Source of the DNA: Fimbriimonas sp.
GTDB lineage: Bacteria > Armatimonadota > Fimbriimonadia > Fimbriimonadales > Fimbriimonadaceae
Length of the DNA: 64,000 bases
Direction of reading: 5' to 3'
Assembly: GCA_031292555.1 (NCBI GenBank)
Contig: JARLGV010000098.1
Span: forward strand, 1-64,000
A program made the translations under genes and the position numbers. The notes beneath the pieces are model-generated. The model searched no databases. It worked only from the letters and a program-made list of their open reading frames with translations, and was not told where the DNA came from. Shown in pieces: positions 1 to 64,000 of this stretch (positions are counted from its first letter, which is position 1; each line of letters starts with the position of its first letter).

Positions 1-711
1 CCGTGACGCCGGCAGGAAACGGAGAAGCTGGAAGAGCAGGAACGCCAGGACAAACACTTGAAGACCGGAAGCGGTCACGATGTGAATGAGCCCGCTCTGC
101 TTGAGTTTCCGGCTATCCGATGGATCGACAATCGAGCCGGCGCCGAAGGTGATCGCATCGATCATTCGGGCCGACTGTGGCGGCAGAGTCCGATCGAAGA
201 ACTCGATCGAGCTTTCGCGCCAGTCGTCAGCAAGCCGGACAAGCCACGGCCCCTCGCGAAGTCGTTCGATCGACGGCATCTCCACTCGCCCTTCGATTCC
301 CATGACGACTTGGTAGGGCTCTCGGTCGGGGGTGGAAGGCAGTTCGATTCCGGACACACGAACCTCGTCTCCCAACGAAAAGACCGGGGCTGCGCCGGTC
401 ATCACTTCCAACGTTCTCGTGCCCAACCGAACATTGAATGTTTGACCTCCCACGCGTATTTTCGGCGCTGACGCGACCGTTCCTATGCCATGTATCGGCG
501 TCGCCTCGTCAATCGGCTTCGTCACAGTCGGCGCGATCAGAAGGCCGACGCCAAAAGCGATGGCAAGCCAGAGGCGCGCCGCAAGTGGACGAACTGCGAC
601 CAGCACGCCGCCGAGGATCAGCAAGACTGGCGGCAAGGCAACTGCCAGCAGGCCTACTACAAGCCCAATCAGGGCGGCGACTAGCGGTCGGGACTCAATC
701 TCTTCCCTCAT
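1..711 (-). CDS. comEC: ComEC/Rec2 DNA-uptake channel, N-terminal part (cut by left edge)
   Basis: ComEC forms the inner-membrane channel that brings single-stranded DNA into the cell during natural transformation. The reading frame is open from the ATG at 711 to the window edge (237 codons). It begins with a short basic/acidic head, then hydrophobic helices over about residues 9-65, a soluble DUF4131-like segment, and near residue 205 the sequence IHIVTASGLQVFVLAF, which matches the family's H-x-V-S-G-L-H-V region with Gln in place of the usual His. The start overlaps the end of the DUF721 gene by 17 nt, so it is probably co-transcribed with recF and dciA. The nuclease-like C-terminal part lies outside the window. 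Confidence 0.85.
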   Translation of the reverse strand, partial: MREEIESRPLVAALIGLVVGLLAVALPPVLLILGGVLVAVRPLAARLWLAIAFGVGLLIAPTVTKPIDEATPIHGIGTVASAPKIRVGGQTFNVRLGTRTLEVMTGAAPVFSLGDEVRVSGIELPSTPDREPYQVVMGIEGRVEMPSIERLREGPWLVRLADDWRESSIEFFDRTLPPQSARMIDAITFGAGSIVDPSDSRKLKQSGLIHIVTASGLQVFVLAFLLFQLLRFLPASR

Positions 712-1108
712 CCTTCCACCGGGCAAGTCTCCGTTCTGCAATCTCTCGGATACTCATGCTGCGAACGTCGCCTTGGTCGCTGTCCGCTGGAGCCGCACTC
801 GCGGGCGCCGGCCTTTCCGGCAATGGGCGAACACCAAACCTCACGTCTCGGAACAGTCCGGGCTCCCCGGACACGTCGCCAAGACGGCTCAGTATCTTGT
901 CCTTGATCATCCTTAGTTCTTGCGCCCATGCCGAGCCTTGAACCGCGACCCAAACTGTCCCACGTTCGTAGCGGTCCGGATGCGACCGCTCAGCCAACAT
1001 CTGTCCAACCACTTCGGGCCATCGGCGCATGGCCGCTTGAGCACGTCCGGCACGCAAAAGCTCGTCGTTATTAAGAGCCTTGGGCAGCACTTCCTTTACT
1101 TTTCTCAT
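695..1108 (-). CDS. dciA: DUF721 / DciA-family protein
   Basis: DUF721 proteins include DciA, the ancestral loader or regulator of the replicative helicase DnaB. The 137-residue product has the family core near residues 10-60, including AMRRWPEVVG and the later VWVAVQGSAWAQELRM, which are typical DUF721 blocks. I chose the ATG at 1108 because its first bases overlap the recF stop codon (ATGA arrangement), giving translational coupling. An upstream in-frame ATG at 1192 would overlap recF by 88 nt and adds no family sequence. The order recF-DUF721 is common near replication genes in other phyla; here comEC follows. Assignment to DciA specifically is by family and context. Confidence 0.8.
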   Translation of the reverse strand: MRKVKEVLPKALNNDELLRAGRAQAAMRRWPEVVGQMLAERSHPDRYERGTVWVAVQGSAWAQELRMIKDKILSRLGDVSGEPGLFRDVRFGVRPLPERPAPASAAPADSDQGDVRSMSIREIAERRLARWKDEGRD

Positions 1109-2250
1109 CGTTCCGTCACCCGTCCGTCGTCCACCTGAAACACCCGCGCATACTCGAGGATCCGCTTGCCGGCGGATGATGCTTCTGTACAAGTAAGGAC
1201 CGCCTGTCCTGCCTTTTCAAGCACGGCATCGACGAGCAGAGAGCGCCTCGATTCGTCGAGATCTGAGAGAATGTCGTCCAGCAGCAAAAGGGCCGGAATG
1301 CCTAGCTCACGCCTGATCACGCCGAGAGCGGCGAGTTTGATCGAGATCACGGCGGTGCGCTGCTGTCCTTGCGAGCCGAACGAACGACCGTCCCGCCCGC
1401 CCACCTTGATTCCCAAATCGTCCCGGTGGGGGCCCACGCTGGAACCTCCCCGTGCGACATCGGCGTGGCGGGAAGACACAAGGGCGTTTCGCAGCTCGTC
1501 CGGTTCGATTGCCGGGTCTTTAGGTTCGATACAAAGCGCGATCGTTTCGCCTCCTCCGATCTTCTCGTGCGACTCGATGGCAAACGGCTCAAGCTGAGTT
1601 ACGAATTCCGCTCGGGCCCGGCGCAGGGCGGAACCGTGAATCGACAATTGATCTTCCCAGGGCTCATACATTTCTGGCGGCTGCATCCATTCCCGGGAAT
1701 CACGCAGCAAGGCGTTTCTTTGCTCCAGAGCGCGCTTGTAGTGCGTCAGGTGTCTCAAGTATCCCGGATAGAGCGCGCTGAGCTCCAGATCGAGAAAAAG
1801 CCGGCGATCCGCCGGCTCGCCTCGAACGATCGCCATATCGGCTGAACTCACACAAACGCAAGGCAGTCTTCCGATCAAGTCGGCCGCTCTTGGCAAGCCG
1901 AGCCCGTTGATCGACGCTCGCTTGCGAATGCCTGCTTCCAGAACCACGGAAAGCTTCGTCTCGGACCCGTCCAACTCGACGGTCACGTGGGCTCGCGTTG
2001 CCCCTTGGAGGATCGCGTCCGAGTCCCTCTGTCCCCTCAGGAGTCGGGTGGTCGATACAAGGTAAATCGCCTCCAGGAAGTTCGTCTTGCCTTGAGCGTT
2101 TTGACCGGCAAGAACGTTGAATCCTTTCCCTAGCCGGACCGTCTCATTCTCATAGTTCCGAAACCCTTCGAGATGAACCGATGCCACCTCAAGGTTTCGT
2201 CCGGTTCGCTCCTTTTCCCCAACCGTATTAAGAGAATTAGTGTTTGTCAT
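1105..2250 (-). CDS. recF: DNA replication and repair protein RecF
   Basis: RecF is an SMC-like ABC ATPase that binds gapped DNA and, with RecO and RecR, loads RecA. Visible motifs are a Walker A (GQNAQGKT, about residues 49-56), the ABC signature region with GSQGQQRT, and a Walker B/D-loop region (LLLLDDILSDLDESR). The 381-residue length is normal. The first 20 residues are poorly conserved, so a start nearer HLEGFRNY is possible, but no better-supported start codon is evident. It is the first gene of a recF-dciA-comEC run. No dnaA or dnaN is adjacent, although a cluster of DnaA-box-like sequences lies directly upstream. Confidence 0.95.
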   Translation of the reverse strand: MTNTNSLNTVGEKERTGRNLEVASVHLEGFRNYENETVRLGKGFNVLAGQNAQGKTNFLEAIYLVSTTRLLRGQRDSDAILQGATRAHVTVELDGSETKLSVVLEAGIRKRASINGLGLPRAADLIGRLPCVCVSSADMAIVRGEPADRRLFLDLELSALYPGYLRHLTHYKRALEQRNALLRDSREWMQPPEMYEPWEDQLSIHGSALRRARAEFVTQLEPFAIESHEKIGGGETIALCIEPKDPAIEPDELRNALVSSRHADVARGGSSVGPHRDDLGIKVGGRDGRSFGSQGQQRTAVISIKLAALGVIRRELGIPALLLLDDILSDLDESRRSLLVDAVLEKAGQAVLTCTEASSAGKRILEYARVFQVDDGRVTER

Positions 2251-2496
2251 GAGATTTACCGTTACTGTTAAGGCGGTCGATAATGTGGAAAACCTCAGTC
2301 GAAACTTGAACTTTGAAGGGTTGGAACCTCCAAAAGGAACCTAAATCGGCGAAAACATTGAACAGGTCCGACGTGGAAAACCACGTGGATAACTGCGCGA
2401 AAGTACAACTTTGATTTGTGAGTTCTTAACACAAGATTCTCCCCTTCCAGTCGTGCACACGGTATCCACATGCGGAACTCCCGAATCCTGAATAAG
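2251..2496. promoter_or_regulatory. DnaA-box-like cluster between recF and the RDD gene
   Basis: This 246-bp gap contains four 9-mers close to the DnaA box TTATCCACA: 2284-2292 (reverse complement TTTTCCACA, one mismatch), 2372-2380 (TTTTCCACG, two mismatches), 2384-2392 (TTATCCACG, one mismatch) and 2462-2470 (GTATCCACA, one mismatch). The recF-proximal end is AT-rich. This could be an origin, a DnaA-controlled promoter or a titration site. The assignment is by motif only. Confidence 0.45.
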
Positions 2497-3240
2497 TCAT
2501 AGCAACCCGTGTTGCCGGCCATATTTCATGACGACGGCCTCGGCAAGGTAGATGGGGTGGACATTAGGCAGAGCCGGCACGTTGCGTCGTCTAGCAATCG
2601 GCGCCCACAGGTCGTCCGTCATCCGATCCTGGGTCGGCCCAGGAAGCTCGGGAAACCGATCGCAAAATCGTCGTAGCGCATAGTACTCCTCTTGCGTCAT
2701 GCCTCTCAGTTCGCCGACGAAGTTCTCGAGCGGATGGATGCCGACCGTATGGGGGGCGACGGTGAAGGGTTGTGGTCGATGCTCGTGGCAGACGACGGTG
2801 TTGGATACCAAGTCGCCAAGTCGCTGCGACTTCGCGTTCGTGAATATGGCCAGGAAGCCGACGAAATAGGGCCCTGGCAGCATGTCTGCCGGGCGCATCA
2901 GGTTGCGGCCCAATGCGGCGAGGAAATTGACGGGAGTGCCGTCCGCCATTCGAACACGGATCCCGAACGCCTTCTTACCAATCGTCTGTCCGTTCAGCAT
3001 GCCCTCAAGCAGGATGAAATAGGCAAAGGGCAAGACGAAAGACATGAACAAAACGAACCCGGTTGCGAGTTGACTATCGAGGAGCGAGCCGACTGCGGCG
3101 CAGAGCCAAGAGAACCCGAAGGTGACCGCACCGACCAAGACCAAGTCGAGAAAATGCGCGCCGATGCGACTTCCCAGGCCCGCAAGCCGGTAAGTTAGGA
3201 TCGTCTTCTCTGGGCTCAGGATCGTGAGGTCTTGATCCAT
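2497..3240 (-). CDS. RDD-family membrane protein
   Basis: The 247-residue product starts with a soluble stretch and then has the RDD signature (R at the start of helix 1, Asp-Asp-like residues within it: GSRIGAHFLDLVLVG), followed by three or more hydrophobic helices to about residue 140 and a hydrophilic C-terminal tail of about 100 residues. RDD proteins are of mixed, mostly unknown function; some act as small-solute exchangers or membrane anchors. In other genomes RDD genes cluster with DUF58 and SpoIIM genes. Here the DUF58 gene is divergent, only 29 bp away, and a SpoIIM gene lies at 49035. The start has no Shine-Dalgarno site but has GGTAGCAT six bases upstream. Confidence 0.85.
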   Translation of the reverse strand: MDQDLTILSPEKTILTYRLAGLGSRIGAHFLDLVLVGAVTFGFSWLCAAVGSLLDSQLATGFVLFMSFVLPFAYFILLEGMLNGQTIGKKAFGIRVRMADGTPVNFLAALGRNLMRPADMLPGPYFVGFLAIFTNAKSQRLGDLVSNTVVCHEHRPQPFTVAPHTVGIHPLENFVGELRGMTQEEYYALRRFCDRFPELPGPTQDRMTDDLWAPIARRRNVPALPNVHPIYLAEAVVMKYGRQHGLL

Positions 3241-3246
3241 GGGTGG

Positions 3247-3254
3247 ATGCTACC
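3247..3254 (-). promoter_or_regulatory. Candidate -10 box (GGTAGCAT) for leaderless RDD mRNA
   Basis: On the minus strand GGTAGCAT ends 6 nt before the ATG at 3240. That places the transcription start at or near the start codon. The same arrangement recurs before many genes in this window. Confidence 0.45.
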
Positions 3255-3269
3255 TGCGAGAATTCACAG

Positions 3270-4577
3270 ATGGTACCGACCAAGCGTTTCTGGATGATGG
3301 TGGCGGCGGGAATTCCCCTTGCCGCGATTAGCGCTTGGGTCGGAAGCCCGATGATCGGAGTTGCCTACGACATCTTGCTTGTCGGAACGGCATTCGCTTC
3401 GACCTTCTTCGCGCCGTCGACGGCAAGGCTCTCGGTGAGGCGCCGGCTGGACTCGGTCCTTTCCGTGCGTGCCTCCAATCGAATCGTCCTTGTCGTCGAG
3501 AATGGTGGTCAACAACCGGTGACGGGAGTTTTGCGTGACGAACCGCCGCCTTTCTTCGATGTCAACCAACGCGAGTTTCGGATAGACGTGTCTCCCCGCC
3601 GGCCGCTCGAGCTGGCCTATCACGTTACGCCCTATGAGCGCGGCTCGGAGCGATTTCGGGGGACCTTTCTGAGAATCGACTGCCCCCTCGGTTTGGCCGT
3701 CAAGCAGGTCCGTCTGCCGACCGAGCAACCGGTCCGGGTGTATCCGAACGTGCTTGCGCTACGCGAATTCGATCTGCTGAAGCAGCAGGGCAGGTTACGC
3801 GAATTGGGTATTCGGCGGTCCCGGGCCCGGGGCCTTGGGACGGACTTCGAGTCGCTACGCGACTATGCGGACGGAGACGATTACCGGAAGATCGACTGGA
3901 AGGCCTCAGCGAGACGCGGAAAGTTGGTCGTGCGGCAATACGAACAGGAACGCAACCAGTGCGTCATTCTGTGTATCGACGTGGGGCGTCACATGCTCGC
4001 CGAGGTGGACGGAGTGAGAAAGCTAGACCATGTGCTGGATGCGCTCCTTATGCTCACGAATGCCGCTGCAATGGCGGGCGACTTCGTCGGATTGCTCGTC
4101 TATGCCGATAGCGTTCGCCGCTATATTCCGCCCCGCAAAGGCCGAGGGCAGGTCGGGGTGATCATCGAGGCAATCCACGATCTTGTCGCGGAGCCGGTCG
4201 AATCGGATCCGATCGCCGCATTCTCGTATCTCTCCAGTCGATGGAAGCGCCGGTCCTTGATCGTGAACTTCACCGACTACGAAGATCCCGACCGCGCGCG
4301 CGAATTGTCGCTTGCGATCGGCCCACTAGCCCGACGGCACCTCACGCTGATTTGCCGGGTTCAGGACCCACGGATTGACGAAGTCCTCAAGATGCCGGTT
4401 GAAACAGTGCCTGAGATGTACCGGAAGGCGGCCGCCAATTTCTTGATGGAGGATCGTCGTGCTGCTACTTCGATCGTCGGAATGGCCGGAATTCGGAACC
4501 TCGATTCAGAGCCGCAGGACCTTGCCACCAACCTCGTGAGCTACTACTTCCACGTAAAGGAGCGAAGTCTCCTCTGA
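3270..4577 (+). CDS. DUF58 domain-containing protein
   Basis: The 435-residue protein has two N-terminal hydrophobic helices (about residues 8-45), a beta-rich middle, and the DUF58 core with GTDFESLRDYADGDDYRKIDWKASAR, the family hallmark (about residues 190-215), followed by a von Willebrand A-like fold with a DxGxxM-type line (CIDVGRHM). DUF58 proteins usually work with MoxR AAA+ ATPases; no MoxR gene is in the window. The ATG at 3270 is preferred over a GTG at 3243, which would nearly abut the divergent RDD start. ATGs at 3294 and 3297 are also possible. Confidence 0.88.
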   Translation: MVPTKRFWMMVAAGIPLAAISAWVGSPMIGVAYDILLVGTAFASTFFAPSTARLSVRRRLDSVLSVRASNRIVLVVENGGQQPVTGVLRDEPPPFFDVNQREFRIDVSPRRPLELAYHVTPYERGSERFRGTFLRIDCPLGLAVKQVRLPTEQPVRVYPNVLALREFDLLKQQGRLRELGIRRSRARGLGTDFESLRDYADGDDYRKIDWKASARRGKLVVRQYEQERNQCVILCIDVGRHMLAEVDGVRKLDHVLDALLMLTNAAAMAGDFVGLLVYADSVRRYIPPRKGRGQVGVIIEAIHDLVAEPVESDPIAAFSYLSSRWKRRSLIVNFTDYEDPDRARELSLAIGPLARRHLTLICRVQDPRIDEVLKMPVETVPEMYRKAAANFLMEDRRAATSIVGMAGIRNLDSEPQDLATNLVSYYFHVKERSLL

Positions 4578-4614
4578 TCGGGTGCGAGCTCGCGGTCTGC
4601 CAAACTGGTGAGCT

Positions 4615-5001
4615 ATGGCGAAATCCCTGCACGACTTTGTCTCCGAAGCGCTCAAAACCGTGAGCGAAGTGACGCCCGAAGAGGTAATTGAAATCCAGCG
4701 GTCGGGTGGATACAAGATCCTTGACGTTAGGGAGCCTAACGAATATGGGGATGGACACCTGGTTGGCGCCGTGAATATTCCGCGTGGGTTTCTCGAAGTA
4801 AAGGCCGATTTGGAGCATTACAAGCGCGATGAGAGCCTCGCAGACCGCACTCAGAAGATTGTCTGTTACTGCGGAGGAGGCCACCGAAGCGCTCTCGCCG
4901 CGAAAACTCTCATGGAGATGGGCTTCGAACACGTTCGCAGCATGAAGGAGGGCTGGACCGGTTGGACCGCCAGGGGTCTGCCAACAACCAAAGACGAATA
5001 G
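4615..5001 (+). CDS. Rhodanese-like domain protein
   Basis: The 128-residue single-domain protein has the rhodanese fold: ILDVREPNEYGDGHLVGAVNIP (about residues 38-60), and the active-site loop with catalytic Cys in VCYCGGGHRSALAA (about residues 83-96). Such proteins carry persulfide sulfur or act as sulfurtransferases in the cytoplasm; no signal peptide is seen. The closing segment GFEHVRSMKEGWTGW is the usual C-terminal rhodanese helix. It follows the DUF58 gene by 37 nt on the same strand, and no functional link is obvious. Confidence 0.92.
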   Translation: MAKSLHDFVSEALKTVSEVTPEEVIEIQRSGGYKILDVREPNEYGDGHLVGAVNIPRGFLEVKADLEHYKRDESLADRTQKIVCYCGGGHRSALAAKTLMEMGFEHVRSMKEGWTGWTARGLPTTKDE

Positions 5002-5055
5002 CATCCCGCAAAACCAACGGGTTGCCGCCGAAAGGACGTGAGGCATACTGGGTCC

Positions 5056-5445
5056 ATGCGACCCTACCTTATTGCAATCGCCTTATTCGCAATCGCGGCA
5101 GCCGGCTGCGCGCCGTCGCGCGCTTCTGAGGTGGTGGGGACGTGGAAAGGCGCAGCGCCCGAAAGAAAGACCGACAGCGCCGTCGACGGGTTCAAGAACT
5201 TCGTCTCAGGCATGGTGAGCGGAATGATGTCGTTCGAATTCAACGACAAGGGACGGTTCAAGATGACTGTCTTGCTCTCGAGCCAAGAAGGCAACTACAC
5301 GGTTTCGGGCAGCGACGTCAAGATTGAGAGCGACGACGGTAAAACCAAGGCTGACCTCGTGCTGAGCAGCGACGGCAAGACGCTCACGTCTCGAAAGGAC
5401 TTTGCCTCCGACAACGTGTTCGTCCTTAAGAAGGAAGCAAACTGA
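5056..5445 (+). CDS. Small lipoprotein, paralogue of the one at 34038-34490
   Basis: The 129-residue product begins with a signal peptide and lipobox (IAAAGC), so it is probably an envelope lipoprotein. The mature part reads as a small beta-rich domain: VVGTWKG near the start, SFEFNDKGRFKM in the middle, and LVLSSDGKTLTS near the end. The same three blocks occur in the lipoprotein encoded at 34038-34490 (VIGKWNG, TFEFKSDHAFT, MTLSSDGKTLTM), so the two are paralogues. I chose the ATG at 5056, directly before the signal peptide, over an upstream ATG at 5038. CATACT lies six bases before it. Function unknown. Confidence 0.8.
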   Translation: MRPYLIAIALFAIAAAGCAPSRASEVVGTWKGAAPERKTDSAVDGFKNFVSGMVSGMMSFEFNDKGRFKMTVLLSSQEGNYTVSGSDVKIESDDGKTKADLVLSSDGKTLTSRKDFASDNVFVLKKEAN

Positions 5446-5451
5446 CGCGAC

Positions 5452-6471
5452 TCAGAGCACGATGCCGGCTCGTGTGATGTCGTGAAGGTGGATCATGCCG
5501 ATCGGGCGATGATCTTCGTCGACGACCGGCAGTTCGATGATCTTGAACGCCTCTAGAATTTCGAGCGCCTTGACCGCCATCATGTCTGGTCGGGCGACTT
5601 TCGGATCCCTGGTCATAAGCTTCGAAACCGGAATGCGTAGATCGTTCTCGCCGCGATTCAGATAGCGGCGCAGGTCGCCGTCCGCGAAGAAACCGACGAG
5701 CTTGCCCGTCTCGTCTACGACGCTTGTAGCGGCCAGCTTCGAACGCGTCATCACGAACAGAGCGTCCTGAACGGGGCTGTCCTCCTTCACGATCGGGTTC
5801 TCCTCGCCTCGGTGCATCAAGTCGGCGACTTTGGTCAGGAGCTTTCGCCCAAGGGAGCCTCCCGGATGCCTAAGCGCATAGTCTTGAGGGCCGAAGCCGC
5901 GGGCCTCGAGGAGGACGAGGGCCAACGTATCGGAGAGCGCAAGCATGGCGGTCGTACTCGACGTGGGAGCGAGATTCATCGGGCACGCCTCCTCCTCGAT
6001 TGGGAGCACAAGGGCCACGTCTGAGTTCTTGGCCAATTCCGAATCGGAATTGGAGGTGACGGCGATCAGGCCCGCCTTCACATGGCGGATGTAGGGGATG
6101 ATCCTCAAAACTTCTTCGGTCTGACCTCGGTGGGAAAAGGCAACGATGACATCGTCGCCAGTAATCATGCCAAGGTCGCCGTGAACTGCCTCCGCAGGAT
6201 GAACGAAAAACGACGGCGTGCCGGTGGAGGCGAATGTGGCAGCCGCCTTCTTGGCGATAAGCCCCGCCTTGCCCATGCCCGTCGTGATAACGCGGTCCGA
6301 GCAGCCGAGAAGCATCCGGATTGCCGACAGAAATTCTGGCCCGATCGTCCGATCCACCGAAGCAACTGCTTCGGTCTCCATCCGTATCACGCGCCGGGCC
6401 GCATTCAGCAGCTTTTCGTCGTTCAAGCCTGCGCCACTCGTAGAAACTCCTCTTCCGCTTCCTTGCACCAT
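5452..6471 (-). CDS. kdsD: KdsD/KpsF-family sugar isomerase (arabinose-5-phosphate isomerase)
   Basis: The product has an N-terminal SIS domain (VITTGMGKAGLIAKKAA near residue 60; AEAVHGDLGMI; SHRGQTEEVL) and two C-terminal CBS repeats (about residues 215-330), the standard KdsD layout. The family interconverts ribulose-5-phosphate and arabinose-5-phosphate, the first step toward Kdo. It is the last gene of the E2-PHP-SDR-ADH operon. The ATG at 6471 overlaps the upstream gene by 49 nt; a TTG at 6426 overlapping that gene's TGA by two bases is an attractive coupled start (324 residues). In this setting it may serve sugar-phosphate catabolism instead of lipopolysaccharide synthesis. Confidence 0.88.
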   Translation of the reverse strand: MVQGSGRGVSTSGAGLNDEKLLNAARRVIRMETEAVASVDRTIGPEFLSAIRMLLGCSDRVITTGMGKAGLIAKKAAATFASTGTPSFFVHPAEAVHGDLGMITGDDVIVAFSHRGQTEEVLRIIPYIRHVKAGLIAVTSNSDSELAKNSDVALVLPIEEEACPMNLAPTSSTTAMLALSDTLALVLLEARGFGPQDYALRHPGGSLGRKLLTKVADLMHRGEENPIVKEDSPVQDALFVMTRSKLAATSVVDETGKLVGFFADGDLRRYLNRGENDLRIPVSKLMTRDPKVARPDMMAVKALEILEAFKIIELPVVDEDHRPIGMIHLHDITRAGIVL

Positions 6472-8072
6472 TGTCCGTTCCTTAGTTTGGCCGCAACGGT
6501 GGGGAATTGGTTGGGCAAGTCGACGAGCGAGACGAGGCCAACCTCGTGAATGAACGGATAGACGATGATCTTCCCGTCGAGCGTCCGGTTCTCGACTGCC
6601 GCAAGGCCGTCCTTTGCCCCCGCCATGCCGGAGATGGCGGCCACGGACGTGTTCGTATCCAGCGCGCCGCTCGTGACCTTAGCGAGAACGGCCCGCATGT
6701 CTTGGGGCTCTGAGCCGCTCGTGCCGAACAGAAACACCTGACGTTCAATGAGGGTGTCGAGATCGAGAGGATGCTTGACGGGAGCTGGAATGCCGGCAAA
6801 GATGTTGACGATCGCGCCCGGCTTCGAACGCTGGATCGAATCCTCGACTAGCACGGGGATTGGCGCCATCAACGCGAAGTAGGTGAACTTCTCATCGGCT
6901 GGTAGGGCTCGGGAGTCGGAAGTCGAGAAAGACGGTCCAGATTTGCCGATCGCCTCGACCTTTCGGGCGACCGTCTGCAATCGATTCTCGTCGACGTCGG
7001 TAGCGACGACGGCGACTCCATGCAGGCCAGCGGAAAGATCGCGAATCACGTGCATCTGGCCCATCGGCCCGCCTGCTCCCGCGATCAGGATGCGGTCGTT
7101 CGGACGAATCTCGCCGTTCTTGGGAATCATCGCGTAGCTCGCGAGCGGATCGGTCCCTGTCGTTCCGACCCATCGCGTCCCGCCGTAGTGGATGCGTCCG
7201 ACGCCCACCGTTACCGGCTTGCCGATTTTCTTGCCGCCGAGGACGACATTAATCACTGCGCCCTTGGCGAGCTTGTCGTTGAGGATTTCGATCGTGGCCG
7301 CGTCGTGGCCGAAGTAAACGATATCGTCGTAAGACTCGTCGGCTACCTCAGTTAGGTCGCTGACCCGATTGCCCGACAACGAACCTGCCGCGGTTCCTGC
7401 GACCATGATCGAGGCGTCAACCGATTGGGCTAGCTTCGAGGCTGCTTCAACTGCAGCCGGATCGTCCACGACGATGAGGAGATTTCCTCCGTTCTTGATG
7501 GAGCATCGCGAGGTGCTGGCGTAGGAGTTCTCGACACAGGCCCAGGGCTCGACTAGGGCGACAGCGGAATCGCCGCGCGAATCGTCTACCCGGATCATAT
7601 ACCCTTCCGGCTCGTCGGGATCGCCAATAACGCGTTCGTCGAGCAGGATGTACTCCTGCAGCCCTCCCTCGAAGTTGTAGCCGAATGCGCCGTTCGACCC
7701 GGCCGTCTTCAACGGGCGGTAGTCGGCCTGAACGATGTACCGGTCGCCGAGCGTATAGTGCCGGACCTTGTCGCCAACCGCGACGACGCGGCAAACTACC
7801 TCGTGACCGGGCACCGTCGGTTTCTCGCCCGGCACATAGCTGGGGATCTCTGCCAGGACCTCGGTCGTAAGTCCGGTTAGGATTTCGCTCTTCCGTACGT
7901 GACCGCTGAACTGGGCAAGCAGCTTCAGATCGGAGAAGCAGAGGCCGACCGCCTCGGTCTTAACGAGGATTTGGTGCGGTCCACAAGGCGGGACCGGCTT
8001 GCTGTCGTTGAGAGTCAACTCGCCGGGACCGACAAGCTGCACGGCGAACTGGGTTTCGGGGATGAGGGCCAT
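6423..8072 (-). CDS. Zinc-dependent alcohol/polyol dehydrogenase, long form
   Basis: The 549-residue product opens with a GroES-like alcohol dehydrogenase domain. Probable catalytic zinc ligands are Cys45 (GLCFSDLK), His90-Glu91 (PGHEVV) and the Glu of VEPWACVENSY. The structural four-Cys zinc lobe is not visible. After this come two Rossmann-like stretches instead of one: GGNLLIVVDDPAAVEAA and, later, DRILIAGAGGPMGQMHV. This makes it about 200 residues longer than common sorbitol-type dehydrogenases. The start ATG at 8072 has AGGAG about 9 nt upstream and follows the SDR gene by 17 nt. It probably oxidises a sugar alcohol or sugar phosphate in the cluster's pathway; substrate unknown. Confidence 0.82.
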   Translation of the reverse strand: MALIPETQFAVQLVGPGELTLNDSKPVPPCGPHQILVKTEAVGLCFSDLKLLAQFSGHVRKSEILTGLTTEVLAEIPSYVPGEKPTVPGHEVVCRVVAVGDKVRHYTLGDRYIVQADYRPLKTAGSNGAFGYNFEGGLQEYILLDERVIGDPDEPEGYMIRVDDSRGDSAVALVEPWACVENSYASTSRCSIKNGGNLLIVVDDPAAVEAASKLAQSVDASIMVAGTAAGSLSGNRVSDLTEVADESYDDIVYFGHDAATIEILNDKLAKGAVINVVLGGKKIGKPVTVGVGRIHYGGTRWVGTTGTDPLASYAMIPKNGEIRPNDRILIAGAGGPMGQMHVIRDLSAGLHGVAVVATDVDENRLQTVARKVEAIGKSGPSFSTSDSRALPADEKFTYFALMAPIPVLVEDSIQRSKPGAIVNIFAGIPAPVKHPLDLDTLIERQVFLFGTSGSEPQDMRAVLAKVTSGALDTNTSVAAISGMAGAKDGLAAVENRTLDGKIIVYPFIHEVGLVSLVDLPNQFPTVAAKLRNGQWCKEAEEEFLRVAQA

Positions 8073-8089
8073 CAGAGGTTTCTCCTGGT

Positions 8090-9178
8090 TTAATTCAGCA
8101 TGACTTGGCCACCCGTAACGGGTAGCGCCTGGCCGGTTTCGTATTGCTGTTCGACCAGGTAGTAGATCGCGCGAAGCACGTCGGGGACGGTGCATCCGCG
8201 ACCCATGGGGACTTTCGCCTCGTAAAAGCGGCGGACGTCGTCGGTGGTCTGTGCGCCGGGCACCTTGCCTGCACGCAGATATTGGGCGAAGAGGCCGTTC
8301 TCCGGATCGGACCATAGTGGTCCGTCGAAGAAGTTGCCGGGACAGATCGAATTGACCTTGATGCCGTCCTGGATCAATTCGAGGGCGAACGACTGGGTCA
8401 GGCCGATTCCACCGAACTTGCTACCTGCATAGGCGCCGTTCTTGTTCGATCCTTCAAGTCCGGACTTCGAGTTGATCTGGATGACGTCCGTCATCAGCCT
8501 GGGGTCGGCGGCATGTAGGGCGGCCATGATCGGGGCGGCGTGCTGCACGACCAGGAAGTAACCGGTGTAGTTGACTCGCGTGACGAATTCGAAGTCTTGG
8601 ACAGGCTGCGTTTTGACGCTTCCCGCTTTGAGGACGCCTGCGTTCGATACGACGATATCGATCCCACCGAACCGCAGCACGGTCTTGCGCATCGCCTCCT
8701 GGAGCGAACCCGAGTCGGTCACGTTCACCGAAAGCCCGATGCAGCGAGCTGCCCCAACTGTCTCGTTGATCCGATGGGCCGTCTCTTCCGCACCCTTGAC
8801 ATTCATGTCGGCGACTACCACGTATGCGCCTTGCGCGGCCAATCCTTCGGCGATACCCGCGCCGAACCCTTGGGCGGCGCCAGTGACGAACGCCACCTTC
8901 CCCGCTACCCGGCCTGGCGGTTCGGGTTGGGAGGCGACAAATGTGCCGATGCCAGTCACCGTGACGGCAACCGGTTTCGGAGCCAAGGCGATGGCAGTTC
9001 GGATCGCCTCGATTGTGTCCGAGACGTCGGTTCGTGCGTCGATAACGATCGCGTTCCGATGCGGCTCCGACTGCCACCGCACAAGGGCGGGAGCATTTGG
9101 TTCACCGAGAAGGACTCGTAGCGCGGGAGCCACGCGATCGATCTGCTCAATCCTCGGATGGGTTTCGATATCGCCCAC
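8090..9178 (-). CDS. Short-chain dehydrogenase (sorbitol-6-phosphate dehydrogenase-like)
   Basis: The 362-residue protein has about 110 residues of N-terminal extension and then a classical SDR domain: TGAAQGFGAGIA (cofactor glycine motif), VSNAGVL, a serine in INSKSG, and YAGSKFGG (YxxxK). The extension plus SDR resembles the dehydrogenase half of bifunctional class II aldolase/dehydrogenases of the rhamnulose type, without the aldolase. I chose GTG at 9178, just after the upstream TAG, with AGGTGG a few bases before it. Cytoplasmic, NAD(P)-dependent. Likely oxidises a sugar-phosphate intermediate of the operon's pathway; the exact substrate cannot be read from sequence. Confidence 0.82.
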   Translation of the reverse strand: MGDIETHPRIEQIDRVAPALRVLLGEPNAPALVRWQSEPHRNAIVIDARTDVSDTIEAIRTAIALAPKPVAVTVTGIGTFVASQPEPPGRVAGKVAFVTGAAQGFGAGIAEGLAAQGAYVVVADMNVKGAEETAHRINETVGAARCIGLSVNVTDSGSLQEAMRKTVLRFGGIDIVVSNAGVLKAGSVKTQPVQDFEFVTRVNYTGYFLVVQHAAPIMAALHAADPRLMTDVIQINSKSGLEGSNKNGAYAGSKFGGIGLTQSFALELIQDGIKVNSICPGNFFDGPLWSDPENGLFAQYLRAGKVPGAQTTDDVRRFYEAKVPMGRGCTVPDVLRAIYYLVEQQYETGQALPVTGGQVMLN

Positions 9179-9179
9179 T

Positions 9180-10259
9180 CTATTCCACCTCTTGCGCCGA
9201 TCGCTGATGGGCGCACTGGTCGAGCGCGCCTTGCACGAAGAGCGCCTGAGCGGCTTCGGGAACCGGTTCGCCACCCTTGCAGTGCGGCACGATCGGAATT
9301 CGTTCCGTTGTATTGTGCTCCGTTCCGGCCGCCAAGGCGAAACCGTTGGCGTGGAGGACCTTCACGTATTCGCTTAGTACTTGGGGTGAGTTGCGGTTGG
9401 GAACGAACTCCACCCAGTGGATTTCCAGGTCTTTCAGACGGCGGACGAGTCCCTCCGGGGTCTCCTCGAACTGGCTGATGGGAGACATGCCGTCCACGAT
9501 GATTGGGTAGCACAAGATGCCGTCTAATTCGGCGATCAACTCTCGAGCCTGCTCGTACGTCACAAAGCGCTCGTCGACATAGGCCGGGCGTCCCGCCTTC
9601 ATCAGATGAGTTCGGATTTCAGCCTGAACGCCAACCGCGTCGGTCGGTTCGGACTTTGACGGTGCACCGAATAGAGCCGATAGCTTCTCGCTGCGGTCCG
9701 GAACCGGGATCGCTTTGAAAAGCAGTTCTTGAAACGCCTGGGCAACGTGGCGCTCCTGCAGCACAACCGTCGATTCGCTCACCGCGAACCGCTTGGCGAC
9801 CTGGGTGACAATTGCCGGTGCGTCTATCGACGTCTCGATGCCGGATCGGTTGAACAATTGTCGCAGTAGGTCGACCATAGCGTCCATTCGGGCTTGGTCG
9901 CCGTTGCGAATGACTCCCAGGAGTTCGGCTGCGCGCGCGGTTGGCTGTCTGAACTTCCGGATCGCTTTTCCGCAGATGTACATCTTGCCCGGATTTCCGG
10001 GATCGTTGATCTTGACCCCTTCATCGGCAAGCTTGGCAATGCGCGACACGATTTCGATGCCAAAGAGCGCCTGGATTCCCTTATCCGAGGCTTTCTTCGC
10101 GAAGACATCGTAGACGGTGAAGTCGTAGTAGTTGCTCGAACCAAGAATAGAGACGCCTTCGAAAGCGGCCTGGTCGATTGCCTCGTCCACCGTGTTGAAT
10201 GCGGAGAAATTCGGGGGGAGGTGGATGTGGGTGTTGACTTTAGGAAGCGTCTCGCTCAC
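9180..10259 (-). CDS. PHP-domain-like metal-dependent hydrolase or lyase
   Basis: The 359-residue product starts at a GTG (10259) that overlaps the E2 stop codon (GTGA), with GGAGG upstream. PHP-type metal-binding features are visible: HIHLPPNFSAF close to the N terminus, a G-x-E motif in ALFGIEIVSR, and GTEHNTT near residue 325. PHP proteins hydrolyse phosphoesters or related bonds using two or three metals. Its place among dehydrogenases suggests a phosphatase or C-C/C-O bond step in sugar breakdown. No close characterised relative is recognised, so the reaction is unknown. Confidence 0.65.
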   Translation of the reverse strand: MSETLPKVNTHIHLPPNFSAFNTVDEAIDQAAFEGVSILGSSNYYDFTVYDVFAKKASDKGIQALFGIEIVSRIAKLADEGVKINDPGNPGKMYICGKAIRKFRQPTARAAELLGVIRNGDQARMDAMVDLLRQLFNRSGIETSIDAPAIVTQVAKRFAVSESTVVLQERHVAQAFQELLFKAIPVPDRSEKLSALFGAPSKSEPTDAVGVQAEIRTHLMKAGRPAYVDERFVTYEQARELIAELDGILCYPIIVDGMSPISQFEETPEGLVRRLKDLEIHWVEFVPNRNSPQVLSEYVKVLHANGFALAAGTEHNTTERIPIVPHCKGGEPVPEAAQALFVQGALDQCAHQRSAQEVE

Positions 10260-11500
10260 GCTGCGCCTCCGATCGTCTCGGGGTTCTCCAGAAGTTGTTT
10301 GAGCCGCGCCATAAACTGGGCAGACATTGTTCCGTCGATGATCCGATGATCGGCGCTGAGCACCATCGTCATCTTCTTGCCGATCTTCAAGGCGCCATCC
10401 TTGACTATGACGTCGTCGCGTGCCGCCCCGACTGCGAGGATCGCGCATTCGGGCGGATTGATGATCGCGCAGAACTCCTCGACGCCATACATCCCCAGGT
10501 TGGAGATCGTGAAGACTCCTTCTCCCATCCCTTCGACCTTGCCGCTTTTCGCACTCTCGATCAGCCGTCGGCTCTCCTGCGCGATCCCCTTGAGGTTCCG
10601 TCCGTCAGCTCCCTTTAGCACGGGGACGACGAGCCCTTGCTCCAGCCCGACCGCCATCCCGATGTTCACTGTGTCGAACTGCACGAGGTCGTCGCCGTCG
10701 ATCTGGGTTCGAAACACGGACATCTCCAGAATGACCCGACTCACCGCATACAGGATTACATCGTTGAGCGAACACGGATACAGCGCCTTCTCTCGCCGAT
10801 AGAAGTTCATGAGCGGCTCAGCGTCGATCGAACCCTTTAAGTACCAGTGGGGAAGCGTCTGCTTCGATGCAGCGAGGTTCTTGGCGATCGCCTTCCGCAT
10901 CTTGGACATCGGCTTTCGCGACCCACCCGCCATAGCGGGAGTGGCGCACAGAATCGGTGCGGGAGCCGGCTTGGGCGAGGACGGCTGAGGCGCTGTTCGA
11001 ACCGCGGCTTCCACGTCCTCCAGCAGAATTCGTCCGTCCGGTCCACTGCCGGAACGAATCGCATCCAGGTCCACGTGCAGGACATCAGCGGCTCGTCGAG
11101 CAACCGGCGAGGCCTTTCGGCGGGATGCCTTCGGCATTTCAATCTCTGCGGATGTTGGCGGCAGAGTTGTCGGTGGTGCGCTTTGAACGGCCGGGCTCTC
11201 GGGTGCAGGCGCATCGACGAGGGCCTCGAGGAAATTGTCTGACTCGGAAAGATAGGCAACCGGCGTCTTGACCGGCGCGGTTTGACCCTCGCCGACCACG
11301 ATCCGGGCGATCCGCCCGGCAGCTTCGGCTTCGACCTCGATCGTCGCTTTATCGGTCTCCAATTCGAAGAGCACGTCTCCGACCTTCACCCGGTCGCCTG
11401 GTTTGACCTTCCACGTGAGGATCGTTCCCTCTTCCATGGAGTTTCCGGCTTGAGGCAGAAGAATCGGTACGGCGTTGGCCTGGGGTGCTTGTTCACTCAT
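10256..11500 (-). CDS. Dihydrolipoamide acyltransferase, E2 of a 2-oxoacid dehydrogenase
   Basis: The 414-residue protein has the full E2 layout: one lipoyl domain with the lipoylated lysine in ELETDKATIEVEA (about residues 46-58), a Pro/Ala-rich linker, a peripheral subunit-binding domain (ASPVARRAADVLHVDL, about 130-165), a second linker, and the acyltransferase core ending with the catalytic ADHRIIDGTMSAQF. It is the first gene of the minus-strand operon and is divergent from the DeoR regulator and the fused E1 gene. No E3 (lipoamide dehydrogenase) gene is in the window, so E3 is probably shared with a complex encoded elsewhere. Confidence 0.93.
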   Translation of the reverse strand: MSEQAPQANAVPILLPQAGNSMEEGTILTWKVKPGDRVKVGDVLFELETDKATIEVEAEAAGRIARIVVGEGQTAPVKTPVAYLSESDNFLEALVDAPAPESPAVQSAPPTTLPPTSAEIEMPKASRRKASPVARRAADVLHVDLDAIRSGSGPDGRILLEDVEAAVRTAPQPSSPKPAPAPILCATPAMAGGSRKPMSKMRKAIAKNLAASKQTLPHWYLKGSIDAEPLMNFYRREKALYPCSLNDVILYAVSRVILEMSVFRTQIDGDDLVQFDTVNIGMAVGLEQGLVVPVLKGADGRNLKGIAQESRRLIESAKSGKVEGMGEGVFTISNLGMYGVEEFCAIINPPECAILAVGAARDDVIVKDGALKIGKKMTMVLSADHRIIDGTMSAQFMARLKQLLENPETIGGAA

Positions 11501-11588
11501 GACAGGGTTGGCGAGACGGCGGGCCGATCGGCGACCATGCCGTCCGATTCAGAGGATAGCGCAAATCCATCACTTGATGTTGCTCTTT

Positions 11589-11631
11589 CGATCATATTCT
11601 TGGCTAAAATGATCATGTTCTGATCGAACTC
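11589..11631. promoter_or_regulatory. Candidate DeoR operator: repeated GATCAT boxes
   Basis: In the 219-bp divergent gap, GATCATATTC (11590-11599) and GATCATGTTC (11611-11620) are direct repeats spaced exactly 21 bp, two helical turns. A weaker GATCGAACTC follows at 11622-11631. A plus-strand TAAAAT (11605-11610) and a minus-strand TATGAT (11594-11589) are plausible -10 boxes for the two transcripts, so a bound repressor would cover both. Confidence 0.5.
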
Positions 11632-11719
11632 CGTCAAAACGGTTTCAACCGTGGGCCGATGCGACGATACGTCGATGGTATCACGGAAGGATCGGTTCCG
11701 ACGGCCGATCGCCCCAAAT

Positions 11720-12502
11720 ATGTCCAAGAGCGCCAATAACCGATATGAAGCCATCCTGGAGCGGATTTCCGCTAACGGGCATGCCTCGGTGCGTGACCTA
11801 ACGAAGGACATGGAAGTGTCGGAGGCCACGATTCGCCGGGATCTTCGGATGCTCGCGAAGCAGCAAAAGCTTGAGCTAGTTTTCGGCGGAGCGACGGTTC
11901 CCCGAGGGATCGATCAGTCGCTAAGGGCCCGGGCAAGTCGAAACACTGAGGCCAAACGCATCATCGGCCGATTAGCGGGGTCGTTGGTTCACGATCACCA
12001 AATGCTGTTCGTTGACGCGGGCACCACGTGCTTCGAGATGCGACACGATCTGGTAAGGCGGAAGGAGCTCACGGTTATCGTCAACTCGACCCGTCTTGCG
12101 ATCGAGATCGGCGCCAACCCGGATGCGAGCGTACTGATGCTCGCCGGTCAATACCGGCCCGACCGTATGGACCTTGTCGGTCCGCTAGCGGCAAACTCGA
12201 TTGACCAGCTTCGAGGTTACGTCGCCTTTCTGGGGGCCGACGGACTCGACCCCAACTTCGGCATTTCGGCGAGCGAGGTACAGACCGCCTATCTTTACCA
12301 GCACGTGATCCGAAACGCCCGCGAGACGATTCTGCTCGCCGACCACACGAAATTCGCCGCCCCGTCCCTCTATCGCATCGGCGATATCGACTCGATCTCC
12401 AAAGTCGTCACCGACCGGGCGCCCGACGAGGAGTGGAGCCAGTTCTTTGCTTCGAAAGGGATCGAACTGATTTACCCCGGCTCAACCGAACCGAACCCAT
12501 AG
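11720..12502 (+). CDS. DeoR-family transcriptional regulator
   Basis: The 260-residue protein has an N-terminal DeoR helix-turn-helix (RYEAILERISANGHASVRDL, then VSEATIRRDLRML) and a C-terminal sugar-phosphate-sensing DeoRC domain with DAGTTCFEM and FLGADGLDPNFGIS. DeoR proteins repress catabolic operons and release DNA when they bind a phosphorylated sugar. I chose the ATG at 11720; an in-frame ATG at 11651 would extend into the operator zone with no homologous sequence. It is divergent from the E2 operon and 18 nt ahead of the fused E1 gene, so it probably controls both. Confidence 0.92.
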   Translation: MSKSANNRYEAILERISANGHASVRDLTKDMEVSEATIRRDLRMLAKQQKLELVFGGATVPRGIDQSLRARASRNTEAKRIIGRLAGSLVHDHQMLFVDAGTTCFEMRHDLVRRKELTVIVNSTRLAIEIGANPDASVLMLAGQYRPDRMDLVGPLAANSIDQLRGYVAFLGADGLDPNFGISASEVQTAYLYQHVIRNARETILLADHTKFAAPSLYRIGDIDSISKVVTDRAPDEEWSQFFASKGIELIYPGSTEPNP

Positions 12503-12520
12503 CCAGGAGCTACCGAATCC

Positions 12521-14992
12521 ATGCCAAAAAGCCTAAACATCAACCCGAACGAGGTCCGCGAGAGCGGACTCCTCACGATCCAGCCGATTCCGGTGAACCA
12601 ATACCGCCGGTCGTTGGATGACGAGGTGAAACTCCGTGGGAAGGCGCCGCTTGTGCGCATCCTGCGCGACATGAGGACGATTCGTTCGTTCGAGTCGATG
12701 CTCAACGACGTCAAGCTGAAGGGCAACTATCAGGGGGTCGAGTACAACTATCGGGGGCCCGCCCACCTGTCGATCGGCCAAGAGGGTTCGGCGGTCGGCC
12801 AGGCGTTCGCCCTACGGGTTGAGGATCACATCTACGGCAGCCACCGCAGTCATGGCGAGATCATCGCGAAAGGTCTATCTGCCATTGAGCAGCTTCATGA
12901 CGACTCGCTCATGGAGATCATGAAGGAGTACCTGGACGGCGAGCCGCTCCGCGTCGTCGACGACGGAACGCAGGAGTCGGTCAAGGAACTCGCTATCGAG
13001 TACCTGCTCTATGGGGCACTTGCTGAGATCTTCGCCAAGGCGAACGGCCTGAATAAGGGGATGGGCGGATCGATGCACACTTTCTTCACCCCGTTCGGCG
13101 TCTATCCCAACAACGCGATCGTCGGAGGTTCGGCGGACATCTCAGTCGGCGCCGCACTCTACAAGCATGTCAACCGTCAGCCGGGCATCGTCGTGTGCAA
13201 CATCGGGGACGCGTCGGCGGGCTGCGGCCCGGTTTGGGAGGCGCTCTGCTTCGCGACGATGGATCAGTTCAAGGAGCTATGGGACGAGGCGCATCGGGGC
13301 GGGCTTCCACTGATCATGAACTTCGTGAACAACTTCTACGGGATGGGCGGCCAACCGGTAGGGGAGACGATGGGCTTCAAGATTCTCGCCCGGATGGGCG
13401 CCGGTCTCAATCCGGAGAACATGCACGCCGAAAGGGTCGACGGCTATAACCCGTTGGCGGTCGTCGATGCCTTGGAGAGAAAGAAGGAGATCATCGCCCG
13501 CGGAGACGGGCCCGTTCTCCTCGATACGCTGACCTACCGGTTCAGCGGTCACTCGCCATCCGATGCGTCGACGTACCGGGACAAGTCGGAGATCGAGGCG
13601 TGGCAAGCGGTCGATTCGCTGCTGACCTACGCGTTCAGCTTGCAGGATGGCGGAGTGGCGACATCAGCTGAACTCGAATCACAGTCCGAGCAAGTCGATC
13701 GAATGACCCTCAAGGTCTACAAAAAGGCGATCGACATGGAGTTGTCGCCTCGCACCAGCCTGCACCTGCCAGGCACGCTGCTGGAGACGACGATGCTGTC
13801 GGGCGGACGCGTGGAGTCGTTCGCGCCGGACCGCAAGCCGGAGATCCTCGGGGCGTTGGAGGAGAACCCACGCGTCAAGGCGATCGCGTCGCGCAGCCGG
13901 TTCGGCTTGGACGCGGACGGAAAGCCTTTGTCCAAGGCGAAGTGCTACGTGATTCGCGACGCAATATTCGAGGCAGCGTTGGATCGATTCACCAAGGATG
14001 CGACGCTAGTCGCCTATGGGGAAGAGAATCGGGACTGGGGCGGCGCGTTTGCCGCATATCGCGGCCTAACAGAAGCGCTCCCCTATCATCGATTGTTCAA
14101 TTCACCGATCTCGGAGGGCGCGATTGTGGGATCGGCGGTCGGGTATGCGCTCGAGGGTGGCCGGGCGCTCGTCGAACTGATGTATTGCGACTTCATGGGC
14201 CGTGCGGGCGACGAGATCTTCAACCAACTTGCAAAGTGGCAGGCGATGTCGGCTGGCGTGCTCAAGATGCCGGTGGTGCTGCGCGTATCGGTCGGTTCGA
14301 AGTACGGCGCTCAACACAGTCAAGACTGGACCGCGATCACCGCTCATATTCCCGGCTTGAAGGTCGTCTTCCCGGCGACGCCGTACGACACGAAGGGGCT
14401 TCTGGCATCTGCGCTGGTCGGCACCGATCCGGTTGTGTTCTTCGAGAGTCAGCGCATCTACGATCAGCCGGAAATTTTCCATGCCGGCGGAGTTCCGGAA
14501 GGGTACTACGAGATCCCGATCGGCGAGCCGGATGTGAAGCGGGAAGGTTCCGACTTGACGATTCTCACCATCGGGGCGACGTTGTATCGGGCTCTGGAAG
14601 CGGCGAAGATCTTGGAGGAGCAGTACGGCGTGTCGGCGGAGATCATCGATGCACGCTCGCTCGTGCCGTTCAACTACGAAAAGGTGATCGCGTCGGTGAC
14701 CAAGACCCGGCGGATCCTGCTCGCCTCAGACGCTTGCGAACGAGGCAGCTTCCTCCACACCATGGCGCAGAAGATCACGCAATTCGCCTTCGACGAGCTG
14801 GACGCCCCGCCGGTCGTGGTCGGTGCGCGCAACTGGATCACCCCGCCCGACGAGTTGGAAGACTCGTTCTTCCCGTTCCCGTGCGACATTCTCGATGCCA
14901 TCCACCAGCATATTAAGCCGCTCAAGGGTTACAGCGTCTCGAGGCCGTGCTCGAATGACGAACTCGGTCGCCGGAGCGCCCTCGGTATCTAG
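12521..14992 (+). CDS. Fused E1 alpha-beta subunit of a TPP-dependent 2-oxoacid dehydrogenase
   Basis: This 823-residue protein joins both E1 subunits. The alpha half (about residues 40-440) has [19 protein letters not shown], and the thiamine pyrophosphate motif [13 protein letters not shown] followed by NFVNN. The beta half (about 470-810) has [34 protein letters not shown] and the transketolase C-terminal domain. Most bacteria of this type keep alpha and beta separate. With the E2 gene it forms a dehydrogenase that decarboxylates a 2-oxoacid or similar compound to an acyl-CoA. AGGAG lies 11-12 nt before the ATG. The DeoR control and sugar-type neighbours suggest a sugar-derived substrate, unlike housekeeping pyruvate dehydrogenase. 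Confidence 0.9.
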
Positions 14993-15031
14993 GGCGCTCC
15001 TAGCTTTGCCAGCATCCATCGCCGTTGCTGT

Positions 15032-15058
15032 GAGTAGTTCACCATTTGTGAACTGCTC
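15032..15058. promoter_or_regulatory. Inverted repeat upstream of higBA remnant (candidate operator)
   Basis: Arms GAGTAGTTCAC (15032-15042) and GTGAACTGCTC (15048-15058) pair at 10 of 11 positions around CATTT. It lies 18 nt before the higB-like start. A HigA-type autoregulatory operator fits; a terminator for the E1 gene is the alternative, but there is no T-run. Confidence 0.45.
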
Positions 15059-15076
15059 GTCTGCAACGAGTGGTCA

Positions 15077-15322
15077 ATGCGCGTGATCGCGTGGAGAAAG
15101 CTGCGAGAGTTCATCGAAAGCTTTCACGCGGATGCCGCTGAGCCACTTCGGGAGCGGTACCGGACAGCTGAGGTGTCGGAATGGATGAAGTTGGCCGACT
15201 ATTAGTCGGTCGATCTCGTGGGCGACAGGCTGGTCTTTAGCGTCAAGCAACCCCTTACCGTCAAGTGGATTCGCAGTCTGCACGAAGGCTTGGGGATTCC
15301 ACTCTCGCTCCTCGTTGGCTAG
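15077..15322 (+). pseudogene. Collapsed higB-higA toxin-antitoxin remnant
   Basis: From the ATG at 15077 the frame reads like the start of a HigB (RelE-fold mRNA-cleaving) toxin: MRVIAWRKLREFIESFHADA, then PLRERYRTAEVSEWMKLADY, and a stop at 15203. In the same frame beyond the stop it continues SVDLVGDRLVFSVK, which matches the next HigB block, and then jumps to LTVKWIRSLHEGLGIPLSLLVG, which matches the C-terminal end of a HigA/Xre antitoxin, ending at TAG 15320-15322. The end of the toxin and the antitoxin helix-turn-helix are therefore missing, as expected from an internal deletion. No functional toxin can be made. Confidence 0.75.
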
Positions 15323-15361
15323 GCCGTAGCAATCTGGCTCGCCGGCCGATGGCATAGCAAG

Positions 15362-15367
15362 TAAACT
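15362..15367 (+). promoter_or_regulatory. Candidate -10 box (TAAACT) for queD
   Basis: TAAACT ends 6 nt before the GTG start at 15374, and no Shine-Dalgarno site is present. This matches the leaderless pattern seen elsewhere in the window. Confidence 0.4.
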
Positions 15368-15373
15368 TCCCTC

Positions 15374-15832
15374 GTGGCCACCTACCGCGTCTGCAAGACG
15401 TTTACCGTCGAGAGCGGACATATGTTGAGCAAACACCCGGAGCGGTGCAAGTACCCGCACGGGCATACCCGCACGATCGAGGTGGTAGTGGCGGGAGATC
15501 GATTGGATGCGAACGGGATGCTCGTCGACTTCAAGGCGCTCAAGCTTGCACTTAGCGACTACATCGAGCGTTACGATCATTCGATGGCCGTCAACTCGAA
15601 CGATCCGCTCCTGCCTTCGATGAAGGCGATCTATCCGGCCGACGCAGTCATCGTGTTCGAGGACCGAGAGCCCACGACGGAGGCAATCGCCCGAGATATC
15701 CACGATTTCGTCGCCCGCACCCTTGAGCAGGGATTCAAGCTTGACCACTATCGAATCGAGCCCGGACAGGTGCGGCTGGAACGGGTGCGCGTTTGGGAGA
15801 CGCCGTCCAGTTGGGCGGAATACGGAGTCTAG
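15374..15832 (+). CDS. queD: 6-pyruvoyl-tetrahydropterin synthase / QueD-family enzyme
   Basis: The 152-residue product is a 6-carboxytetrahydropterin synthase-like protein. Zinc-binding histidines are visible in the early FTVESGHML and in YPHGHTR; the Cys of ERCKYPHGH corresponds to the catalytic Cys, and the VRVWETPSSWAEY ending carries the conserved Glu. QueD makes 6-carboxy-5,6,7,8-tetrahydropterin for queuosine and related 7-deazaguanines. No other que gene is nearby. The start is GTG at 15374. The length is slightly above the 120-140 residues common for QueD. Confidence 0.87.
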   Translation: MATYRVCKTFTVESGHMLSKHPERCKYPHGHTRTIEVVVAGDRLDANGMLVDFKALKLALSDYIERYDHSMAVNSNDPLLPSMKAIYPADAVIVFEDREPTTEAIARDIHDFVARTLEQGFKLDHYRIEPGQVRLERVRVWETPSSWAEYGV

Positions 15833-15835
15833 GCG

Positions 15836-16297
15836 ATGCAGAAGAAGCCGGCCAACCGCATATTCGTCCTGGTCGCCGTCCTGGTGACTGCTCTTCTAGC
15901 GGCAGTGATCTACCTCGTCGCCGGTAACGGACGACCGGACGTAGCTCGCATCGCCCATGCCGACCCCGAATTGCAGGCGGCGAGCAAGCAGGCGCAAGGC
16001 GGCCTTCCCGGATTCATCAAGGAGTTGCAGGCGCCCAAGCCGGGTGAGGGATTCGCGATCAAGGGCGCATTCAAGACCCAGGCAGGGCCGGAATACCTTT
16101 GGGTGAAGTCGCCGACATATAAGGACGGCGTATTCGAAGGCAAGCTTGACCAGGTTCCAATGGCAGTCACGGGCAAGAAGAAGGGCGATACCGTTAGGGT
16201 GCCTAAGAAAGATGTGTTCGATTGGTTGATCAAGGATGATAGCGGCATTCGCGGCATGTTTACCGACAAAGTCCTGGAGAAACGAGCCCGAGGCTAA
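15836..16297 (+). CDS. DUF2314-like membrane-anchored protein
   Basis: The 153-residue protein has one N-terminal membrane helix (about residues 8-28) and a C-terminal DUF2314-like domain: YLWVKSPTYKDGVFEGKLDQ, then GDTVRVPKKDVFDWLIKDD and GIRGMFTDKVL. DUF2314 domains are small, found in many bacteria, and of unknown function. It starts 3 nt after the queD stop and is probably co-transcribed. The membrane helix suggests the domain faces the periplasm. Confidence 0.7.
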   Translation: MQKKPANRIFVLVAVLVTALLAAVIYLVAGNGRPDVARIAHADPELQAASKQAQGGLPGFIKELQAPKPGEGFAIKGAFKTQAGPEYLWVKSPTYKDGVFEGKLDQVPMAVTGKKKGDTVRVPKKDVFDWLIKDDSGIRGMFTDKVLEKRARG

Positions 16298-16355
16298 TCG
16301 AATTCTCACCGGATGTTTTCGGTATCTGGTGCGTCTTATTGTTGGATGTGTCCCG

Positions 16356-18887
16356 ATGATCGGATATAGAGGTTGGTTTGCATTTGCCGTAGTCATGGCC
16401 GGAATGAGTCTGTCCTCCTTTGCGGAAGCGGGGAGCGCTGACACGCTCGGCGAATTCCTGTCGAAAATGACCTGGGATGCGAGTAAGTCGGGAACGCTGA
16501 TCGCGTTGGATCCCGATCATGTCATGGCTCGCACGGGGGGAGGCAACTTGCTGTCCTTCGATCGTAAGCTCGCGACGGTCGGCAAGATGTCGGCCGTCGT
16601 TCCGACCGACATGGTCCTGATCAACGATGAGCTGACCGAACCCAACATGTATGACGGCTTGCCTCGCGAAGCCAAGGTCCTGTACTTGCTTTCGACGTTG
16701 AACTCGCACCAGCTCGACTTGGTGCGTACGGTGGGAGTCGATCAGCACGACCTCCAGGGGGAGCAAATTAAGGTTCTCCGTTCGCTTCTTCCCAAACCCT
16801 TGGCTTGGAAGGCTGTCCGAGTGAACGAAAGCGAAACCTCCGGAAACGACCTGGATCACGGCGTTGTTCCAGCCAGCCAGACGGATCGAGTCAGACTCAA
16901 AATCCAAAACGAGCTTGAAATCAGCCTTCACCTTCAAAGCAGACCGCTTGCCTATCGACCCCTCCAGGCGAGTGACATGTTGGGCAAAGCAGGTGACAAG
17001 GTGTTCGTGCGAGACGAAAGCGGTCCGCAAACGCCGTTTGGCGCCGACCCGAAGGTCGTCGAACCCAACAAGCCGAAACCGTCCCAACTGAACGTCGAGG
17101 ATCCGAAGTTCAGCGTACAGGTCGAGGTTCGATCAGGGGACACGGTCGCCGAGATATTGAAGAGGGTCGGATTGGCTACCGGACTGGAGTTTCACGCACA
17201 CCTGCGCGTTGCCAACTTGCCAATTCGGGCATTCGGTTCGGCAGCAAGGGCAGGCGACCTGTTGAAAGCCATCGCACTATGCGTGACCGGCACTTACCGC
17301 AAGGTTGGACCCGCGTACGTCCTGACGTCCGATTTGATCGGGGCTCGGGTTCGCGAATTGAGGTTCGCATTTTGGAAGGGAAGTGCCGACAAGGCCGCGA
17401 ACGAACGGGCAGATGCATGGAAAGCCCTACTCGGCAAGACAGGCGCCCTTTCGAAAGTCGGTTTCGATCCCAATGATCCTTTGGCGCCTGACCGTCGGAC
17501 TCTCGACCTGCTTAACGGAGTTGCCGTTTCCAGTTCAAACGGTGAGCCCAATGGGCAGCCTGGCGTGAACATGGTTCTGACCGCCGAGCTGAGTCCGGCA
17601 ATCCGTGAGTTCGTAAACCGCTATGCTTCCGCCAATCCGTCGTCCGGCTATGTCACAGACCGAGTTGGACTCGATTCGTTGCTGCAATACACGTTTGTCC
17701 TTCCCGATGGCCAGCCTTTGCACCCGGAGCGATCCCCACTTGGGGCCGTCCGATACTTCCACGACTGGCCCAAACACGCCGTTCAGGAGGTCACTACCAA
17801 GTTCAAGGTAGATCCAAGCGGAAAGCACCCGATAATCGTCCGTGCCGAGTCCGACGTTGATGCAACGAAAGCAGTCGATCTGGCGCATGAGCACGGGATT
17901 TCCGAGATCTGGCTAGAGACTCATCGCAAGTCCTCACTTCTCGCAGCGCAGAATCGCGGCGTCCAAATAAGTCTGGTCATCCGTCCGTGGGAAGCATTCG
18001 ATCGCGTAACGATTCAGAACCTGGATCGAAACGTCCTCGGTGATCCAGGGGCCAAGTTGGGCATTCGACGCAAAGCTGAACTTGAATGGCATAGCTATGT
18101 TGATTCGGCGGAGGGAATCGGCGGCGAACCTCCCGAGCCGTACGATTCGGTCACGCCCTTGGAGGAAGGGCTACCGCGCCGTTGGGCCACGCTATCAGAG
18201 CTCGGCCAAACGCCGGGGCTCGCCGGAGTCGTGGTTCTGGATACCGAGCCTACCGGGTACGAAGCGAACGACACCCGTTCGAATTTCGGCTACTACTCCA
18301 AGTGGATGGCGATGATGCATGAGTTTGGATATTCCGATGCCATGCGCCTCGCCTACTTACGCGAGCATTCGATCGACCCGATCGACATCGACGAACCGGA
18401 GCTCTATCTCAACATCGATCTCGAGCAGCCATTTTTCCCAGACTACGCCTACATACATGACGGCCGGGACAACGACGCCACCCAGGACATGCGCCTAATG
18501 CTGGCGGCTTGGTGCTCGTACCGGGCAAAGCTCAACCAGCGGGCCATCCTTCCCTTCTTTCAGCGGTTCAGCGATCTATCGACTCCCATATGGGTCATGC
18601 CGCGATTGACGGCCATCCACGTGCCTCTGGAGTCAAACTCGTTCGTCGTTCCCTGGACGCCGGGTGCGGATGTTCCGACCAGGGAACCGTCTCGAAGGGA
18701 GAGTTCGTTTCCGGGGGCAATCGACATTAGCCCGTTCAACGAGGATTCGCTTCCCGCGGTAAGCCGGTTCCTTTCTTGGGCGCTCGCTTCGCCGAAGGTA
18801 CAGACCGCAATCGACATGTCATCCGTTCCGGCCAACCGTTTGCCGATCTTCATGGATCGGTGGTTTCCGAAAGTGCCAGGCAAGTAG
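16356..18887 (+). CDS. Large secreted protein with STN-like segment, function unknown
   Basis: The 843-residue product starts with a signal peptide (GWFAFAVVMAGMSLSSFAEA). Around residues 254-325 it has a segment resembling the STN domain of secretins and TonB receptors (VEVRSGDTVAEILKRVGLAT ... DLLKAIALCVTGTYRKVG). From about residue 500 a pattern of beta strands and helices recalls TIM-barrel glycosidase-like proteins (AVDLAHEHGISEIWLETH, SLVIRPWEAFD, LAGVVVLDTEPTGYE). No catalytic motif can be named with confidence. The ATG at 16356 is chosen because the signal peptide follows it directly; the frame is open further upstream and would overlap the preceding gene. It precedes a membrane Fe-S oxidoreductase gene by 76 nt. 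Confidence 0.7.
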   Translation: MIGYRGWFAFAVVMAGMSLSSFAEAGSADTLGEFLSKMTWDASKSGTLIALDPDHVMARTGGGNLLSFDRKLATVGKMSAVVPTDMVLINDELTEPNMYDGLPREAKVLYLLSTLNSHQLDLVRTVGVDQHDLQGEQIKVLRSLLPKPLAWKAVRVNESETSGNDLDHGVVPASQTDRVRLKIQNELEISLHLQSRPLAYRPLQASDMLGKAGDKVFVRDESGPQTPFGADPKVVEPNKPKPSQLNVEDPKFSVQVEVRSGDTVAEILKRVGLATGLEFHAHLRVANLPIRAFGSAARAGDLLKAIALCVTGTYRKVGPAYVLTSDLIGARVRELRFAFWKGSADKAANERADAWKALLGKTGALSKVGFDPNDPLAPDRRTLDLLNGVAVSSSNGEPNGQPGVNMVLTAELSPAIREFVNRYASANPSSGYVTDRVGLDSLLQYTFVLPDGQPLHPERSPLGAVRYFHDWPKHAVQEVTTKFKVDPSGKHPIIVRAESDVDATKAVDLAHEHGISEIWLETHRKSSLLAAQNRGVQISLVIRPWEAFDRVTIQNLDRNVLGDPGAKLGIRRKAELEWHSYVDSAEGIGGEPPEPYDSVTPLEEGLPRRWATLSELGQTPGLAGVVVLDTEPTGYEANDTRSNFGYYSKWMAMMHEFGYSDAMRLAYLREHSIDPIDIDEPELYLNIDLEQPFFPDYAYIHDGRDNDATQDMRLMLAAWCSYRAKLNQRAILPFFQRFSDLSTPIWVMPRLTAIHVPLESNSFVVPWTPGADVPTREPSRRESSFPGAIDISPFNEDSLPAVSRFLSWALASPKVQTAIDMSSVPANRLPIFMDRWFPKVPGK

Positions 18888-18963
18888 ACTGCACGGACCC
18901 GCAACGTCGCTGGTACCGTCGCAGCGCTGTGCGTGGTGAGCACCGCAAAGCGAGACCATATCC

Positions 18964-21018
18964 ATGCCGGTAGAACCCACACGCGAAGAGTTTCTCTACT
19001 TCTCTTGGCCCGAAAAGGCCCTCTTTTACGTTATCGTCTACGCTTGTTTGGCCTATATGGCCTTCCAGATCGTCCAGAGGGTTCGAGTTTGGCTTCAGGG
19101 ACGCCCTATCGACTGGTGCCCAACACGACAGGGTCGAGCCTATTGGCTCCCCACGATGGACGGTCTCCGGCATTGGGTTCGAAACATCGTCATCTACGTT
19201 CTGGAGCAGAAGAAGGTCCGCAGTTCACGCCCCAAGTCGGGAGCTCCGATGCATCTGATGATTTTCTACGGGTTCCTGACCCTGCTCATTGCGACCACCC
19301 TGCTTGCGATCAACACCTACTCCCCGATAAAGTTCCACCACGGCGCCTACTATCTCGGATATGAGATGGTGGTGGACGTTATGGGCGTCGTGTTCCTCGC
19401 CGGCGTGGCCTGGGCCGCTTTGCGCCGTTGGTTGAACCTCAAGGTTGAACTGGGCGCCGCGATGGTGGACGAGCCCAAGCAGATGGCGCAGCGTCGGCGT
19501 TGGCCGATGAGCCATGCTGCCGCCGATTTCTGGACATTGGGGCTGCTGTTTGTGATGGGCGTCACCGGCTACTGGCTGGAGGCGGCTCGTATGTCTGCCC
19601 ATCCGCAGCCGTTCGATTGGTCCTCTCCGGTCGGACACCTTTGGGCGCAGGTGCAGGGGCCCTACAGTCCGTTGGCGTACAAGGTGGTGTGGTGGTTCCA
19701 CATGGTATGGGTGTTCGCTTTCTTCTGCGTGCTGCCCAAGATGCGCCTGCGACACATTCTGATGGCGGTCCTGACAACCGCCGGTAAGCCGGATGCTCCG
19801 ATGGGTCGGCTGCGACCGATCAGCATGGAGGAAGTGGAGCAGACCGAGCAGATCGGAGCGAAGCTCGCCAAGGATCTATCCAGATGGCATCTGATGTCGA
19901 CCGACGCCTGCATGGAGTGCGGTCGATGCACCGAAGTTTGCCCGGCATGGAGCGTCGGTAAGGTGCTCAACCCGAAACAGCTTGTCCAAGATTTGCGCGG
20001 CGCGATGGTCTCAGGCGCCGATCTTGCAGTGAGTTTGAGCCCGGAAGCGCTTTGGGCTTGCACCACGTGTCATGCCTGCGTCGAGGCGTGTCCCGTCCTC
20101 ATTCGGCACGTGGACTTGGTCGTGGACGTCCGTCGCAATCTGGTGAGCGAGGGCCAACTGAGCGGACCGGCCGCAACGATGCTTCGCCAAACCGGAAGCA
20201 CGGGTCACGCATGGGGCCAGCAATCGAACTCCCGAGAGGATTGGATGAAAGGGCTCGATATTCCGCTTTGCCGGGACAAAGTTGAGTTCGAGTACTTATT
20301 CTGGGTTGGCTGTGCCGGCGCCACCGATCCGGGCGCAGTGAAGACCACGAAAGCGGTTGCCGAGCTGTTGAAGAAGGCGAACGTGAAGTTCGCCTGTCTT
20401 GGGCGTGAGGAGGCATGCACGGGTGATCCGGCCCGGCGCGTCGGGGAGGAGTTCCTCTTTCAGGAGAAGGCGCAGCAGAACGTCTCCATGTTCGAAAAGT
20501 ACGGCGTCAAGAAGGTCGTTACCGCATGCCCCCATTGTCTGAATAGCCTCAAAAACGAATACGGCGACTTCGGGTCCTCGCTTGAGGTCTTGCACCACAC
20601 CCAGTTGTTGCAGCAGTTAGTGTCGAAGGGCAGCCTCCTCGCCGCTGACCCAAAGCGAGGCGAGGTCACGTTCCACGATCCCTGCTATCTCGGAAGAGTC
20701 AATGGGGAGAGCGACGCTCCCCGAGCCCTTCTCTCGGATGCCCAGGCCGAGCCAGAACACCGCCGACACAAAACCCTATGTTGCGGAGCCGGTGGCGGCC
20801 GCATGTGGATGGAGGAGACCCCTGCTCAGCGCCCCGCCAATCGACGCGCCGAGGAACTTGTCTCGACTGGCGCGACGACCGTCGCCGTTGCCTGCCCCTT
20901 CTGCCGCATTATGCTGGGAGACAGCCTGAAACAGGTCCGGCCCACCCAAGAGATCCGCCTCGTCGATCTGGCTGAGATGATGCTGGAGCGAAACAGTGGG
21001 CAGATTACGCCGCCTTAG
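18964..21018 (+). CDS. Membrane-bound Fe-S oxidoreductase (GlpC/HdrD-like)
   Basis: The 684-residue protein combines three parts. The N-terminal third has hydrophobic helices similar to nitrate-reductase gamma-type cytochromes. Two 4Fe-4S motifs follow: CMECGRCTEVCPA (about residue 317) and CTTCHACVEACPV (about residue 366). Two CCG domains end it (CAGATDP...; DPCYLGRVN then LCCGAGGGRMW), as in heterodisulfide reductase subunit D and GlpC. Such proteins pass electrons between cytoplasmic donors, often electron-transfer flavoproteins, and membrane quinones. No etfAB or acyl-CoA dehydrogenase gene is in the window, so the donor is unknown. Confidence 0.9.
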   Translation: MPVEPTREEFLYFSWPEKALFYVIVYACLAYMAFQIVQRVRVWLQGRPIDWCPTRQGRAYWLPTMDGLRHWVRNIVIYVLEQKKVRSSRPKSGAPMHLMIFYGFLTLLIATTLLAINTYSPIKFHHGAYYLGYEMVVDVMGVVFLAGVAWAALRRWLNLKVELGAAMVDEPKQMAQRRRWPMSHAAADFWTLGLLFVMGVTGYWLEAARMSAHPQPFDWSSPVGHLWAQVQGPYSPLAYKVVWWFHMVWVFAFFCVLPKMRLRHILMAVLTTAGKPDAPMGRLRPISMEEVEQTEQIGAKLAKDLSRWHLMSTDACMECGRCTEVCPAWSVGKVLNPKQLVQDLRGAMVSGADLAVSLSPEALWACTTCHACVEACPVLIRHVDLVVDVRRNLVSEGQLSGPAATMLRQTGSTGHAWGQQSNSREDWMKGLDIPLCRDKVEFEYLFWVGCAGATDPGAVKTTKAVAELLKKANVKFACLGREEACTGDPARRVGEEFLFQEKAQQNVSMFEKYGVKKVVTACPHCLNSLKNEYGDFGSSLEVLHHTQLLQQLVSKGSLLAADPKRGEVTFHDPCYLGRVNGESDAPRALLSDAQAEPEHRRHKTLCCGAGGGRMWMEETPAQRPANRRAEELVSTGATTVAVACPFCRIMLGDSLKQVRPTQEIRLVDLAEMMLERNSGQITPP

Positions 21019-21092
21019 CGCGGTCGTTCGCGCCCGATATTGCGAGCGAAGTGGGCCATGGAACAGGTGATCTGGACGATGGAAATGGAAAC

Positions 21093-21164
21093 ATGAACAA
21101 CGTCAATAAAAATGAAAACCCGATCATGACTGAGCTTGGTGAGCCGGCGCGGACGAAGTATTGA
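21093..21164 (+). CDS. Possible 23-residue peptide upstream of the small secreted protein
   Basis: A short frame runs from ATG 21093 to TGA 21164, just before the 129-residue gene. Purine-rich sequence precedes the ATG. It could be a leader peptide or chance; there is no homology evidence. Confidence 0.2.
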   Translation: MNNVNKNENPIMTELGEPARTKY

Positions 21165-21173
21165 GGATGAACC

Positions 21174-21563
21174 ATGCTAACTGGATTACTCGTTGTTTCG
21201 TTATTGAGCTTTACTGAGCCAAGCAAGCGTGTTGTCTACTTCATGGATTTTCGGGCGGAAACCTTTACCGCCGTCACGCGTAAGTCGATTCACAGGGACA
21301 GAGGGCTTGTCGACCGGCACACGTGGTCGACAGTCCTGTCACAACTGCGAAAGGTGACCGCTCCACATTCGCCGCAGAAGCGAAAACTGAATGAGGACAA
21401 GCTTCGCCTGATGCTCGAGGAGAGTAAAGGGAGGGCTTGGTTTGTCGATCAATCCGGCTTCGTCCTGAAATATGACGGCAGCAGCGGAACTCTCGACAAA
21501 CAGGGACTCAGGCGCCTAAATGATGAACTGATTAGGGCCTTTAGCTACTCGGCGTCAAAGTAA
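21174..21563 (+). CDS. Small secreted or membrane protein, unknown
   Basis: The 129-residue product starts with a hydrophobic segment (LTGLLVVSLLSF) that may be a signal peptide or anchor. The rest is basic and shows no recognised domain. GAGGA lies about 6 nt before the ATG. The last eight codons and about 45 nt of downstream sequence are repeated in degenerate form at 33052-33121, so this is one member of a family, or its tail belongs to a repeat. A hairpin (arms 21598-21603 and 21611-21616) follows it before the convergent receptor gene. Confidence 0.55.
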   Translation: MLTGLLVVSLLSFTEPSKRVVYFMDFRAETFTAVTRKSIHRDRGLVDRHTWSTVLSQLRKVTAPHSPQKRKLNEDKLRLMLEESKGRAWFVDQSGFVLKYDGSSGTLDKQGLRRLNDELIRAFSYSASK

Positions 21564-21606
21564 GCCCATGTTCTTCACATCGAGCCCAATTGGGTCTCCT
21601 GGTCTG
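21536..21606 (+). repeat. Copy A of a diverged repeat shared with 33052-33121
   Basis: This stretch includes the end of the 129-residue gene and its downstream flank. TAGCTACTCGGCGT and TTGGGTCTCCT are identical in the second copy, and the whole alignment is roughly three-quarters identical by eye with one 1-nt gap. Confidence 0.6.
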
Positions 21607-21616
21607 CCCAACCAGG
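21598..21616. terminator. Hairpin between convergent genes
   Basis: CCTGGT (21598-21603) and ACCAGG (21611-21616) form a 6-bp stem with a 7-nt loop. The perfect palindrome CCCAATTGGG (21585-21594) lies just before it. It sits between the convergent 129-residue gene and receptor gene. There is no clear T-run, so termination is only a guess. Confidence 0.35.
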
Positions 21617-21678
21617 CAAAACACCCTCTTCGTACGTGCGCAAAACGCCGTCGCGCAGAGGGGCACGAATGTTGCAGG

Positions 21679-24162
21679 CTAGAACTTACAGAACGCAGAA
21701 AGAAGGATAGTGCGGCCGATCTGAAATCGAGTGCCACTGAATCCAGATTGGAAGTTGATGACGGTGCGAGTATCGAAGAGGTTCGTTACGTCGAGCCCTA
21801 ATCCCCCTTTTCCACCGAATAGGTGGTCTCCGGTCGACATGTGGAGGTCCATTTGAGTTCGCGGTGTACGGTCGGTACTTGGCGGGACGGTGCTGCTTGC
21901 GAGACCGCTGCCGTAGTCGAATGTCGCTGCCATGGAGGCTCCGTTCTTCCATGAATACGCGAGTCCGGTTCCGAGTGTCTCTCGCTGATCGTGGTCGTTA
22001 AATTCCGGAGCGGGGGCGCCGGTGTTGTCATTGCCACTCGGCATCGCGGCAGAATATGTGACGTTGACAAACGCGTCCCATCCAGTCCCACTGGGCGGAG
22101 AGATGTTGTATGAAAACTCAACACCATGGACCGCTCCGATCTGGAAGTTGACTCCAGAGTAGAGACCGATCTCGCTGCCCGGAATCAGAAGTCCGACGTC
22201 AACCTGATTTCGGATGTCCTTGTAATAGTAGCCGAGAGATAACGTTTGGCCATGCCCCAACCGATGCTCGATCGAAGCATCGTACTGGTCAAGAGTTTCC
22301 GGCTGAATTGGCTCGCCTACAATTGCACCTTGCGCTAGTGGCGGAGTGTTGAACAAATGGTCGTAAGACCAGCGAAGATCGTCTCTTGCAGTTAGCTTGT
22401 AACTGAAATTGGCACGGGGAGACAGGGCAAAAGTGTCGACGGGAGGCTGACCCAAGTTTTGGTCTTGGTTATACCAATCACCCCGGAAGCCGTAGTTCAC
22501 CGAGAAACGCTTGGAGATCTGCCACGTGTCTTGAACGTATGCGGACTTATAAGCTCCGTTCCGTTGGACGGCAAGAGTCGGATACACGTTTGATGACGCA
22601 ATGAACACCGGATTACCGTTTACGTCCTTCGCGCCAGTCAGTGCTCCAGGCGGACAAAGATTGGGGGCAACCGCATGAAGTTCGTCCAATGCAAGTTGGC
22701 TCGCCGCCTGAATGTTGTACGACTCGTGCCCCGTTTGCGCGTCCAACAGGAAACCAGCCTTGATGCGGTGGCTTCCGCGCGTCGCCGAATAACTTCCTTC
22801 GCCTTGAAAGTGGTGGATATTGCGCGTCGCCTCAGGGTTGTATTCGATCGAGTTATCGATGTGCTGAGTCATTAAGGTGGTTGCATCGACCGTCGGGTTA
22901 TTGTTGTCGACCGCCTGCCCCGAGTGCAGTGCGGTTAGGGCGAACTGCATCGAATCGGTACTGCTGATGTGCCGGGCATATTGAAGCGTCGCAAATTCAC
23001 TAACTTCGTGCTGGTTGATATCCATCCCGTCGGCCTGCTGGGAAGCAAGCTTCTCGGGCGCCGAACCGAGCAGACCGGAGTTTGAGCTGTTCAGCCCGGC
23101 CTCAGTTCCATCGGCATTGCGCAGTCCGAGGAACCCATAACCCTGGCCGGCAGATGCAAACGAAGCTGGCAAGCCTGTCCGGTTGCCAATCTGTAACGCA
23201 TCTGGGTTGTTACTCACCGTTAACGTGAGATTGTCGATCGTGCTCAGGTTGTATTTGAGCTTTGCAAAGTAACTTTGGCTGCTCCCGGCGTTATGCGCTG
23301 TTTGGATATCAGGTTGTTGTGGTTCTAGGGCGTTTTTCGTGCTGGTCGCGCCGAAATCGATGACGTAGTTGAGCCTGGTACCTAACGGCCCAACTGAGGT
23401 TAGGTCTGAGTTCAGAGTGTCGTAGCTTCCGGACTGCATTGTGAATAGGCTGGCGGCTTTCTTTGCGCCAGGAACCGTTGTGATATTCAGGACTGCTGCA
23501 ACCTGACCTCCGAATTCCGGTGCAAACCCACCAGTTAGCATTTCAAGGCTGTCTATCGTCGAAGGGACGACAACCGAGCCCTGGCGCCCGGAGAGCGTAT
23601 CGGGCAGCGGGACGTTGTCAACGACGTACGTGATCTCGGTGTGTTCGCCGCGAATGTGCTGCTGCCCGGCCGAGTCCTCCGCTACTCCCTTCTGCCCCTT
23701 AGTGAGGCTCTTTGTGTCGCCAGCGGTCGAGTTTACAAATCGCTGGATATCTTCGTGGCTTCGAACCGTGCTTTGCGACTCGTGTACGGCTTGTCTCGCC
23801 GAAATTCTTGTCGCCGTGACCCGAATCGTGATCTCCTTAACAGGGCGGTCTTGCTCTTGAACCTGGTGCAAGACGAGGATCGAGCCGGCTGGAATCCTCA
23901 CCAGTTCTGCCGAATCGATATTCGCTACTAACGGTAGCTGGTGCATCGATTCCACGTCCAGCACTTGCGTCTGCCCACTATAGGAAGGGCTTGTCCGCAA
24001 CCGGGCGTATGTGCTGTTGCAGGATACAGTGACGACGCCGGGGACCGGATGTCCCGTCTTGGGGTCTACGACGATGAACCTGAGCCGCCCCGTGGTTCCC
24101 GCTAGCGCAAGCGGGCAGGCGACGATTCCAAGCGCAAGTGCTAATAGGCTGCGTGTGATCAT
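21679..24162 (-). CDS. TonB-dependent outer-membrane receptor 1
   Basis: The 827-residue product has a signal peptide, a carboxypeptidase-regulatory-like beta-sandwich domain (RLRFIVVDPKTGHPVPGVVTV), a plug domain (about residues 120-230, with GEHTEITYVVDNVPLPDTLSGR and LTGGFAPEFGGQVAAVLNI), and a long beta-barrel ending in an aromatic residue (SAFCKF), as outer-membrane barrels do. Its start overlaps the tonB stop by 4 nt, so it closes the exbB-exbD-tonB-receptor operon. The regulator and operator context suggests uptake of a metal or metal complex. It is similar in architecture to receptor 2 at 29311-31797. Confidence 0.92.
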   Translation of the reverse strand: MITRSLLALALGIVACPLALAGTTGRLRFIVVDPKTGHPVPGVVTVSCNSTYARLRTSPSYSGQTQVLDVESMHQLPLVANIDSAELVRIPAGSILVLHQVQEQDRPVKEITIRVTATRISARQAVHESQSTVRSHEDIQRFVNSTAGDTKSLTKGQKGVAEDSAGQQHIRGEHTEITYVVDNVPLPDTLSGRQGSVVVPSTIDSLEMLTGGFAPEFGGQVAAVLNITTVPGAKKAASLFTMQSGSYDTLNSDLTSVGPLGTRLNYVIDFGATSTKNALEPQQPDIQTAHNAGSSQSYFAKLKYNLSTIDNLTLTVSNNPDALQIGNRTGLPASFASAGQGYGFLGLRNADGTEAGLNSSNSGLLGSAPEKLASQQADGMDINQHEVSEFATLQYARHISSTDSMQFALTALHSGQAVDNNNPTVDATTLMTQHIDNSIEYNPEATRNIHHFQGEGSYSATRGSHRIKAGFLLDAQTGHESYNIQAASQLALDELHAVAPNLCPPGALTGAKDVNGNPVFIASSNVYPTLAVQRNGAYKSAYVQDTWQISKRFSVNYGFRGDWYNQDQNLGQPPVDTFALSPRANFSYKLTARDDLRWSYDHLFNTPPLAQGAIVGEPIQPETLDQYDASIEHRLGHGQTLSLGYYYKDIRNQVDVGLLIPGSEIGLYSGVNFQIGAVHGVEFSYNISPPSGTGWDAFVNVTYSAAMPSGNDNTGAPAPEFNDHDQRETLGTGLAYSWKNGASMAATFDYGSGLASSTVPPSTDRTPRTQMDLHMSTGDHLFGGKGGLGLDVTNLFDTRTVINFQSGFSGTRFQIGRTILLSAFCKF

Positions 24163-24953
24163 TCGACTCTAAACTCAATGGTCAATTTGACTTTGCTCTC
24201 AACTCCAGTTCCGTCAATGGTCGCGGGCTTGAACCGCCACTGTTTGGCGGTCTTCAGTGCAATATCATCCAATTCGGGGTTTCCCGTCGACTGCGTCATC
24301 TTCACGGTCGTCGGCTTGCCATCGGGACCGACCGTGAACATCGCTACGAAGTCCTTCTCAAGCGTTTCGTTCCTCAGATCGTCAGGGATGACAGGTTGCG
24401 GACAGTAGTCCTGCTGGGGCTCCGCATACACTGGAACGTGCTTCGGCGCCTCGGGTTGAACTACCTTTGGCGCCGTAGCCGGCGCGGAAGGTGGTGGCTC
24501 CGGAGTCTTTGCCTTGGGGATGGAAACCTCGGGGCTACTGCTTTCTGCCGCCTTTGTCCCGCCCGTTTCCGCCTTCGGAACGGGGACCTCTCCGACCTTG
24601 GTATTAGTGCCTTGCTCAATCGTGGGACCGTCTTCACTGCCATTGTCGTTTGGCGAGTTAACGGCAACGACCTTTTGCCGGTTTGGGTTCACCTTGGCCG
24701 GTCCGCCCCGCTTGACAATCGCCTTGCCCTGAGATTTGGCGGTCTTGGGCTTCGACTTGTGCTCCTTCGTTTGTTCCTTCTCTTTTTCCTGCTTGGGCAA
24801 GGAAATGAGTGTCACGCGAGCTTCGCCAAACCGCTGTTTGAGCTTATCGAAGGCGCCGAAGTGAGCAGCGATGGGTAGCGCAATCACGTGCAACAGCACT
24901 GTGACCCCAATAATCCTCATCAGCAGGGGGTTCTTCTTGCGACGGCGTGACAT
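24159..24953 (-). CDS. tonB: TonB energy transducer 1
   Basis: The 264-residue protein has an N-terminal membrane anchor (about residues 12-32), a long Lys/Pro-rich periplasmic linker, and a C-terminal TonB domain (VAMFTVGPDGKPTTVKMTQS ... DDIALKTAKQWRFKPATIDG ... VKLTIEFRVE). It transmits proton-motive-force energy from ExbB/ExbD to the outer-membrane receptor. It lies 3 nt downstream of exbD and overlaps the receptor gene, so it is dedicated to receptor 1. Confidence 0.93.
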   Translation of the reverse strand: MSRRRKKNPLLMRIIGVTVLLHVIALPIAAHFGAFDKLKQRFGEARVTLISLPKQEKEKEQTKEHKSKPKTAKSQGKAIVKRGGPAKVNPNRQKVVAVNSPNDNGSEDGPTIEQGTNTKVGEVPVPKAETGGTKAAESSSPEVSIPKAKTPEPPPSAPATAPKVVQPEAPKHVPVYAEPQQDYCPQPVIPDDLRNETLEKDFVAMFTVGPDGKPTTVKMTQSTGNPELDDIALKTAKQWRFKPATIDGTGVESKVKLTIEFRVE

Positions 24954-24956
24954 AGG

Positions 24957-25370
24957 TTATTTCCGGCTGGTAGCAAAGCCGAACGCAATGACTCCGGCTT
25001 TACGTGCTTCGTCCATTGCCGCGATCACAAGACCGTGGGGAACGCTCTCGTCGGCATTGATTGTGATAACGTTCTTGGGGCCAACTTTCAACTTCTCCAA
25101 TCCCGCTTCCAGCCGATCGATCGTCACAATTGAAGTGTTCAGGTAGATCGACTGGTTGGCTCGAATCGTTATCGTGATCGTTTGAGCGTTTGAGTCCTGC
25201 GATGAGGACGCCTTCGGAAGCGTTACTGGGATCGCATTCTGCGTGACCATGGCGAGCGATGCGACCATGAAGAAGAACAGCAAAAACATCATGACGTCGA
25301 TCATCGGGATGACAATGATCTCAGGCTCATCAACAGACTTGCGCCGTCGAATGCTTACGCGTTTGCGCAT
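24957..25370 (-). CDS. exbD: ExbD proton-channel subunit 1
   Basis: The 137-residue ExbD has a basic cytoplasmic start, a single membrane helix with the functionally critical Asp in IPMIDVMMFLLFFFMV, and a periplasmic domain ending IAAMDEARKAGV. It pairs with ExbB to convert proton flow into TonB motion. It starts 3 nt after the exbB stop. Confidence 0.95.
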   Translation of the reverse strand: MRKRVSIRRRKSVDEPEIIVIPMIDVMMFLLFFFMVASLAMVTQNAIPVTLPKASSSQDSNAQTITITIRANQSIYLNTSIVTIDRLEAGLEKLKVGPKNVITINADESVPHGLVIAAMDEARKAGVIAFGFATSRK

Positions 25371-25373
25371 GGC

Positions 25374-25994
25374 TTAGTCCAGGCGTCCTGTCAAGTAATT
25401 GACGAGTTCAGCGCCGTAGTACTCCATGTCTTCAACTTGCTTTCGCACTACGTTGGCATAATAGTTGTAGATGATGAAGCCGACCACGGCGAGCGTAATG
25501 CCGGTAGCAGTCGAGATAAGGGCCTCCGAAATGCCGCCAAGAATCTGAGTTGGATTGGAAAGCCCTTGTTGGGACGCCGCCCGAAATGACGTGATCATTC
25601 CCGCGATCGTTCCGAGTAGACCCAGGAGCGGAGCTATGTTAACGATCGTTTTGACGATGGGGAGATTCGCCTCCAGGGCAGGCGTTTCATTGGCAGCTTC
25701 TTGCTCCATCGCCATCTCGATCGCATCGGCTTGCCTGCTGGCATTTTTCAGCCCCCGAACGAACATGCGCCCAATAGGTCCTCCAAACTCCTGTGCTTTC
25801 GTGATGGCTGCCGCCGCGTCTCCACCCCGTGAAAACAGCTTCTTGACTTCTTCAAGAAGCTCATCGCCATCAACTGACGCCTTGCGCAAGACGAAAGCCC
25901 GCTCGATCGCCAAAGAGACAAGAATGATCGAACACAGAATCAGCGGATACATCATCACTCCGCCGTTCTGAATGAATTTGCCGACTTCGTTCAA
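25374..25994 (-). CDS. exbB: ExbB proton-channel subunit 1
   Basis: The 206-residue MotA/TolQ/ExbB-family protein has three membrane helices, an N-terminal one (MMYPLILCSIILVSLAIERAF) and two in the conserved core (IAPLLGLLGTIAGMITSFRA; TATGITLAVVGFIIYNYY). It leads the exbB-exbD-tonB-receptor operon. A TACC-N5-GGGGTA operator at 26037-26051 lies 42 nt upstream, overlapping a plausible minus-strand -10 (TAGTCT). Confidence 0.95.
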   Translation of the reverse strand: MNEVGKFIQNGGVMMYPLILCSIILVSLAIERAFVLRKASVDGDELLEEVKKLFSRGGDAAAAITKAQEFGGPIGRMFVRGLKNASRQADAIEMAMEQEAANETPALEANLPIVKTIVNIAPLLGLLGTIAGMITSFRAASQQGLSNPTQILGGISEALISTATGITLAVVGFIIYNYYANVVRKQVEDMEYYGAELVNYLTGRLD

Positions 25995-26036
25995 TAGCGT
26001 GTGCTCCTGGGAAAACTGCTCATGAGGGGAAAAGAC

Positions 26037-26051
26037 TACCCTACCGGGGTA
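26037..26051. promoter_or_regulatory. CsoR/RcnR-type operator, site 1 (exbB 1 promoter)
   Basis: TACC-CTACC-GGGGTA, a perfect match to the island consensus TACC-N5-GGGGTA. G-tract operators with TA-containing flanks are typical of the CsoR/RcnR regulator family. Confidence 0.7.
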
Positions 26052-26136
26052 ATCTGTGCAATCCTCACTGTGGTGTTTAAAAGAATTCTAAGAGACATGT
26101 TGCCCAACTCCACTTTCATCCTGAAAACGATATTGA

Positions 26137-26151
26137 TACCAGTAGGGGGTA
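26137..26151. promoter_or_regulatory. CsoR/RcnR-type operator, site 2 (ZIP promoter)
   Basis: TACC-AGTAG-GGGGTA, a perfect consensus match exactly 100 bp from site 1 and 33 nt before the ZIP gene. A second GGGGTA follows at 26152-26157. Confidence 0.7.
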
Positions 26152-26184
26152 GGGGTAAGATGAATTCGAATTGAGTGCTGCACG

Positions 26185-26955
26185 TTGAACACCCTAATCT
26201 TGTTCGGACTCGTAGTGTCGATTTTGATCGCCATCACCGGTGGTGTCTTTGGCGTCCTATTGAGTTCAGTTGCCCCACGTCGTTTGGAGGCTCTCGTGCT
26301 CATGGCTACCGGCGCACTTCTCGGCGTGACGGCCTTTGACATCCTCCCCGAGGCAAAACTGGACTTATCGTGGGTTAGATTCTTGGCCTCACTAGGATTC
26401 GGCTATTTCTTTATGTGGATCGTAGGAAAGCGAATCTTCCACGTTTGTCCGTCGTGTGCGATCGCCCATCTTGATCTTAGTACGGCACTGCAAGGCAAGC
26501 GTGCGATCATGATGCTCGGGATTGCGTTAGGAATTCACTGCGCGATGGACGGACTTGCCATCGTTGCAGGGGGTGAGCTGCCGGTCCGTGTCGGACTTGG
26601 CGTGCTCGTTGGTGTCGGTCTTCATAAACTACCAGAGGGACTTGCTCTTGCATTGCTGCTTCTCGGGGCGGGATTGACTAAACGTGAAGCACTTCAACGG
26701 GTAATTTCGATCGAGTCCCTAACCTCGGTGGGAGGGATTGCTGGCATCGCCTTTGGCCAACACACGAATCGAACCCTCATTGGAATGGTCTTCTCCATGA
26801 TCGGAGGGGGATTCCTGTATCTGGTAATCAACTCACTCTATGGCGCATTTCGCCACAAAATGGCGCTCTCCATTCACGAAGCTATCGTCATTACAGGAAC
26901 AAGCTTCGCGTTTACAGGCGCCTTCCTTTGGATCGTAAGTCGCGGGTTCCATTAG
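26185..26955 (+). CDS. ZIP-family metal transporter
   Basis: The 256-residue membrane protein has about seven to eight helices. Metal-site motifs of the ZIP family are clear: IHCAMDGLAIVAGGE (helix IV) and GLHKLPEGLALAL (helix V). A CPSC motif (VCPSCAIAH) lies in the loop between helices III and IV, where many ZIP proteins carry a metal-binding cluster. ZIP proteins import zinc, iron or manganese into the cytoplasm. The start codon at 26185 is TTG. The gene is divergent from the TonB operon and preceded by operator site 2, so uptake and TonB transport appear co-regulated. Confidence 0.9.
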   Translation: MNTLILFGLVVSILIAITGGVFGVLLSSVAPRRLEALVLMATGALLGVTAFDILPEAKLDLSWVRFLASLGFGYFFMWIVGKRIFHVCPSCAIAHLDLSTALQGKRAIMMLGIALGIHCAMDGLAIVAGGELPVRVGLGVLVGVGLHKLPEGLALALLLLGAGLTKREALQRVISIESLTSVGGIAGIAFGQHTNRTLIGMVFSMIGGGFLYLVINSLYGAFRHKMALSIHEAIVITGTSFAFTGAFLWIVSRGFH

Positions 26956-26993
26956 CCGATCAAAGCCCTGCTCGGCAATGTAGGCACCTGAAC

Positions 26994-27251
26994 CTAATGC
27001 ACAAGACGGCGGGTCAGGGCAAGCATATCGTCAAATGATACATCCGGACCAACTCCGCTTTCGGAGAGATAGCGTGCCAAGACTCGGGCTGCATACTGAT
27101 CGAGAGCAGATCGTATCGCACTAACCTGTTCGAGGCACTCTTGCGGCAGACGCTCTTCATCTTGCATGCGCCGAAGTCCTGCCAACTGACCCTCGATCTT
27201 GGCGAGCCGGTTGCGCATCTCATCTTTCTGAACGTAGGGTCTTTGCGCCAT
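26994..27251 (-). CDS. CsoR/RcnR-family regulator with missing metal ligands
   Basis: The 85-residue all-helical protein has the DUF156/CsoR core (RLAKIEGQLAGLRRM ... QVSAIRSALDQYAARVLARYL). Aligned with the second regulator at 32101, the usual Cys-His-Cys metal positions are Pro36, Tyr61 and Ser65; a single Cys39 sits three residues later than normal. It may respond to another signal or bind DNA constitutively. An operator of the island consensus lies 5 nt before its start codon, so it is probably controlled with the island or by itself. It is convergent with the ZIP gene. Confidence 0.85.
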   Translation of the reverse strand: MAQRPYVQKDEMRNRLAKIEGQLAGLRRMQDEERLPQECLEQVSAIRSALDQYAARVLARYLSESGVGPDVSFDDMLALTRRLVH

Positions 27252-27256
27252 AGAAA

Positions 27257-27271
27257 TACCTTGCGGGGGTA
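27257..27271. promoter_or_regulatory. CsoR/RcnR-type operator, site 3 (first regulator gene)
   Basis: TACC-TTGCG-GGGGTA, a perfect consensus match. It ends 5 nt from the regulator's ATG at 27251, a position suited to blocking transcription or initiation directly. Confidence 0.7.
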
Positions 27272-27305
27272 TCGTACAAGTCTGGGCTAATAGAATACAG
27301 AAAAT

Positions 27306-28148
27306 CTACTCGATTGTAAAGTTGAATCGGAACTGTTGGACTGAATCAACTGACTCTCCGTCTTTGAGGGCTGGCTTCCAGGACCACTTATTGAGGGTGT
27401 CAAGCACGAGCCTATCCACATCGACGTTTCCGCTCGAAGTGCGAAGGACTACTTTGAACTTGCCGTCTGCATTGATCTCTACCCGAACTCGGACGAAGCT
27501 CTTGAAGCTCTGAGACTTGAGATTCTCTGGAATCTCAACTGCTTCCTGGTGGTCCGGTTTGGCTTCACGCGATTCCCCCTTTGGTTTCACTGGGGGAGGA
27601 GAGGGGGGCGGTTGGGGAGGAGTCGTCGGTGGCGCTTCCTTCTTCGTCTCGGGCGGGGGGGCAACGGTTGGAGGAGGGTTAACAACCGCCTTCGAGGTAT
27701 CAGGGGGAGGAGGAGTGGTTGGCGGCGGTGTTGGCGGGGTGACCGTGGCGTTGCCTGTCCCCTGCTTATCGATCGGAATTCCCACATGGGCATTTCCCCC
27801 GGCCGGAACGACGAAATCGTCGTGGGAGGGAGTGGTGCTCGCCGCCTTCGACGCCATGATGTGGCTGTGCGCCGTTTCGGTTGGAGGCGGCTGAATGTGC
27901 GTCTTGGGTTCCTCCTTTCTGCGCGGTGGCGGGGGAATCGGCCTTAGTTGCTTGAAGACAGGCTTCGCCGATGGTTCCGCCTTGTCGACAACGACACGGT
28001 CGAATACCAACTCGGGTGGCGCCGTAAAGTGAACGGGCTGGTTCGCGCCCATGCCTAGTGCGCACCACAGAATGGCATTCGCCCCGATTGAACCCAGCAT
28101 CGCGACTGAGATCTTCCTGTCTAGATTGCCAGCCTCAATGGAATTCAT
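27306..28148 (-). CDS. tonB: TonB energy transducer 2
   Basis: The 280-residue protein has a membrane anchor (ISVAMLGSIGANAILWCALG), a very Pro-rich linker (runs of Pro/Thr around residues 125-190), and a C-terminal TonB domain (FVRVRVEINADGKFKVVLRT ... VLDTLNKWSWKPALKDG). The ATG at 28148 is preferred because it follows the exbD stop by one base; an ATG at 28169 would overlap exbD. It belongs to the second TonB system. Like TonB 1, it probably serves the receptor regulated by the same operator. Confidence 0.9.
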   Translation of the reverse strand: MNSIEAGNLDRKISVAMLGSIGANAILWCALGMGANQPVHFTAPPELVFDRVVVDKAEPSAKPVFKQLRPIPPPPRRKEEPKTHIQPPPTETAHSHIMASKAASTTPSHDDFVVPAGGNAHVGIPIDKQGTGNATVTPPTPPPTTPPPPDTSKAVVNPPPTVAPPPETKKEAPPTTPPQPPPSPPPVKPKGESREAKPDHQEAVEIPENLKSQSFKSFVRVRVEINADGKFKVVLRTSSGNVDVDRLVLDTLNKWSWKPALKDGESVDSVQQFRFNFTIE

Positions 28149-28149
28149 C

Positions 28150-28584
28150 TTAGGTTTTCCCTTTGACATCCTGGGGCGACGTGGCCAGCGGGAAGTGAGT
28201 GACGCCTACGCCTCGCGCTTGGTCGATGCAGCGAATCACAAGGCCATAGGGAACACCTTCGTCAGCATTGATCACAACTGATGCTTCGCTCAAATCGGCT
28301 TTTGGGCCGCCGGCTAACGTGAGCAGTTCGTTGCCAACATCATCGGGAGAAACCGGTGTTTTGTTAACGAAGACGTTGCCAGACTTGTCCACGGAAACCG
28401 TGAAGTCAAGCTTGTTCTGCTTAAGCGAGTTGGAACTCTTTGGTAAATTGACGGGCATTCCCATGAGGTTCGTCAGTGACAGCGAAGAGAGCATGAAGAA
28501 GACGAGCAAGAAGAACATCGTGTCGATCATCGGAATGATCTCGATTTTCGTGCGCTTCAAAGCTCGCCGCGACTTGAATGTCAT
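28150..28584 (-). CDS. exbD: ExbD proton-channel subunit 2
   Basis: The 144-residue ExbD has the membrane-helix Asp in IIPMIDTMFFLLVFFMLSS and a periplasmic domain ending VIRCIDQARGVGVTHF. Its ATG overlaps the exbB 2 stop (ATGA), so the genes are translationally coupled. Confidence 0.95.
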   Translation of the reverse strand: MTFKSRRALKRTKIEIIPMIDTMFFLLVFFMLSSLSLTNLMGMPVNLPKSSNSLKQNKLDFTVSVDKSGNVFVNKTPVSPDDVGNELLTLAGGPKADLSEASVVINADEGVPYGLVIRCIDQARGVGVTHFPLATSPQDVKGKT

Positions 28585-29237
28585 GCAGCACCAGCCTTCA
28601 CTCGGTTAGGGCGTTCATCGTGTTGGATCTGACGAAGCTCGTTGATCAGCTTGGTGGAAGCCTGTTCGGTTTCAATAGTGACCTTTCGTTGTCGCGCGCT
28701 GAAGTAGTTGTAAGCGACAAAGCAGATGACGGCGACGGTCAAACCAGTCGCAGTCGCATAGAGCGCCTCGCCAACGCCGGACAGGATGGAGTCTCGGCTG
28801 CCTTGGTTCTTCGAGACAGCGATCGCTTGAAACGTCCCAATCATCCCAAAGAGGGTCCCGAGCAGTCCGAGCAGTGGGGAAATCGTGGTCGTCGTGTCGA
28901 GGATTGGCAGGAATTTCTCGATTTGAATGAAGTACTCCTCTCCAACCTCCTGAACGTTCCGCTCAATGTCCTCGACGGGTAGGTCCCGGTGGCCAAGAAC
29001 AGCGGCCAAGCAAGCGGACACCGGACCTGGTTGTGCCTGGCAAAGCGACAATGCGTCTTCGAATTCGTTCTGCCGGCACTTTGCTATGACGCGGCTCAAA
29101 AGCCCTGGAGCATCGTTTGCAATCGTACGATAGGTAATCAGCCTCTCGATGATCACACCGATCGCTACGAGGGACAGGGCCAAGAGGGGATACATGACCC
29201 ATCCTCCTGCTGAGAAGAAGTGCAATAAACTTGTCAT
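28581..29237 (-). CDS. exbB: ExbB proton-channel subunit 2
   Basis: The 218-residue MotA/TolQ/ExbB-family protein has an N-terminal helix (WVMYPLLALSLVAIGVIIER) and the core pair (ISPLLGLLGTLFGMIGTFQA; ATGLTVAVICFVAYNYF). It leads the exbB-exbD-tonB operon of the second system. Unlike system 1, the receptor is transcribed from its own promoter. Operator site 4 lies 27 nt upstream, overlapping a TATAGT box. Confidence 0.95.
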   Translation of the reverse strand: MTSLLHFFSAGGWVMYPLLALSLVAIGVIIERLITYRTIANDAPGLLSRVIAKCRQNEFEDALSLCQAQPGPVSACLAAVLGHRDLPVEDIERNVQEVGEEYFIQIEKFLPILDTTTTISPLLGLLGTLFGMIGTFQAIAVSKNQGSRDSILSGVGEALYATATGLTVAVICFVAYNYFSARQRKVTIETEQASTKLINELRQIQHDERPNRVKAGAA

Positions 29238-29264
29238 CCGTTCAACCTTGGAGATCGTACACTA

Positions 29265-29279
29265 TACCCCGGAACGGTA
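29265..29279. promoter_or_regulatory. CsoR/RcnR-type operator, site 4 (exbB 2 promoter)
   Basis: Read on the minus strand this is TACC-GTTCC-GGGGTA, a perfect consensus match. Its last two bases overlap a TATAGT -10 candidate. Confidence 0.7.
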
Positions 29280-29310
29280 TCTACGCTCATTTCCGGGGCG
29301 TTGTTCCCAC

Positions 29311-31797
29311 CTAGAGCTTGCCTTGGCAGCTCAACATGATCGTTCGGCCCATTTGGAAACGTGTGCCGCTGAAGCCTGAATTGAAGTTCAGGAGCGCACG
29401 TTCATCGAACAGGTTCTGAACCTCAAACACTAGGCTGTTGCCACGCCCAATGAAATTCGGGGCCGACGCCAACCTGAAGTTAAGTTCGTTGTGAGCATGT
29501 CGAGAACCAAATTCATCGCCGGTTGACGCCAAGGATAGAACGCTCGATGCCACTCCGCTTCCATAGTTATCGACAAGTCCGATTTGAGCACCGCTCTTGA
29601 ACGTGTAATTCGTTCCGACGGAGACCGTGTGCAGCTGGTCGTGGTCGTTGTAGTCATTTCCATTTCCCTGCGGTTTGGCGGTCGAGTTGGCGTAAGAGGC
29701 GTACGCGCTCAAGCCGAAGGGATGAACCGGAAACAGGTTGTACGAAACTTCAAATCCTCTGACATAGTCTTTGGGGATGGAGTCAGTGACGAAAGCGCCA
29801 ATCTGCGTTCCGGCAACGAGAAGACCGGTATCTAGCTGGTTTGTGATTTCCTTCAAGTAGTAACGAACTTTTAGGCTTTCACCTGGACCCGTTTGCTTTT
29901 CGATACTTGTATCGAATTGGTCAATGACTTCGGGTGGCACTACCGCGCCGGGAACTGCCCCCTGAGCGCTTGGTGGGATGATCATCAGCTTGTTGTATGA
30001 GGCTCTGGCGACTGTCCTTGACGGAAGTTCGTATGCGAAGTTGACTCGCGGCTCAACCATATTGAGACCGCTGGTCGCAGAGACTCCAGCACCTCCATTC
30101 TGTGCTGTCGCTTGATCCTGCGAAAACTCGTCGAGCCTTAGGCCGTAGTTAGCGGTAAGACGCTTGTCGACATGCCAAGTGTCTTGAACATATCCAGCGT
30201 TGTACCAGCCGTCACGGCTAACCGTGACAACACTGGATACTCCATTCACAGGGGCAAATTGCTGCAGTCCGTTGTTGGGATCGTTTAGGAAATTCAGCGC
30301 TGCAATGCTGCCTGGCGTGAGTTGGTAGCTTTCAAGTCCGGTTTGGCGGTCGAACGAAAACCCTGCTTTCAGTGTATGGGCGCCAAGAGAACTGGTGATG
30401 CTTCCCTCAGCTTCTGCGTCGCGTGCGTTTCGGATAAGTGTCGGGTTGAACTCGATCGAATTGTCCTGCGGCAGGTTGTTGAGGTCGATCGCCGGGTTGT
30501 GGTTCAGAATGTCCAGACCATTGTGCGTTAGGCCCAAGGACATTCTTGCCTGGGTATGAGAGTCGACCGTATGCAAGAAATTGAGAACGCCAAACTCGTT
30601 ATGGTCCTGCTGGTAGTCATCTTGCCCGGCCGCCTGCTGCGACGGGAGACCTGAACTTGCCGGATCGAGCCCTAGGAATCCATATCCCTGCCCGTAGGGC
30701 GTGTAAAAGCTGGATAGTCCCGTGCGGTTGGCAATTTCAACCGTGCCGGGGTTGTCGCTCAGAGTCAAGCTGAGATTGTCGTTGTCGGATAGGCGCCAAC
30801 CTAGGTTGGCAAACATAATGTACGACTGACCGGCATTGTGGGCGATTTGGTCGTCCGGCTGCGGCGATTCCTGCGCGTTGTTGGTTTGACGATCATCGAA
30901 GCTCAGCAAGTAGCTAAACGACCTTGCCCTTCGCCCCGAGTCGTTAGGTGCGCCGTATTCCTTGCCGAATTGCCCACCGGCGGTTAGCCCGAGCTCGTTA
31001 GTTTGCCAAGAACCGGTACTTGCCGTGAATGCCAAGAACGGATCGATAGTTCCTGACCTGAGCTGTATGTTTAGGATGGCTGCAGTCTCACGTCCATACT
31101 CAGGGGCAAATGAACCCGTCAGTATTTCTGCATTCTGAACGGTAGTGGGGCTGAGGATTTGACCGAACCTGCCTTGGAAGGCCCCGGGAAGTTGAAAGCC
31201 GTTCAGGTAGATCGAAGTCGACGAGTGCTCGCCTTCAGGGTGAAGCTGACCAACGGAGTCGGAAACCATGCCGGGAGCGGTCTGAATGAGCGACTTTAGG
31301 CTCTGGTTATTGCTCGGGGCGACGGGCATCACCTTCATTGCCGCAACGTCTCGCAGAGTTCCCACATTCGGGTTGTTTGGGCGAGTAACATTCACTGAGC
31401 CTTTCACTGTGATCACCTTTTCCTTGAGCGGCTCCATCAGGACCTCGACAGGAGTGATCACGTCAGCCACAACGGTTACGGTTCGCGTGTCGATATCGAA
31501 AGAGTCTGAGGAGACTTTGATGGTCCACGCGTGGTTCAGAAGGAGTCCGGAGGTTGCGACACCTTTAAGGTCCGAGGAGAGGGTGACTGGCGGGCTGACG
31601 TTTGTTGGGTCCGAGATGACAATTTTGGCGCCCGCGATTCCGGTGTCATCGTCGGCGTTCTTGACCGTGAATTGAAGTCTGCCGACGACATCGGCAAAGG
31701 CCTGCGAACCAACAAAGAGCACGAGACCCAGAACCATCATGATTCTTGGCCCCCTCGAACGATAAAAGCGTATGTTTTGAAGCATGCTGTTCTCCAT
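29311..31797 (-). CDS. TonB-dependent outer-membrane receptor 2
   Basis: The 828-residue receptor has a signal peptide (VLGLVLFVGSQAFA), a carboxypeptidase-regulatory-like domain (AGAKIVISDPTNVSPPVTL), a plug (about residues 140-250, including GEHSSTSIYLNGFQLPGAF and LTGSFAPEYGRETAAILNI) and a barrel. The plug and barrel blocks resemble receptor 1 closely (GQGYGFLGL, QTGHESY versus QTGLESY, FSGTRFQMGRTI versus FSGTRFQIGRTI), so the two are paralogues. It ends LSCQGKL, without the terminal aromatic residue usual in barrels. An internal ATG at 31785 is an alternative start. Confidence 0.92.
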   Translation of the reverse strand: MENSMLQNIRFYRSRGPRIMMVLGLVLFVGSQAFADVVGRLQFTVKNADDDTGIAGAKIVISDPTNVSPPVTLSSDLKGVATSGLLLNHAWTIKVSSDSFDIDTRTVTVVADVITPVEVLMEPLKEKVITVKGSVNVTRPNNPNVGTLRDVAAMKVMPVAPSNNQSLKSLIQTAPGMVSDSVGQLHPEGEHSSTSIYLNGFQLPGAFQGRFGQILSPTTVQNAEILTGSFAPEYGRETAAILNIQLRSGTIDPFLAFTASTGSWQTNELGLTAGGQFGKEYGAPNDSGRRARSFSYLLSFDDRQTNNAQESPQPDDQIAHNAGQSYIMFANLGWRLSDNDNLSLTLSDNPGTVEIANRTGLSSFYTPYGQGYGFLGLDPASSGLPSQQAAGQDDYQQDHNEFGVLNFLHTVDSHTQARMSLGLTHNGLDILNHNPAIDLNNLPQDNSIEFNPTLIRNARDAEAEGSITSSLGAHTLKAGFSFDRQTGLESYQLTPGSIAALNFLNDPNNGLQQFAPVNGVSSVVTVSRDGWYNAGYVQDTWHVDKRLTANYGLRLDEFSQDQATAQNGGAGVSATSGLNMVEPRVNFAYELPSRTVARASYNKLMIIPPSAQGAVPGAVVPPEVIDQFDTSIEKQTGPGESLKVRYYLKEITNQLDTGLLVAGTQIGAFVTDSIPKDYVRGFEVSYNLFPVHPFGLSAYASYANSTAKPQGNGNDYNDHDQLHTVSVGTNYTFKSGAQIGLVDNYGSGVASSVLSLASTGDEFGSRHAHNELNFRLASAPNFIGRGNSLVFEVQNLFDERALLNFNSGFSGTRFQMGRTIMLSCQGKL

Positions 31798-31830
31798 GGG
31801 ATAGGGGGGTACCGTATCAAGAATAGACTA

Positions 31831-31845
31831 TACACTACGGGGGTA
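31831..31845. promoter_or_regulatory. CsoR/RcnR-type operator, site 5 (receptor 2 promoter)
   Basis: TACA-CTACG-GGGGTA, one mismatch from the consensus. It overlaps a minus-strand TATAGT, the same geometry as at site 4. Confidence 0.65.
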
Positions 31846-32071
31846 GAGAATATGAAGTGAGGCACGGGCGGAGTTCGCAGACAGATAGGTCATGAACTTC
31901 GACGAATTACCGGAATGTGTGGCGGCCGGAGATCGTCATCGAGGCGGCATGATGCCAATTTGACGTTGTGGAATCAACCTATGCATACGATCGGCCTGGA
32001 AAATGGGCACGACATTGTGTTTGCCCGTGTCACCGACTTGTATGTCAACGTCTAGAATACTAGTGGCTATC

Positions 32072-32086
32072 TACCCCCTGGGTGTA
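32072..32086. promoter_or_regulatory. CsoR/RcnR-type operator, site 6 (second regulator gene)
   Basis: Read on the minus strand TACA-CCCAG-GGGGTA, one mismatch from the consensus. It lies 14 nt before the regulator's ATG, consistent with autoregulation. Confidence 0.65.
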
Positions 32087-32100
32087 GATGCACATGAATC

Positions 32101-32388
32101 ATGGACCATCGCCTCGCTAAGGATGCAAAACTTCGGTTGGCCAGAATCGCGGGCCAAGTCGGCGGACTCGAAAAGATGATCGAGTCGGACAGATATTGTG
32201 TCGACATCCTGACCCAGGTCGCGGCGGTCCGATCTGCCGTAAACCAGCTTGGAGTAATCATGCTTTCCGCGCACCTTGAGCGATGCGTAAAGCCTGATGG
32301 CGCAGCGTGTTCCGACAGACCTTTGACATTGGACGAGGGCAAAGACGAAATCCAATCAACTTTGAAGCAGTTTCTCGACGTGGATTAG
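32101..32388 (+). CDS. CsoR-family metal-responsive repressor with complete Cys-His-Cys site
   Basis: The 95-residue protein has the CsoR fold core ([22 protein letters not shown] ... [17 protein letters not shown]). Cys33, His58 and Cys62 have the exact spacing (25 and 4) of the Cu(I) ligands Cys36-His61-Cys65 of characterised CsoR, with a Tyr just before the first Cys. His3 is also present, as in nickel/cobalt RcnR, so the metal cannot be fixed from sequence. It is the best candidate for the protein that reads the island's six operators. Confidence 0.92.
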
Positions 32389-33051
32389 GTCTGGCAAGGG
32401 GGCAGGCTGTACCGGAAGGGTAAGGAGCAAGAATCGATGCTCTGTCACATGAGCTACATCTTGGTAGACGGAGTTTCCGGGATCTTGCGAACGTTCCAAG
32501 TACCCCCGCGAGCGGTGCTGCTGAATTCGATGCGGCGCTCCACATGCTAAAGGAGCATGGTGAACGCGGCGATTGCGCGGTTGCCGACCGCAGCTGCGAC
32601 TGCGAACGTTTCGATTCCGGCGTTCGAAAACTCGGCATCAAAGCCCATGCATGCTCCTAATCCAAAGTCTCGGCGATCAGTCGCCGGACAAAATCCCGGA
32701 CTTCCTACGAAACAAGCATGAAGTGCCGGCACTATGTCGCGCGGGGATTCGCCTGCATCAATGGACCGGGATGTATGGGGCAAACGGTCTTAAGGAGGAT
32801 CGGCAACGTCGAGGCCCAGTTCGGAAGCAACGCCATCGCTCATAGCGGAGTGGGGTGGCGGGCGTCTCAAATCCCCGGCAAAGACCCAACTGAGGTCTTA
32901 GAGCGCTCGAAGACCGCTCGCTGGGAGTCACTCACGCGCCGAGAACGACCTTAAGCGCTCTCAGAACCCGGTACTCAACGGCGAGATCACCTGAAACTAT
33001 GTGCAGGACCCCTCCGCACCGCCTGGAAGGAGGTCGGACACCACTATCCTT

Positions 33052-33121
33052 GATAAGGCCTGTAGCTACTCGGCGTGAGAGCAACCTCATGGTCTTCGCC
33101 TAGCATGTATCTTGGGTCTCC
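33052..33121 (+). repeat. Copy B of the diverged repeat shared with 21536-21606
   Basis: It matches the tail and downstream flank of the 129-residue gene at 21174, but the reading frame upstream is lost. TAGCTACTCGGCGT and TTGGGTCTCCT are conserved. Confidence 0.6.
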
Positions 33122-33270
33122 TCCATAATCAGTTCGAGGAGGCTCAGTTCTCTAGCTTCTCGTGCAGGGCCCTTCAACGGCTCCGTCAATATGATTCTGG
33201 CACGCCGTGCGAATCCCCTCACATCGGCGACATCAGCGGTTTCCCCTAGACCCCGCCCCTCCGACCCCTC

Positions 33271-33276
33271 CATACT
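33271..33276 (+). promoter_or_regulatory. Candidate -10 box (CATACT) for acpS
   Basis: CATACT ends 7 nt before the ATG at 33284, with no Shine-Dalgarno site. It fits the leaderless pattern. Confidence 0.35.
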
Positions 33277-33283
33277 CCAATCC

Positions 33284-33649
33284 ATGGTCGTAGGACTCGG
33301 CATCGACATCGTAGAAATTGCTCGCATCGAAGCGGCAATGCGCCATCCTCGTTTCTTGGAGAGGATCTTGACTCCGGTCGAGATCGAGTTCTGCACGACG
33401 CCGGCAAAGGTTGCCGGTCGATGGGCGGCCAAGGAAGCAATCGCCAAGGCGGTCGGACTCCACCTTAGTTGGCAGGATGTCGAAGTGCTCCCCGACGAAA
33501 TGGGACTGCCGGTGGCTCGGGTCTCATCGCACCATTTCGATCCAAATCGACTTCGGCTGAAGATCAGCATATCGCACGAGCGATCGAACGCAGTGGCGGT
33601 CGCGATTCTTGAACGGGTTGTCATTCATGCCCCCGGCAGTTTAATGTAA
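33284..33649 (+). CDS. acpS: Holo-[acyl-carrier-protein] synthase
   Basis: AcpS transfers 4'-phosphopantetheine from CoA to apo-ACP, activating fatty-acid synthesis. The 121-residue length is normal. Family motifs are GLGIDIVEIARIEAAM (Mg-binding Asp), FLERILTPVEIEFC, and the helix GRWAAKEAIAKAVG with its catalytic Glu-Lys; KISISHERSNAVAVAI closes it. The ATG at 33284 directly precedes the conserved start; an upstream in-frame ATG at 33191 adds unrelated residues. Confidence 0.95.
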   Translation: MVVGLGIDIVEIARIEAAMRHPRFLERILTPVEIEFCTTPAKVAGRWAAKEAIAKAVGLHLSWQDVEVLPDEMGLPVARVSSHHFDPNRLRLKISISHERSNAVAVAILERVVIHAPGSLM

Positions 33650-33656
33650 GAGCAAG

Positions 33657-34025
33657 ATGAGCGACGAGAACCCTTCACCACCTCCGATTAACACTCCGCC
33701 TGCCGCTCCGCCCCCCGCCCCGCCGGCGAGGCAACCCGATCCGCCAGGGCCGACTGTAATCGATACGCTCATTCCGGCACGAAACGGAAATGCCCTCATT
33801 TCCTACTACTTGGGTCTGTTCTCGATCTTTCCCGTGCTCGGCCTAATCATGGGCGCGGTTGCCGTCCGGCTTGGGATGAAGGGGCTCGCCGCCGCAAAAG
33901 AGAACCCCTCAGTGGCCGGTGGCACCCATGCCAAGGTTGGCATTGGGTGCGGGGCGATCGGCTTTCTCTTCAATCTGGCGTTCGTCGCGCTGATCGTCGC
34001 CGCAATCATCGGAAGCCAGAAATAG
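33657..34025 (+). CDS. DUF4190-like proline-rich membrane protein
   Basis: The 122-residue protein has a cytoplasmic Pro-rich start (about residues 5-35, many Pro/Ala) and two membrane helices: one around YLGLFSIFPVLGLIMGAVAVRLG and one near the C terminus (FLFNLAFVALIVAAIIGS). The layout of a Gly-rich linker (GTHAKVGIGCGAIG) between the helices is typical of DUF4190-like proteins. Function is unknown. It follows acpS by 7 nt. Confidence 0.65.
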   Translation: MSDENPSPPPINTPPAAPPPAPPARQPDPPGPTVIDTLIPARNGNALISYYLGLFSIFPVLGLIMGAVAVRLGMKGLAAAKENPSVAGGTHAKVGIGCGAIGFLFNLAFVALIVAAIIGSQK

Positions 34026-34037
34026 GGGATTGAGGGC

Positions 34038-34490
34038 CTAAGCCTTCGAGAAGACCATCTTGCTGGTGGTGGCGCTGCTTTGGCTGTCCATCGTGAGCGT
34101 CTTGCCGTCCGAGCTAAGCGTCATGGTCATCGGCTTGTCGAGATTTGCCTTGATGGTCGCGTAGTTCGGGCTGCCGGCCATCGCCTTTTCAATGTCGGCG
34201 ATCGACTTGCCCGCCACCTTTGTTGGGGTTAGGGACACTTTTGTATCTTCAACCTTCCAAGTGCCTTCCATCGCGGCGCCAATACTAGCGGTGAAGGCGT
34301 GATCGCTCTTGAACTCGAAGGTCGACTGATTCAACATTCCTTCGACCGCCGTGACCGCCGGGTTCTTTTTGTCTTTATCGGAGAGGATGACCTTGCCGTT
34401 CCATTTCCCGATCACCTGACTGTCTTTGTTGCCGCAGCCGACGGCCAGAATTCCGGCGCAGACCGCCACCAACACAAATGCTTTTTGCAT
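34038..34490 (-). CDS. Small lipoprotein, paralogue of the one at 5056-5445
   Basis: The 150-residue product has a signal peptide and lipobox (GILAVGC). Blocks VIGKWNG, TFEFKSDHAFT and MTLSSDGKTLTM correspond to those of the lipoprotein at 5056. The domain reads as a small beta structure ending SKMVFSKA. I chose the ATG at 34490, directly before the signal peptide; TAGACT lies 7 nt upstream of it. Function unknown. Confidence 0.78.
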   Translation of the reverse strand: MQKAFVLVAVCAGILAVGCGNKDSQVIGKWNGKVILSDKDKKNPAVTAVEGMLNQSTFEFKSDHAFTASIGAAMEGTWKVEDTKVSLTPTKVAGKSIADIEKAMAGSPNYATIKANLDKPMTMTLSSDGKTLTMDSQSSATTSKMVFSKA

Positions 34491-34497
34491 GTGGACG

Positions 34498-34503
34498 AGT
34501 CTA
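34498..34503 (-). promoter_or_regulatory. Candidate -10 box (TAGACT) for the lipoprotein at 34490
   Basis: TAGACT on the minus strand ends 7 nt before the ATG; no Shine-Dalgarno site is visible. Confidence 0.4.
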
Positions 34504-34625
34504 TTGGATTTCAAAGCGAATATGCGCATGCCGAACGCTATACGGAATTGAAGGCCACATCGTTGCGCAACCTAACGGTCCCCGGTTAGGTGTCGTCCGG
34601 TTTGGTAGACTCGGAGCCTAAACGT

Positions 34626-36074
34626 ATGCCCAACTATCTCCCTAGCGTCGGAATGGAAGTTCACGCCGAACTGGCGACGCAATCGAAGATGTTCTGTCGA
34701 TGTCCCGTCGCCTTCGGCGGCGAACCAAATACTCGCGTCTGTCCGGTGTGCCTTGGATTACCGGGAACGCTGCCCGTTCCCAATCGATCCGCGGTGGAAA
34801 TGGTGCTGAAGACTGCCCTGGCACTGAACTGCAAAATCGCGATGACGAGCGTTTTCCATCGAAAGAACTACTTCTATCCAGATTTGCCCAAGGGCTACCA
34901 GGTCAGCCAGTACGGTGAGACGAATCCCCTAGGCTACGACGGCTATCTGGAGATTCCCAATGGCGACGGCGGTACGAAGCGAGTCCGGATTCGCCGAGTC
35001 CATCTCGAAGAGGACACGGGAAAGCTCATGCACCTGCCCAACGGGGGAAGCGGAGTCGACTACAACCGCGCGGGAACGCCTCTCATGGAGATCGTGACCG
35101 AGTTTCCGCCCGACATTACGAATCCTCACGAATCACGCGAGTACTTACAGCAACTCCGCCAGATCCTCATTTATCTGGGTGTCTGCGACGGAAAGATGGA
35201 AGAGGGCTCCCTGCGGTGCGAGCCGAACATCAGCATCCGCCCGGAGGGCACACCTAAGTACGGCACGAAGACCGAGCTCAAGAACCTGAACTCGTTTCGC
35301 AGTGTTCAGTTGGGCGTTGCCTACGAAGTTAGGCGGCAGATCGCGGTGCTGGAAACGGGCGGGGTCGTCCACCAGGAAACGCGCGGATGGAACGAGCAAA
35401 AGGAAGCCAGCTATCTGATGCGCCTCAAGGAGGAAGAGAACGATTATCGCTACTTCCCCGATCCCGACTTGGCTCCCATGGTCTTCGAGGAAGCCTATAT
35501 CGAGGGTCTCCGCAATTCGCTGCCCGAACTACCGCTTGCAAAGAGCCTTCGGTATCAAAACGAGTTAGGGCTGAGCGAATACGACGCGGGAGTATTGATC
35601 GCGGATCGAGAGTGGTCCAAATTCTTTGAAGAGGCGGTCGCCCTTGGCGGAGACCCTAAGACATCGTGCAACTGGATGACTGGCGATTTCGCGAAGATGC
35701 TGAATGAGCAGGGGATCGAACCCAGCCAGTCGAAAGTAACGCCAAAGCACATCGTCGACCTCGTTAAGCTCGTGGAGGATGGGACCATCAACGGCAAAAT
35801 GGCCAAACAGCTTTTTGCCGAAAGCTACCAAGATGGGCGGCTACCAAGTGAGATCGCCAAATCGAAGGGCGCGTCGCAGATCACGGATGTCGGACAGATT
35901 TTGGACGTCGTAAAGAAAGTGCTTGCAGAAAACCCGGATGTCGTTGCAAAGTACAAGTCGGGCAATCTGGGAGTCAAAGGCTTTTTGGTTGGCCAGATCA
36001 TGAAGCTGAGCGGCGGCCGAGCGAACCCAGGTCTTGTTCAGAAAGTCCTCAGCAACGAATTGGAGAATTATTGA
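34626..36074 (+). CDS. gatB: Aspartyl/glutamyl-tRNA amidotransferase subunit B
   Basis: GatB, with GatA and GatC, converts mischarged Glu-tRNA(Gln) or Asp-tRNA(Asn) to the amide form. The 482-residue product shows the zinc-type Cys motif (MFCRC ... [14 protein letters not shown]), the kinase-like core ([36 protein letters not shown]) and the C-terminal YqeY-like tail ([18 protein letters not shown] ... [16 protein letters not shown]). gatA and gatC are not in the window. The ATG at 34626 precedes the conserved LPSVGMEVH. Confidence 0.97.
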
Positions 36075-36646
36075 CATATCGACTTATCGGATTATCGGCG
36101 GCGGCTCTAGTCTTGTCCGCCACCGCGTTTGGAAAGCAGAGCGCCCCGCAAAGCCGGGTTGACGCGATCTGGGACGCGGTCGATGACCGGGTCGCTCAGC
36201 AGATCGACGTCTGGTTCCATGAGGGAGACTATCCGAAGGCGATTGCCTTGCTGGGATTTGAGGCGACTTACTTGCCTCACGATTACGACGTCGTGACCAA
36301 CTTGGGCTGGATGCGTGAGAACGTCGAAGATTGGGACGGGGCGCTCGCCGTCTATGAAAAGTTCCGCAAGGACAACCCGCAGGATAAGGATGCAGCTCTT
36401 CCTGAAGGGCAGTTCTACTTCATGAGGAAGAACTACGTGGTGATTCCGGCTTTGCTCGAACCCGCTCTGAAGCGCCGGCCGCATCCAAACGTCTATCGCA
36501 TATTGGCGCATGCCTATGAGCACGAGAAGCGATATGCAGACGCGATCCGGGTTTGGAAGGAGTACCTTTCGTGGGCGCCCAAAGATTTGACCGCCAAGGC
36601 CAATCTGGATCGAGACGAGAAGAAACTAAACGCTTCGAAAAACTGA
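36071..36646 (+). CDS. Secreted TPR-repeat protein
   Basis: The 191-residue protein begins with a signal peptide ([17 protein letters not shown]) and holds three or so tetratricopeptide-like repeats ([60 protein letters not shown]). It is probably a periplasmic protein-protein interaction module. The start is a TTG that overlaps the gatB stop codon, so it is coupled to gatB. No specific partner can be named. Confidence 0.8.
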
Positions 36647-36722
36647 GTTTCCTGGCAAAACCGAGGGTTGTCGCAACATTCGGCTCCAGGCTGCCATACA
36701 ATAAGGGGTAGGAGGTAACGCG

Positions 36723-37211
36723 ATGGATCGCATAATGCCGATTGATTTGGAGCGCGCCAAGCTCAGGAAGAGCTTCCGCGGATATGACAAAGTACAGGTA
36801 GAAACGCTGCTCGCCGGGGCAGCGGATTCGTTAAAACAGCTCTTGGTCGACAATGCCACCCTGCGAGAGCAGGTCGAGCGCCAGTACCAGGACCTTGAGC
36901 GTACAAAGCTTGCGGAAAACACCCTCAAGGATGCGTTGATTCTGGCCCAGAAGGCGGCCGACGAAACCCGCGCGGCTGCCCACCAGCACGCCGAAGCGAT
37001 TCTGGAAGAAGCACGCCAATCCGCTCTCGCCGAACGAGTCGCCGTGCAGCAGCAAATGAGCGAGATGCGCTGGGACATGGAAAGGCTGAAGGGCGAAAAG
37101 AAGCGGTTCGAGGAGGAATTCCGATCGATCCTCGAGCGGTACCAGCGTGATCTCAGTGTGTCGCCGATCTTCCGTGTGGTCGAAGGGGATGTCGCGGCTG
37201 TCGGAAACTAG
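36723..37211 (+). CDS. DivIVA-domain coiled-coil protein
   Basis: The 162-residue product has a DivIVA-type start (MPIDLERAKLRKSFRGYDKVQV), where the first helix and the Phe/Arg loop bind curved membrane in DivIVA proteins, followed by a continuous coiled coil to about residue 150. DivIVA proteins mark poles and septa; diderm versions are less studied. It has a strong Shine-Dalgarno site (TAGGAGG), and TACAAT a little further upstream. The DUF167 gene overlaps its end by 23 nt. Confidence 0.82.
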   Translation: MDRIMPIDLERAKLRKSFRGYDKVQVETLLAGAADSLKQLLVDNATLREQVERQYQDLERTKLAENTLKDALILAQKAADETRAAAHQHAEAILEEARQSALAERVAVQQQMSEMRWDMERLKGEKKRFEEEFRSILERYQRDLSVSPIFRVVEGDVAAVGN

Positions 37212-37479
37212 ATGTGAGCTTTCGGTTCGGGTCACGCCTCGAAGCAGTCGAAACAAGCTCGAATACACCGACGGCGCTTTGAAGGCTTGGGTGATGGCCG
37301 CTCCGACGGATGGGCAGGCCAACGACGCCGTTTGCCTTCTTGTCGCCAAAGCAATCAGCGTGCCTCCCTCCAGTGTGTCGGTTAAGCGCGGTCAAACGTC
37401 GCGGGACAAACTGCTGGCGGTCGAAGGGCTAGAAATGTCGGAGGCGCTAATCCGCCTAGGGACGAGCGCGTCGCGTTAG
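37189..37479 (+). CDS. DUF167 (YggU-family) protein
   Basis: The 96-residue protein shows the DUF167 fold: LSVRVTPRSSRNKLEY, LKAWVMAAPTDGQANDAVCL, LVAKAISVPPSSVSVKRGQTSRDK. The family is widespread, small and of unknown function, often next to YggT, PyrR-like or DivIVA genes, as here. The ATG at 37189 lies inside the DivIVA gene. Confidence 0.9.
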   Translation: MSRLSETRCELSVRVTPRSSRNKLEYTDGALKAWVMAAPTDGQANDAVCLLVAKAISVPPSSVSVKRGQTSRDKLLAVEGLEMSEALIRLGTSASR

Positions 37480-37491
37480 GCGGTTGGGTCA

Positions 37492-37624
37492 GGCGCTTCG
37501 CTAGGCGATATAGCGAAGAGGCGAGAAGGCGGGAAAGAAGATCTCCCGCTAACTCCCAATAGTCACAGATCGATCGGTCACCTCGCTTAGCGGAGCGATT
37601 TGCCTTATTGCCTAGCGAAGCGCC
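37492..37624. repeat. Inverted repeat around the aroG 3' end
   Basis: GGCGCTTCGCTAGGC (37492-37506) and GCCTAGCGAAGCGCC (37610-37624) are perfect 15-bp inverted copies; the second overlaps the aroG stop region. Inside lies a small hairpin, TTCGCTA (37497-37503) with TAGCGAA (37511-37517). It may act as a terminator or be a palindromic repeat element. Confidence 0.6.
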
Positions 37625-38670
37625 TTATGCACCGTTGCTTTGGCTAGCGCTTCGAGTACTACTTCGGTCTGTTCGATCGAGAGGCACGCGTCGGTGACGC
37701 TCTGGCCGTAGATGGATTCGGGGCCGTAGTTCTGACGGCCTTCCACCAGGTTGCTCTCGATCATGACGCCGAATACGGTGGATCCGGTCGCAACCTGACG
37801 GGCAACGTCTTGGCCGACTTCGATCTGCTTGACGTGGTCCTTACGGCTGTTGCCGTGGCTCAGATCGACCATCAGCCGAGTCGGCAGACCCTCCTTTTCA
37901 AGCATGGCCGACGCGTCGGCGACATGCTTCTCGTCGTAGTTCGGTCCTGTCCGTGAACCGCCTCGGAGAATGATGTGGCATGTGTCGTTGCCGGTCGTCT
38001 GGAGGATGGCAGAGACTCCCTGTTTGGACGTTCCGGGGAACCAATGGGGCTCCTTGGCCGCGAGCACCGCATCGACGGCGGTTCGGATACTGCCGTCCGT
38101 GGCGTTCTTGAATCCGACGGGCATACTGAGGCCGGAGGCGAGTTCGCGGTGGGTCTGGCTTTCGCTGGTGCGGGCGCCGATCGCTCCCCACGAGACAAGG
38201 TCGGCGATGTGTTGGGGAATCGTCGTATCGAGGAATTCGGTGCCTGCCGGAATCTCCATTTCGGCGAGATTGGCGAGCAGTTTTCGTGCGGTGCGCAGGC
38301 CCTCATTGATGCGGAAAGAACCGTCCAGTTTGGGATCGTTGATCAGCCCTTTCCAACCAACCGTCGTTCGCGGCTTCTCGAAGTAGACCCGCATGACGAA
38401 CATCAGTTGGTCGGCGTACTGGTCCATGATCTCCTTCATCCTGCCGGCATAGTCGATCGCCGCGGAAGGGTCATGGATCGAGCACGGCCCGACGACGACC
38501 ACGAGCCGGACGTCGTCACCACGCAAAGTCGTCGCGATGGAGGACCGGGAAGCGCTTACCAACTCGGCCGCCCGATCGGTCAAAGGGATCTCCTCGACCA
38601 GAATCGCCGGAGGCAAAAGCGGTCGCACTGCTCGAATACGTAAATCGTCCGTGGGCCCGATCATTGGCAT
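37612..38670 (-). CDS. aroG: 3-deoxy-7-phosphoheptulonate synthase (class I)
   Basis: This enzyme joins phosphoenolpyruvate and erythrose-4-phosphate in the first step of aromatic amino-acid synthesis. The product (352 residues) has VVVVGPCSIHDPSAAIDYA, RVYFEKPRTTVGWKGLINDP and CHIILRGG, typical of the AroF/G/H class. The ATG at 38670 is the first start; an ATG two codons later (38664) sits 8 nt after a TACACT box and may be the real, leaderless start. The promoter lies inside one arm of the inverted repeat flanking the S23 gene. Confidence 0.95.
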   Translation of the reverse strand: MPMIGPTDDLRIRAVRPLLPPAILVEEIPLTDRAAELVSASRSSIATTLRGDDVRLVVVVGPCSIHDPSAAIDYAGRMKEIMDQYADQLMFVMRVYFEKPRTTVGWKGLINDPKLDGSFRINEGLRTARKLLANLAEMEIPAGTEFLDTTIPQHIADLVSWGAIGARTSESQTHRELASGLSMPVGFKNATDGSIRTAVDAVLAAKEPHWFPGTSKQGVSAILQTTGNDTCHIILRGGSRTGPNYDEKHVADASAMLEKEGLPTRLMVDLSHGNSRKDHVKQIEVGQDVARQVATGSTVFGVMIESNLVEGRQNYGPESIYGQSVTDACLSIEQTEVVLEALAKATVHKALR

Positions 38671-38671
38671 A

Positions 38672-38734
38672 GAGTGTACCGAGGTGGCGTGCGAAGGGCA
38701 GGGGGCTCAGGTTCCACGGGACACGGGACAGGCG
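38672..38734. repeat. Left inverted-repeat arm of the S23 cassette
   Basis: It has an outer part at 38672-38684 (13 bp, perfect inverse of 39203-39215) and an inner part at 38715-38734 (20 bp, 19/20 inverse of 39176-39195), separated by an extra ~22 nt on this side. It includes the TACACT box that may drive aroG. Confidence 0.8.
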
Positions 38735-39129
38735 CGAAGGGGACAGGTTCTCGTGCCACGAAGTTTGAGGATCTGCTCGTGTGGCAGCGATCTCGGGCTT
38801 TGACCAGGCTGATATACGAGGAGTGTCGGGCGACAACCACTGTCAGCGACCGGTCGTTGGCGGTACAGATGCAACGCAACGCGGCCTCGGTTATGGCAAA
38901 CATGGCCGAGGGGTTTGCACAACGAGGAAGCGGCGAATTCGCGCACTTCCTTAGCATCGCGAAGGGCTCTTGCGCGGAACTCAAATCGCACCTCTACGTG
39001 GCGGTTGACTGCGAGCTACTTGAGAAGGCACAGATGGACTTCCCTTTCGAAATGGCAGACGAAGTGGCAAGAATGCTCAGCAGTCTTGAGCGGGCGATCA
39101 AGAACCGAAAGTTTGCACCGAGGGATTAG
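38674..39129 (+). CDS. Four-helix-bundle protein (S23/IVS family)
   Basis: From residue 30 onward the product matches the 23S rRNA intervening-sequence protein family: KFEDLLVWQRSRALTRLIYE, QMQRNAASVMANMAEGF, and FLSIAKGSCAELKSHLYVA. Members fold as four-helix bundles; related Avd proteins assist diversity-generating retroelements. Residues 1-29 are low-complexity Gly/Arg sequence encoded by the left inverted repeat, starting at a GTG. The true start may instead be near 38750-38758, where an ACG codon precedes KFEDL; a start codon may have been lost. The gene lies between divergent aroG and hisG, inside inverted repeats. Confidence 0.75.
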   Translation: MYRGGVRRAGGSGSTGHGTGAKGTGSRATKFEDLLVWQRSRALTRLIYEECRATTTVSDRSLAVQMQRNAASVMANMAEGFAQRGSGEFAHFLSIAKGSCAELKSHLYVAVDCELLEKAQMDFPFEMADEVARMLSSLERAIKNRKFAPRD

Positions 39130-39175
39130 TCTCTTCGGGCACATCTCGGAGCGCAACTGAATTCTGTACCCTACT

Positions 39176-39215
39176 CGCCAGTCCCGTGTCCCGTGAGAGC
39201 CGCCTCGGTACACTC
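39176..39215. repeat. Right inverted-repeat arm of the S23 cassette
   Basis: Inner part 39176-39195 and outer part 39203-39215 are inverted copies of the left arm. The outward end reads CCTCGGTACACTC and contains the candidate -10 box of hisG. Confidence 0.8.
39207..39214 (+). promoter_or_regulatory. Candidate -10 box (GGTACACT) for leaderless hisG
   Basis: GGTACACT ends 7 nt before the hisG ATG at 39222 and lies in the right inverted-repeat arm. No Shine-Dalgarno site is present. The mirrored box (minus strand, 38680-38673) precedes aroG. Confidence 0.5.
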
Positions 39216-39221
39216 TCCTCT

Positions 39222-40091
39222 ATGAAACTGAAATTGGGCTTGCCTAAGGGCAGCCTTCAAGAGGCCACGTTCGCCTTGTTCCAGAAGGCGGGGTACTCGT
39301 TCAAGGTCTCGTCGCGATCCTATCAACCGGTTGTCGACGACGAGACGATCGAGCCGATTTTGTTGCGGCCTCAAGAGATTCCGATGTATATCGAGCAGGG
39401 CGTGATCGATGCCGGCTTGACAGGTAAGGACTGGATCGCCGATTCGGGCGCGAAGGTCCACGAAATCTGCGAATTGCGATACTCCAAGTTGACGAGCAAT
39501 CCGATTCGGATCGTTTTGGCAGTGCACAACGACAGCCCGGTGCAGACCGTTCAGGACCTGCAAGGTAAGCGGATCGCCACCGAGTATGTCCGTCTAACCC
39601 AGCGCTATTTGGACGAGAACGGAGTCTCGGCGATGGTCGAATTCTCCTGGGGCGCCGACGAAGTCAAGGTTCCAATCCTCGTCGAAGCGATCGTCGTCAA
39701 CACGGAAACCGGTAGCAGTCTCCGGGCCCACAACCTCCGGATCGTCGACACTCTCCTGACTTCGACGACCCGATTCGTAGCGAGCGACGAGGCAATGAAG
39801 AATCCGTGGAAGCGCACCAAGATCGAGTCGCTAGAGATCCTGCTTACCGGGGCGATGAACGCCACCAAACTGGTCGGACTCAAGATGAACCTGCCGAAGG
39901 ATCGGCAACAGGAAATCCTATCCATCCTCCCTTCTCTCAAGAATCCGACTTTGAGCACCCTAACCGACGAGAATTGGCTTGCCGCCGAGGTCATTCTGAG
40001 CGAGACGGAGGTTCGCGAACTGGTTCCCGCCTTGAAGCGGGCGGGGGCTACCGGTTTGGTCGAGTATCCGCTTAACAAGGTCATTTACTAA
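39222..40091 (+). CDS. hisG: ATP phosphoribosyltransferase (long form)
   Basis: HisG starts histidine synthesis by joining ATP and phosphoribosyl pyrophosphate. The 289-residue product is the long, HisZ-independent type, with catalytic domain motifs (GLPKGSLQEATFALF; GVIDAGLTGKDWI; GKRIATEYVRLTQRYL; ETGSSLRAHNLRIVDTLL) and a C-terminal regulatory ACT-like domain (about residues 210-289). The ATG at 39222 lies just outside the S23 inverted repeat; an earlier in-frame GTG at 39186 would start inside the repeat. Confidence 0.95.
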   Translation: MKLKLGLPKGSLQEATFALFQKAGYSFKVSSRSYQPVVDDETIEPILLRPQEIPMYIEQGVIDAGLTGKDWIADSGAKVHEICELRYSKLTSNPIRIVLAVHNDSPVQTVQDLQGKRIATEYVRLTQRYLDENGVSAMVEFSWGADEVKVPILVEAIVVNTETGSSLRAHNLRIVDTLLTSTTRFVASDEAMKNPWKRTKIESLEILLTGAMNATKLVGLKMNLPKDRQQEILSILPSLKNPTLSTLTDENWLAAEVILSETEVRELVPALKRAGATGLVEYPLNKVIY

Positions 40092-40119
40092 ACCTCTAGA
40101 CCGAGGTCATGATTGGCCA

Positions 40120-41193
40120 ATGGACTCCATTCCGCTGTCGCGCGTCCGTAGCTCGATTCTCCGGCGTCAAGGGCTTATCAAGCCCTTCGACGTGCCGTTG
40201 GATGCGCTTCGGGCGATGATCGCGGTACAGACCCAATACGCGGCGAGCCTGCCGACTTCGGTGGCGACCCGTGTGCGTAGCGTGCAACCGGACTGGGACG
40301 AGGACGCCCTCGCAGCCGGTGGATCGCTGATCAAGTCGTGGAGTCTTCGGCACACGCTCCATGCTCATACCGTCGCCGACCATGGTCTTGTGGTGGGAAC
40401 GCTGGGGGCCCACCTCTATCCGAACTACCTGCGCTTTATGCGGAATCGCCGGTCGATCGATGCAGTCCACGAACTGGAGTCTCGGGTTCTCGAAGCGCTT
40501 GCAGATGGTCCGCTGACCAGGCGGGAACTGCACGAGAAGGTGCCCGAGCTAAGGTCGATCGAAGGCGTCGGGTGGGGACTGGACGTGATGGGACTGGCGT
40601 TTCAGCGAAGGCTCTGCATCGTGGGAAGGGGCGCCGATCAGAGGTTCTGCATGCTGCCGCACCGGGCAGTTGAGCCCTGCTATGGGGAACTCCTTAGGCG
40701 TTACCTGGCGAGCTACGGACCGGCATCCAGGGCCGACTTCGCGTTCTGGACGGGACTCAAGGCTCCCCAAGTGCAGGCGGCGTTTTCCGAGTTAGGCGAG
40801 GAGGCAGTGCCGGTGCATGTGGAAGGCCTGAACGGCAAGCTCTTCATGCTGGTGGGCTCGATCGACGAGGGCGCCGAAGATCAACTTGGTGTGCGCCTTC
40901 TGGCCAAATTCGATCCGCTCATTTTGGCCCATAAAGACAAGTCGATTTTCATCGCATCCGAGCACAAGAAGCAAGTGTTTCGAATTGCCGGGCAGGTGGA
41001 AGCGGTGGTTCTCGTCGAAGGACTGGCAGCCGGCACTTGGCGGATGGAGCGCAAGTCTTCGAAGATCGTTTATACGGTCGAACCATTCCGCAGCCTGGGC
41101 AAGCGCGAGGCGGCACGTCTGGATAAGGAAGCCGCTCGGATGGCGAAGGCGTTCGGCGCGGACAACTACTCCATTCAGTTCGCGACTGGCTAG
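40120..41193 (+). CDS. AlkZ-family winged-helix DNA glycosylase-like protein (HTH_42)
   Basis: The 357-residue protein is a member of the HTH_42 family that includes the AlkZ/AlkX (YcaQ) DNA glycosylases, which unhook interstrand crosslinks and alkylated bases. The catalytic loop motif is present as AVQTQYAASLP, with the Gln-x-Gln pair of the AlkZ type. Other family stretches are SWSLRHTLHAH and AKFDPLILAHKDKS. Its stop codon shares CTAG (41190-41193) with the convergent pyrD stop. Function as a repair enzyme is inferred from family. Confidence 0.8.
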   Translation: MDSIPLSRVRSSILRRQGLIKPFDVPLDALRAMIAVQTQYAASLPTSVATRVRSVQPDWDEDALAAGGSLIKSWSLRHTLHAHTVADHGLVVGTLGAHLYPNYLRFMRNRRSIDAVHELESRVLEALADGPLTRRELHEKVPELRSIEGVGWGLDVMGLAFQRRLCIVGRGADQRFCMLPHRAVEPCYGELLRRYLASYGPASRADFAFWTGLKAPQVQAAFSELGEEAVPVHVEGLNGKLFMLVGSIDEGAEDQLGVRLLAKFDPLILAHKDKSIFIASEHKKQVFRIAGQVEAVVLVEGLAAGTWRMERKSSKIVYTVEPFRSLGKREAARLDKEAARMAKAFGADNYSIQFATG

Positions 41194-42227
41194 CGGTGGG
41201 CGCTGCCGCGCAGATCAGCCAGCGTCTGAAACCCGTCCCGGCTCATCAGCGATGCGACCTGCTGTACGGCGGCGGGGATCATGTAGGGGCCGCCGTATAT
41301 CCAACCGGTGTAGATCTGGCATAGGTGCGCGCCAAGGCGCATCTTCTCGTAGACATCCGCCCCGGTCATGATGCCTCCGACCCCCATCAGAATCGTTGAG
41401 CGATCGCACGACCGGTATAGGTGGCTAAGGAACTGATTGGATTTCGCGAGCAACGGAGCACCCGAGAGGCCTCCCTCCAAGCCGGGGTCTGCGCTCAAGC
41501 CCTCACGCCGAATCGTCGTGTTCGTGGCGATCAGACCGGCTAGATGTGCCTCGTGAGCGACCGCGATGACGTCGTCCAACGCCGGCATTTCGAGGTCTGG
41601 CGCAACCTTGACGAAGAGGGGCTTGTCCGCCTCGACTTCGCGGATCGCGGCGATGATTTCGAGCAAGGGTCCCTTTTCTTGGAGGGTCCGTAGCCCCGGC
41701 GTGTTCGGCGAGGACACGTTGACCACGAAGTAGTCGCCGTTCAGGTGGAGGAGCCGGAAGCTCTCTCGGTAGTCCTTGGCCGCGTCTGACAATTCCGTGA
41801 TCTTGGATTTGCCCAAGTTGACGCCAATCGGGACCTTCGGTTTCGCCATCGCCAGGCGAGTGGCGACCGCCCGGGCGCCGTCGTTGTTGAACCCCATCCG
41901 GTTCACGAGGGCTTTGTCGGCAGGTAGCCGAAAAAGCCTTGGCTTGGGGTTGCCGGGCTGGGGGTGGTATGTGATCGTCCCTGCCTCCACGAACCCGAAG
42001 CCGAGCCTGTCCCAGTAGTCGAGGGCCCGTGCGTTTTTATCGAAGCCGGCCGCAAGCCCGATTGGGTTGAGGAACTTCACCCCAAACAGGGTCTGCTCGA
42101 CCTTGGGGTCGGTAAAGGCCGGCGCCCGAAAGAACCCCCGCTCCAGCATCGCCATGACCCATTCGTGGACCTTCTCCGGGTCGAACATAAAGGCGAGCGG
42201 ACGCACCACCGAGTCGTACAGGCTCAT
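41190..42227 (-). CDS. pyrD: Dihydroorotate dehydrogenase, class 2 (quinone-dependent)
   Basis: PyrD oxidises dihydroorotate to orotate with FMN and quinone. The 345-residue product has the class 2 N-terminal membrane-associated helices (LYDSVVRPLAFMFDPEKVHE), NPIGLAAGFDKNA, VNVSSPNTPGLR with the catalytic Ser, and GVGGIMTGADVYEKMRLGA. The ATG at 42227 is preferred; an ATG at 42236 is an alternative. Confidence 0.95.
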   Translation of the reverse strand: MSLYDSVVRPLAFMFDPEKVHEWVMAMLERGFFRAPAFTDPKVEQTLFGVKFLNPIGLAAGFDKNARALDYWDRLGFGFVEAGTITYHPQPGNPKPRLFRLPADKALVNRMGFNNDGARAVATRLAMAKPKVPIGVNLGKSKITELSDAAKDYRESFRLLHLNGDYFVVNVSSPNTPGLRTLQEKGPLLEIIAAIREVEADKPLFVKVAPDLEMPALDDVIAVAHEAHLAGLIATNTTIRREGLSADPGLEGGLSGAPLLAKSNQFLSHLYRSCDRSTILMGVGGIMTGADVYEKMRLGAHLCQIYTGWIYGGPYMIPAAVQQVASLMSRDGFQTLADLRGSAHR

Positions 42228-42309
42228 CGAACCCATTATGGCTGGAGTAGCGGAGTAGCGGACGAGTGGATTTCGCAACCTTGGGTAGGAGCCCTAACGT
42301 TTATTGGGT

Positions 42310-42654
42310 ATGGATCGGCGGATTGTCGGTGATTCGACGCGAACGGTGTTGGTTTGCCACTCGAATCGGAGTTTGGTGCGGATCGCGCAACTGAATGCGG
42401 GGCGGTACGGAGTCAACGTCATCGTCGCGCGGGACGGCAAAGATCTCGTGATCAAGGCGCGCGGCGACGTTCGGCCTGACGCCATCATCCTGAGCGACGA
42501 CCTCAAGAATCCGGCGACCGAAGACCTCGTCAGGGCGCTCAAGGCCGACCCGCGCCTTAAGGGGGTTCCCGTGATTGTTCTGAAGGGCCTTCTCGGGAAT
42601 GTGGGCGAGCTGCTGAAGGCGTTCAAGCGGCCACCTTGGCTGATGAAACAATGA
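42310..42654 (+). CDS. Degenerate response-regulator receiver protein
   Basis: The 114-residue protein has the CheY-like alternating pattern: VLVCHSNRSLVRIAQLN, IVARDGKDL, AIILSDDLKNP (phospho-Asp position), VPVIVLKG with the conserved Lys. The usual acidic pair after strand 1 is replaced by His-Ser-Asn, so Mg-dependent phosphorylation may be impaired. It stands alone, with no output domain and no kinase nearby. TAACGT lies about 9 nt before the ATG. Confidence 0.7.
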   Translation: MDRRIVGDSTRTVLVCHSNRSLVRIAQLNAGRYGVNVIVARDGKDLVIKARGDVRPDAIILSDDLKNPATEDLVRALKADPRLKGVPVIVLKGLLGNVGELLKAFKRPPWLMKQ

Positions 42655-42711
42655 CCCCGCCAACGGCACGAACTGCATCGTAGATGCCCCGTCGTGCGTC
42701 TGTATCTAAGG

Positions 42712-42717
42712 TATACT
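42712..42717 (+). promoter_or_regulatory. Candidate -10 box (TATACT) for gyrB
   Basis: TATACT, preceded by AAGG, lies 66 nt before the gyrB ATG, leaving a true leader. No convincing -35 element is seen. Confidence 0.35.
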
Positions 42718-42732
42718 TTAGGCTCCTTTTGA

Positions 42733-44883
<2,151 letters not shown>

Positions 44884-44895
44884 GCGACCGGACGG

Positions 44896-44950
44896 CAATC
44901 GCAACGAAACGCGGCGGACGCAGAATTGTCCGCCACGATCGTTGCGATTG
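44896..44950. terminator. Bidirectional terminator between gyrB and MFS gene
   Basis: Outer arms CAATCGCAACGA (44896-44907) and TCGTTGCGATTG (44939-44950) pair perfectly over 12 bp, with an inner GGCGGAC/GTCCGCC stem (44913-44919 and 44928-44934). It sits between convergent genes. There is no T-run on either side. Confidence 0.75.
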
Positions 44951-44976
44951 GTTCGAATCTGATCGCAGCACTTGCC

Positions 44977-46164
44977 CTACGCCTTCGCTGGGATCGGGCC
45001 AGAGGGCAGGAACCGCATCGCGAACCATGAGACGCAGGCGATTGCGACGCCTACCCAGAACGGATATTGGTAGTTGTTGGTCGACTTCCACAGGATCGCA
45101 CCGCCAATCGGGACCGTCACTGCGGCGATGTGGTTCATCGTCGTTCCCATCGCCAAGCAGGGCGTCATCTCGCCCGGCCGCACTATCCGGTGCAGGTAGA
45201 CGGTGAAGCCGACTCCGAACGAGAACAGGATGTTGTCGAGGAGAAACAGGGCGTAGAGCGCTCCCACGTTCTGGAAGGTCGAGTAGCCCAGGAACACAAG
45301 GATCAGACCGATCGAGTAGAAGGTCAGGGGGCCCTTCTCGCCGATCTTGTCCACCAACTTTCCGATTCTCGGCGCGGTGAGTGCGATCAGCACCGAGTTG
45401 ACAAGCTGTAGCAGCAACATGTGCTGCACTGGCACCCCGTACACGATGATCAACGCGAAGGACGCGAATATTGAGAAGATCTGCCGGCGACAGCCTTCGA
45501 GAAAGGTGAGGATGTAGTAGAGCCCGTACTCGCGGCGAAAGACGATTCGGCTGCGAGGGCCGCCCTCGGCGTGGGTAGAGAGCCTTGAGCAAAGATAACC
45601 GGCCGTTACGATCGAGAGGCCGCCAGTGACGAAAAAGACGTCGTACGACATGTGTTTGAACAGCATCGAGAGGACGTAAGCGAATCCGAGCCCGCCGATC
45701 GTCGCTACCGCTGAGACTGCCGACATTCGGCCCAAGTGACGCCCCCCTTCCTTGCCGCGAGCCAACGTCAAAATGATCGCGCTCTGAACGGTAGACCAAA
45801 GGTGAAAACCAACTGACCAACCCACGGTGATCGCGACCAACGACCAGAACGTGTGTACACGTCCGCTCACCGCAATGCCGATGCCGGCCACGACGAGGCC
45901 CAAGGCGGCGATTCTGGATTCGGCGAACGCGACGAGGGTGCCGGCCATGAGAGCGGCAAGCAATCCGGGAATCTCTCTCATCGACTCGAGTCCGCCGAGG
46001 GTGATCTCGTTAGCGTGCAGTACGTCCTTCAGGAAGTTCTGGAACGGGCCGCCATAGAGCTGGAATCCGAACCCGAACAGGAACGTGAGGGCGGTGAAGA
46101 TCCTCCAATCTCGCCGAAGCGTTGCCTCCTGGTTGGGAGTCAGCGGCGTATCGGCGGCGGTCAT
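44977..46164 (-). CDS. Major facilitator superfamily transporter
   Basis: The 395-residue membrane protein has about twelve hydrophobic helices in the MFS pattern, with a basic loop between the two halves (residues ~200-220, after YLCSRLSTHAEGG). No motif fixes the substrate. The ATG at 46164 follows the upstream ABC permease gene by 19 nt, so the two are probably one transcription unit. Confidence 0.85.
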   Translation of the reverse strand: MTAADTPLTPNQEATLRRDWRIFTALTFLFGFGFQLYGGPFQNFLKDVLHANEITLGGLESMREIPGLLAALMAGTLVAFAESRIAALGLVVAGIGIAVSGRVHTFWSLVAITVGWSVGFHLWSTVQSAIILTLARGKEGGRHLGRMSAVSAVATIGGLGFAYVLSMLFKHMSYDVFFVTGGLSIVTAGYLCSRLSTHAEGGPRSRIVFRREYGLYYILTFLEGCRRQIFSIFASFALIIVYGVPVQHMLLLQLVNSVLIALTAPRIGKLVDKIGEKGPLTFYSIGLILVFLGYSTFQNVGALYALFLLDNILFSFGVGFTVYLHRIVRPGEMTPCLAMGTTMNHIAAVTVPIGGAILWKSTNNYQYPFWVGVAIACVSWFAMRFLPSGPIPAKA

Positions 46165-46183
46165 TGCTTGATTGTGAACGAAT

Positions 46184-47734
46184 TCACCTTTCACCAGGCA
46201 GAACGATGCCGCGCATGATCACGCGTTGCGTGCACAGAAAGACGACGAGGGTCGGCACTGCCGCAACGGTTAATGCTGCCATCACCACCGCTTTCGGAGC
46301 GCCTCCACTCTGAAGTTGGTAGATCCACACCATGAGGGTCCAGATCCGTTGGTCCTGGGCGACGAGGTAGGCGTAGATAAAAGCACCATATGCACCCATG
46401 AAGGCGAGCAGGGCAATGTACCCGAAGACCGGCCGAGAGAGCGGGAAGGCGATGCGCAGCATCATCGTGGCTTCCGGCGCGCCATCGATAGACCCCGCCT
46501 CGAATAGTTCCTGCGGAAGAGAGTCGAAGAACCCCTTCAGGAGGAAGATCATGTAGCCGGATGCGGCGCCCGGGAGCACAAGCGCAGCGAACGTGTTCAG
46601 TAGCCCCAGATCCTTGAGGAGTAGGAACGAGGGGATCATCGCGACTTCGGTCGGAAAGGCCATCGTGGCAAGCAGGAAGATAAGGATCTTCCCTGACTGA
46701 CGCACCGGATATCGGGAGAGCGCGTATGCGGCCAACGGGTTGACCGTCAACTGAGTCATGATTGCCAGCAAGCAGAACACGATCGTGTTCCAGACCGCAC
46801 GGCCGTTCAGCAGGATGTAGTCCAGCACGTAGCCGTAATTGCGGGTGGCGAACTCCCGCCGGATCGGACCGGCCCTCGACCAGAGGTCGGAGGCATTGGC
46901 TGCTCCAATGGGCATTGCGCGAGAGGCGCCGATGAATCGCTCCCATTGCTCTTCCACAGGATCAGAGCGAAATCGGGCCGGTTGGTGAGCGACAAATTCG
47001 ATCCAGAGCGCCAACGGCCTCGTGCTCTCGCCGGGCAACTCTATCTCCTCGAACGTCTTCGCATTGCCTGCGATCGGTTGCGGAACCAGCGTAAATTGGT
47101 TCTTGAACTTCGAGGCTAGGAACTTCTGCCAGAGCCATTGACTTCGGATCGGGACGCGGAACTCGGCCGGCAGTCCCTGCTTGAAGGCGATCCACTCTTG
47201 CCACTTCGACCCAAGAGCGGGTTTCCAGTCGGCGCGATCCATCAGCTCGGCAGGCGTGTTGACGGTTTGAAATCCCACGTTCTCCTCGAGATAGGCGCGA
47301 TTGAGGGTGTCGATCGATCGATAGCGCTTCCGAAGCCAATCGTGATATAGAAGCGTGAGCCGCCCCGTGACCTGGTTGGGCGCGTTCTTGAATCCTGCGA
47401 GCCAGCGGTCGGGAGGGAGTTGCATCAGGAACGCGCGGTACCGCTCTAGGTCGGATGCCGACGCCGTTCCGCCGGTGCGGCTTGAGGCGATGTCGAACTT
47501 GTCGCCTGCGTATTTGTCATCGACGTACTTGTTCAGTAGGACGTGGTTGTCCACCAAATAGGCCGGCACGAGTCGGCTGTCCGCTTGGTCGGTTGGCCCT
47601 TTCAGCCCGGTTGAGATCATCAGCGCGAACGGGTAGAGGGTCGTGATTGCGCCGATGCAGAGGGCCAAATACAAAAAACCGATCGCGATCCGAGCCCGCG
47701 GCCTTCGCCTCCCCACCGGCCCAATCAAGCTCAT
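46184..47734 (-). CDS. Carbohydrate ABC transporter permease with long periplasmic insertion
   Basis: The 516-residue protein is a MalG-type (binding-protein-dependent) permease: after the first helix (about residues 18-38) there is a soluble insertion of roughly 270 residues, then five helices with the EAA loop (ELFEAGSIDGAPEATMMLRIAFPLSRP) that docks the ATPase. The normal family is about 280 residues. No partner permease, ATPase or solute-binding protein gene is in the window. The substrate is probably a sugar or glycan by family. Confidence 0.85.
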   Translation of the reverse strand: MSLIGPVGRRRPRARIAIGFLYLALCIGAITTLYPFALMISTGLKGPTDQADSRLVPAYLVDNHVLLNKYVDDKYAGDKFDIASSRTGGTASASDLERYRAFLMQLPPDRWLAGFKNAPNQVTGRLTLLYHDWLRKRYRSIDTLNRAYLEENVGFQTVNTPAELMDRADWKPALGSKWQEWIAFKQGLPAEFRVPIRSQWLWQKFLASKFKNQFTLVPQPIAGNAKTFEEIELPGESTRPLALWIEFVAHQPARFRSDPVEEQWERFIGASRAMPIGAANASDLWSRAGPIRREFATRNYGYVLDYILLNGRAVWNTIVFCLLAIMTQLTVNPLAAYALSRYPVRQSGKILIFLLATMAFPTEVAMIPSFLLLKDLGLLNTFAALVLPGAASGYMIFLLKGFFDSLPQELFEAGSIDGAPEATMMLRIAFPLSRPVFGYIALLAFMGAYGAFIYAYLVAQDQRIWTLMVWIYQLQSGGAPKAVVMAALTVAAVPTLVVFLCTQRVIMRGIVLPGER

Positions 47735-47879
47735 AGCCTGTTATGCCGGGTGCGAGTCACGAGGAGAGGGGCGCAGCAAGGAGTAACGAGGTATTGGACC
47801 GATAGGAGACTCATCCTAAGAAATTCTCCAATGCTTCATGGTTCTCCGACCCGCTGCCCTCGCCCCTCGCCCCGCGGGC
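47735..47879. other. Short gap between rpoD and ABC permease
   Basis: 145 bp with no gene. It contains G/A-rich and C-rich stretches that could pair weakly (GAGGAGAGGGGCG and CGCCCCTCGCCCCGC). No clear terminator is seen. Confidence 0.25.
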
Positions 47880-48734
47880 CTACTTGTTGAGCATGTCCTT
47901 CAACCTTCGTCGTTGGGCGAGGGCTCGGAGTTTCTTGATGGCTTGGACTTCGATCTGGCGGACTCTTTCGCGGGAGAGTTTCATCTCCTTGGCGATGTCC
48001 TCCTGGAGGGGGACTTCGTTGCCGTCAAGGCGGAAGCGGAGACGCATGACGCGCTGCTCGCGATCGTTGAGCTCCAGCATGATGCGCTGAAGTTCGGAGA
48101 TCATCTCTTGGCTGAGCACGAGGGTTTCCGGATCGGAGTTGGTGTTGTCCTTTATCAGGCCACCGAGCGTCATTCCACCGCTGTCGCCCACCGCCATATC
48201 GAGGGACAGGAGGTCTTGAGAGGACTGGAGTAGGGTCAGGAGCTTTTTCGCGCTGATCCCCATTGCGGCGGCCACTTGTTCGGGGCCTGGGTCGTACCCT
48301 AGCTCACGAGCTAGCCGCATCCGCTCCTTCTCCACACGACGGAGCGATTGAGAGACATGGGCGGGCAGCCGGATCGCCTTCGATTTGTTGTCGATCGCGC
48401 GACCGATTGCTTGGCGAATCCAGTGTGTGGCGTAGGTCGAGAATCGGAACCCCTTATCGGGGTCGAAGCGCTCAGCCGCTTGCATCAGGCCGATCGCCCC
48501 CTCCTGAATGAGGTCTTCGAGCGGAATGGCGCGGTTGCGGTACGTCTTGGCGATGTTGATGACGAGCCGCATGTTGGACTCGATCAACCTCTGCTTGGCG
48601 TGCTTGTCGCCTGCTTGGACCGCACGTGTCAATTCCACCTCCTCCTCAGGTTTGAGGAGAGGCGCCTGGGTCAAGCGACTCAGGTAGCTAGGTACGCCGT
48701 CTTCTTGATCCGACATGTTCGGGTTTGAACTCAT
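47880..48734 (-). CDS. rpoD: Sigma-70 family RNA polymerase sigma factor (RpoD/SigA-type)
   Basis: The 284-residue sigma factor has regions 1.2 (SYLSRLTQAPLLKPEEEVEL), 2 (NMRLVINIAKTYRNRAIPLE; DLIQEGAIGLMQAAERFD; GFRFSTYATHWIRQAIGRAI), 3 (LPAHVSQSLRRVEKE) and 4 (REQRVMRLRFRLD; MKLSRERVRQIEVQAIKKLR). Region 2.4 and 4.2 match primary or group 2 sigma factors. It lacks region 1.1, so it may be a group 2 factor if a longer RpoD exists elsewhere. Confidence 0.9.
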   Translation of the reverse strand: MSSNPNMSDQEDGVPSYLSRLTQAPLLKPEEEVELTRAVQAGDKHAKQRLIESNMRLVINIAKTYRNRAIPLEDLIQEGAIGLMQAAERFDPDKGFRFSTYATHWIRQAIGRAIDNKSKAIRLPAHVSQSLRRVEKERMRLARELGYDPGPEQVAAAMGISAKKLLTLLQSSQDLLSLDMAVGDSGGMTLGGLIKDNTNSDPETLVLSQEMISELQRIMLELNDREQRVMRLRFRLDGNEVPLQEDIAKEMKLSRERVRQIEVQAIKKLRALAQRRRLKDMLNK

Positions 48735-49034
48735 CCAAGGGCCGGTTAAGGCATCATTGGCTCTTGCGGGCCGAGACCGATTCCAATACTCACCGTTCTC
48801 GGCGGGTGCCGGCCGGTCGATCCTGAAAACAATTCGTCGTCAGATCCGCTTCCCGTTGCAGACGATTTCTCGTTCGCGTCTGTTTCGCTAAGGTCCTACG
48901 TCCATGCAAGCAACGCTTGACTTTTAGGCAAGTGAGTCTACCGGAACATCCTTGCCGAATCGCAACTGCCGTTCTTCTTTGACGCCTGGTGGACTCCCGT
49001 CGTTCAGATCCACTCTATAATTCTATGACCGCCT
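48735..49034. promoter_or_regulatory. Divergent rpoD/SpoIIM promoter region
   Basis: 300 bp without a gene. A perfect TATAAT at 49016-49021 precedes the SpoIIM gene by 13 nt. A 6-bp stem, CAGACG (48859-48864) with CGTCTG (48877-48882), lies in the middle. No clear rpoD promoter is visible. Confidence 0.4.
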
Positions 49035-50015
49035 ATGAACGAGCAGAGTTTCGTCTCAAAACGAGGAACCGATTGGGATCGCCTGACCGCGCTCTGCAAC
49101 AAGGCGGACGGCGGTCTACGCAAGTTGTCGAGCGGTGAGCTTCTCGAATTGGTCCGCCTCTATCGGAGGGCATCCACCGATCTGGCGGTCGCACGGACCA
49201 AATCGACGAACGTCCCGTTGATCGCATCGCTCAACGATTTGGTCGGGCGTGCGTACGGAATCCTCTACCGGTCGCCCAAGCAATCGTTCTGGGGAGGCCT
49301 GATGAAGGCTGCCGCAACGAGCGCGCAGACAGTCCGGCGAAACAAGTGGTTCGTACTCACGAGCGCCACGATCTTCTTCGGATCCGCGTTCTTCATCTTT
49401 GGACTGATGAGTTGGATGCCCGGCATCAAAGACCAGATCATTCCTCCCGCGATGGACAAATTGTTCGACTCCTGGCGGTCCGGAAAGTTTGAAGAGCATT
49501 CGGGATCGGAATCGAGCATGATGGCTGGGTTCTACGCGTCCAACAACCCGCGCACCTCGATCATCACCGGTGCGGTCGGAGCTGGCAGCTTCGGAGTCGT
49601 CTCGGTGTATCTGCTCTTCAACAACGGCGCTATCCTTGGGGCTCTCGCACATGAGATGAACAAGGTTGGCAAGCTCGGGTTCCTGATCAGTTCGATTGCG
49701 CCCCATGGGGTGACCGAGCTGAGCGGCATCATCGTGGCCGGCTCGTGCGGGTTGCTGCTCGGATATGCGGTGATCAACCCGGGGCGGCGGCGGCGATCCG
49801 ATTCCTTGCGAGCGGTTGGCCGGGATGCCGTTGTTCTACTCGCGACATCTGTGGTCCTAATGTTCATAGCCGCGCCGATTGAGGCGTTCTTTAGCTTTCA
49901 GCCGGCGGTTCCGCAATGGCTCAAAGCGGCCGTCGCTATCATTGGATTGTTTGTGTGGATGGTTTTCTGGACCAGTTTCGGCAGGGAGCCGGAGCCGCTA
50001 CCCGTCGCTCGCTGA
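49035..50015 (+). CDS. SpoIIM-family membrane protein
   Basis: The 326-residue protein has the SpoIIM/DUF95 features: a soluble start (about residues 1-90), then five or so helices, with the hallmark APHGVTELSGIIVAG. In Firmicutes SpoIIM acts in engulfment; in many non-sporulating phyla the family occurs with RDD and DUF58 genes, both of which lie near 3 kb in this window. Sporulation should not be inferred from it. It is convergent with the CPBP protease gene, 4 nt apart. Confidence 0.85.
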   Translation: MNEQSFVSKRGTDWDRLTALCNKADGGLRKLSSGELLELVRLYRRASTDLAVARTKSTNVPLIASLNDLVGRAYGILYRSPKQSFWGGLMKAAATSAQTVRRNKWFVLTSATIFFGSAFFIFGLMSWMPGIKDQIIPPAMDKLFDSWRSGKFEEHSGSESSMMAGFYASNNPRTSIITGAVGAGSFGVVSVYLLFNNGAILGALAHEMNKVGKLGFLISSIAPHGVTELSGIIVAGSCGLLLGYAVINPGRRRRSDSLRAVGRDAVVLLATSVVLMFIAAPIEAFFSFQPAVPQWLKAAVAIIGLFVWMVFWTSFGREPEPLPVAR

Positions 50016-50019
50016 CGAG

Positions 50020-51417
50020 CTACTGGACCAATAAGGTCAGGGCAAAGACGGCGGAGTTATGCAGGCAGTGCATAACCATGCTTGGCACCAGCGATCGGCT
50101 CTGGTAGGAGAGCATGCAGCTTGCCGCCCCCACTCCCGCCAGTGCCAACCAGATCGATATCCCCTGCGGGTGCATGGATGCGAATAGGAAACTGGAGACG
50201 AGGATGCTCGGAATCAGTCCGCCCATAAGCCGGTTCAAAGCGGGAAAGAGCAGGCCCCGGAACACCAACTCCTCCCAGAACGGGGCAAGCACCGAACCCA
50301 GCAACACGATCGGCAGAAGCGTGCCCAGGCTATGGTCGCGAGACAGCGCCTCCGTCGCGGGGTGGGTTGCCTTGGGAAGAAAGCTGAAAAGGACGGCGCC
50401 AATACCTGCAAGCACCATCGCGATCGGAAACTCAGCGAAGAACCCTTGGATTCCGAGCAGGATATCGTCCTTAAGCGAACAAGTTGAGAGCCCGAGCATT
50501 TTGAGGGTGATGCGCTTGCCCTCTATCTCAAACCTCTGGAGCCCCACGACGCCGGCGACCATAAGGACGATGACGGCAATCACTCTGCCGAATAGGTTAA
50601 AGGCGTCTCGCGGCAGAACCGCTGCGATTGTCTGGGCGATGAGGAACAGAGCGAAGATCTGCGCGGCCCGGATCGCCAGGCGATCGGCGTCCAGCGGCGT
50701 AATCGAGGACATTGGCATGCCGCGCGGCAGGAGCGTGCCAGCTCTGTAGCGCCGCCAAAACCCCGTCCAAACGGAGATACTCACGTAAATTCCGACCATG
50801 CTCAAGAAGCCCACCAGGCCGGTGCCTGAAACCGTCTGGACAGGCACGAGTCGATTCAGCGCGCCTTGGTCGCCCGCCTTTTGGAGCGCATGGACCTTGG
50901 CCGCTTTATAGACGAATGGATAGTCGGGCAGCAGCGCCACCATCTGGTTTGCCTTGGCGGGCGATAGCTTCGACGATCCGTAGATCTCGACGAACAACTT
51001 GTCGACAGGCGACCTGCTCTTAAGCAGCGGATCGAAGAGTCCGGCCTGAATCGGCCGATGGAGTTCGGTCAGCATCGCCAAGCTCAGTTTCGTGGCCATC
51101 GTATCGGCCTTGGGCTGCTTGGCGAGAACGGCGAGCGTCGAGTCGAGTTCCTTCCATTTATCGTCCAGAGCCGTTTTGCCTGTCGTCTCGTTTTTGGACG
51201 GTTCAGAAGCGAACCGGGAGGCGACCCGCATCTCCGACTGTAGCGTCTCTTGCTCGTCGTCGTGAGTTCGCAGCTTCGGTGGCTTCTGGGTCAGCGAATC
51301 GGACAGTGCGAGCAGGATCTGAAGACTGATCAGAATCGTCAGTACGATCCATCCCGTCCAATTCCGCCGGTCCTCGCAGATGACCGGGGGGGGAATCAGG
51401 CCGGCAGGCGCACTCAA
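50020..51417 (-). CDS. CPBP-family intramembrane metalloprotease
   Basis: The product (about 465 residues) has an N-terminal membrane helix, a soluble region of about 150 residues, and a C-terminal CPBP/Abi domain with all three motifs: EELVFRGLLFPALNR, FLFASMHPQG, and MHCLHNSAVF. Glu, His and Asn/His of these motifs bind zinc. Family members cleave membrane proteins, as in CAAX processing or bacteriocin immunity. A TTG at 51417 fits the end of the upstream gene (stop at 51428-51430); the reading frame is open further upstream, so the start is uncertain. Confidence 0.85.
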   Translation of the reverse strand: MSAPAGLIPPPVICEDRRNWTGWIVLTILISLQILLALSDSLTQKPPKLRTHDDEQETLQSEMRVASRFASEPSKNETTGKTALDDKWKELDSTLAVLAKQPKADTMATKLSLAMLTELHRPIQAGLFDPLLKSRSPVDKLFVEIYGSSKLSPAKANQMVALLPDYPFVYKAAKVHALQKAGDQGALNRLVPVQTVSGTGLVGFLSMVGIYVSISVWTGFWRRYRAGTLLPRGMPMSSITPLDADRLAIRAAQIFALFLIAQTIAAVLPRDAFNLFGRVIAVIVLMVAGVVGLQRFEIEGKRITLKMLGLSTCSLKDDILLGIQGFFAEFPIAMVLAGIGAVLFSFLPKATHPATEALSRDHSLGTLLPIVLLGSVLAPFWEELVFRGLLFPALNRLMGGLIPSILVSSFLFASMHPQGISIWLALAGVGAASCMLSYQSRSLVPSMVMHCLHNSAVFALTLLVQ

Positions 51418-51427
51418 CGAATGCGCC

Positions 51428-53395
51428 TCATTGGACTCCCAATGTGCGATCGTTGAACGAAATCGTATAGGTGCTCTGGTGCGTGATGAGTGCCATTCCC
51501 ATCCAAATCGTCTCGGCGGCATATTCGCCGATCAGAATTCCCATCGCCACGCTGCGCAACTTGTCATACCCGCGAAGCCCGTAGTAGCGTTGCACGAAAT
51601 TCTTGACGAATAGAGCGAGCAAGAGCCCCGACCAGTAATAGTCCACCCCGAAGTTCATCGAGAGAAGGTAGCCGGCCGGATGGAGTGGGAATCCCGGGAA
51701 CTTAAATCGCACTGCGTCCAGCGCCATAACAATCGCAAACCCGAGAATCGTCATCGTGATGCCAATGATATCGGGGCCCTTTCGGTCGTTGAGGATGTTG
51801 TTCAGATAGGTGCCGACGTCGGTCCAAGGGACGTTGCCAGTTCGGTACTCGTTGGCCTGGCGGAAATAAAAGCCGAGGAACATGCCGACAATGGTGGCAG
51901 CGCCGATTATCAGGAAAAGCCGCTTTTGGTTGAGCTTCTCGATCTGCCCCATCTTCATCGCTTCAAGCTGATAGGGCATCGGGTGGTTCCGATACATGCG
52001 GTTCATGAAGAAGAAGCCGTCGCACACCCACGTGGCCTGGCTATCCGATAACCACTTGTTGCCGAGGAATCGGTGCATGATCGAATTCACGCCGAAGAAC
52101 GCGAACTCGTGAGTTGGCGGGCCCAACTGGGCGCGAACCCGAGTCAGCACGATGGCAAATACGAGGAATAGAGCGACGTACGGTATCAGGTAGAGAACCG
52201 GCATACCGCCGACGATTCCGAAGCCCACGACGATCGAAAAACAGACAATGAGGCCCGCAAACGCAGTTCGGTGCGAGACGCCTCCGTCCTCCGAGCGGAT
52301 CCCGTTGCGGATCTCGCGCCACACCCCCTTCATATAGTCTCGCGAAACCCAAACGGCGCCGAGGAACATTGCCAGCACCGCGCCCCAGGTCTGCTCGTCG
52401 AAGTAGGGCGGACCGGGCGAGATTGCGGTGCCGGAAAAGGTCGACTGGGGAATTCCCTGGCTCGCCAAGATGACGTGGGTGGCCTTTCGCAATAGGAAGA
52501 ACGCGACGAAACTGAACAGCAAGTCGCTCGGCATGAATAGGCCGATCGCGGCCATGAACGGATAGATCGAAATCCGGAAATCGCCTATGTTGCTCCACGG
52601 CGGGTCTTTGAAGGCACGGTCGATGTAGAACAGATCCTTGACCGGGATCGCGGGCAGATTCGGATAGAGGTAGTTCAGCCCGTTCATGATGTCGATCGAG
52701 AACATCACGGCAAAGGCGATCCACATATGCTTGCTCTTCCACATGCCGCTCGAGCCTCCCCCCTCCGACATGGCTACGGGAAGCTGAATCAGGGGGAAGG
52801 TTAGGCGTTCACGATCGCACCACGCCCCCCTCATGAGCGAGTTGATGCACAGCATCGCGAAACATGCCGCAAGCACAAGGGCGGCCCACACGCAGTACCG
52901 GGGTAGGAAGAGCGGAAGTTTGCTTGCTGCGTACTGCCAGGGCTTGCCGCCCCCCTCGATGTCCTTGATCTTGTCGAGGTCCTTGATGATCATCCAATCC
53001 GGCATGTGCTTGACCACTTGGTCGCGGAATACCGGATCGGTTCTTGCCCGGAAAGGCGCGTTGAAGACGTCAGCTTGAACCCACTCGTTCCACTCGCCGC
53101 CGATGGCTGCTGCAACGCTCATGATCGCAAAGCAGACGATCAGGTCGCTCTGTCGCAGCGCCAGCTTTGGAAGGAACTTCCGCATCGGCACATTGAAAAG
53201 GAGCAGGATGATCAGCCCGGAAATAGGCTGAGCCATCATTGAGAAGATGCCGGATGGACCTGCGTTGGCGACCGCCCAATTGACGGGCAGGCACATCAGA
53301 AAGCCGAGGAGGATCGCAAACCACCGGAATCTGGGCTCTTGCGGCGTATCCGCAACCGGTTCCTGGTCGATCATGGTGGTCATGGGAAGCGTCAT
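51428..53395 (-). CDS. DUF6785/DUF6784-type polytopic membrane protein
   Basis: The 655-residue protein has about fourteen hydrophobic helices in two blocks separated by soluble stretches. Conserved-looking segments include GEWNEWVQADVFNAPF and GGEWN-type loops, a CDRERLTFPLIQLPVAM segment, and a C-terminal DYYWSGLLLALFVKNFVQRY. I recognise it as the transporter-like family typical of planctomycetes and armatimonads; function is unknown. It ends 10 nt before the CPBP protease start and probably shares its transcript. Confidence 0.7.
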   Translation of the reverse strand: MTLPMTTMIDQEPVADTPQEPRFRWFAILLGFLMCLPVNWAVANAGPSGIFSMMAQPISGLIILLLFNVPMRKFLPKLALRQSDLIVCFAIMSVAAAIGGEWNEWVQADVFNAPFRARTDPVFRDQVVKHMPDWMIIKDLDKIKDIEGGGKPWQYAASKLPLFLPRYCVWAALVLAACFAMLCINSLMRGAWCDRERLTFPLIQLPVAMSEGGGSSGMWKSKHMWIAFAVMFSIDIMNGLNYLYPNLPAIPVKDLFYIDRAFKDPPWSNIGDFRISIYPFMAAIGLFMPSDLLFSFVAFFLLRKATHVILASQGIPQSTFSGTAISPGPPYFDEQTWGAVLAMFLGAVWVSRDYMKGVWREIRNGIRSEDGGVSHRTAFAGLIVCFSIVVGFGIVGGMPVLYLIPYVALFLVFAIVLTRVRAQLGPPTHEFAFFGVNSIMHRFLGNKWLSDSQATWVCDGFFFMNRMYRNHPMPYQLEAMKMGQIEKLNQKRLFLIIGAATIVGMFLGFYFRQANEYRTGNVPWTDVGTYLNNILNDRKGPDIIGITMTILGFAIVMALDAVRFKFPGFPLHPAGYLLSMNFGVDYYWSGLLLALFVKNFVQRYYGLRGYDKLRSVAMGILIGEYAAETIWMGMALITHQSTYTISFNDRTLGVQ

Positions 53396-53451
53396 CTAGA
53401 TTCCACACGCGCCCAAAGGAATCCTCTATTGCGATTTACGCCGTGTCGAAG

Positions 53452-53470
53452 GCGAAATTTGGCATTTCGC
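53452..53470. repeat. Small hairpin upstream of the helicase gene
   Basis: GCGAAAT (53452-53458) and ATTTCGC (53464-53470) form a perfect 7-bp stem with a 5-nt loop in the divergent gap between the DUF6785 and helicase genes. Possible operator. Confidence 0.4.
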
Positions 53471-53571
53471 GAAAATCGTGTTATATTTCAGTCAGTCATT
53501 CTAATGCCACTTCCTACCGAGGGCCTGAGAACTATACAGGCCTGAGGTGGGTTTATTTTTGTCTGGGCTGG

Positions 53572-53577
53572 CATAAT
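53572..53577 (+). promoter_or_regulatory. Candidate -10 box (CATAAT) for the helicase gene
   Basis: GGCATAAT ends 8 nt before the GTG at 53586, with no Shine-Dalgarno site; leaderless pattern. Confidence 0.4.
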
Positions 53578-53585
53578 GTGGATTT

Positions 53586-55706
53586 GTGTCTACCGTTTCC
53601 GAACTGATCGACCGGGCATTTGACAACCTATCCAAGCGACCGGGCTTCGTCGAGCGTCGCGATCAGCAACAACTCGCTCTTCTGTTAAGCGACATCATGT
53701 CGCAAGGGGCGTCCGGCGCCTTCGAAGCGCCCACCGGGCTCGGCAAATCTCTGGCCACCTTGATTCCCGCGATCGCTCATGCAATCAACAGCGGCAAGAG
53801 GACGGTCATCGCCACGTACACGAACGTCCTGGCTGAGCAATACTGGCGTAACGATCTTCCGCTTGCCCTCGGGCTGTTCCTTGAAGAGGGGAAGACGGCG
53901 TCGTCGGTCGGTCAGGGGGCTTTCCTGCTTAACATTCGCGCTCAAATGCTGATGGGTAGGCAGCGGTATGTCTGCCTGGCGGCGATGGACGAGAATGCGC
54001 CTACCTTGATCGACGAGTATCGAAAGGTGGCAAAGCTCGGCATCGAGTCGGAGTTTCGACAAGCGATTAAGCGTCCGCAGCGCGAGTTGTCGCTTCTATG
54101 GCAGAAAGTAGCTGCCCCACCCGTCTGCCCTGGCCGGCTGTGTCCGGCCTACGACGATTGCTACTACTACCAAGCACGTCACTCCGCGGAACGAGCGGAA
54201 ATCGTCATCACCAACCACAGCGTCGTGATCCAAGACGCGTTGATGGCGAGGATCAGCGAGGACGGGGAGGGCATGCTCGGCAAGTTCGACTTCCTCGTTC
54301 TGGACGAAGCGCACGACTTCGCACAGGCGGCAGGGAACGGCTTGGAGTTCGAATTGAGCCCCGGCAAACTTGGAGCTCTGGAGGGAATTTGCAACCGCTT
54401 GGAGCATGCCCTGCTGCCCCTGGCCCAGCGGCAAGGCGACGGCTTCACCTGGGCGAAGTACTGTGCCGATTTCAAAGAGGCGATCGATCAGTGCCAGAAG
54501 GGGTTGGTCGCTTACAGCCTCTCGCTTGGCCGGCCCGGAATCCTGACTGCCGCGCCGAGCAACGTACTGGAGCATCCGCAAGTTCAGGCCCACAAGACGG
54601 GCGACGACATGCGCGGGGCGAGAGACCTCGCCGACCAAGTCAGCGGAGCCTGTCGATCGTTCGTCCACGGACTGGACAACAAGATGACGGAGTGGCGGGA
54701 CAAGGAACCGGAGGTTGCCCGGCAGGCGGCGGAGACCACTCGGAATTACGGCAGCTTCATTCGGGAGTACGGAATGGGCTGCCATATGCTCTTCGAGCCG
54801 GAGGGTGTCTCAGTAAGCTATGCGGGCCGCTCCGGAACCGACGCGATGCTGCGGCAGGACGTAATCGGGCTCGCCGAGCCGCTCAAAGAACTGATCTGGA
54901 GTCGAACGCCGTATGCCTGTCTTTCCGCCACCTTGGCTCTCGACGGCAGCTTCGATTTCTTTCGAAGGACGACCGGCGCCGAGCCGGCATTCGAGGAGAT
55001 CCTTCCCACTCCGTTCGACTACGCAACCCACGCTGCGCTGTATTTGCCTCCTGCCGATGCGATTCCCGACCCGTCGACCGCCCGACGAGACGGCAGCGAA
55101 GAACTGTACTGGCGCCGGGTCGCGATTGAGCTTTCCAAAATCATAAGGTCGGTCGGCGGCCGGACGCTGGCGCTGTTCCATTCGAGGAAAGAGATGGAGG
55201 GTGTCTTGTCGTTTATGAACCTCCCGCCGGAGTTACCGGTCTACACACAGACCAAGCAGGCAGCCTCTTCGGTGGGCGAGCGGTTCATCGAGAACACCCG
55301 GGCCTCGCTTTTCGCCCTTCGTTCCTTTTGGACCGGCTTCGACGCCCCTGGCGAGACGCTGTCATGCGTCGTGCTCGTGCGCGTGCCCTTCGAGGTTCCG
55401 ATAGACCCGCCTCAAATTGCCCGCCTCGCCTACCTGCAGACTCAGGGACTGAACGCGTTCGGCCAGCACACTCTGCCCCTCGCCAAGATGATGATGCGGC
55501 AGGGCGCCGGCCGCCTCATCCGGCGTGGGGACGACAAGGGAATCATCGCCGTCCTCGACCCGCGGATTCAGACCAAGAGATATGGCGAGGAGATCCTTGC
55601 CAACCTCCCCGAAGGCATGCGCACGTTCCGGGACATCGAGGACGCCGTAGGGTGGATCGGCTTGGAGGTCCCCGACCCCGCCGACCAACCGACGCTGAAG
55701 CTGTAG
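53586..55706 (+). CDS. dinG: DinG/XPD-family ATP-dependent DNA helicase
   Basis: The 706-residue helicase has Walker A (EAPTGLGKSLATLIP, near residue 50), four Cys that can hold a 4Fe-4S cluster (RYVCLAAM; PVCPGRLCPAYDDCYYY), a DEAH box (LVLDEAHDF), and C-terminal helicase motifs (TLALFHSRKEMEGVL; RASLFALRSFWTGFDAPGE; QGAGRLIRRGDDKG). Such enzymes unwind 5'-to-3', often at R-loops or damaged DNA. The start is GTG. It is a single-gene unit. Confidence 0.9.
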   Translation: MSTVSELIDRAFDNLSKRPGFVERRDQQQLALLLSDIMSQGASGAFEAPTGLGKSLATLIPAIAHAINSGKRTVIATYTNVLAEQYWRNDLPLALGLFLEEGKTASSVGQGAFLLNIRAQMLMGRQRYVCLAAMDENAPTLIDEYRKVAKLGIESEFRQAIKRPQRELSLLWQKVAAPPVCPGRLCPAYDDCYYYQARHSAERAEIVITNHSVVIQDALMARISEDGEGMLGKFDFLVLDEAHDFAQAAGNGLEFELSPGKLGALEGICNRLEHALLPLAQRQGDGFTWAKYCADFKEAIDQCQKGLVAYSLSLGRPGILTAAPSNVLEHPQVQAHKTGDDMRGARDLADQVSGACRSFVHGLDNKMTEWRDKEPEVARQAAETTRNYGSFIREYGMGCHMLFEPEGVSVSYAGRSGTDAMLRQDVIGLAEPLKELIWSRTPYACLSATLALDGSFDFFRRTTGAEPAFEEILPTPFDYATHAALYLPPADAIPDPSTARRDGSEELYWRRVAIELSKIIRSVGGRTLALFHSRKEMEGVLSFMNLPPELPVYTQTKQAASSVGERFIENTRASLFALRSFWTGFDAPGETLSCVVLVRVPFEVPIDPPQIARLAYLQTQGLNAFGQHTLPLAKMMMRQGAGRLIRRGDDKGIIAVLDPRIQTKRYGEEILANLPEGMRTFRDIEDAVGWIGLEVPDPADQPTLKL

Positions 55707-55752
55707 CCTGAATCCTCCTCGTTTGCGCTATCCGAGAAGGCAAGGAGGGGTG

Positions 55753-55760
55753 GGTAACCT
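55753..55760 (+). promoter_or_regulatory. Candidate -10 box (GGTAACCT) for the M29 aminopeptidase
   Basis: It ends 6 nt before the ATG at 55767; leaderless pattern. Confidence 0.45.
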
Positions 55761-55766
55761 TGCGTC

Positions 55767-56888
55767 ATGGTGGACCCTCGCGTTACGAAGCTCGCAGAGC
55801 TTCTTTCGACTCATTGTTGTGCCTTGGGACCGGAGGACGGCGTGTTGATTCATGCCTTTGATATCCCGGCAGAAGCGGTGGCCGAGGTGGTCCGTGTGGC
55901 TCAAGGGACCGGGGCCAGGGTTGCGGTTCGGCTGGAGAGCGGGGTCGTGCGCCGGCAGATGATGATTGGTATGACCGACTCGAACGCATCGATGCATGCC
56001 GACATCGAGAAGTTCGAGATGGAGCAGATGACCGCCTATATCGCACTTCGCGGAAGCGACAACTATGCCGAACAGAGCGACGTGCCAGGCGAGATTCTCA
56101 CGATGTGGCAACGGCTCTACACAACACCCGTCGTCTTCGGCGTCCGGGTGCCCAAAACGAAGTGGGTGGCCTTGCGATGGCCGACTTCGAGCATGGCGCA
56201 GCAGGCGAATATGTCCACGTTTGCGTTCGAGAAGTTCTACTTCGACGTGTGCACACTGGACTACAAGCGGATGGAGCGCGCCTCGGTGCCGCTGAAGGCG
56301 TTGATGGAGAAGACGGACCAAGTGCATATCCTGGGACCGGGCACCGACCTCAAGTTCAGCATCAAAGGGATCGGCGCGGTGGCCTGCTCCGGCAATCGAA
56401 ACATCCCAGACGGCGAGTGCTTCTCGGCGCCGGTGATTGACAGCATGAATGGGACCATCCAATACAACACGGTCTCCCTTTACCAGGGCACCGAGTACAA
56501 GGACATCCGCTATGTGGTCAGGGACGGAAAGATCGTGGAGGCGACGGCAGGGGCAAACACCGATAAGCTTAACGCGATCCTCGACACCGATCCGGGTGCC
56601 CGCTACTTCGGCGAATGGTCGTTCGGCTACAACCCGTACGTTCTCCACCCGATGAAAGACACGCTCTTCGATGAGAAGATCGCAGGGAGCTTTCATCTCA
56701 CTCCCGGCAACGCTTACGATCCGCCAGGAGGGAACGGCAACAAGTCGTCGATCCACTGGGACACCGTCTGCATTCAGCGTCCCGATTATGGCGGCGGCGA
56801 GATTTGGTTCGACGGGAGGTTGGTCCGTAAGGACGGTCTGTTCGTGCTGCCCGAACTCGAAGGACTCAACCCGGACCGCCTGGGGTAA
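55767..56888 (+). CDS. M29-family (thermophilic-type) aminopeptidase
   Basis: The 373-residue product matches the M29 aminopeptidases (AmpS/AmpT). Metal and catalytic residues lie in NRNIPDGECFSAPVIDS (Glu), GEWSFGYNP, IAGSFHLTPGNAYD (His) and SSIHWDTVC (His/Asp). These cytoplasmic enzymes remove N-terminal residues using Co or Zn. GGTAACCT ends 6 nt before the ATG. The gene for a small membrane protein follows by 2 nt. Confidence 0.92.
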   Translation: MVDPRVTKLAELLSTHCCALGPEDGVLIHAFDIPAEAVAEVVRVAQGTGARVAVRLESGVVRRQMMIGMTDSNASMHADIEKFEMEQMTAYIALRGSDNYAEQSDVPGEILTMWQRLYTTPVVFGVRVPKTKWVALRWPTSSMAQQANMSTFAFEKFYFDVCTLDYKRMERASVPLKALMEKTDQVHILGPGTDLKFSIKGIGAVACSGNRNIPDGECFSAPVIDSMNGTIQYNTVSLYQGTEYKDIRYVVRDGKIVEATAGANTDKLNAILDTDPGARYFGEWSFGYNPYVLHPMKDTLFDEKIAGSFHLTPGNAYDPPGGNGNKSSIHWDTVCIQRPDYGGGEIWFDGRLVRKDGLFVLPELEGLNPDRLG

Positions 56889-56890
56889 CG

Positions 56891-57460
56891 ATGGCGCGTT
56901 GGGCGTACAGCTTTCGGTCCAGTAGCTCCCGTCCGCTCTCCGAACAGGAGTTGCGGACTTTGGCTGGTTTCGTCCGGCGGCAGCGAGCCCAGGTTGGGGC
57001 GTACGCCGTGCTGTCCATATTGTTCGGGGTGGCGTGCCCGCTTTCGACCACGCTCGCGGCGGACTCCCATTGGGGATGGGATGTCTTCATCGGCACGATG
57101 CTTTGCTTCCTCGGGTGCCTCTGGTTAGGAGGTAGGGCGAGCAAGCTCGAACTGCTCTACGATCGGGCGATCCGATCACGGGAGGTCGAGATATTCGAGG
57201 CCGCTCCTATTACGGATGCGGTGCGTCTGACCTACTCGAAAGGAACCTTCGAGACGAACGAGACCGATGAGGGGGTCATCGAAGGAGATCTTTGGGAAGG
57301 CGAGGAGGCGGTGGTCAAGAAACTCACGAAGATCGCGGGAGCGCCGGTGGACCGAATCGAGTGCGTCGGAACGGATGCCGCCGTCCTGGTCGTGGGCGGG
57401 AGGATAGTGAATCGCGTCATCAACCTCCCAGTTGCAGTTGTGAAAGATCCGCCCGGTTAG
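56891..57460 (+). CDS. Small membrane protein, unknown
   Basis: The 189-residue protein has two membrane helices (about residues 34-54 and 62-80) and a soluble C-terminal domain of about 100 residues rich in acidic residues and beta-type sequence. No family is recognised. It begins 2 nt after the aminopeptidase stop and its end overlaps the convergent DinB gene by 4 nt. Confidence 0.6.
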   Translation: MARWAYSFRSSSSRPLSEQELRTLAGFVRRQRAQVGAYAVLSILFGVACPLSTTLAADSHWGWDVFIGTMLCFLGCLWLGGRASKLELLYDRAIRSREVEIFEAAPITDAVRLTYSKGTFETNETDEGVIEGDLWEGEEAVVKKLTKIAGAPVDRIECVGTDAAVLVVGGRIVNRVINLPVAVVKDPPG

Positions 57461-57936
57461 GCTTCGAGCCACTTCACGACTTGAACCAAATGGTATCCGT
57501 CGTGGCTCTGGATCAGGCTGGCGAGCATCTGCACCGTGAGGTCGCCGACGAACTCGCGATAGCCAGTCTTGTCCCAGTCTTCGTCGGAGAGGGCGCCAAG
57601 CACATCGACCAATTCCCTTCGGCCCTGTTTGTAGCGCGCAAGGTTGGCGATCGGGTCTTGGTGGGCGTAGTCGTGATCGATGACCAACTGTCCTTCGTCG
57701 ACGCTTCCAAGAAATGGATTCTCTTCGTCGCGCATCCGCTCGAAACGGCTCTTCCAGATCGGTTCCCAGTCGGCAAGGTGGGCGAGAACTTCACGCAACG
57801 AGAAGCGCTCCAGATCAGGTCGCTTGTCCCAGATCGGATCCGTCGCTTCGATGCCGGCGAGCAGTTTGGCGAGCACATCCGGGGTGCCGGCGAGCGCTTT
57901 GAACAAATAGGTTCGGGCGGGAGCGGGGAAGGACAT
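57457..57936 (-). CDS. DinB-family protein
   Basis: The 159-residue protein is a DinB/YfiT-type four-helix bundle: LREVLAHLADWEPIWKSRF with one metal-binding His, and SHDGYHLVQVVKWLEA with the other two. The family includes metal-dependent thiol transferases; most members are uncharacterised. GGTATTTT ends 6 nt before the ATG. Confidence 0.88.
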   Translation of the reverse strand: MSFPAPARTYLFKALAGTPDVLAKLLAGIEATDPIWDKRPDLERFSLREVLAHLADWEPIWKSRFERMRDEENPFLGSVDEGQLVIDHDYAHQDPIANLARYKQGRRELVDVLGALSDEDWDKTGYREFVGDLTVQMLASLIQSHDGYHLVQVVKWLEA

Positions 57937-57942
57937 GCCAAG

Positions 57943-57950
57943 AAAATACC
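57943..57950 (-). promoter_or_regulatory. Candidate -10 box (GGTATTTT) for the DinB gene
   Basis: On the minus strand it ends 6 nt before the ATG at 57936; leaderless pattern. Confidence 0.45.
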
Positions 57951-58037
57951 TGTTTGGGGTCAGTCGGTTTCCCAGGGGTCCCAGGAAATTCGGTCCGCCG
58001 ATTCACTTCCACTCAGGTAACTTGACACGGCTAACTT

Positions 58038-58718
58038 ATGGGCGGCATTCTTCACCTCTTGCTTCACCTCGATACGAGGATCGCCACGATCCTCACCCAA
58101 TACGGAACTTGGGCATATCTGATCTTCTTCCTGATCGTATTCGCGGAGACCGGGTTGGTAGTGACGCCCTTTCTGCCCGGGGACACTCTCCTATTCGCAA
58201 TCGGACTGTTCGCCTCCAAGGGAGCTCTCAGCCTGCCGCTATCGTTGTTTCTGCTTATTCTCGCCGCGCTCAGCGGCGACCAAGTGAACTACCACGCCGG
58301 CAAGTTCCTTGGCGAGCGGCTGTTTAAGAACGAGAATTCGAAGATCTTCAAGCGTTCAAACTTGGACAAAACCCACGAGTACTTCGAACGCCGCGGCCCT
58401 TCCACCGTCATCTTCGCCCGGTTTATTCCGATCATCCGTACGACCGCTCCGTTCGTGGCCGGCATGGGAACGATGCAATGGAAGTTGTTTACGGTCTATA
58501 GCTTTGTCGCTGCCCTGCTATGGGTGGGCATCTGCATGATGGCCGGCTACCTATTCGGCGGCATCCCCTCGGTGCGGGACAATTTCGGCTTGGCCGCGCT
58601 CGGAATGCTCATGCTTTCGCTCGTACCGCTCACCTACGAGATCCTCAGTCACCGCGCCCATGTCAGGAAAATGACCACAGCGAGTCAAAAAGCGAGCCAG
58701 GTACAACCTAAGGAATGA
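58038..58718 (+). CDS. DedA-family membrane protein
   Basis: The 226-residue protein has the DedA/VTT features: FAETGLVVTPFLPGDTLLFA, GDQVNYHAGKFLGER, and ARFIPIIRTTAPFVAGMGTM. DedA proteins are lipid scramblases or flippases that recycle undecaprenyl phosphate or phospholipids and support envelope stability. Its stop overlaps the bioY start (ATGA), so the two are coupled. Confidence 0.93.
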   Translation: MGGILHLLLHLDTRIATILTQYGTWAYLIFFLIVFAETGLVVTPFLPGDTLLFAIGLFASKGALSLPLSLFLLILAALSGDQVNYHAGKFLGERLFKNENSKIFKRSNLDKTHEYFERRGPSTVIFARFIPIIRTTAPFVAGMGTMQWKLFTVYSFVAALLWVGICMMAGYLFGGIPSVRDNFGLAALGMLMLSLVPLTYEILSHRAHVRKMTTASQKASQVQPKE

Positions 58719-59287
58719 GTACCTTGACCTTACGCAGAACACCCTTCGTCGACGCAGTTCTTCCCGGATCCGGTGTAGTAAGGGATACCCTCCTGATTGG
58801 CGGCGGAACAGCTTTGACGATCGTGGCGGCGCAGGTCACCATTCCTTGGCAGCCGGTTCCGTTTACGCTGCAGACGCTCGCCGTCATGTTCTGCGGCCTC
58901 GCGATGGGAGCCAAGCGAGGCGCCCTCAGCCAGATGCTCTATGTCGCCATCGGCGCAACCGGCGCACCAATTTTTGCCCAAGCGGGCAGCGGCTGGCACA
59001 CCATGACCGGCCTGACGGGCGGATACATTCTGTCGTTCGCCGTTGTCGCGACCTTGCTGGGCTTCCTGGCCGAGCGCGGTTGGACGCGCACCGTCTGGGG
59101 CACCGCCTCCGCGATGGCGATCGGCGTCGCCCTGAACCTCGGCCTCGGCGCCGCCTGGCTCTCCGCCTTCATCGGCTGGAAGTCCGCCGCCGTCCACGGC
59201 ATTCTCCCCTTCCTAGCCCCGGAAGCCCTGAAAGCCGCCATCGTAATCGCCGCCCTGCCGGCAGCGTGGAAATTCGTGCGAAGATAG
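58715..59287 (+). CDS. bioY: Biotin transporter BioY
   Basis: BioY is the substrate-binding membrane component of ECF-type or stand-alone biotin uptake. The 190-residue protein has about six helices and the motifs ITIPWQPVPFTLQT-like (VTIPWQPVPFTLQTLAVM), GAKRGALSQMLYVAIGATG, and GPIFA-type (GAPIFAQAGSG). No bioM or bioN gene is adjacent. It is coupled to the DedA gene. Confidence 0.95.
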   Translation: MSTLTLRRTPFVDAVLPGSGVVRDTLLIGGGTALTIVAAQVTIPWQPVPFTLQTLAVMFCGLAMGAKRGALSQMLYVAIGATGAPIFAQAGSGWHTMTGLTGGYILSFAVVATLLGFLAERGWTRTVWGTASAMAIGVALNLGLGAAWLSAFIGWKSAAVHGILPFLAPEALKAAIVIAALPAAWKFVRR

Positions 59288-59400
59288 GGTTTGCGGGTAG
59301 CGAGGAGAGGAGTGATGGAGTTATGCGGGAACCGGCGCGGCTCTCGTAGGTTACGACTGTTACTGTTCGACCCGCTCCCCTCTCCGGTCGACCTGCGACC

Positions 59401-60297
59401 CTAAAAGAGCGGCCTTGCCACCATAACACCGGTGAGTTGGCTGGACCAGTTCAGGCATTTGCTGATTTCCGGTTCGAGGGTTACTTGCATGCGGGATCGG
59501 GCGGAGCTTGCGTCCATGAAGTGGGCGACGTTGGTCTCGTCCCGGAGGACGAGGCCGGTGTGGGCGATGTCGATGCCATCTTCGCTGGTCGTGACGCCGA
59601 TGATGTCTCCCGTTTTCAGCAGGGGTTCGGCGGCTTCGAGCTTGTCCATCGGCAGGTACTTGAGAGATCGGCCGTTGATCGTGTCTTCGATCAGCTTCAT
59701 CTCCGACACGTATTGAGGGTGAGTCGCCAACTGGCGATACCGCTCTGGATGCTGAGTCATGATTCCGACTTTCTGGGTGAACTCCTCCGCGCCAGGCAGA
59801 TCGGGCGTAACGACCTTAACCACGCCTTTCTCTTCGTTATCGACGAACCAGTCGGTGGTGTAGTGAAGGCGGGAGGGGAAGGACCCCATCCGCCCTCCGC
59901 GATACCGAGTGAACCGCACCTCGGCCAGAAGGTCGTCCGGCGTCGTTCGTCCCTTCTTGAGCATACGGGCGATGTCGAGCGTATCCTCGAAGAACGTCAC
60001 GCAGTCGAGTCCCTTGAGGTTGACTACGCAGTACTCAAGATCCTTGGATATTTCGAGGGTGAACCCTTTGTATGGGATGCCTCGAAGCTCGAGGGCGACC
60101 TTGCCCATAAGTTCTCCGATCGGGAGCGACGGCCAGTTCTCGCTGGTTGCCTTGTTGACGATCCTTTGGAGGACCTCTTGTCCGTCGAACTGCCGGTACT
60201 CCTCCTGGAGGCGGCGCATGGGTCGAGAGGGGAGACTCGGAAGCAGGGCGCTTGCCATTCCGAGGGACAGGTTGCGGATGAGTTCACGCCGAGTCAT
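59401..60297 (-). CDS. DUF1460 (amidase-like) secreted protein
   Basis: The 298-residue protein starts with a twin-Arg-like signal (MTRRELIRNLSLGMASALLP). The DUF1460 core is clear: GIPYKGFTLEISKDLEYCVV, NLKGLDCVTFFEDTLDIARM with the probable catalytic Cys, and IAHTGLV with the His. The family is related to NlpC/P60-like N-acetylmuramoyl-L-alanine amidases acting on peptidoglycan fragments. GGTAGGCT ends 6 nt before the ATG. Confidence 0.88.
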   Translation of the reverse strand: MTRRELIRNLSLGMASALLPSLPSRPMRRLQEEYRQFDGQEVLQRIVNKATSENWPSLPIGELMGKVALELRGIPYKGFTLEISKDLEYCVVNLKGLDCVTFFEDTLDIARMLKKGRTTPDDLLAEVRFTRYRGGRMGSFPSRLHYTTDWFVDNEEKGVVKVVTPDLPGAEEFTQKVGIMTQHPERYRQLATHPQYVSEMKLIEDTINGRSLKYLPMDKLEAAEPLLKTGDIIGVTTSEDGIDIAHTGLVLRDETNVAHFMDASSARSRMQVTLEPEISKCLNWSSQLTGVMVARPLF

Positions 60298-60303
60298 CGA
60301 ACA

Positions 60304-60311
60304 AGCCTACC
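60304..60311 (-). promoter_or_regulatory. Candidate -10 box (GGTAGGCT) for the DUF1460 gene
   Basis: On the minus strand it ends 6 nt before the ATG at 60297; leaderless pattern. Confidence 0.45.
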
Positions 60312-60326
60312 GGATGGAATTTCGGC

Positions 60327-61196
60327 TCACGAGATCGGGGACAGGGCATCGACGATATCGACACGCACGGAGACCGCCAAGTCGGAGGCGGGGAGGCCGA
60401 TGTAAACGCCCCGAGTTGGGGTCACATCGCTATAGTCCCGGCCCGTGTGGATGCGGATATATCGATCGTTCGCCAGGAGGTTGTTTGTGGGGTCGAGAGA
60501 CAGCCAACGGTCATCCGGCATGAGGCAGTCGATCCAGGCATGGGTGGCGTGGTCGCCCCGAAGTCCGTCTTCCCCGTGGACCAACAAATAGCCGCTGACG
60601 TAGCGCGAGGGGATGCCGACGATCCGGCAGCACGCGATCATGAGGTGGGCGAAATCCTGGCAAACCCCCGCCCTGATCGCGAGGATCTCATGTAGCTTGG
60701 AATGGACGTGGGTCACGTCGGTGTCATATTCGAGGGTTCGGTAGATCCAGTCGGTGAGCCTCCTCAAGAAGTCGGCCGCCGTTCCGTTGGATTCCTTCAG
60801 CACGAGGTCGGCGATCTTATGGACCTCCTCGTTCAGCACAACGTAAGGGCTCTCGCCGAGGAACTCGGCATAGCCGTGCCGCACAACTTCGCGGCTGTAG
60901 AAGTCGAAGTCCGGCTGGAGGAAGTTAAGCCCCTCGAACGGGTTTTCCAGATGGGTCTCGACGACCGCCTCTCCCACTATCTCCAACGTCGGGTGCGGGC
61001 TGCGCAATCCGAAATGGTGAACCAACCCGCCCGGCTCGCCATACGAGTACACCTTGGTCCAGGGCGCAACCCGGAGGTGGAACTCTCGGCAGGTCTGCCA
61101 CTCGTCATCCAGAGGCTGCAACCGAACCTCGTTATGGCTATCGGTCGACGGGACCGGATAGCGATAGACGGTTCGGTGAATGGCGCGCAAGAGCAT
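60327..61196 (-). CDS. Transglutaminase-like cysteine protease family protein
   Basis: The 289-residue protein has the bacterial transglutaminase N-terminal beta domain (YRYPVPSTDSHNEVRLQPLD) and the catalytic core with Cys (RAGVCQDFAHLMIACCR), His (DHATHAWIDCL) and Asp (WLSLDPTNN). Members are probably cytoplasmic peptidases or amidases, often encoded with circularly permuted ATP-grasp proteins, which are not in the window. It lies 29 nt upstream of the DUF1460 gene on the same strand and may be co-transcribed with it. Confidence 0.92.
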   Translation of the reverse strand: MLLRAIHRTVYRYPVPSTDSHNEVRLQPLDDEWQTCREFHLRVAPWTKVYSYGEPGGLVHHFGLRSPHPTLEIVGEAVVETHLENPFEGLNFLQPDFDFYSREVVRHGYAEFLGESPYVVLNEEVHKIADLVLKESNGTAADFLRRLTDWIYRTLEYDTDVTHVHSKLHEILAIRAGVCQDFAHLMIACCRIVGIPSRYVSGYLLVHGEDGLRGDHATHAWIDCLMPDDRWLSLDPTNNLLANDRYIRIHTGRDYSDVTPTRGVYIGLPASDLAVSVRVDIVDALSPIS

Positions 61197-61315
61197 GAAC
61201 GATCTATAGACGGCAGAAGAGGTCTATTTTGCCCCAATTCTCTTTCGGTCGATAGCCGGGTGTTGATAATGCATGCTCTAGCGGGGTTCGGGCTCCCCCG
61301 GCGAAACCGCCTTCG

Positions 61316-62281
61316 CTACTTGGGGACGTCGATATGGTCCCGTTTGATGAAATAGTGCTCTGTCTCGACTCGAATCACTTGCCAATGGCCGTTCGGTTTC
61401 CCCATCTCGAAGAACGGCGACTGGGTTTGGTCGTCGTCAGTGCGAAAGCCGAACACCTTTCCGTCGTCAAGCTCGAACGAACCGGGACAATCGACTCCCC
61501 GGCAGTGGGGGATAACGAACGGTTTGATTCGGTCCACGATGCGTGGATCGGGGCAGATCCGGCGTTGCGTGGCCTTGTCTCCCTTCTGAACGGCGACTAT
61601 AAGTTCGTCGAAGGCATAGAGTGCGTTATGGACGAGGACGGAGTCCTGCGGCACATACTTTCCGTCGCGATAGCGCCAGATCCAACGGCGGGTCAGCAGC
61701 GGGCCGGCGTGAGGTTGCTCGAAGCCGCGTGTGTCGTAGCTCCGGACAAGACACAAGGCATCCATGCTCTTGGCGTCGAAGAACCCGATCTGAACCTCGT
61801 CCGAAGTCAGCTGAGTGGACAATTGCCGCCACCGATTCGATCGTTTCTCGTAGACGACGGCAAGCGGTTCGGTCCAGTTCCCGGTTCGGACCCCCGATAG
61901 GCCGGCCAAGCGCCGGCCGTCCCACCGAAACGCGATCGATACGATCTCAAACCATTGCCCAATGCTGAGCTCCGAGACGGTCACTTTTCGCCCGGTCCTC
62001 GTCAATAGGTACTCATGCATCGGCGCAGACAGGGATTCGCCGACGGCTCCTTGCCGTCCCGTGAATACCCAGCTTCGAGCCATCCCGCCAACCGGACAGA
62101 CTTGGACGTCATACCCTTTCTGGCCGGTTGCCCTGGCGATCTTGGCCTCCAGCGCTTTCGCGGACAAAGCGAGGTCGGTTGCGCGAATCTGACTCAGGAC
62201 CTTGTCCTTGATGTCCACCGGCGGATGAAGGTACGGCACCATGTAGCCCACTTTACTGGAAACGCGTTTCGGCGAGCCCAT
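61316..62281 (-). CDS. Protein of unknown function
   Basis: The 321-residue product has no recognised domain. It is rich in Arg and aromatic residues, with no clear signal peptide or membrane helix. Some segments look repetitive in form (WVFTGRQGAVGESLSAPMHE; GQWFEIVSIAFRWDGRRLAG). The frame stays open for about 30 codons upstream of the ATG, to a TGA near 62375, with plausible coding sequence, so the gene could start earlier at a non-ATG codon or be truncated. It lies just downstream of the RHS remnant. Confidence 0.5.
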   Translation of the reverse strand: MGSPKRVSSKVGYMVPYLHPPVDIKDKVLSQIRATDLALSAKALEAKIARATGQKGYDVQVCPVGGMARSWVFTGRQGAVGESLSAPMHEYLLTRTGRKVTVSELSIGQWFEIVSIAFRWDGRRLAGLSGVRTGNWTEPLAVVYEKRSNRWRQLSTQLTSDEVQIGFFDAKSMDALCLVRSYDTRGFEQPHAGPLLTRRWIWRYRDGKYVPQDSVLVHNALYAFDELIVAVQKGDKATQRRICPDPRIVDRIKPFVIPHCRGVDCPGSFELDDGKVFGFRTDDDQTQSPFFEMGKPNGHWQVIRVETEHYFIKRDHIDVPK

Positions 62282-62378
62282 CCTGGCATTGCCCCCGTTC
62301 GTAAGGACAGATTCGTCCCCTTCCCGATCCGGACTATAGATGCTCGTCCCGGCGAGCCAACGTTCAAATCAAGACGAC

Positions 62379-62949
62379 TCACGAACGAGAGTTCCGATCG
62401 TCCGACCTCAGACCCTCTCGAGTGTCGTTCAGCCGAGAATCAAGCTCGGACGCAATCAGGACGAAGTCTGTCTCATAGGAGCCGAAGCCTATCGTTAGGA
62501 GGGATGCATTAATGGCAGACTCCAGCGACCAGAACAGCTTCAGGTCAGCATCTTGGTCCATTTTCACCCTCCCAGGGACGAACGCGCTCAACCCCTGGAC
62601 CGCGCCGATGATAATGAAGCAATATTTTTTCCTTAGCGCCGGTGGGATCTTCGCAGCCGCCTTCCCAATGGAGGTCAGGGGATGGATTTCGAGAGGGCCC
62701 TCGTGGGTGCCCTTCCAATCGATTCTGATTAGTGTAGGGCCACCGTTCGCTGGAGGAAAACGGCTGGTCAACCGCGGCCATCTCGCCAAGTGCCACATGC
62801 CCCATGTCGCTGAAGTATTGGGACCAACTCCAGCCGTCGATCAGCCCACTCGGGTCGGCCCCCAACACCGGGTCGGCATCGCAGTACTCGCAAACGTTGA
62901 CTCCGCCGTCAAGTCCTGACGGGTCGCGGGAGGTCCAGCGGCCGGGCTA
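62379..62949 (-). pseudogene. RHS-repeat protein C-terminal remnant, frameshifted
   Basis: Just after a stop near 62950 the minus strand reads GRWTSRDPSGLDGGVNVCEY then ADPVLGADPSGLIDGW, the hallmark RHS/YD core sequence that closes the shell of polymorphic toxins. Coding character then moves to another frame around 62760-62790: from about PPANGGPTLIRIDWKGTHEG to the stop at 62379, an alpha/beta-looking tip domain follows. The upstream repeats are absent. So this is a decayed C-terminal piece with a frameshift. The tip domain is not recognised. Confidence 0.7.
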
Positions 62950-63528
62950 GGTCGCGACCTTACGGGCAAGCGGCCCAAACGTGATCGTTTTTGGGTCAGC
63001 CGGCACATTCGTCGGGTTGTTGTTCACCCATGCTAGTTCGCGGGACGTGCATCCGCCAACTCGTGGCTACATGTAGTCCGTGCCTCTGTGTGGGAGTGAC
63101 TCACGTGAGAGCTTGTGGGCCCTGGCGCGGTCCACGATGGACTGATTTGTCGCCTTCTCGGAGTAGCGGTAGGCGACGGATGATCGTCCCGGCGCAAGAG
63201 ATCACTGGGTGCGGGCCTTGTGCATTGCGTGGGCTGCCATCCGGCAAGGGGAACGTAATTGATCGATGAGAACCCGCGTTTCTAAGTTGTCAACCTCTGC
63301 CAACAGGTCCGCCGGGACGATCATCCGGTATCTGCAGGTGATTAGGAGTTTGGGGCTCGGCCACGAGGTCCTTGACCTTGACTGGCGGTTGCGTCGGACA
63401 AGCCGACGGCTACACGGCTTCGCCGTGAGGCAGACTGTAACAGTCAGGCCTGGCTTAGAGGCACGCCCTTAGCGTCTCCCTACAGACATATCTCATACAA
63501 ATGTGGTTGTATTAAGTATAGTTGTATC
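62950..63528. other. Gene-free gap with short hairpins
   Basis: These 579 bp hold no supported gene. The part next to the RHS remnant may be more decayed RHS sequence. Between 63401 and 63445 three small palindromes stand in a row: 63401-63411, CACGGC/GCCGTG (63413-63427) and GACTG/CAGTC (63433-63445). Confidence 0.4.
63486..63528. promoter_or_regulatory. AT-rich promoter/operator region of the AAA+ gene
   Basis: ATACAA and TTGTAT form a 6-bp inverted repeat around ATGTGG (63495-63512), and GTTGTAT occurs again just before the ATG at 63529. The AT-rich block contrasts with the GC-rich surroundings and contains a TATAGT. It fits a regulated promoter. Confidence 0.4.
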
Positions 63529-64000
63529 ATGCCCGAACCTGATCCTCGTATCATACGACCCGAGCCGTTCTTCAATCGCCGGAAGGAGTTGGCGGCGCTT
63601 GGGCGGGGTTGGGATGACGCGCCGAATGGGGCGCTGGCCATGGTGTACGGGCGTCGCAGGTTGGGTAAGACCTATTTGCTCCAGCGTTTCTTTACCGAGC
63701 CGGCAGATGTCAAGGTGAGGGTCGCCTATTATCTGGCGAGTCAGTCCACACCTGAGGGACAGCGCCTTGAGATGGCCGAACGTGTGATGGACGCGCTCTC
63801 GGACCCCTACACCTCGGTCGAGGACCTGGGTGTCTCGTGGATGGCGCTCTTGCGATACGCCTCGCGGCGCGCTCGTGAACTGGGCGACAGGGCGAGGGTG
63901 GCGCTCGTACTGGACGAGTTCCCCTACCTTGTCGATAAGTCGCCCGAACTCCCATCGATCGTCCAGGCGTGGTGGGACGCCGACGGAGTCCACTCTCCTA
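63529..64000 (+). CDS. AAA+ ATPase of the archaeal-ATPase/DUF234 type, N-terminal part
   Basis: The frame is open from ATG 63529 to the window edge (157 codons). It has Walker A (MVYGRRRLGKTYLLQRF, about residues 38-54) and Walker B (VALVLDEFPYL), the signature of the prokaryotic STAND-like ATPases with a PD-(D/E)XK or DUF234 C-terminal domain. Their function is mostly unknown; many are mobile or defence-associated. The start FFNRRKELAAL is typical. The C-terminal part is outside the window. Confidence 0.85.
   Translation, partial: MPEPDPRIIRPEPFFNRRKELAALGRGWDDAPNGALAMVYGRRRLGKTYLLQRFFTEPADVKVRVAYYLASQSTPEGQRLEMAERVMDALSDPYTSVEDLGVSWMALLRYASRRARELGDRARVALVLDEFPYLVDKSPELPSIVQAWWDADGVHSP

Follow-up and report, generated by a model that had tools for sequence, protein, structure and literature searches.

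A putative CsoR-type operator shared by TonB systems, a ZIP-family transporter and metal-efflux genes in a Fimbriimonas genome

Introduction

CsoR proteins, repressors generally associated with copper export, hold their targets off in the apo form and let them be expressed once the ligand is bound, so that metal excess induces them. Import-type metal proteins can also sit inside a metal-induced circuit of another kind, as in the mer operons, where MerT and MerC are placed under MerR. The published CsoR operator, ATATACCCCTNAGGGGTATAT, follows the type-2 rule of a TAC-N9-GTA inverted repeat with C/G tracts, and the S. lividans CsoR acts through it on copZA and csoR (PMC3902906). Members of the family sense several ligands, and the Cys/His ligand pattern alone does not predict the metal that is sensed (PMC4235346). 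Two described cases connect copper-responsive regulators with uptake: B. subtilis YcnJ, a copper acquisition protein regulated by YcnK and CsoR (as cited in PMC3817396), and P. aeruginosa OprC, which is under CueR (PMC7558416). Here, we describe a genomic island in which one operator of this class precedes two TonB systems, a ZIP-family gene and two csoR genes.

Results

Gene content of the island

The island lies in a 64-kb window (the whole stretch of DNA analysed) of a 6.46 Mb genome in 140 contigs. The gene families that the initial annotation had read from it, namely TonB systems, a ZIP protein and two CsoR proteins, are backed by Pfam matches: our profile searches support ZIP (PF02535), two PF02583 proteins, ExbB, ExbD and TonB components, and two TonB-dependent receptors. 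The genes are as follows:

21679..24162, minus strand, TonB-dependent receptor 1 (PF00593)
24159..24953, minus strand, tonB1 (PF03544)
24957..25370, minus strand, exbD1 (open reading frame with orthologs in syntenic operons)
25374..25994, minus strand, exbB1 (PF01618, 107.6 bits)
26185..26955, plus strand, ZIP-family transporter of the CPxC / HxxxDG / HKxPEG subfamily (PF02535; alignment of 14)
26994..27251, minus strand, CsoR1 (PF02583; without canonical metal ligands)
27306..28169, minus strand, tonB2 (PF03544)
28150..28584, minus strand, exbD2 (PF02472)
28581..29237, minus strand, exbB2 (open reading frame with homologs)
29311..31797, minus strand, TonB-dependent receptor 2 (PF00593)
32101..32388, plus strand, CsoR2 (PF02583, 87.2 bits; Y-C-H-C fingerprint as in Cu(I)-CsoR)

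The ZIP protein scores 41.6 bits against PF02535 (cut-off 35.1), which makes it a family member, and falls below the ZupT equivalog cut-off in the profile search. Its CPxC, HxxxDG and HKxPEG motifs are near-invariant in the alignment of 14 subfamily members. In other families, the same subfamily adjoins heavy-metal P-type ATPases, which argues against reading it as a simple starvation importer. The ZIP gene proved unsuitable for tracing the island through related genomes, as the genus has no close ZIP; the 30–47% homologs lie outside this arrangement, with the exception of genome G080. Across the 15 homologs compared, receptor 1 has many invariant His residues and no invariant Cys or Met. Neither the ZIP protein nor receptor 1 matched a solved structure by sequence.

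Operator sites in the window and the genome

A pattern search of the window found exact copies of TACC-N5-GGGGTA at 26037, 26137 and 27257 on the plus strand and at 29265 on the minus strand, and one-mismatch copies at 31831 and 32072. In the direction of the genes that they precede, the six sites are:

26037..26051, minus strand, operator of the exbB1-exbD1-tonB1-receptor 1 operon (TACCCCGGTAGGGTA in gene direction; exact match; conserved in syntenic position in 9 of 10 related family genomes)
26137..26151, plus strand, operator of the ZIP gene (TACCAGTAGGGGGTA; exact match)
27257..27271, minus strand, operator between tonB2 and CsoR1 (TACCCCCGCAAGGTA in gene direction; exact match)
29265..29279, minus strand, operator of exbB2-exbD2-tonB2 (exact match; TATAGT overlap)
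31831..31845, minus strand, operator of receptor 2 (one mismatch to TACC-N5-GGGGTA, exact TAC-N9-GTA; TATAGT overlap)
32072..32086, plus strand, operator of CsoR2 (one mismatch to TACC-N5-GGGGTA, exact TAC-N9-GTA)

The four exact and two one-mismatch sites of the initial annotation are thus all found, together with the arrangement it had described: one site per promoter within about 45 nt of the start codon, at least two of them overlapping a TATAGT box. The gaps from operator to annotated start run from 5 nt (CsoR1) through 14 (CsoR2), 27 (exbB2), 33 (ZIP and receptor 2) to 42 nt (exbB1), and the TATAGT boxes are those of exbB2 and receptor 2. No separate site precedes receptor 1, which closes the exbB1 operon. 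Dinucleotide shuffles of the window predict 0.03 exact matches against the four observed, and 1.2 one-mismatch matches against nine, a count in which some sites are entered once for each strand.

All six sites obey the type-2 TAC-N9-GTA rule exactly, and they make up six of its nine occurrences in the window; none has the RcnR type-1 form, TACT-G6-N-AGTA. The assignment of the motif to the CsoR family, already proposed in the initial annotation, fits this published signature, the autoregulatory copies at csoR genes and the retention of the motif in relatives.

A genome-wide search had been suggested there as well, with random scatter counting against the reading. It returned eight exact sites, four of them in the island. 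Outside the island, one precedes a CusA/CzcA-type efflux operon (contig C76) and one a MerC-family gene (contig C135); these two have identical operator cores, TACCCAGTAGGGGTA, directly 5' of the first gene. The remaining two, in or beside unrelated genes, look like chance, about three chance exact sites being predicted for a genome of this size by extrapolation from the window shuffles. Strand-matches with at most one mismatch number 95 in the genome, close to the chance prediction of roughly 120 from the same shuffles. One-mismatch sites elsewhere in the genome therefore carry little weight, and we dropped that scan as evidence.

The C76 operon encodes an outer-membrane efflux protein, an adaptor and a pump, in that order; the pump scores 957 bits against TIGR00914 (cut-off 701), which identifies it as a CusA/CzcA heavy-metal RND protein. 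The C135 protein scores 72.2 bits against the MerC family PF03203 (cut-off 27.6) and does not reach NCBI's organomercurial MerC equivalog cut-off. A search of the genome for the HMA domain (PF00403) gave no hit at E 0.001. CopZ and HMA-bearing CopA, the usual targets, are thus missing, and with them the control of either that would mark a classic CsoR regulon.

Promoter architecture

Across 45 gene-oriented sites, the hexamer that starts at the operator's last TA matches TATAAT at five or more of six positions in 29, whereas none of the 45 does so at the adjacent offsets. At MerC promoters, the match lies at the gene-side end of the operator in 17 of 18 cases versus 1 of 18 at the far end. In most cases, then, the final TA of the operator doubles as the start of the -10 box, which suggests repression by blocking RNA polymerase. 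Four of the six window promoters (exbB1, ZIP, CsoR1 and CsoR2) have a poor -10 match where the operator ends. The ZIP operator, read by eye, lies between TTGATA (26133-26138) and TAAGAT (26156-26161), with a spacer of 17 nt. No conserved -35 signal was seen at any spacing.

Conservation in relatives

Among ten related family genomes with the exbB1-exbD1-tonB1-receptor 1 operon, nine have a strict site 12–77 nt before exbB1 by phylogenetic footprinting; the exception, G136, has no CsoR. Eight genomes from other families also have the operon, and none of them has a strict site before exbB1. For the second system, the relative G025 has two TAC-N9-GTA sites before the receptor, and Rec2-type operons outside the family have no site near them.

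The operator is present at the MerC promoter in all 19 genus genomes that have MerC, 10 of which lie outside the set searched for the pattern: 16 sites are strict, and the other three depart from the strict pattern by one letter but keep TAC-N9-GTA. It also precedes MerC in G028 and G131, which belong to other genera, and is missing from the MerC genes of G021, G024 and G046 and from the second MerC of this genome. Formal conservation probabilities fall below 1e-27, a value computed as if related genomes were independent and so indicative only. A Fisher test comparing MerC within and beyond the genus was discarded, since its counts included two genomes (G040 and G052) whose MerC promoters had not been scored. 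The conservation in relatives indicates that the sequence is probably a working operator. Across genomes, MerC is a core target of the operator and the MerT family an occasional one.

The three CsoR proteins

Three PF02583 genes are present in the genome: CsoR1 and CsoR2 in the island, and CsoR3 on contig C106. CsoR2 (cut-off of the family 22.8 bits) is a clear CsoR/RcnR member and, aligned with 2HH7, has Y-C-H-C at the positions of M. tuberculosis CsoR Tyr35, Cys36, His61 and Cys65. CsoR3 likewise has Y-C-H-C. CsoR1 has L-P-Y-S at these positions and so lacks the Cu(I)-sensing fingerprint, and is nonetheless a family member (PF02583, 52.9 bits). In the CsoR tree, CsoR3 groups closely with the genus-wide csoR; this is the only grouping that we take from it, because the columns are too few and CsoR1 and CsoR2 lie on long branches.

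Autoregulatory operators precede CsoR1 and CsoR2 in the window, and a G-tract operator lies directly 5' of csoR3 in about eight relatives; in G008, csoR3 is divergent from exbB1. No such operator precedes csoR3 in the genome studied here. The genus-wide CsoR3 is the most economical candidate regulator, and CsoR2 is possibly a second regulator of the island operators. The initial annotation's choice of the CsoR at 32101 as regulator of the island is supported in part: there are three csoR genes in the genome, the genus-wide csoR3 is on C106, and CsoR1, the other one in the window, has none of the metal ligands. CsoR3 is most likely the ancestral regulator, to which CsoR2, and perhaps the ligand-less CsoR1, would have been added in this species.

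Discussion

A predicted soft-metal circuit

In our assessment, the six sites are very probably type-2 CsoR operators, at which an apo CsoR-family repressor would bind and from which its ligand would release it. We infer from sequence the binding, Cu(I) as the ligand, the direction of the response and the metal transported. The repressor, bound to the six operators, would shut out RNA polymerase, the operator's last TA being shared with the -10 box, until a ligand, most likely Cu(I) at Tyr-Cys-His-Cys, would free the operator. The predicted regulon comprises two ExbB-ExbD-TonB-receptor systems, the ZIP gene and two csoR genes, along with the CusA/CzcA-type efflux operon and the MerC-family gene. 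Since it mixes these uptake-type families with CusA/CzcA-type efflux, it may constitute a homeostasis circuit for soft metals in which import-type proteins take part. We tentatively offer a more specific scheme, itself rather doubtful as a whole: CsoR might govern metal entry across both diderm membranes (through MerC, ZIP and an outer-membrane receptor that has a TonB energiser to itself), in one metal-induced circuit that includes an RND pump and lacks HMA proteins; the ligand-less CsoR1 might be a metal-blind co-repressor that forms mixed assemblies with CsoR2 or CsoR3 and so shifts the threshold.

Alternative readings

Cu(I) as the ligand of CsoR2 and CsoR3 is a first guess from their ligand residues, and it is quite possible, if short of an even chance, that a CsoR-family operator here answers to something other than copper: persulfide as in CstR, Ni/Co/Zn, or Hg. 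MerC as a core target and MerT-family genes as occasional ones would suit this option, as would the range of ligands and the poor predictive value of Cys/His patterns in the family (PMC4235346). Receptor 1, with its invariant His and no invariant Cys or Met, also differs from the Cu(I) CxxxM-HxM site of OprC (PMC7558416). Against a non-copper ligand stands the Tyr-Cys-His-Cys set shared by CsoR2 and CsoR3: these are the first-shell residues of Cu(I)-CsoR together with its Tyr.

The initial annotation had seen a metal-acquisition regulon, with uptake genes on under metal shortage. That the TonB systems, ZIP and MerC are import-type families agrees with this, and the operator does cover two TonB systems and ZIP. 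Its wider point, that a repressor family linked to efflux would control uptake, has precedents in CsoR/YcnJ and CueR/OprC. The heavy-metal efflux operon, however, carries the same operator, as does the MerC gene, and we consider acquisition proper unlikely. CsoR proteins are apo-repressors freed by metal, so shortage would repress the genes and excess induce them, and the kinship of the ZIP protein with neighbours of heavy-metal P-type ATPases points the same way.

It is more improbable still that another regulator family uses the motif, for example a MerR type acting from the promoter spacer, with the csoR genes as mere neighbours. MerR activators, too, typically have a dyad beside the -10 box, in mer operons they control MerC, and G144 has the site while no CsoR was found in its 93% complete genome. 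The expected -35 at 19–20 nt from the -10 around the dyad was not found, which leaves the MerR-like alternative without support; further, the sequence is that of the published CsoR operator (PMC3902906), the operator precedes csoR itself in the relatives mentioned above, and by eye no other regulator gene adjoins the sites. Chance repeats, or a repeat family without a regulatory role, have a negligible probability: the chance-level count of one-mismatch sites genome-wide would allow for them, but promoter position and conservation in relatives refute them for the exact sites.

Comparison with known systems

With CsoR-type control as the preferred reading, the CsoR regulon would reach beyond efflux to MerC, ZIP and an outer-membrane system energised by TonB, in bacteria whose genetics has seen little experimental work. 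This raises the question of why a repressor released by metal should control import-type genes. It also provides a testable signal for MerC-family and receptor genes without an assigned substrate, and TACCC-N5-GGGTA fused to a TATAAT box is a motif able to find further members. In the open-access literature, we did not find the target set of two TonB systems, ZIP and MerC plus an RND pump described, nor any work joining CsoR with the MerC domain; among open-access papers naming CsoR and ExbB, no such regulation is described by title or abstract.

The mer operons resemble the island in placing import-type metal proteins in a metal-induced circuit, but their regulator is of a different family and their operon structure is not seen here. 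T. thermophilus TTHA1953, also of the CsoR family, has TAC/GTA repeats and a regulon that does not concern efflux; unlike here, its operator has no G tracts and its targets concern sulfur oxidation (PMC10318464). P. aeruginosa OprC/CueR likewise sets a copper-responsive regulator over a TonB-dependent receptor, but through a MerR-family activator of a single receptor, with no ExbB/ExbD/TonB operon or ZIP described in the available text of PMC7558416. In B. subtilis, CsoR touches a copper uptake gene, YcnJ being a CopCD-like inner-membrane protein of a Gram-positive and not known to involve a TonB system or ZIP. The S. lividans regulon is alike in its TAC-N9-GTA operator with C/G tracts and its Cu(I)-type ligand residues, and in autoregulation, seen here in several relatives; its textbook targets are CopZ/CopA efflux, whereas those here are TonB systems, ZIP, MerC and an RND pump (PMC3902906). 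Thus, the repressor family and the operator class are known, and the target set, with its outer-membrane metal-transport genes, is unusual for CsoR.

Promoters of receptor 2 and CsoR1

At positions 27251-27271 of the window, only 5 nt separate the end of the CsoR1 operator from the annotated ATG; this spacing would make CsoR1 either leaderless or translated from a start further downstream. Between the receptor 2 start and its operator (31797-31830) lies a second G-tract pseudo-repeat, GATACGGTACCCCCCTATC, which does not match TAC-N9-GTA.

Operator-linked genes elsewhere

In four relatives, the operator lies immediately 5' of genes for prepilin-like secreted proteins with an N_methyl motif:

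Prepilin-like genes with the operator directly upstream
L240:4101-4847
L228:3434-4198
L242:4688-5584
L231:6667-7410
L174:8424-9143

In genome G006, the operator is found about 100 nt upstream of a gene for a small Cys-rich protein without a Pfam match (L234:4338-4739), itself immediately 5' of genes for an outer-membrane efflux protein and an adaptor. The operator is absent at the second MerC-family gene of the window's own genome (C119:4560-4892, locus L294).

Neighbors of the TonB operon and the CPxC ZIP

Families that lack the operator have, 5' of the TonB operon, a gene for a small secreted protein bearing a CxxC-type motif and, at four of six loci, a weak likeness to DUF2946; in genome G080, this gene is flanked by those for the ZIP and the receptor.

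Small secreted proteins with a CxxC-type motif
L155:6057-6443
L157:6058-6432
L160:10750-11112
L165:13957-14304
L169:9781-10203
L077:10004-10399

In several families of the phylum, genes of the CPxC ZIP subfamily directly follow heavy-metal P-type ATPase genes (loci L068-L076; genomes G228, G229, G223, G221, G224, G227, G222, G118 and G119; ATPase type checked by profile at L069, L072 and L076 only), an adjacency that suggests that the two function as a working pair.
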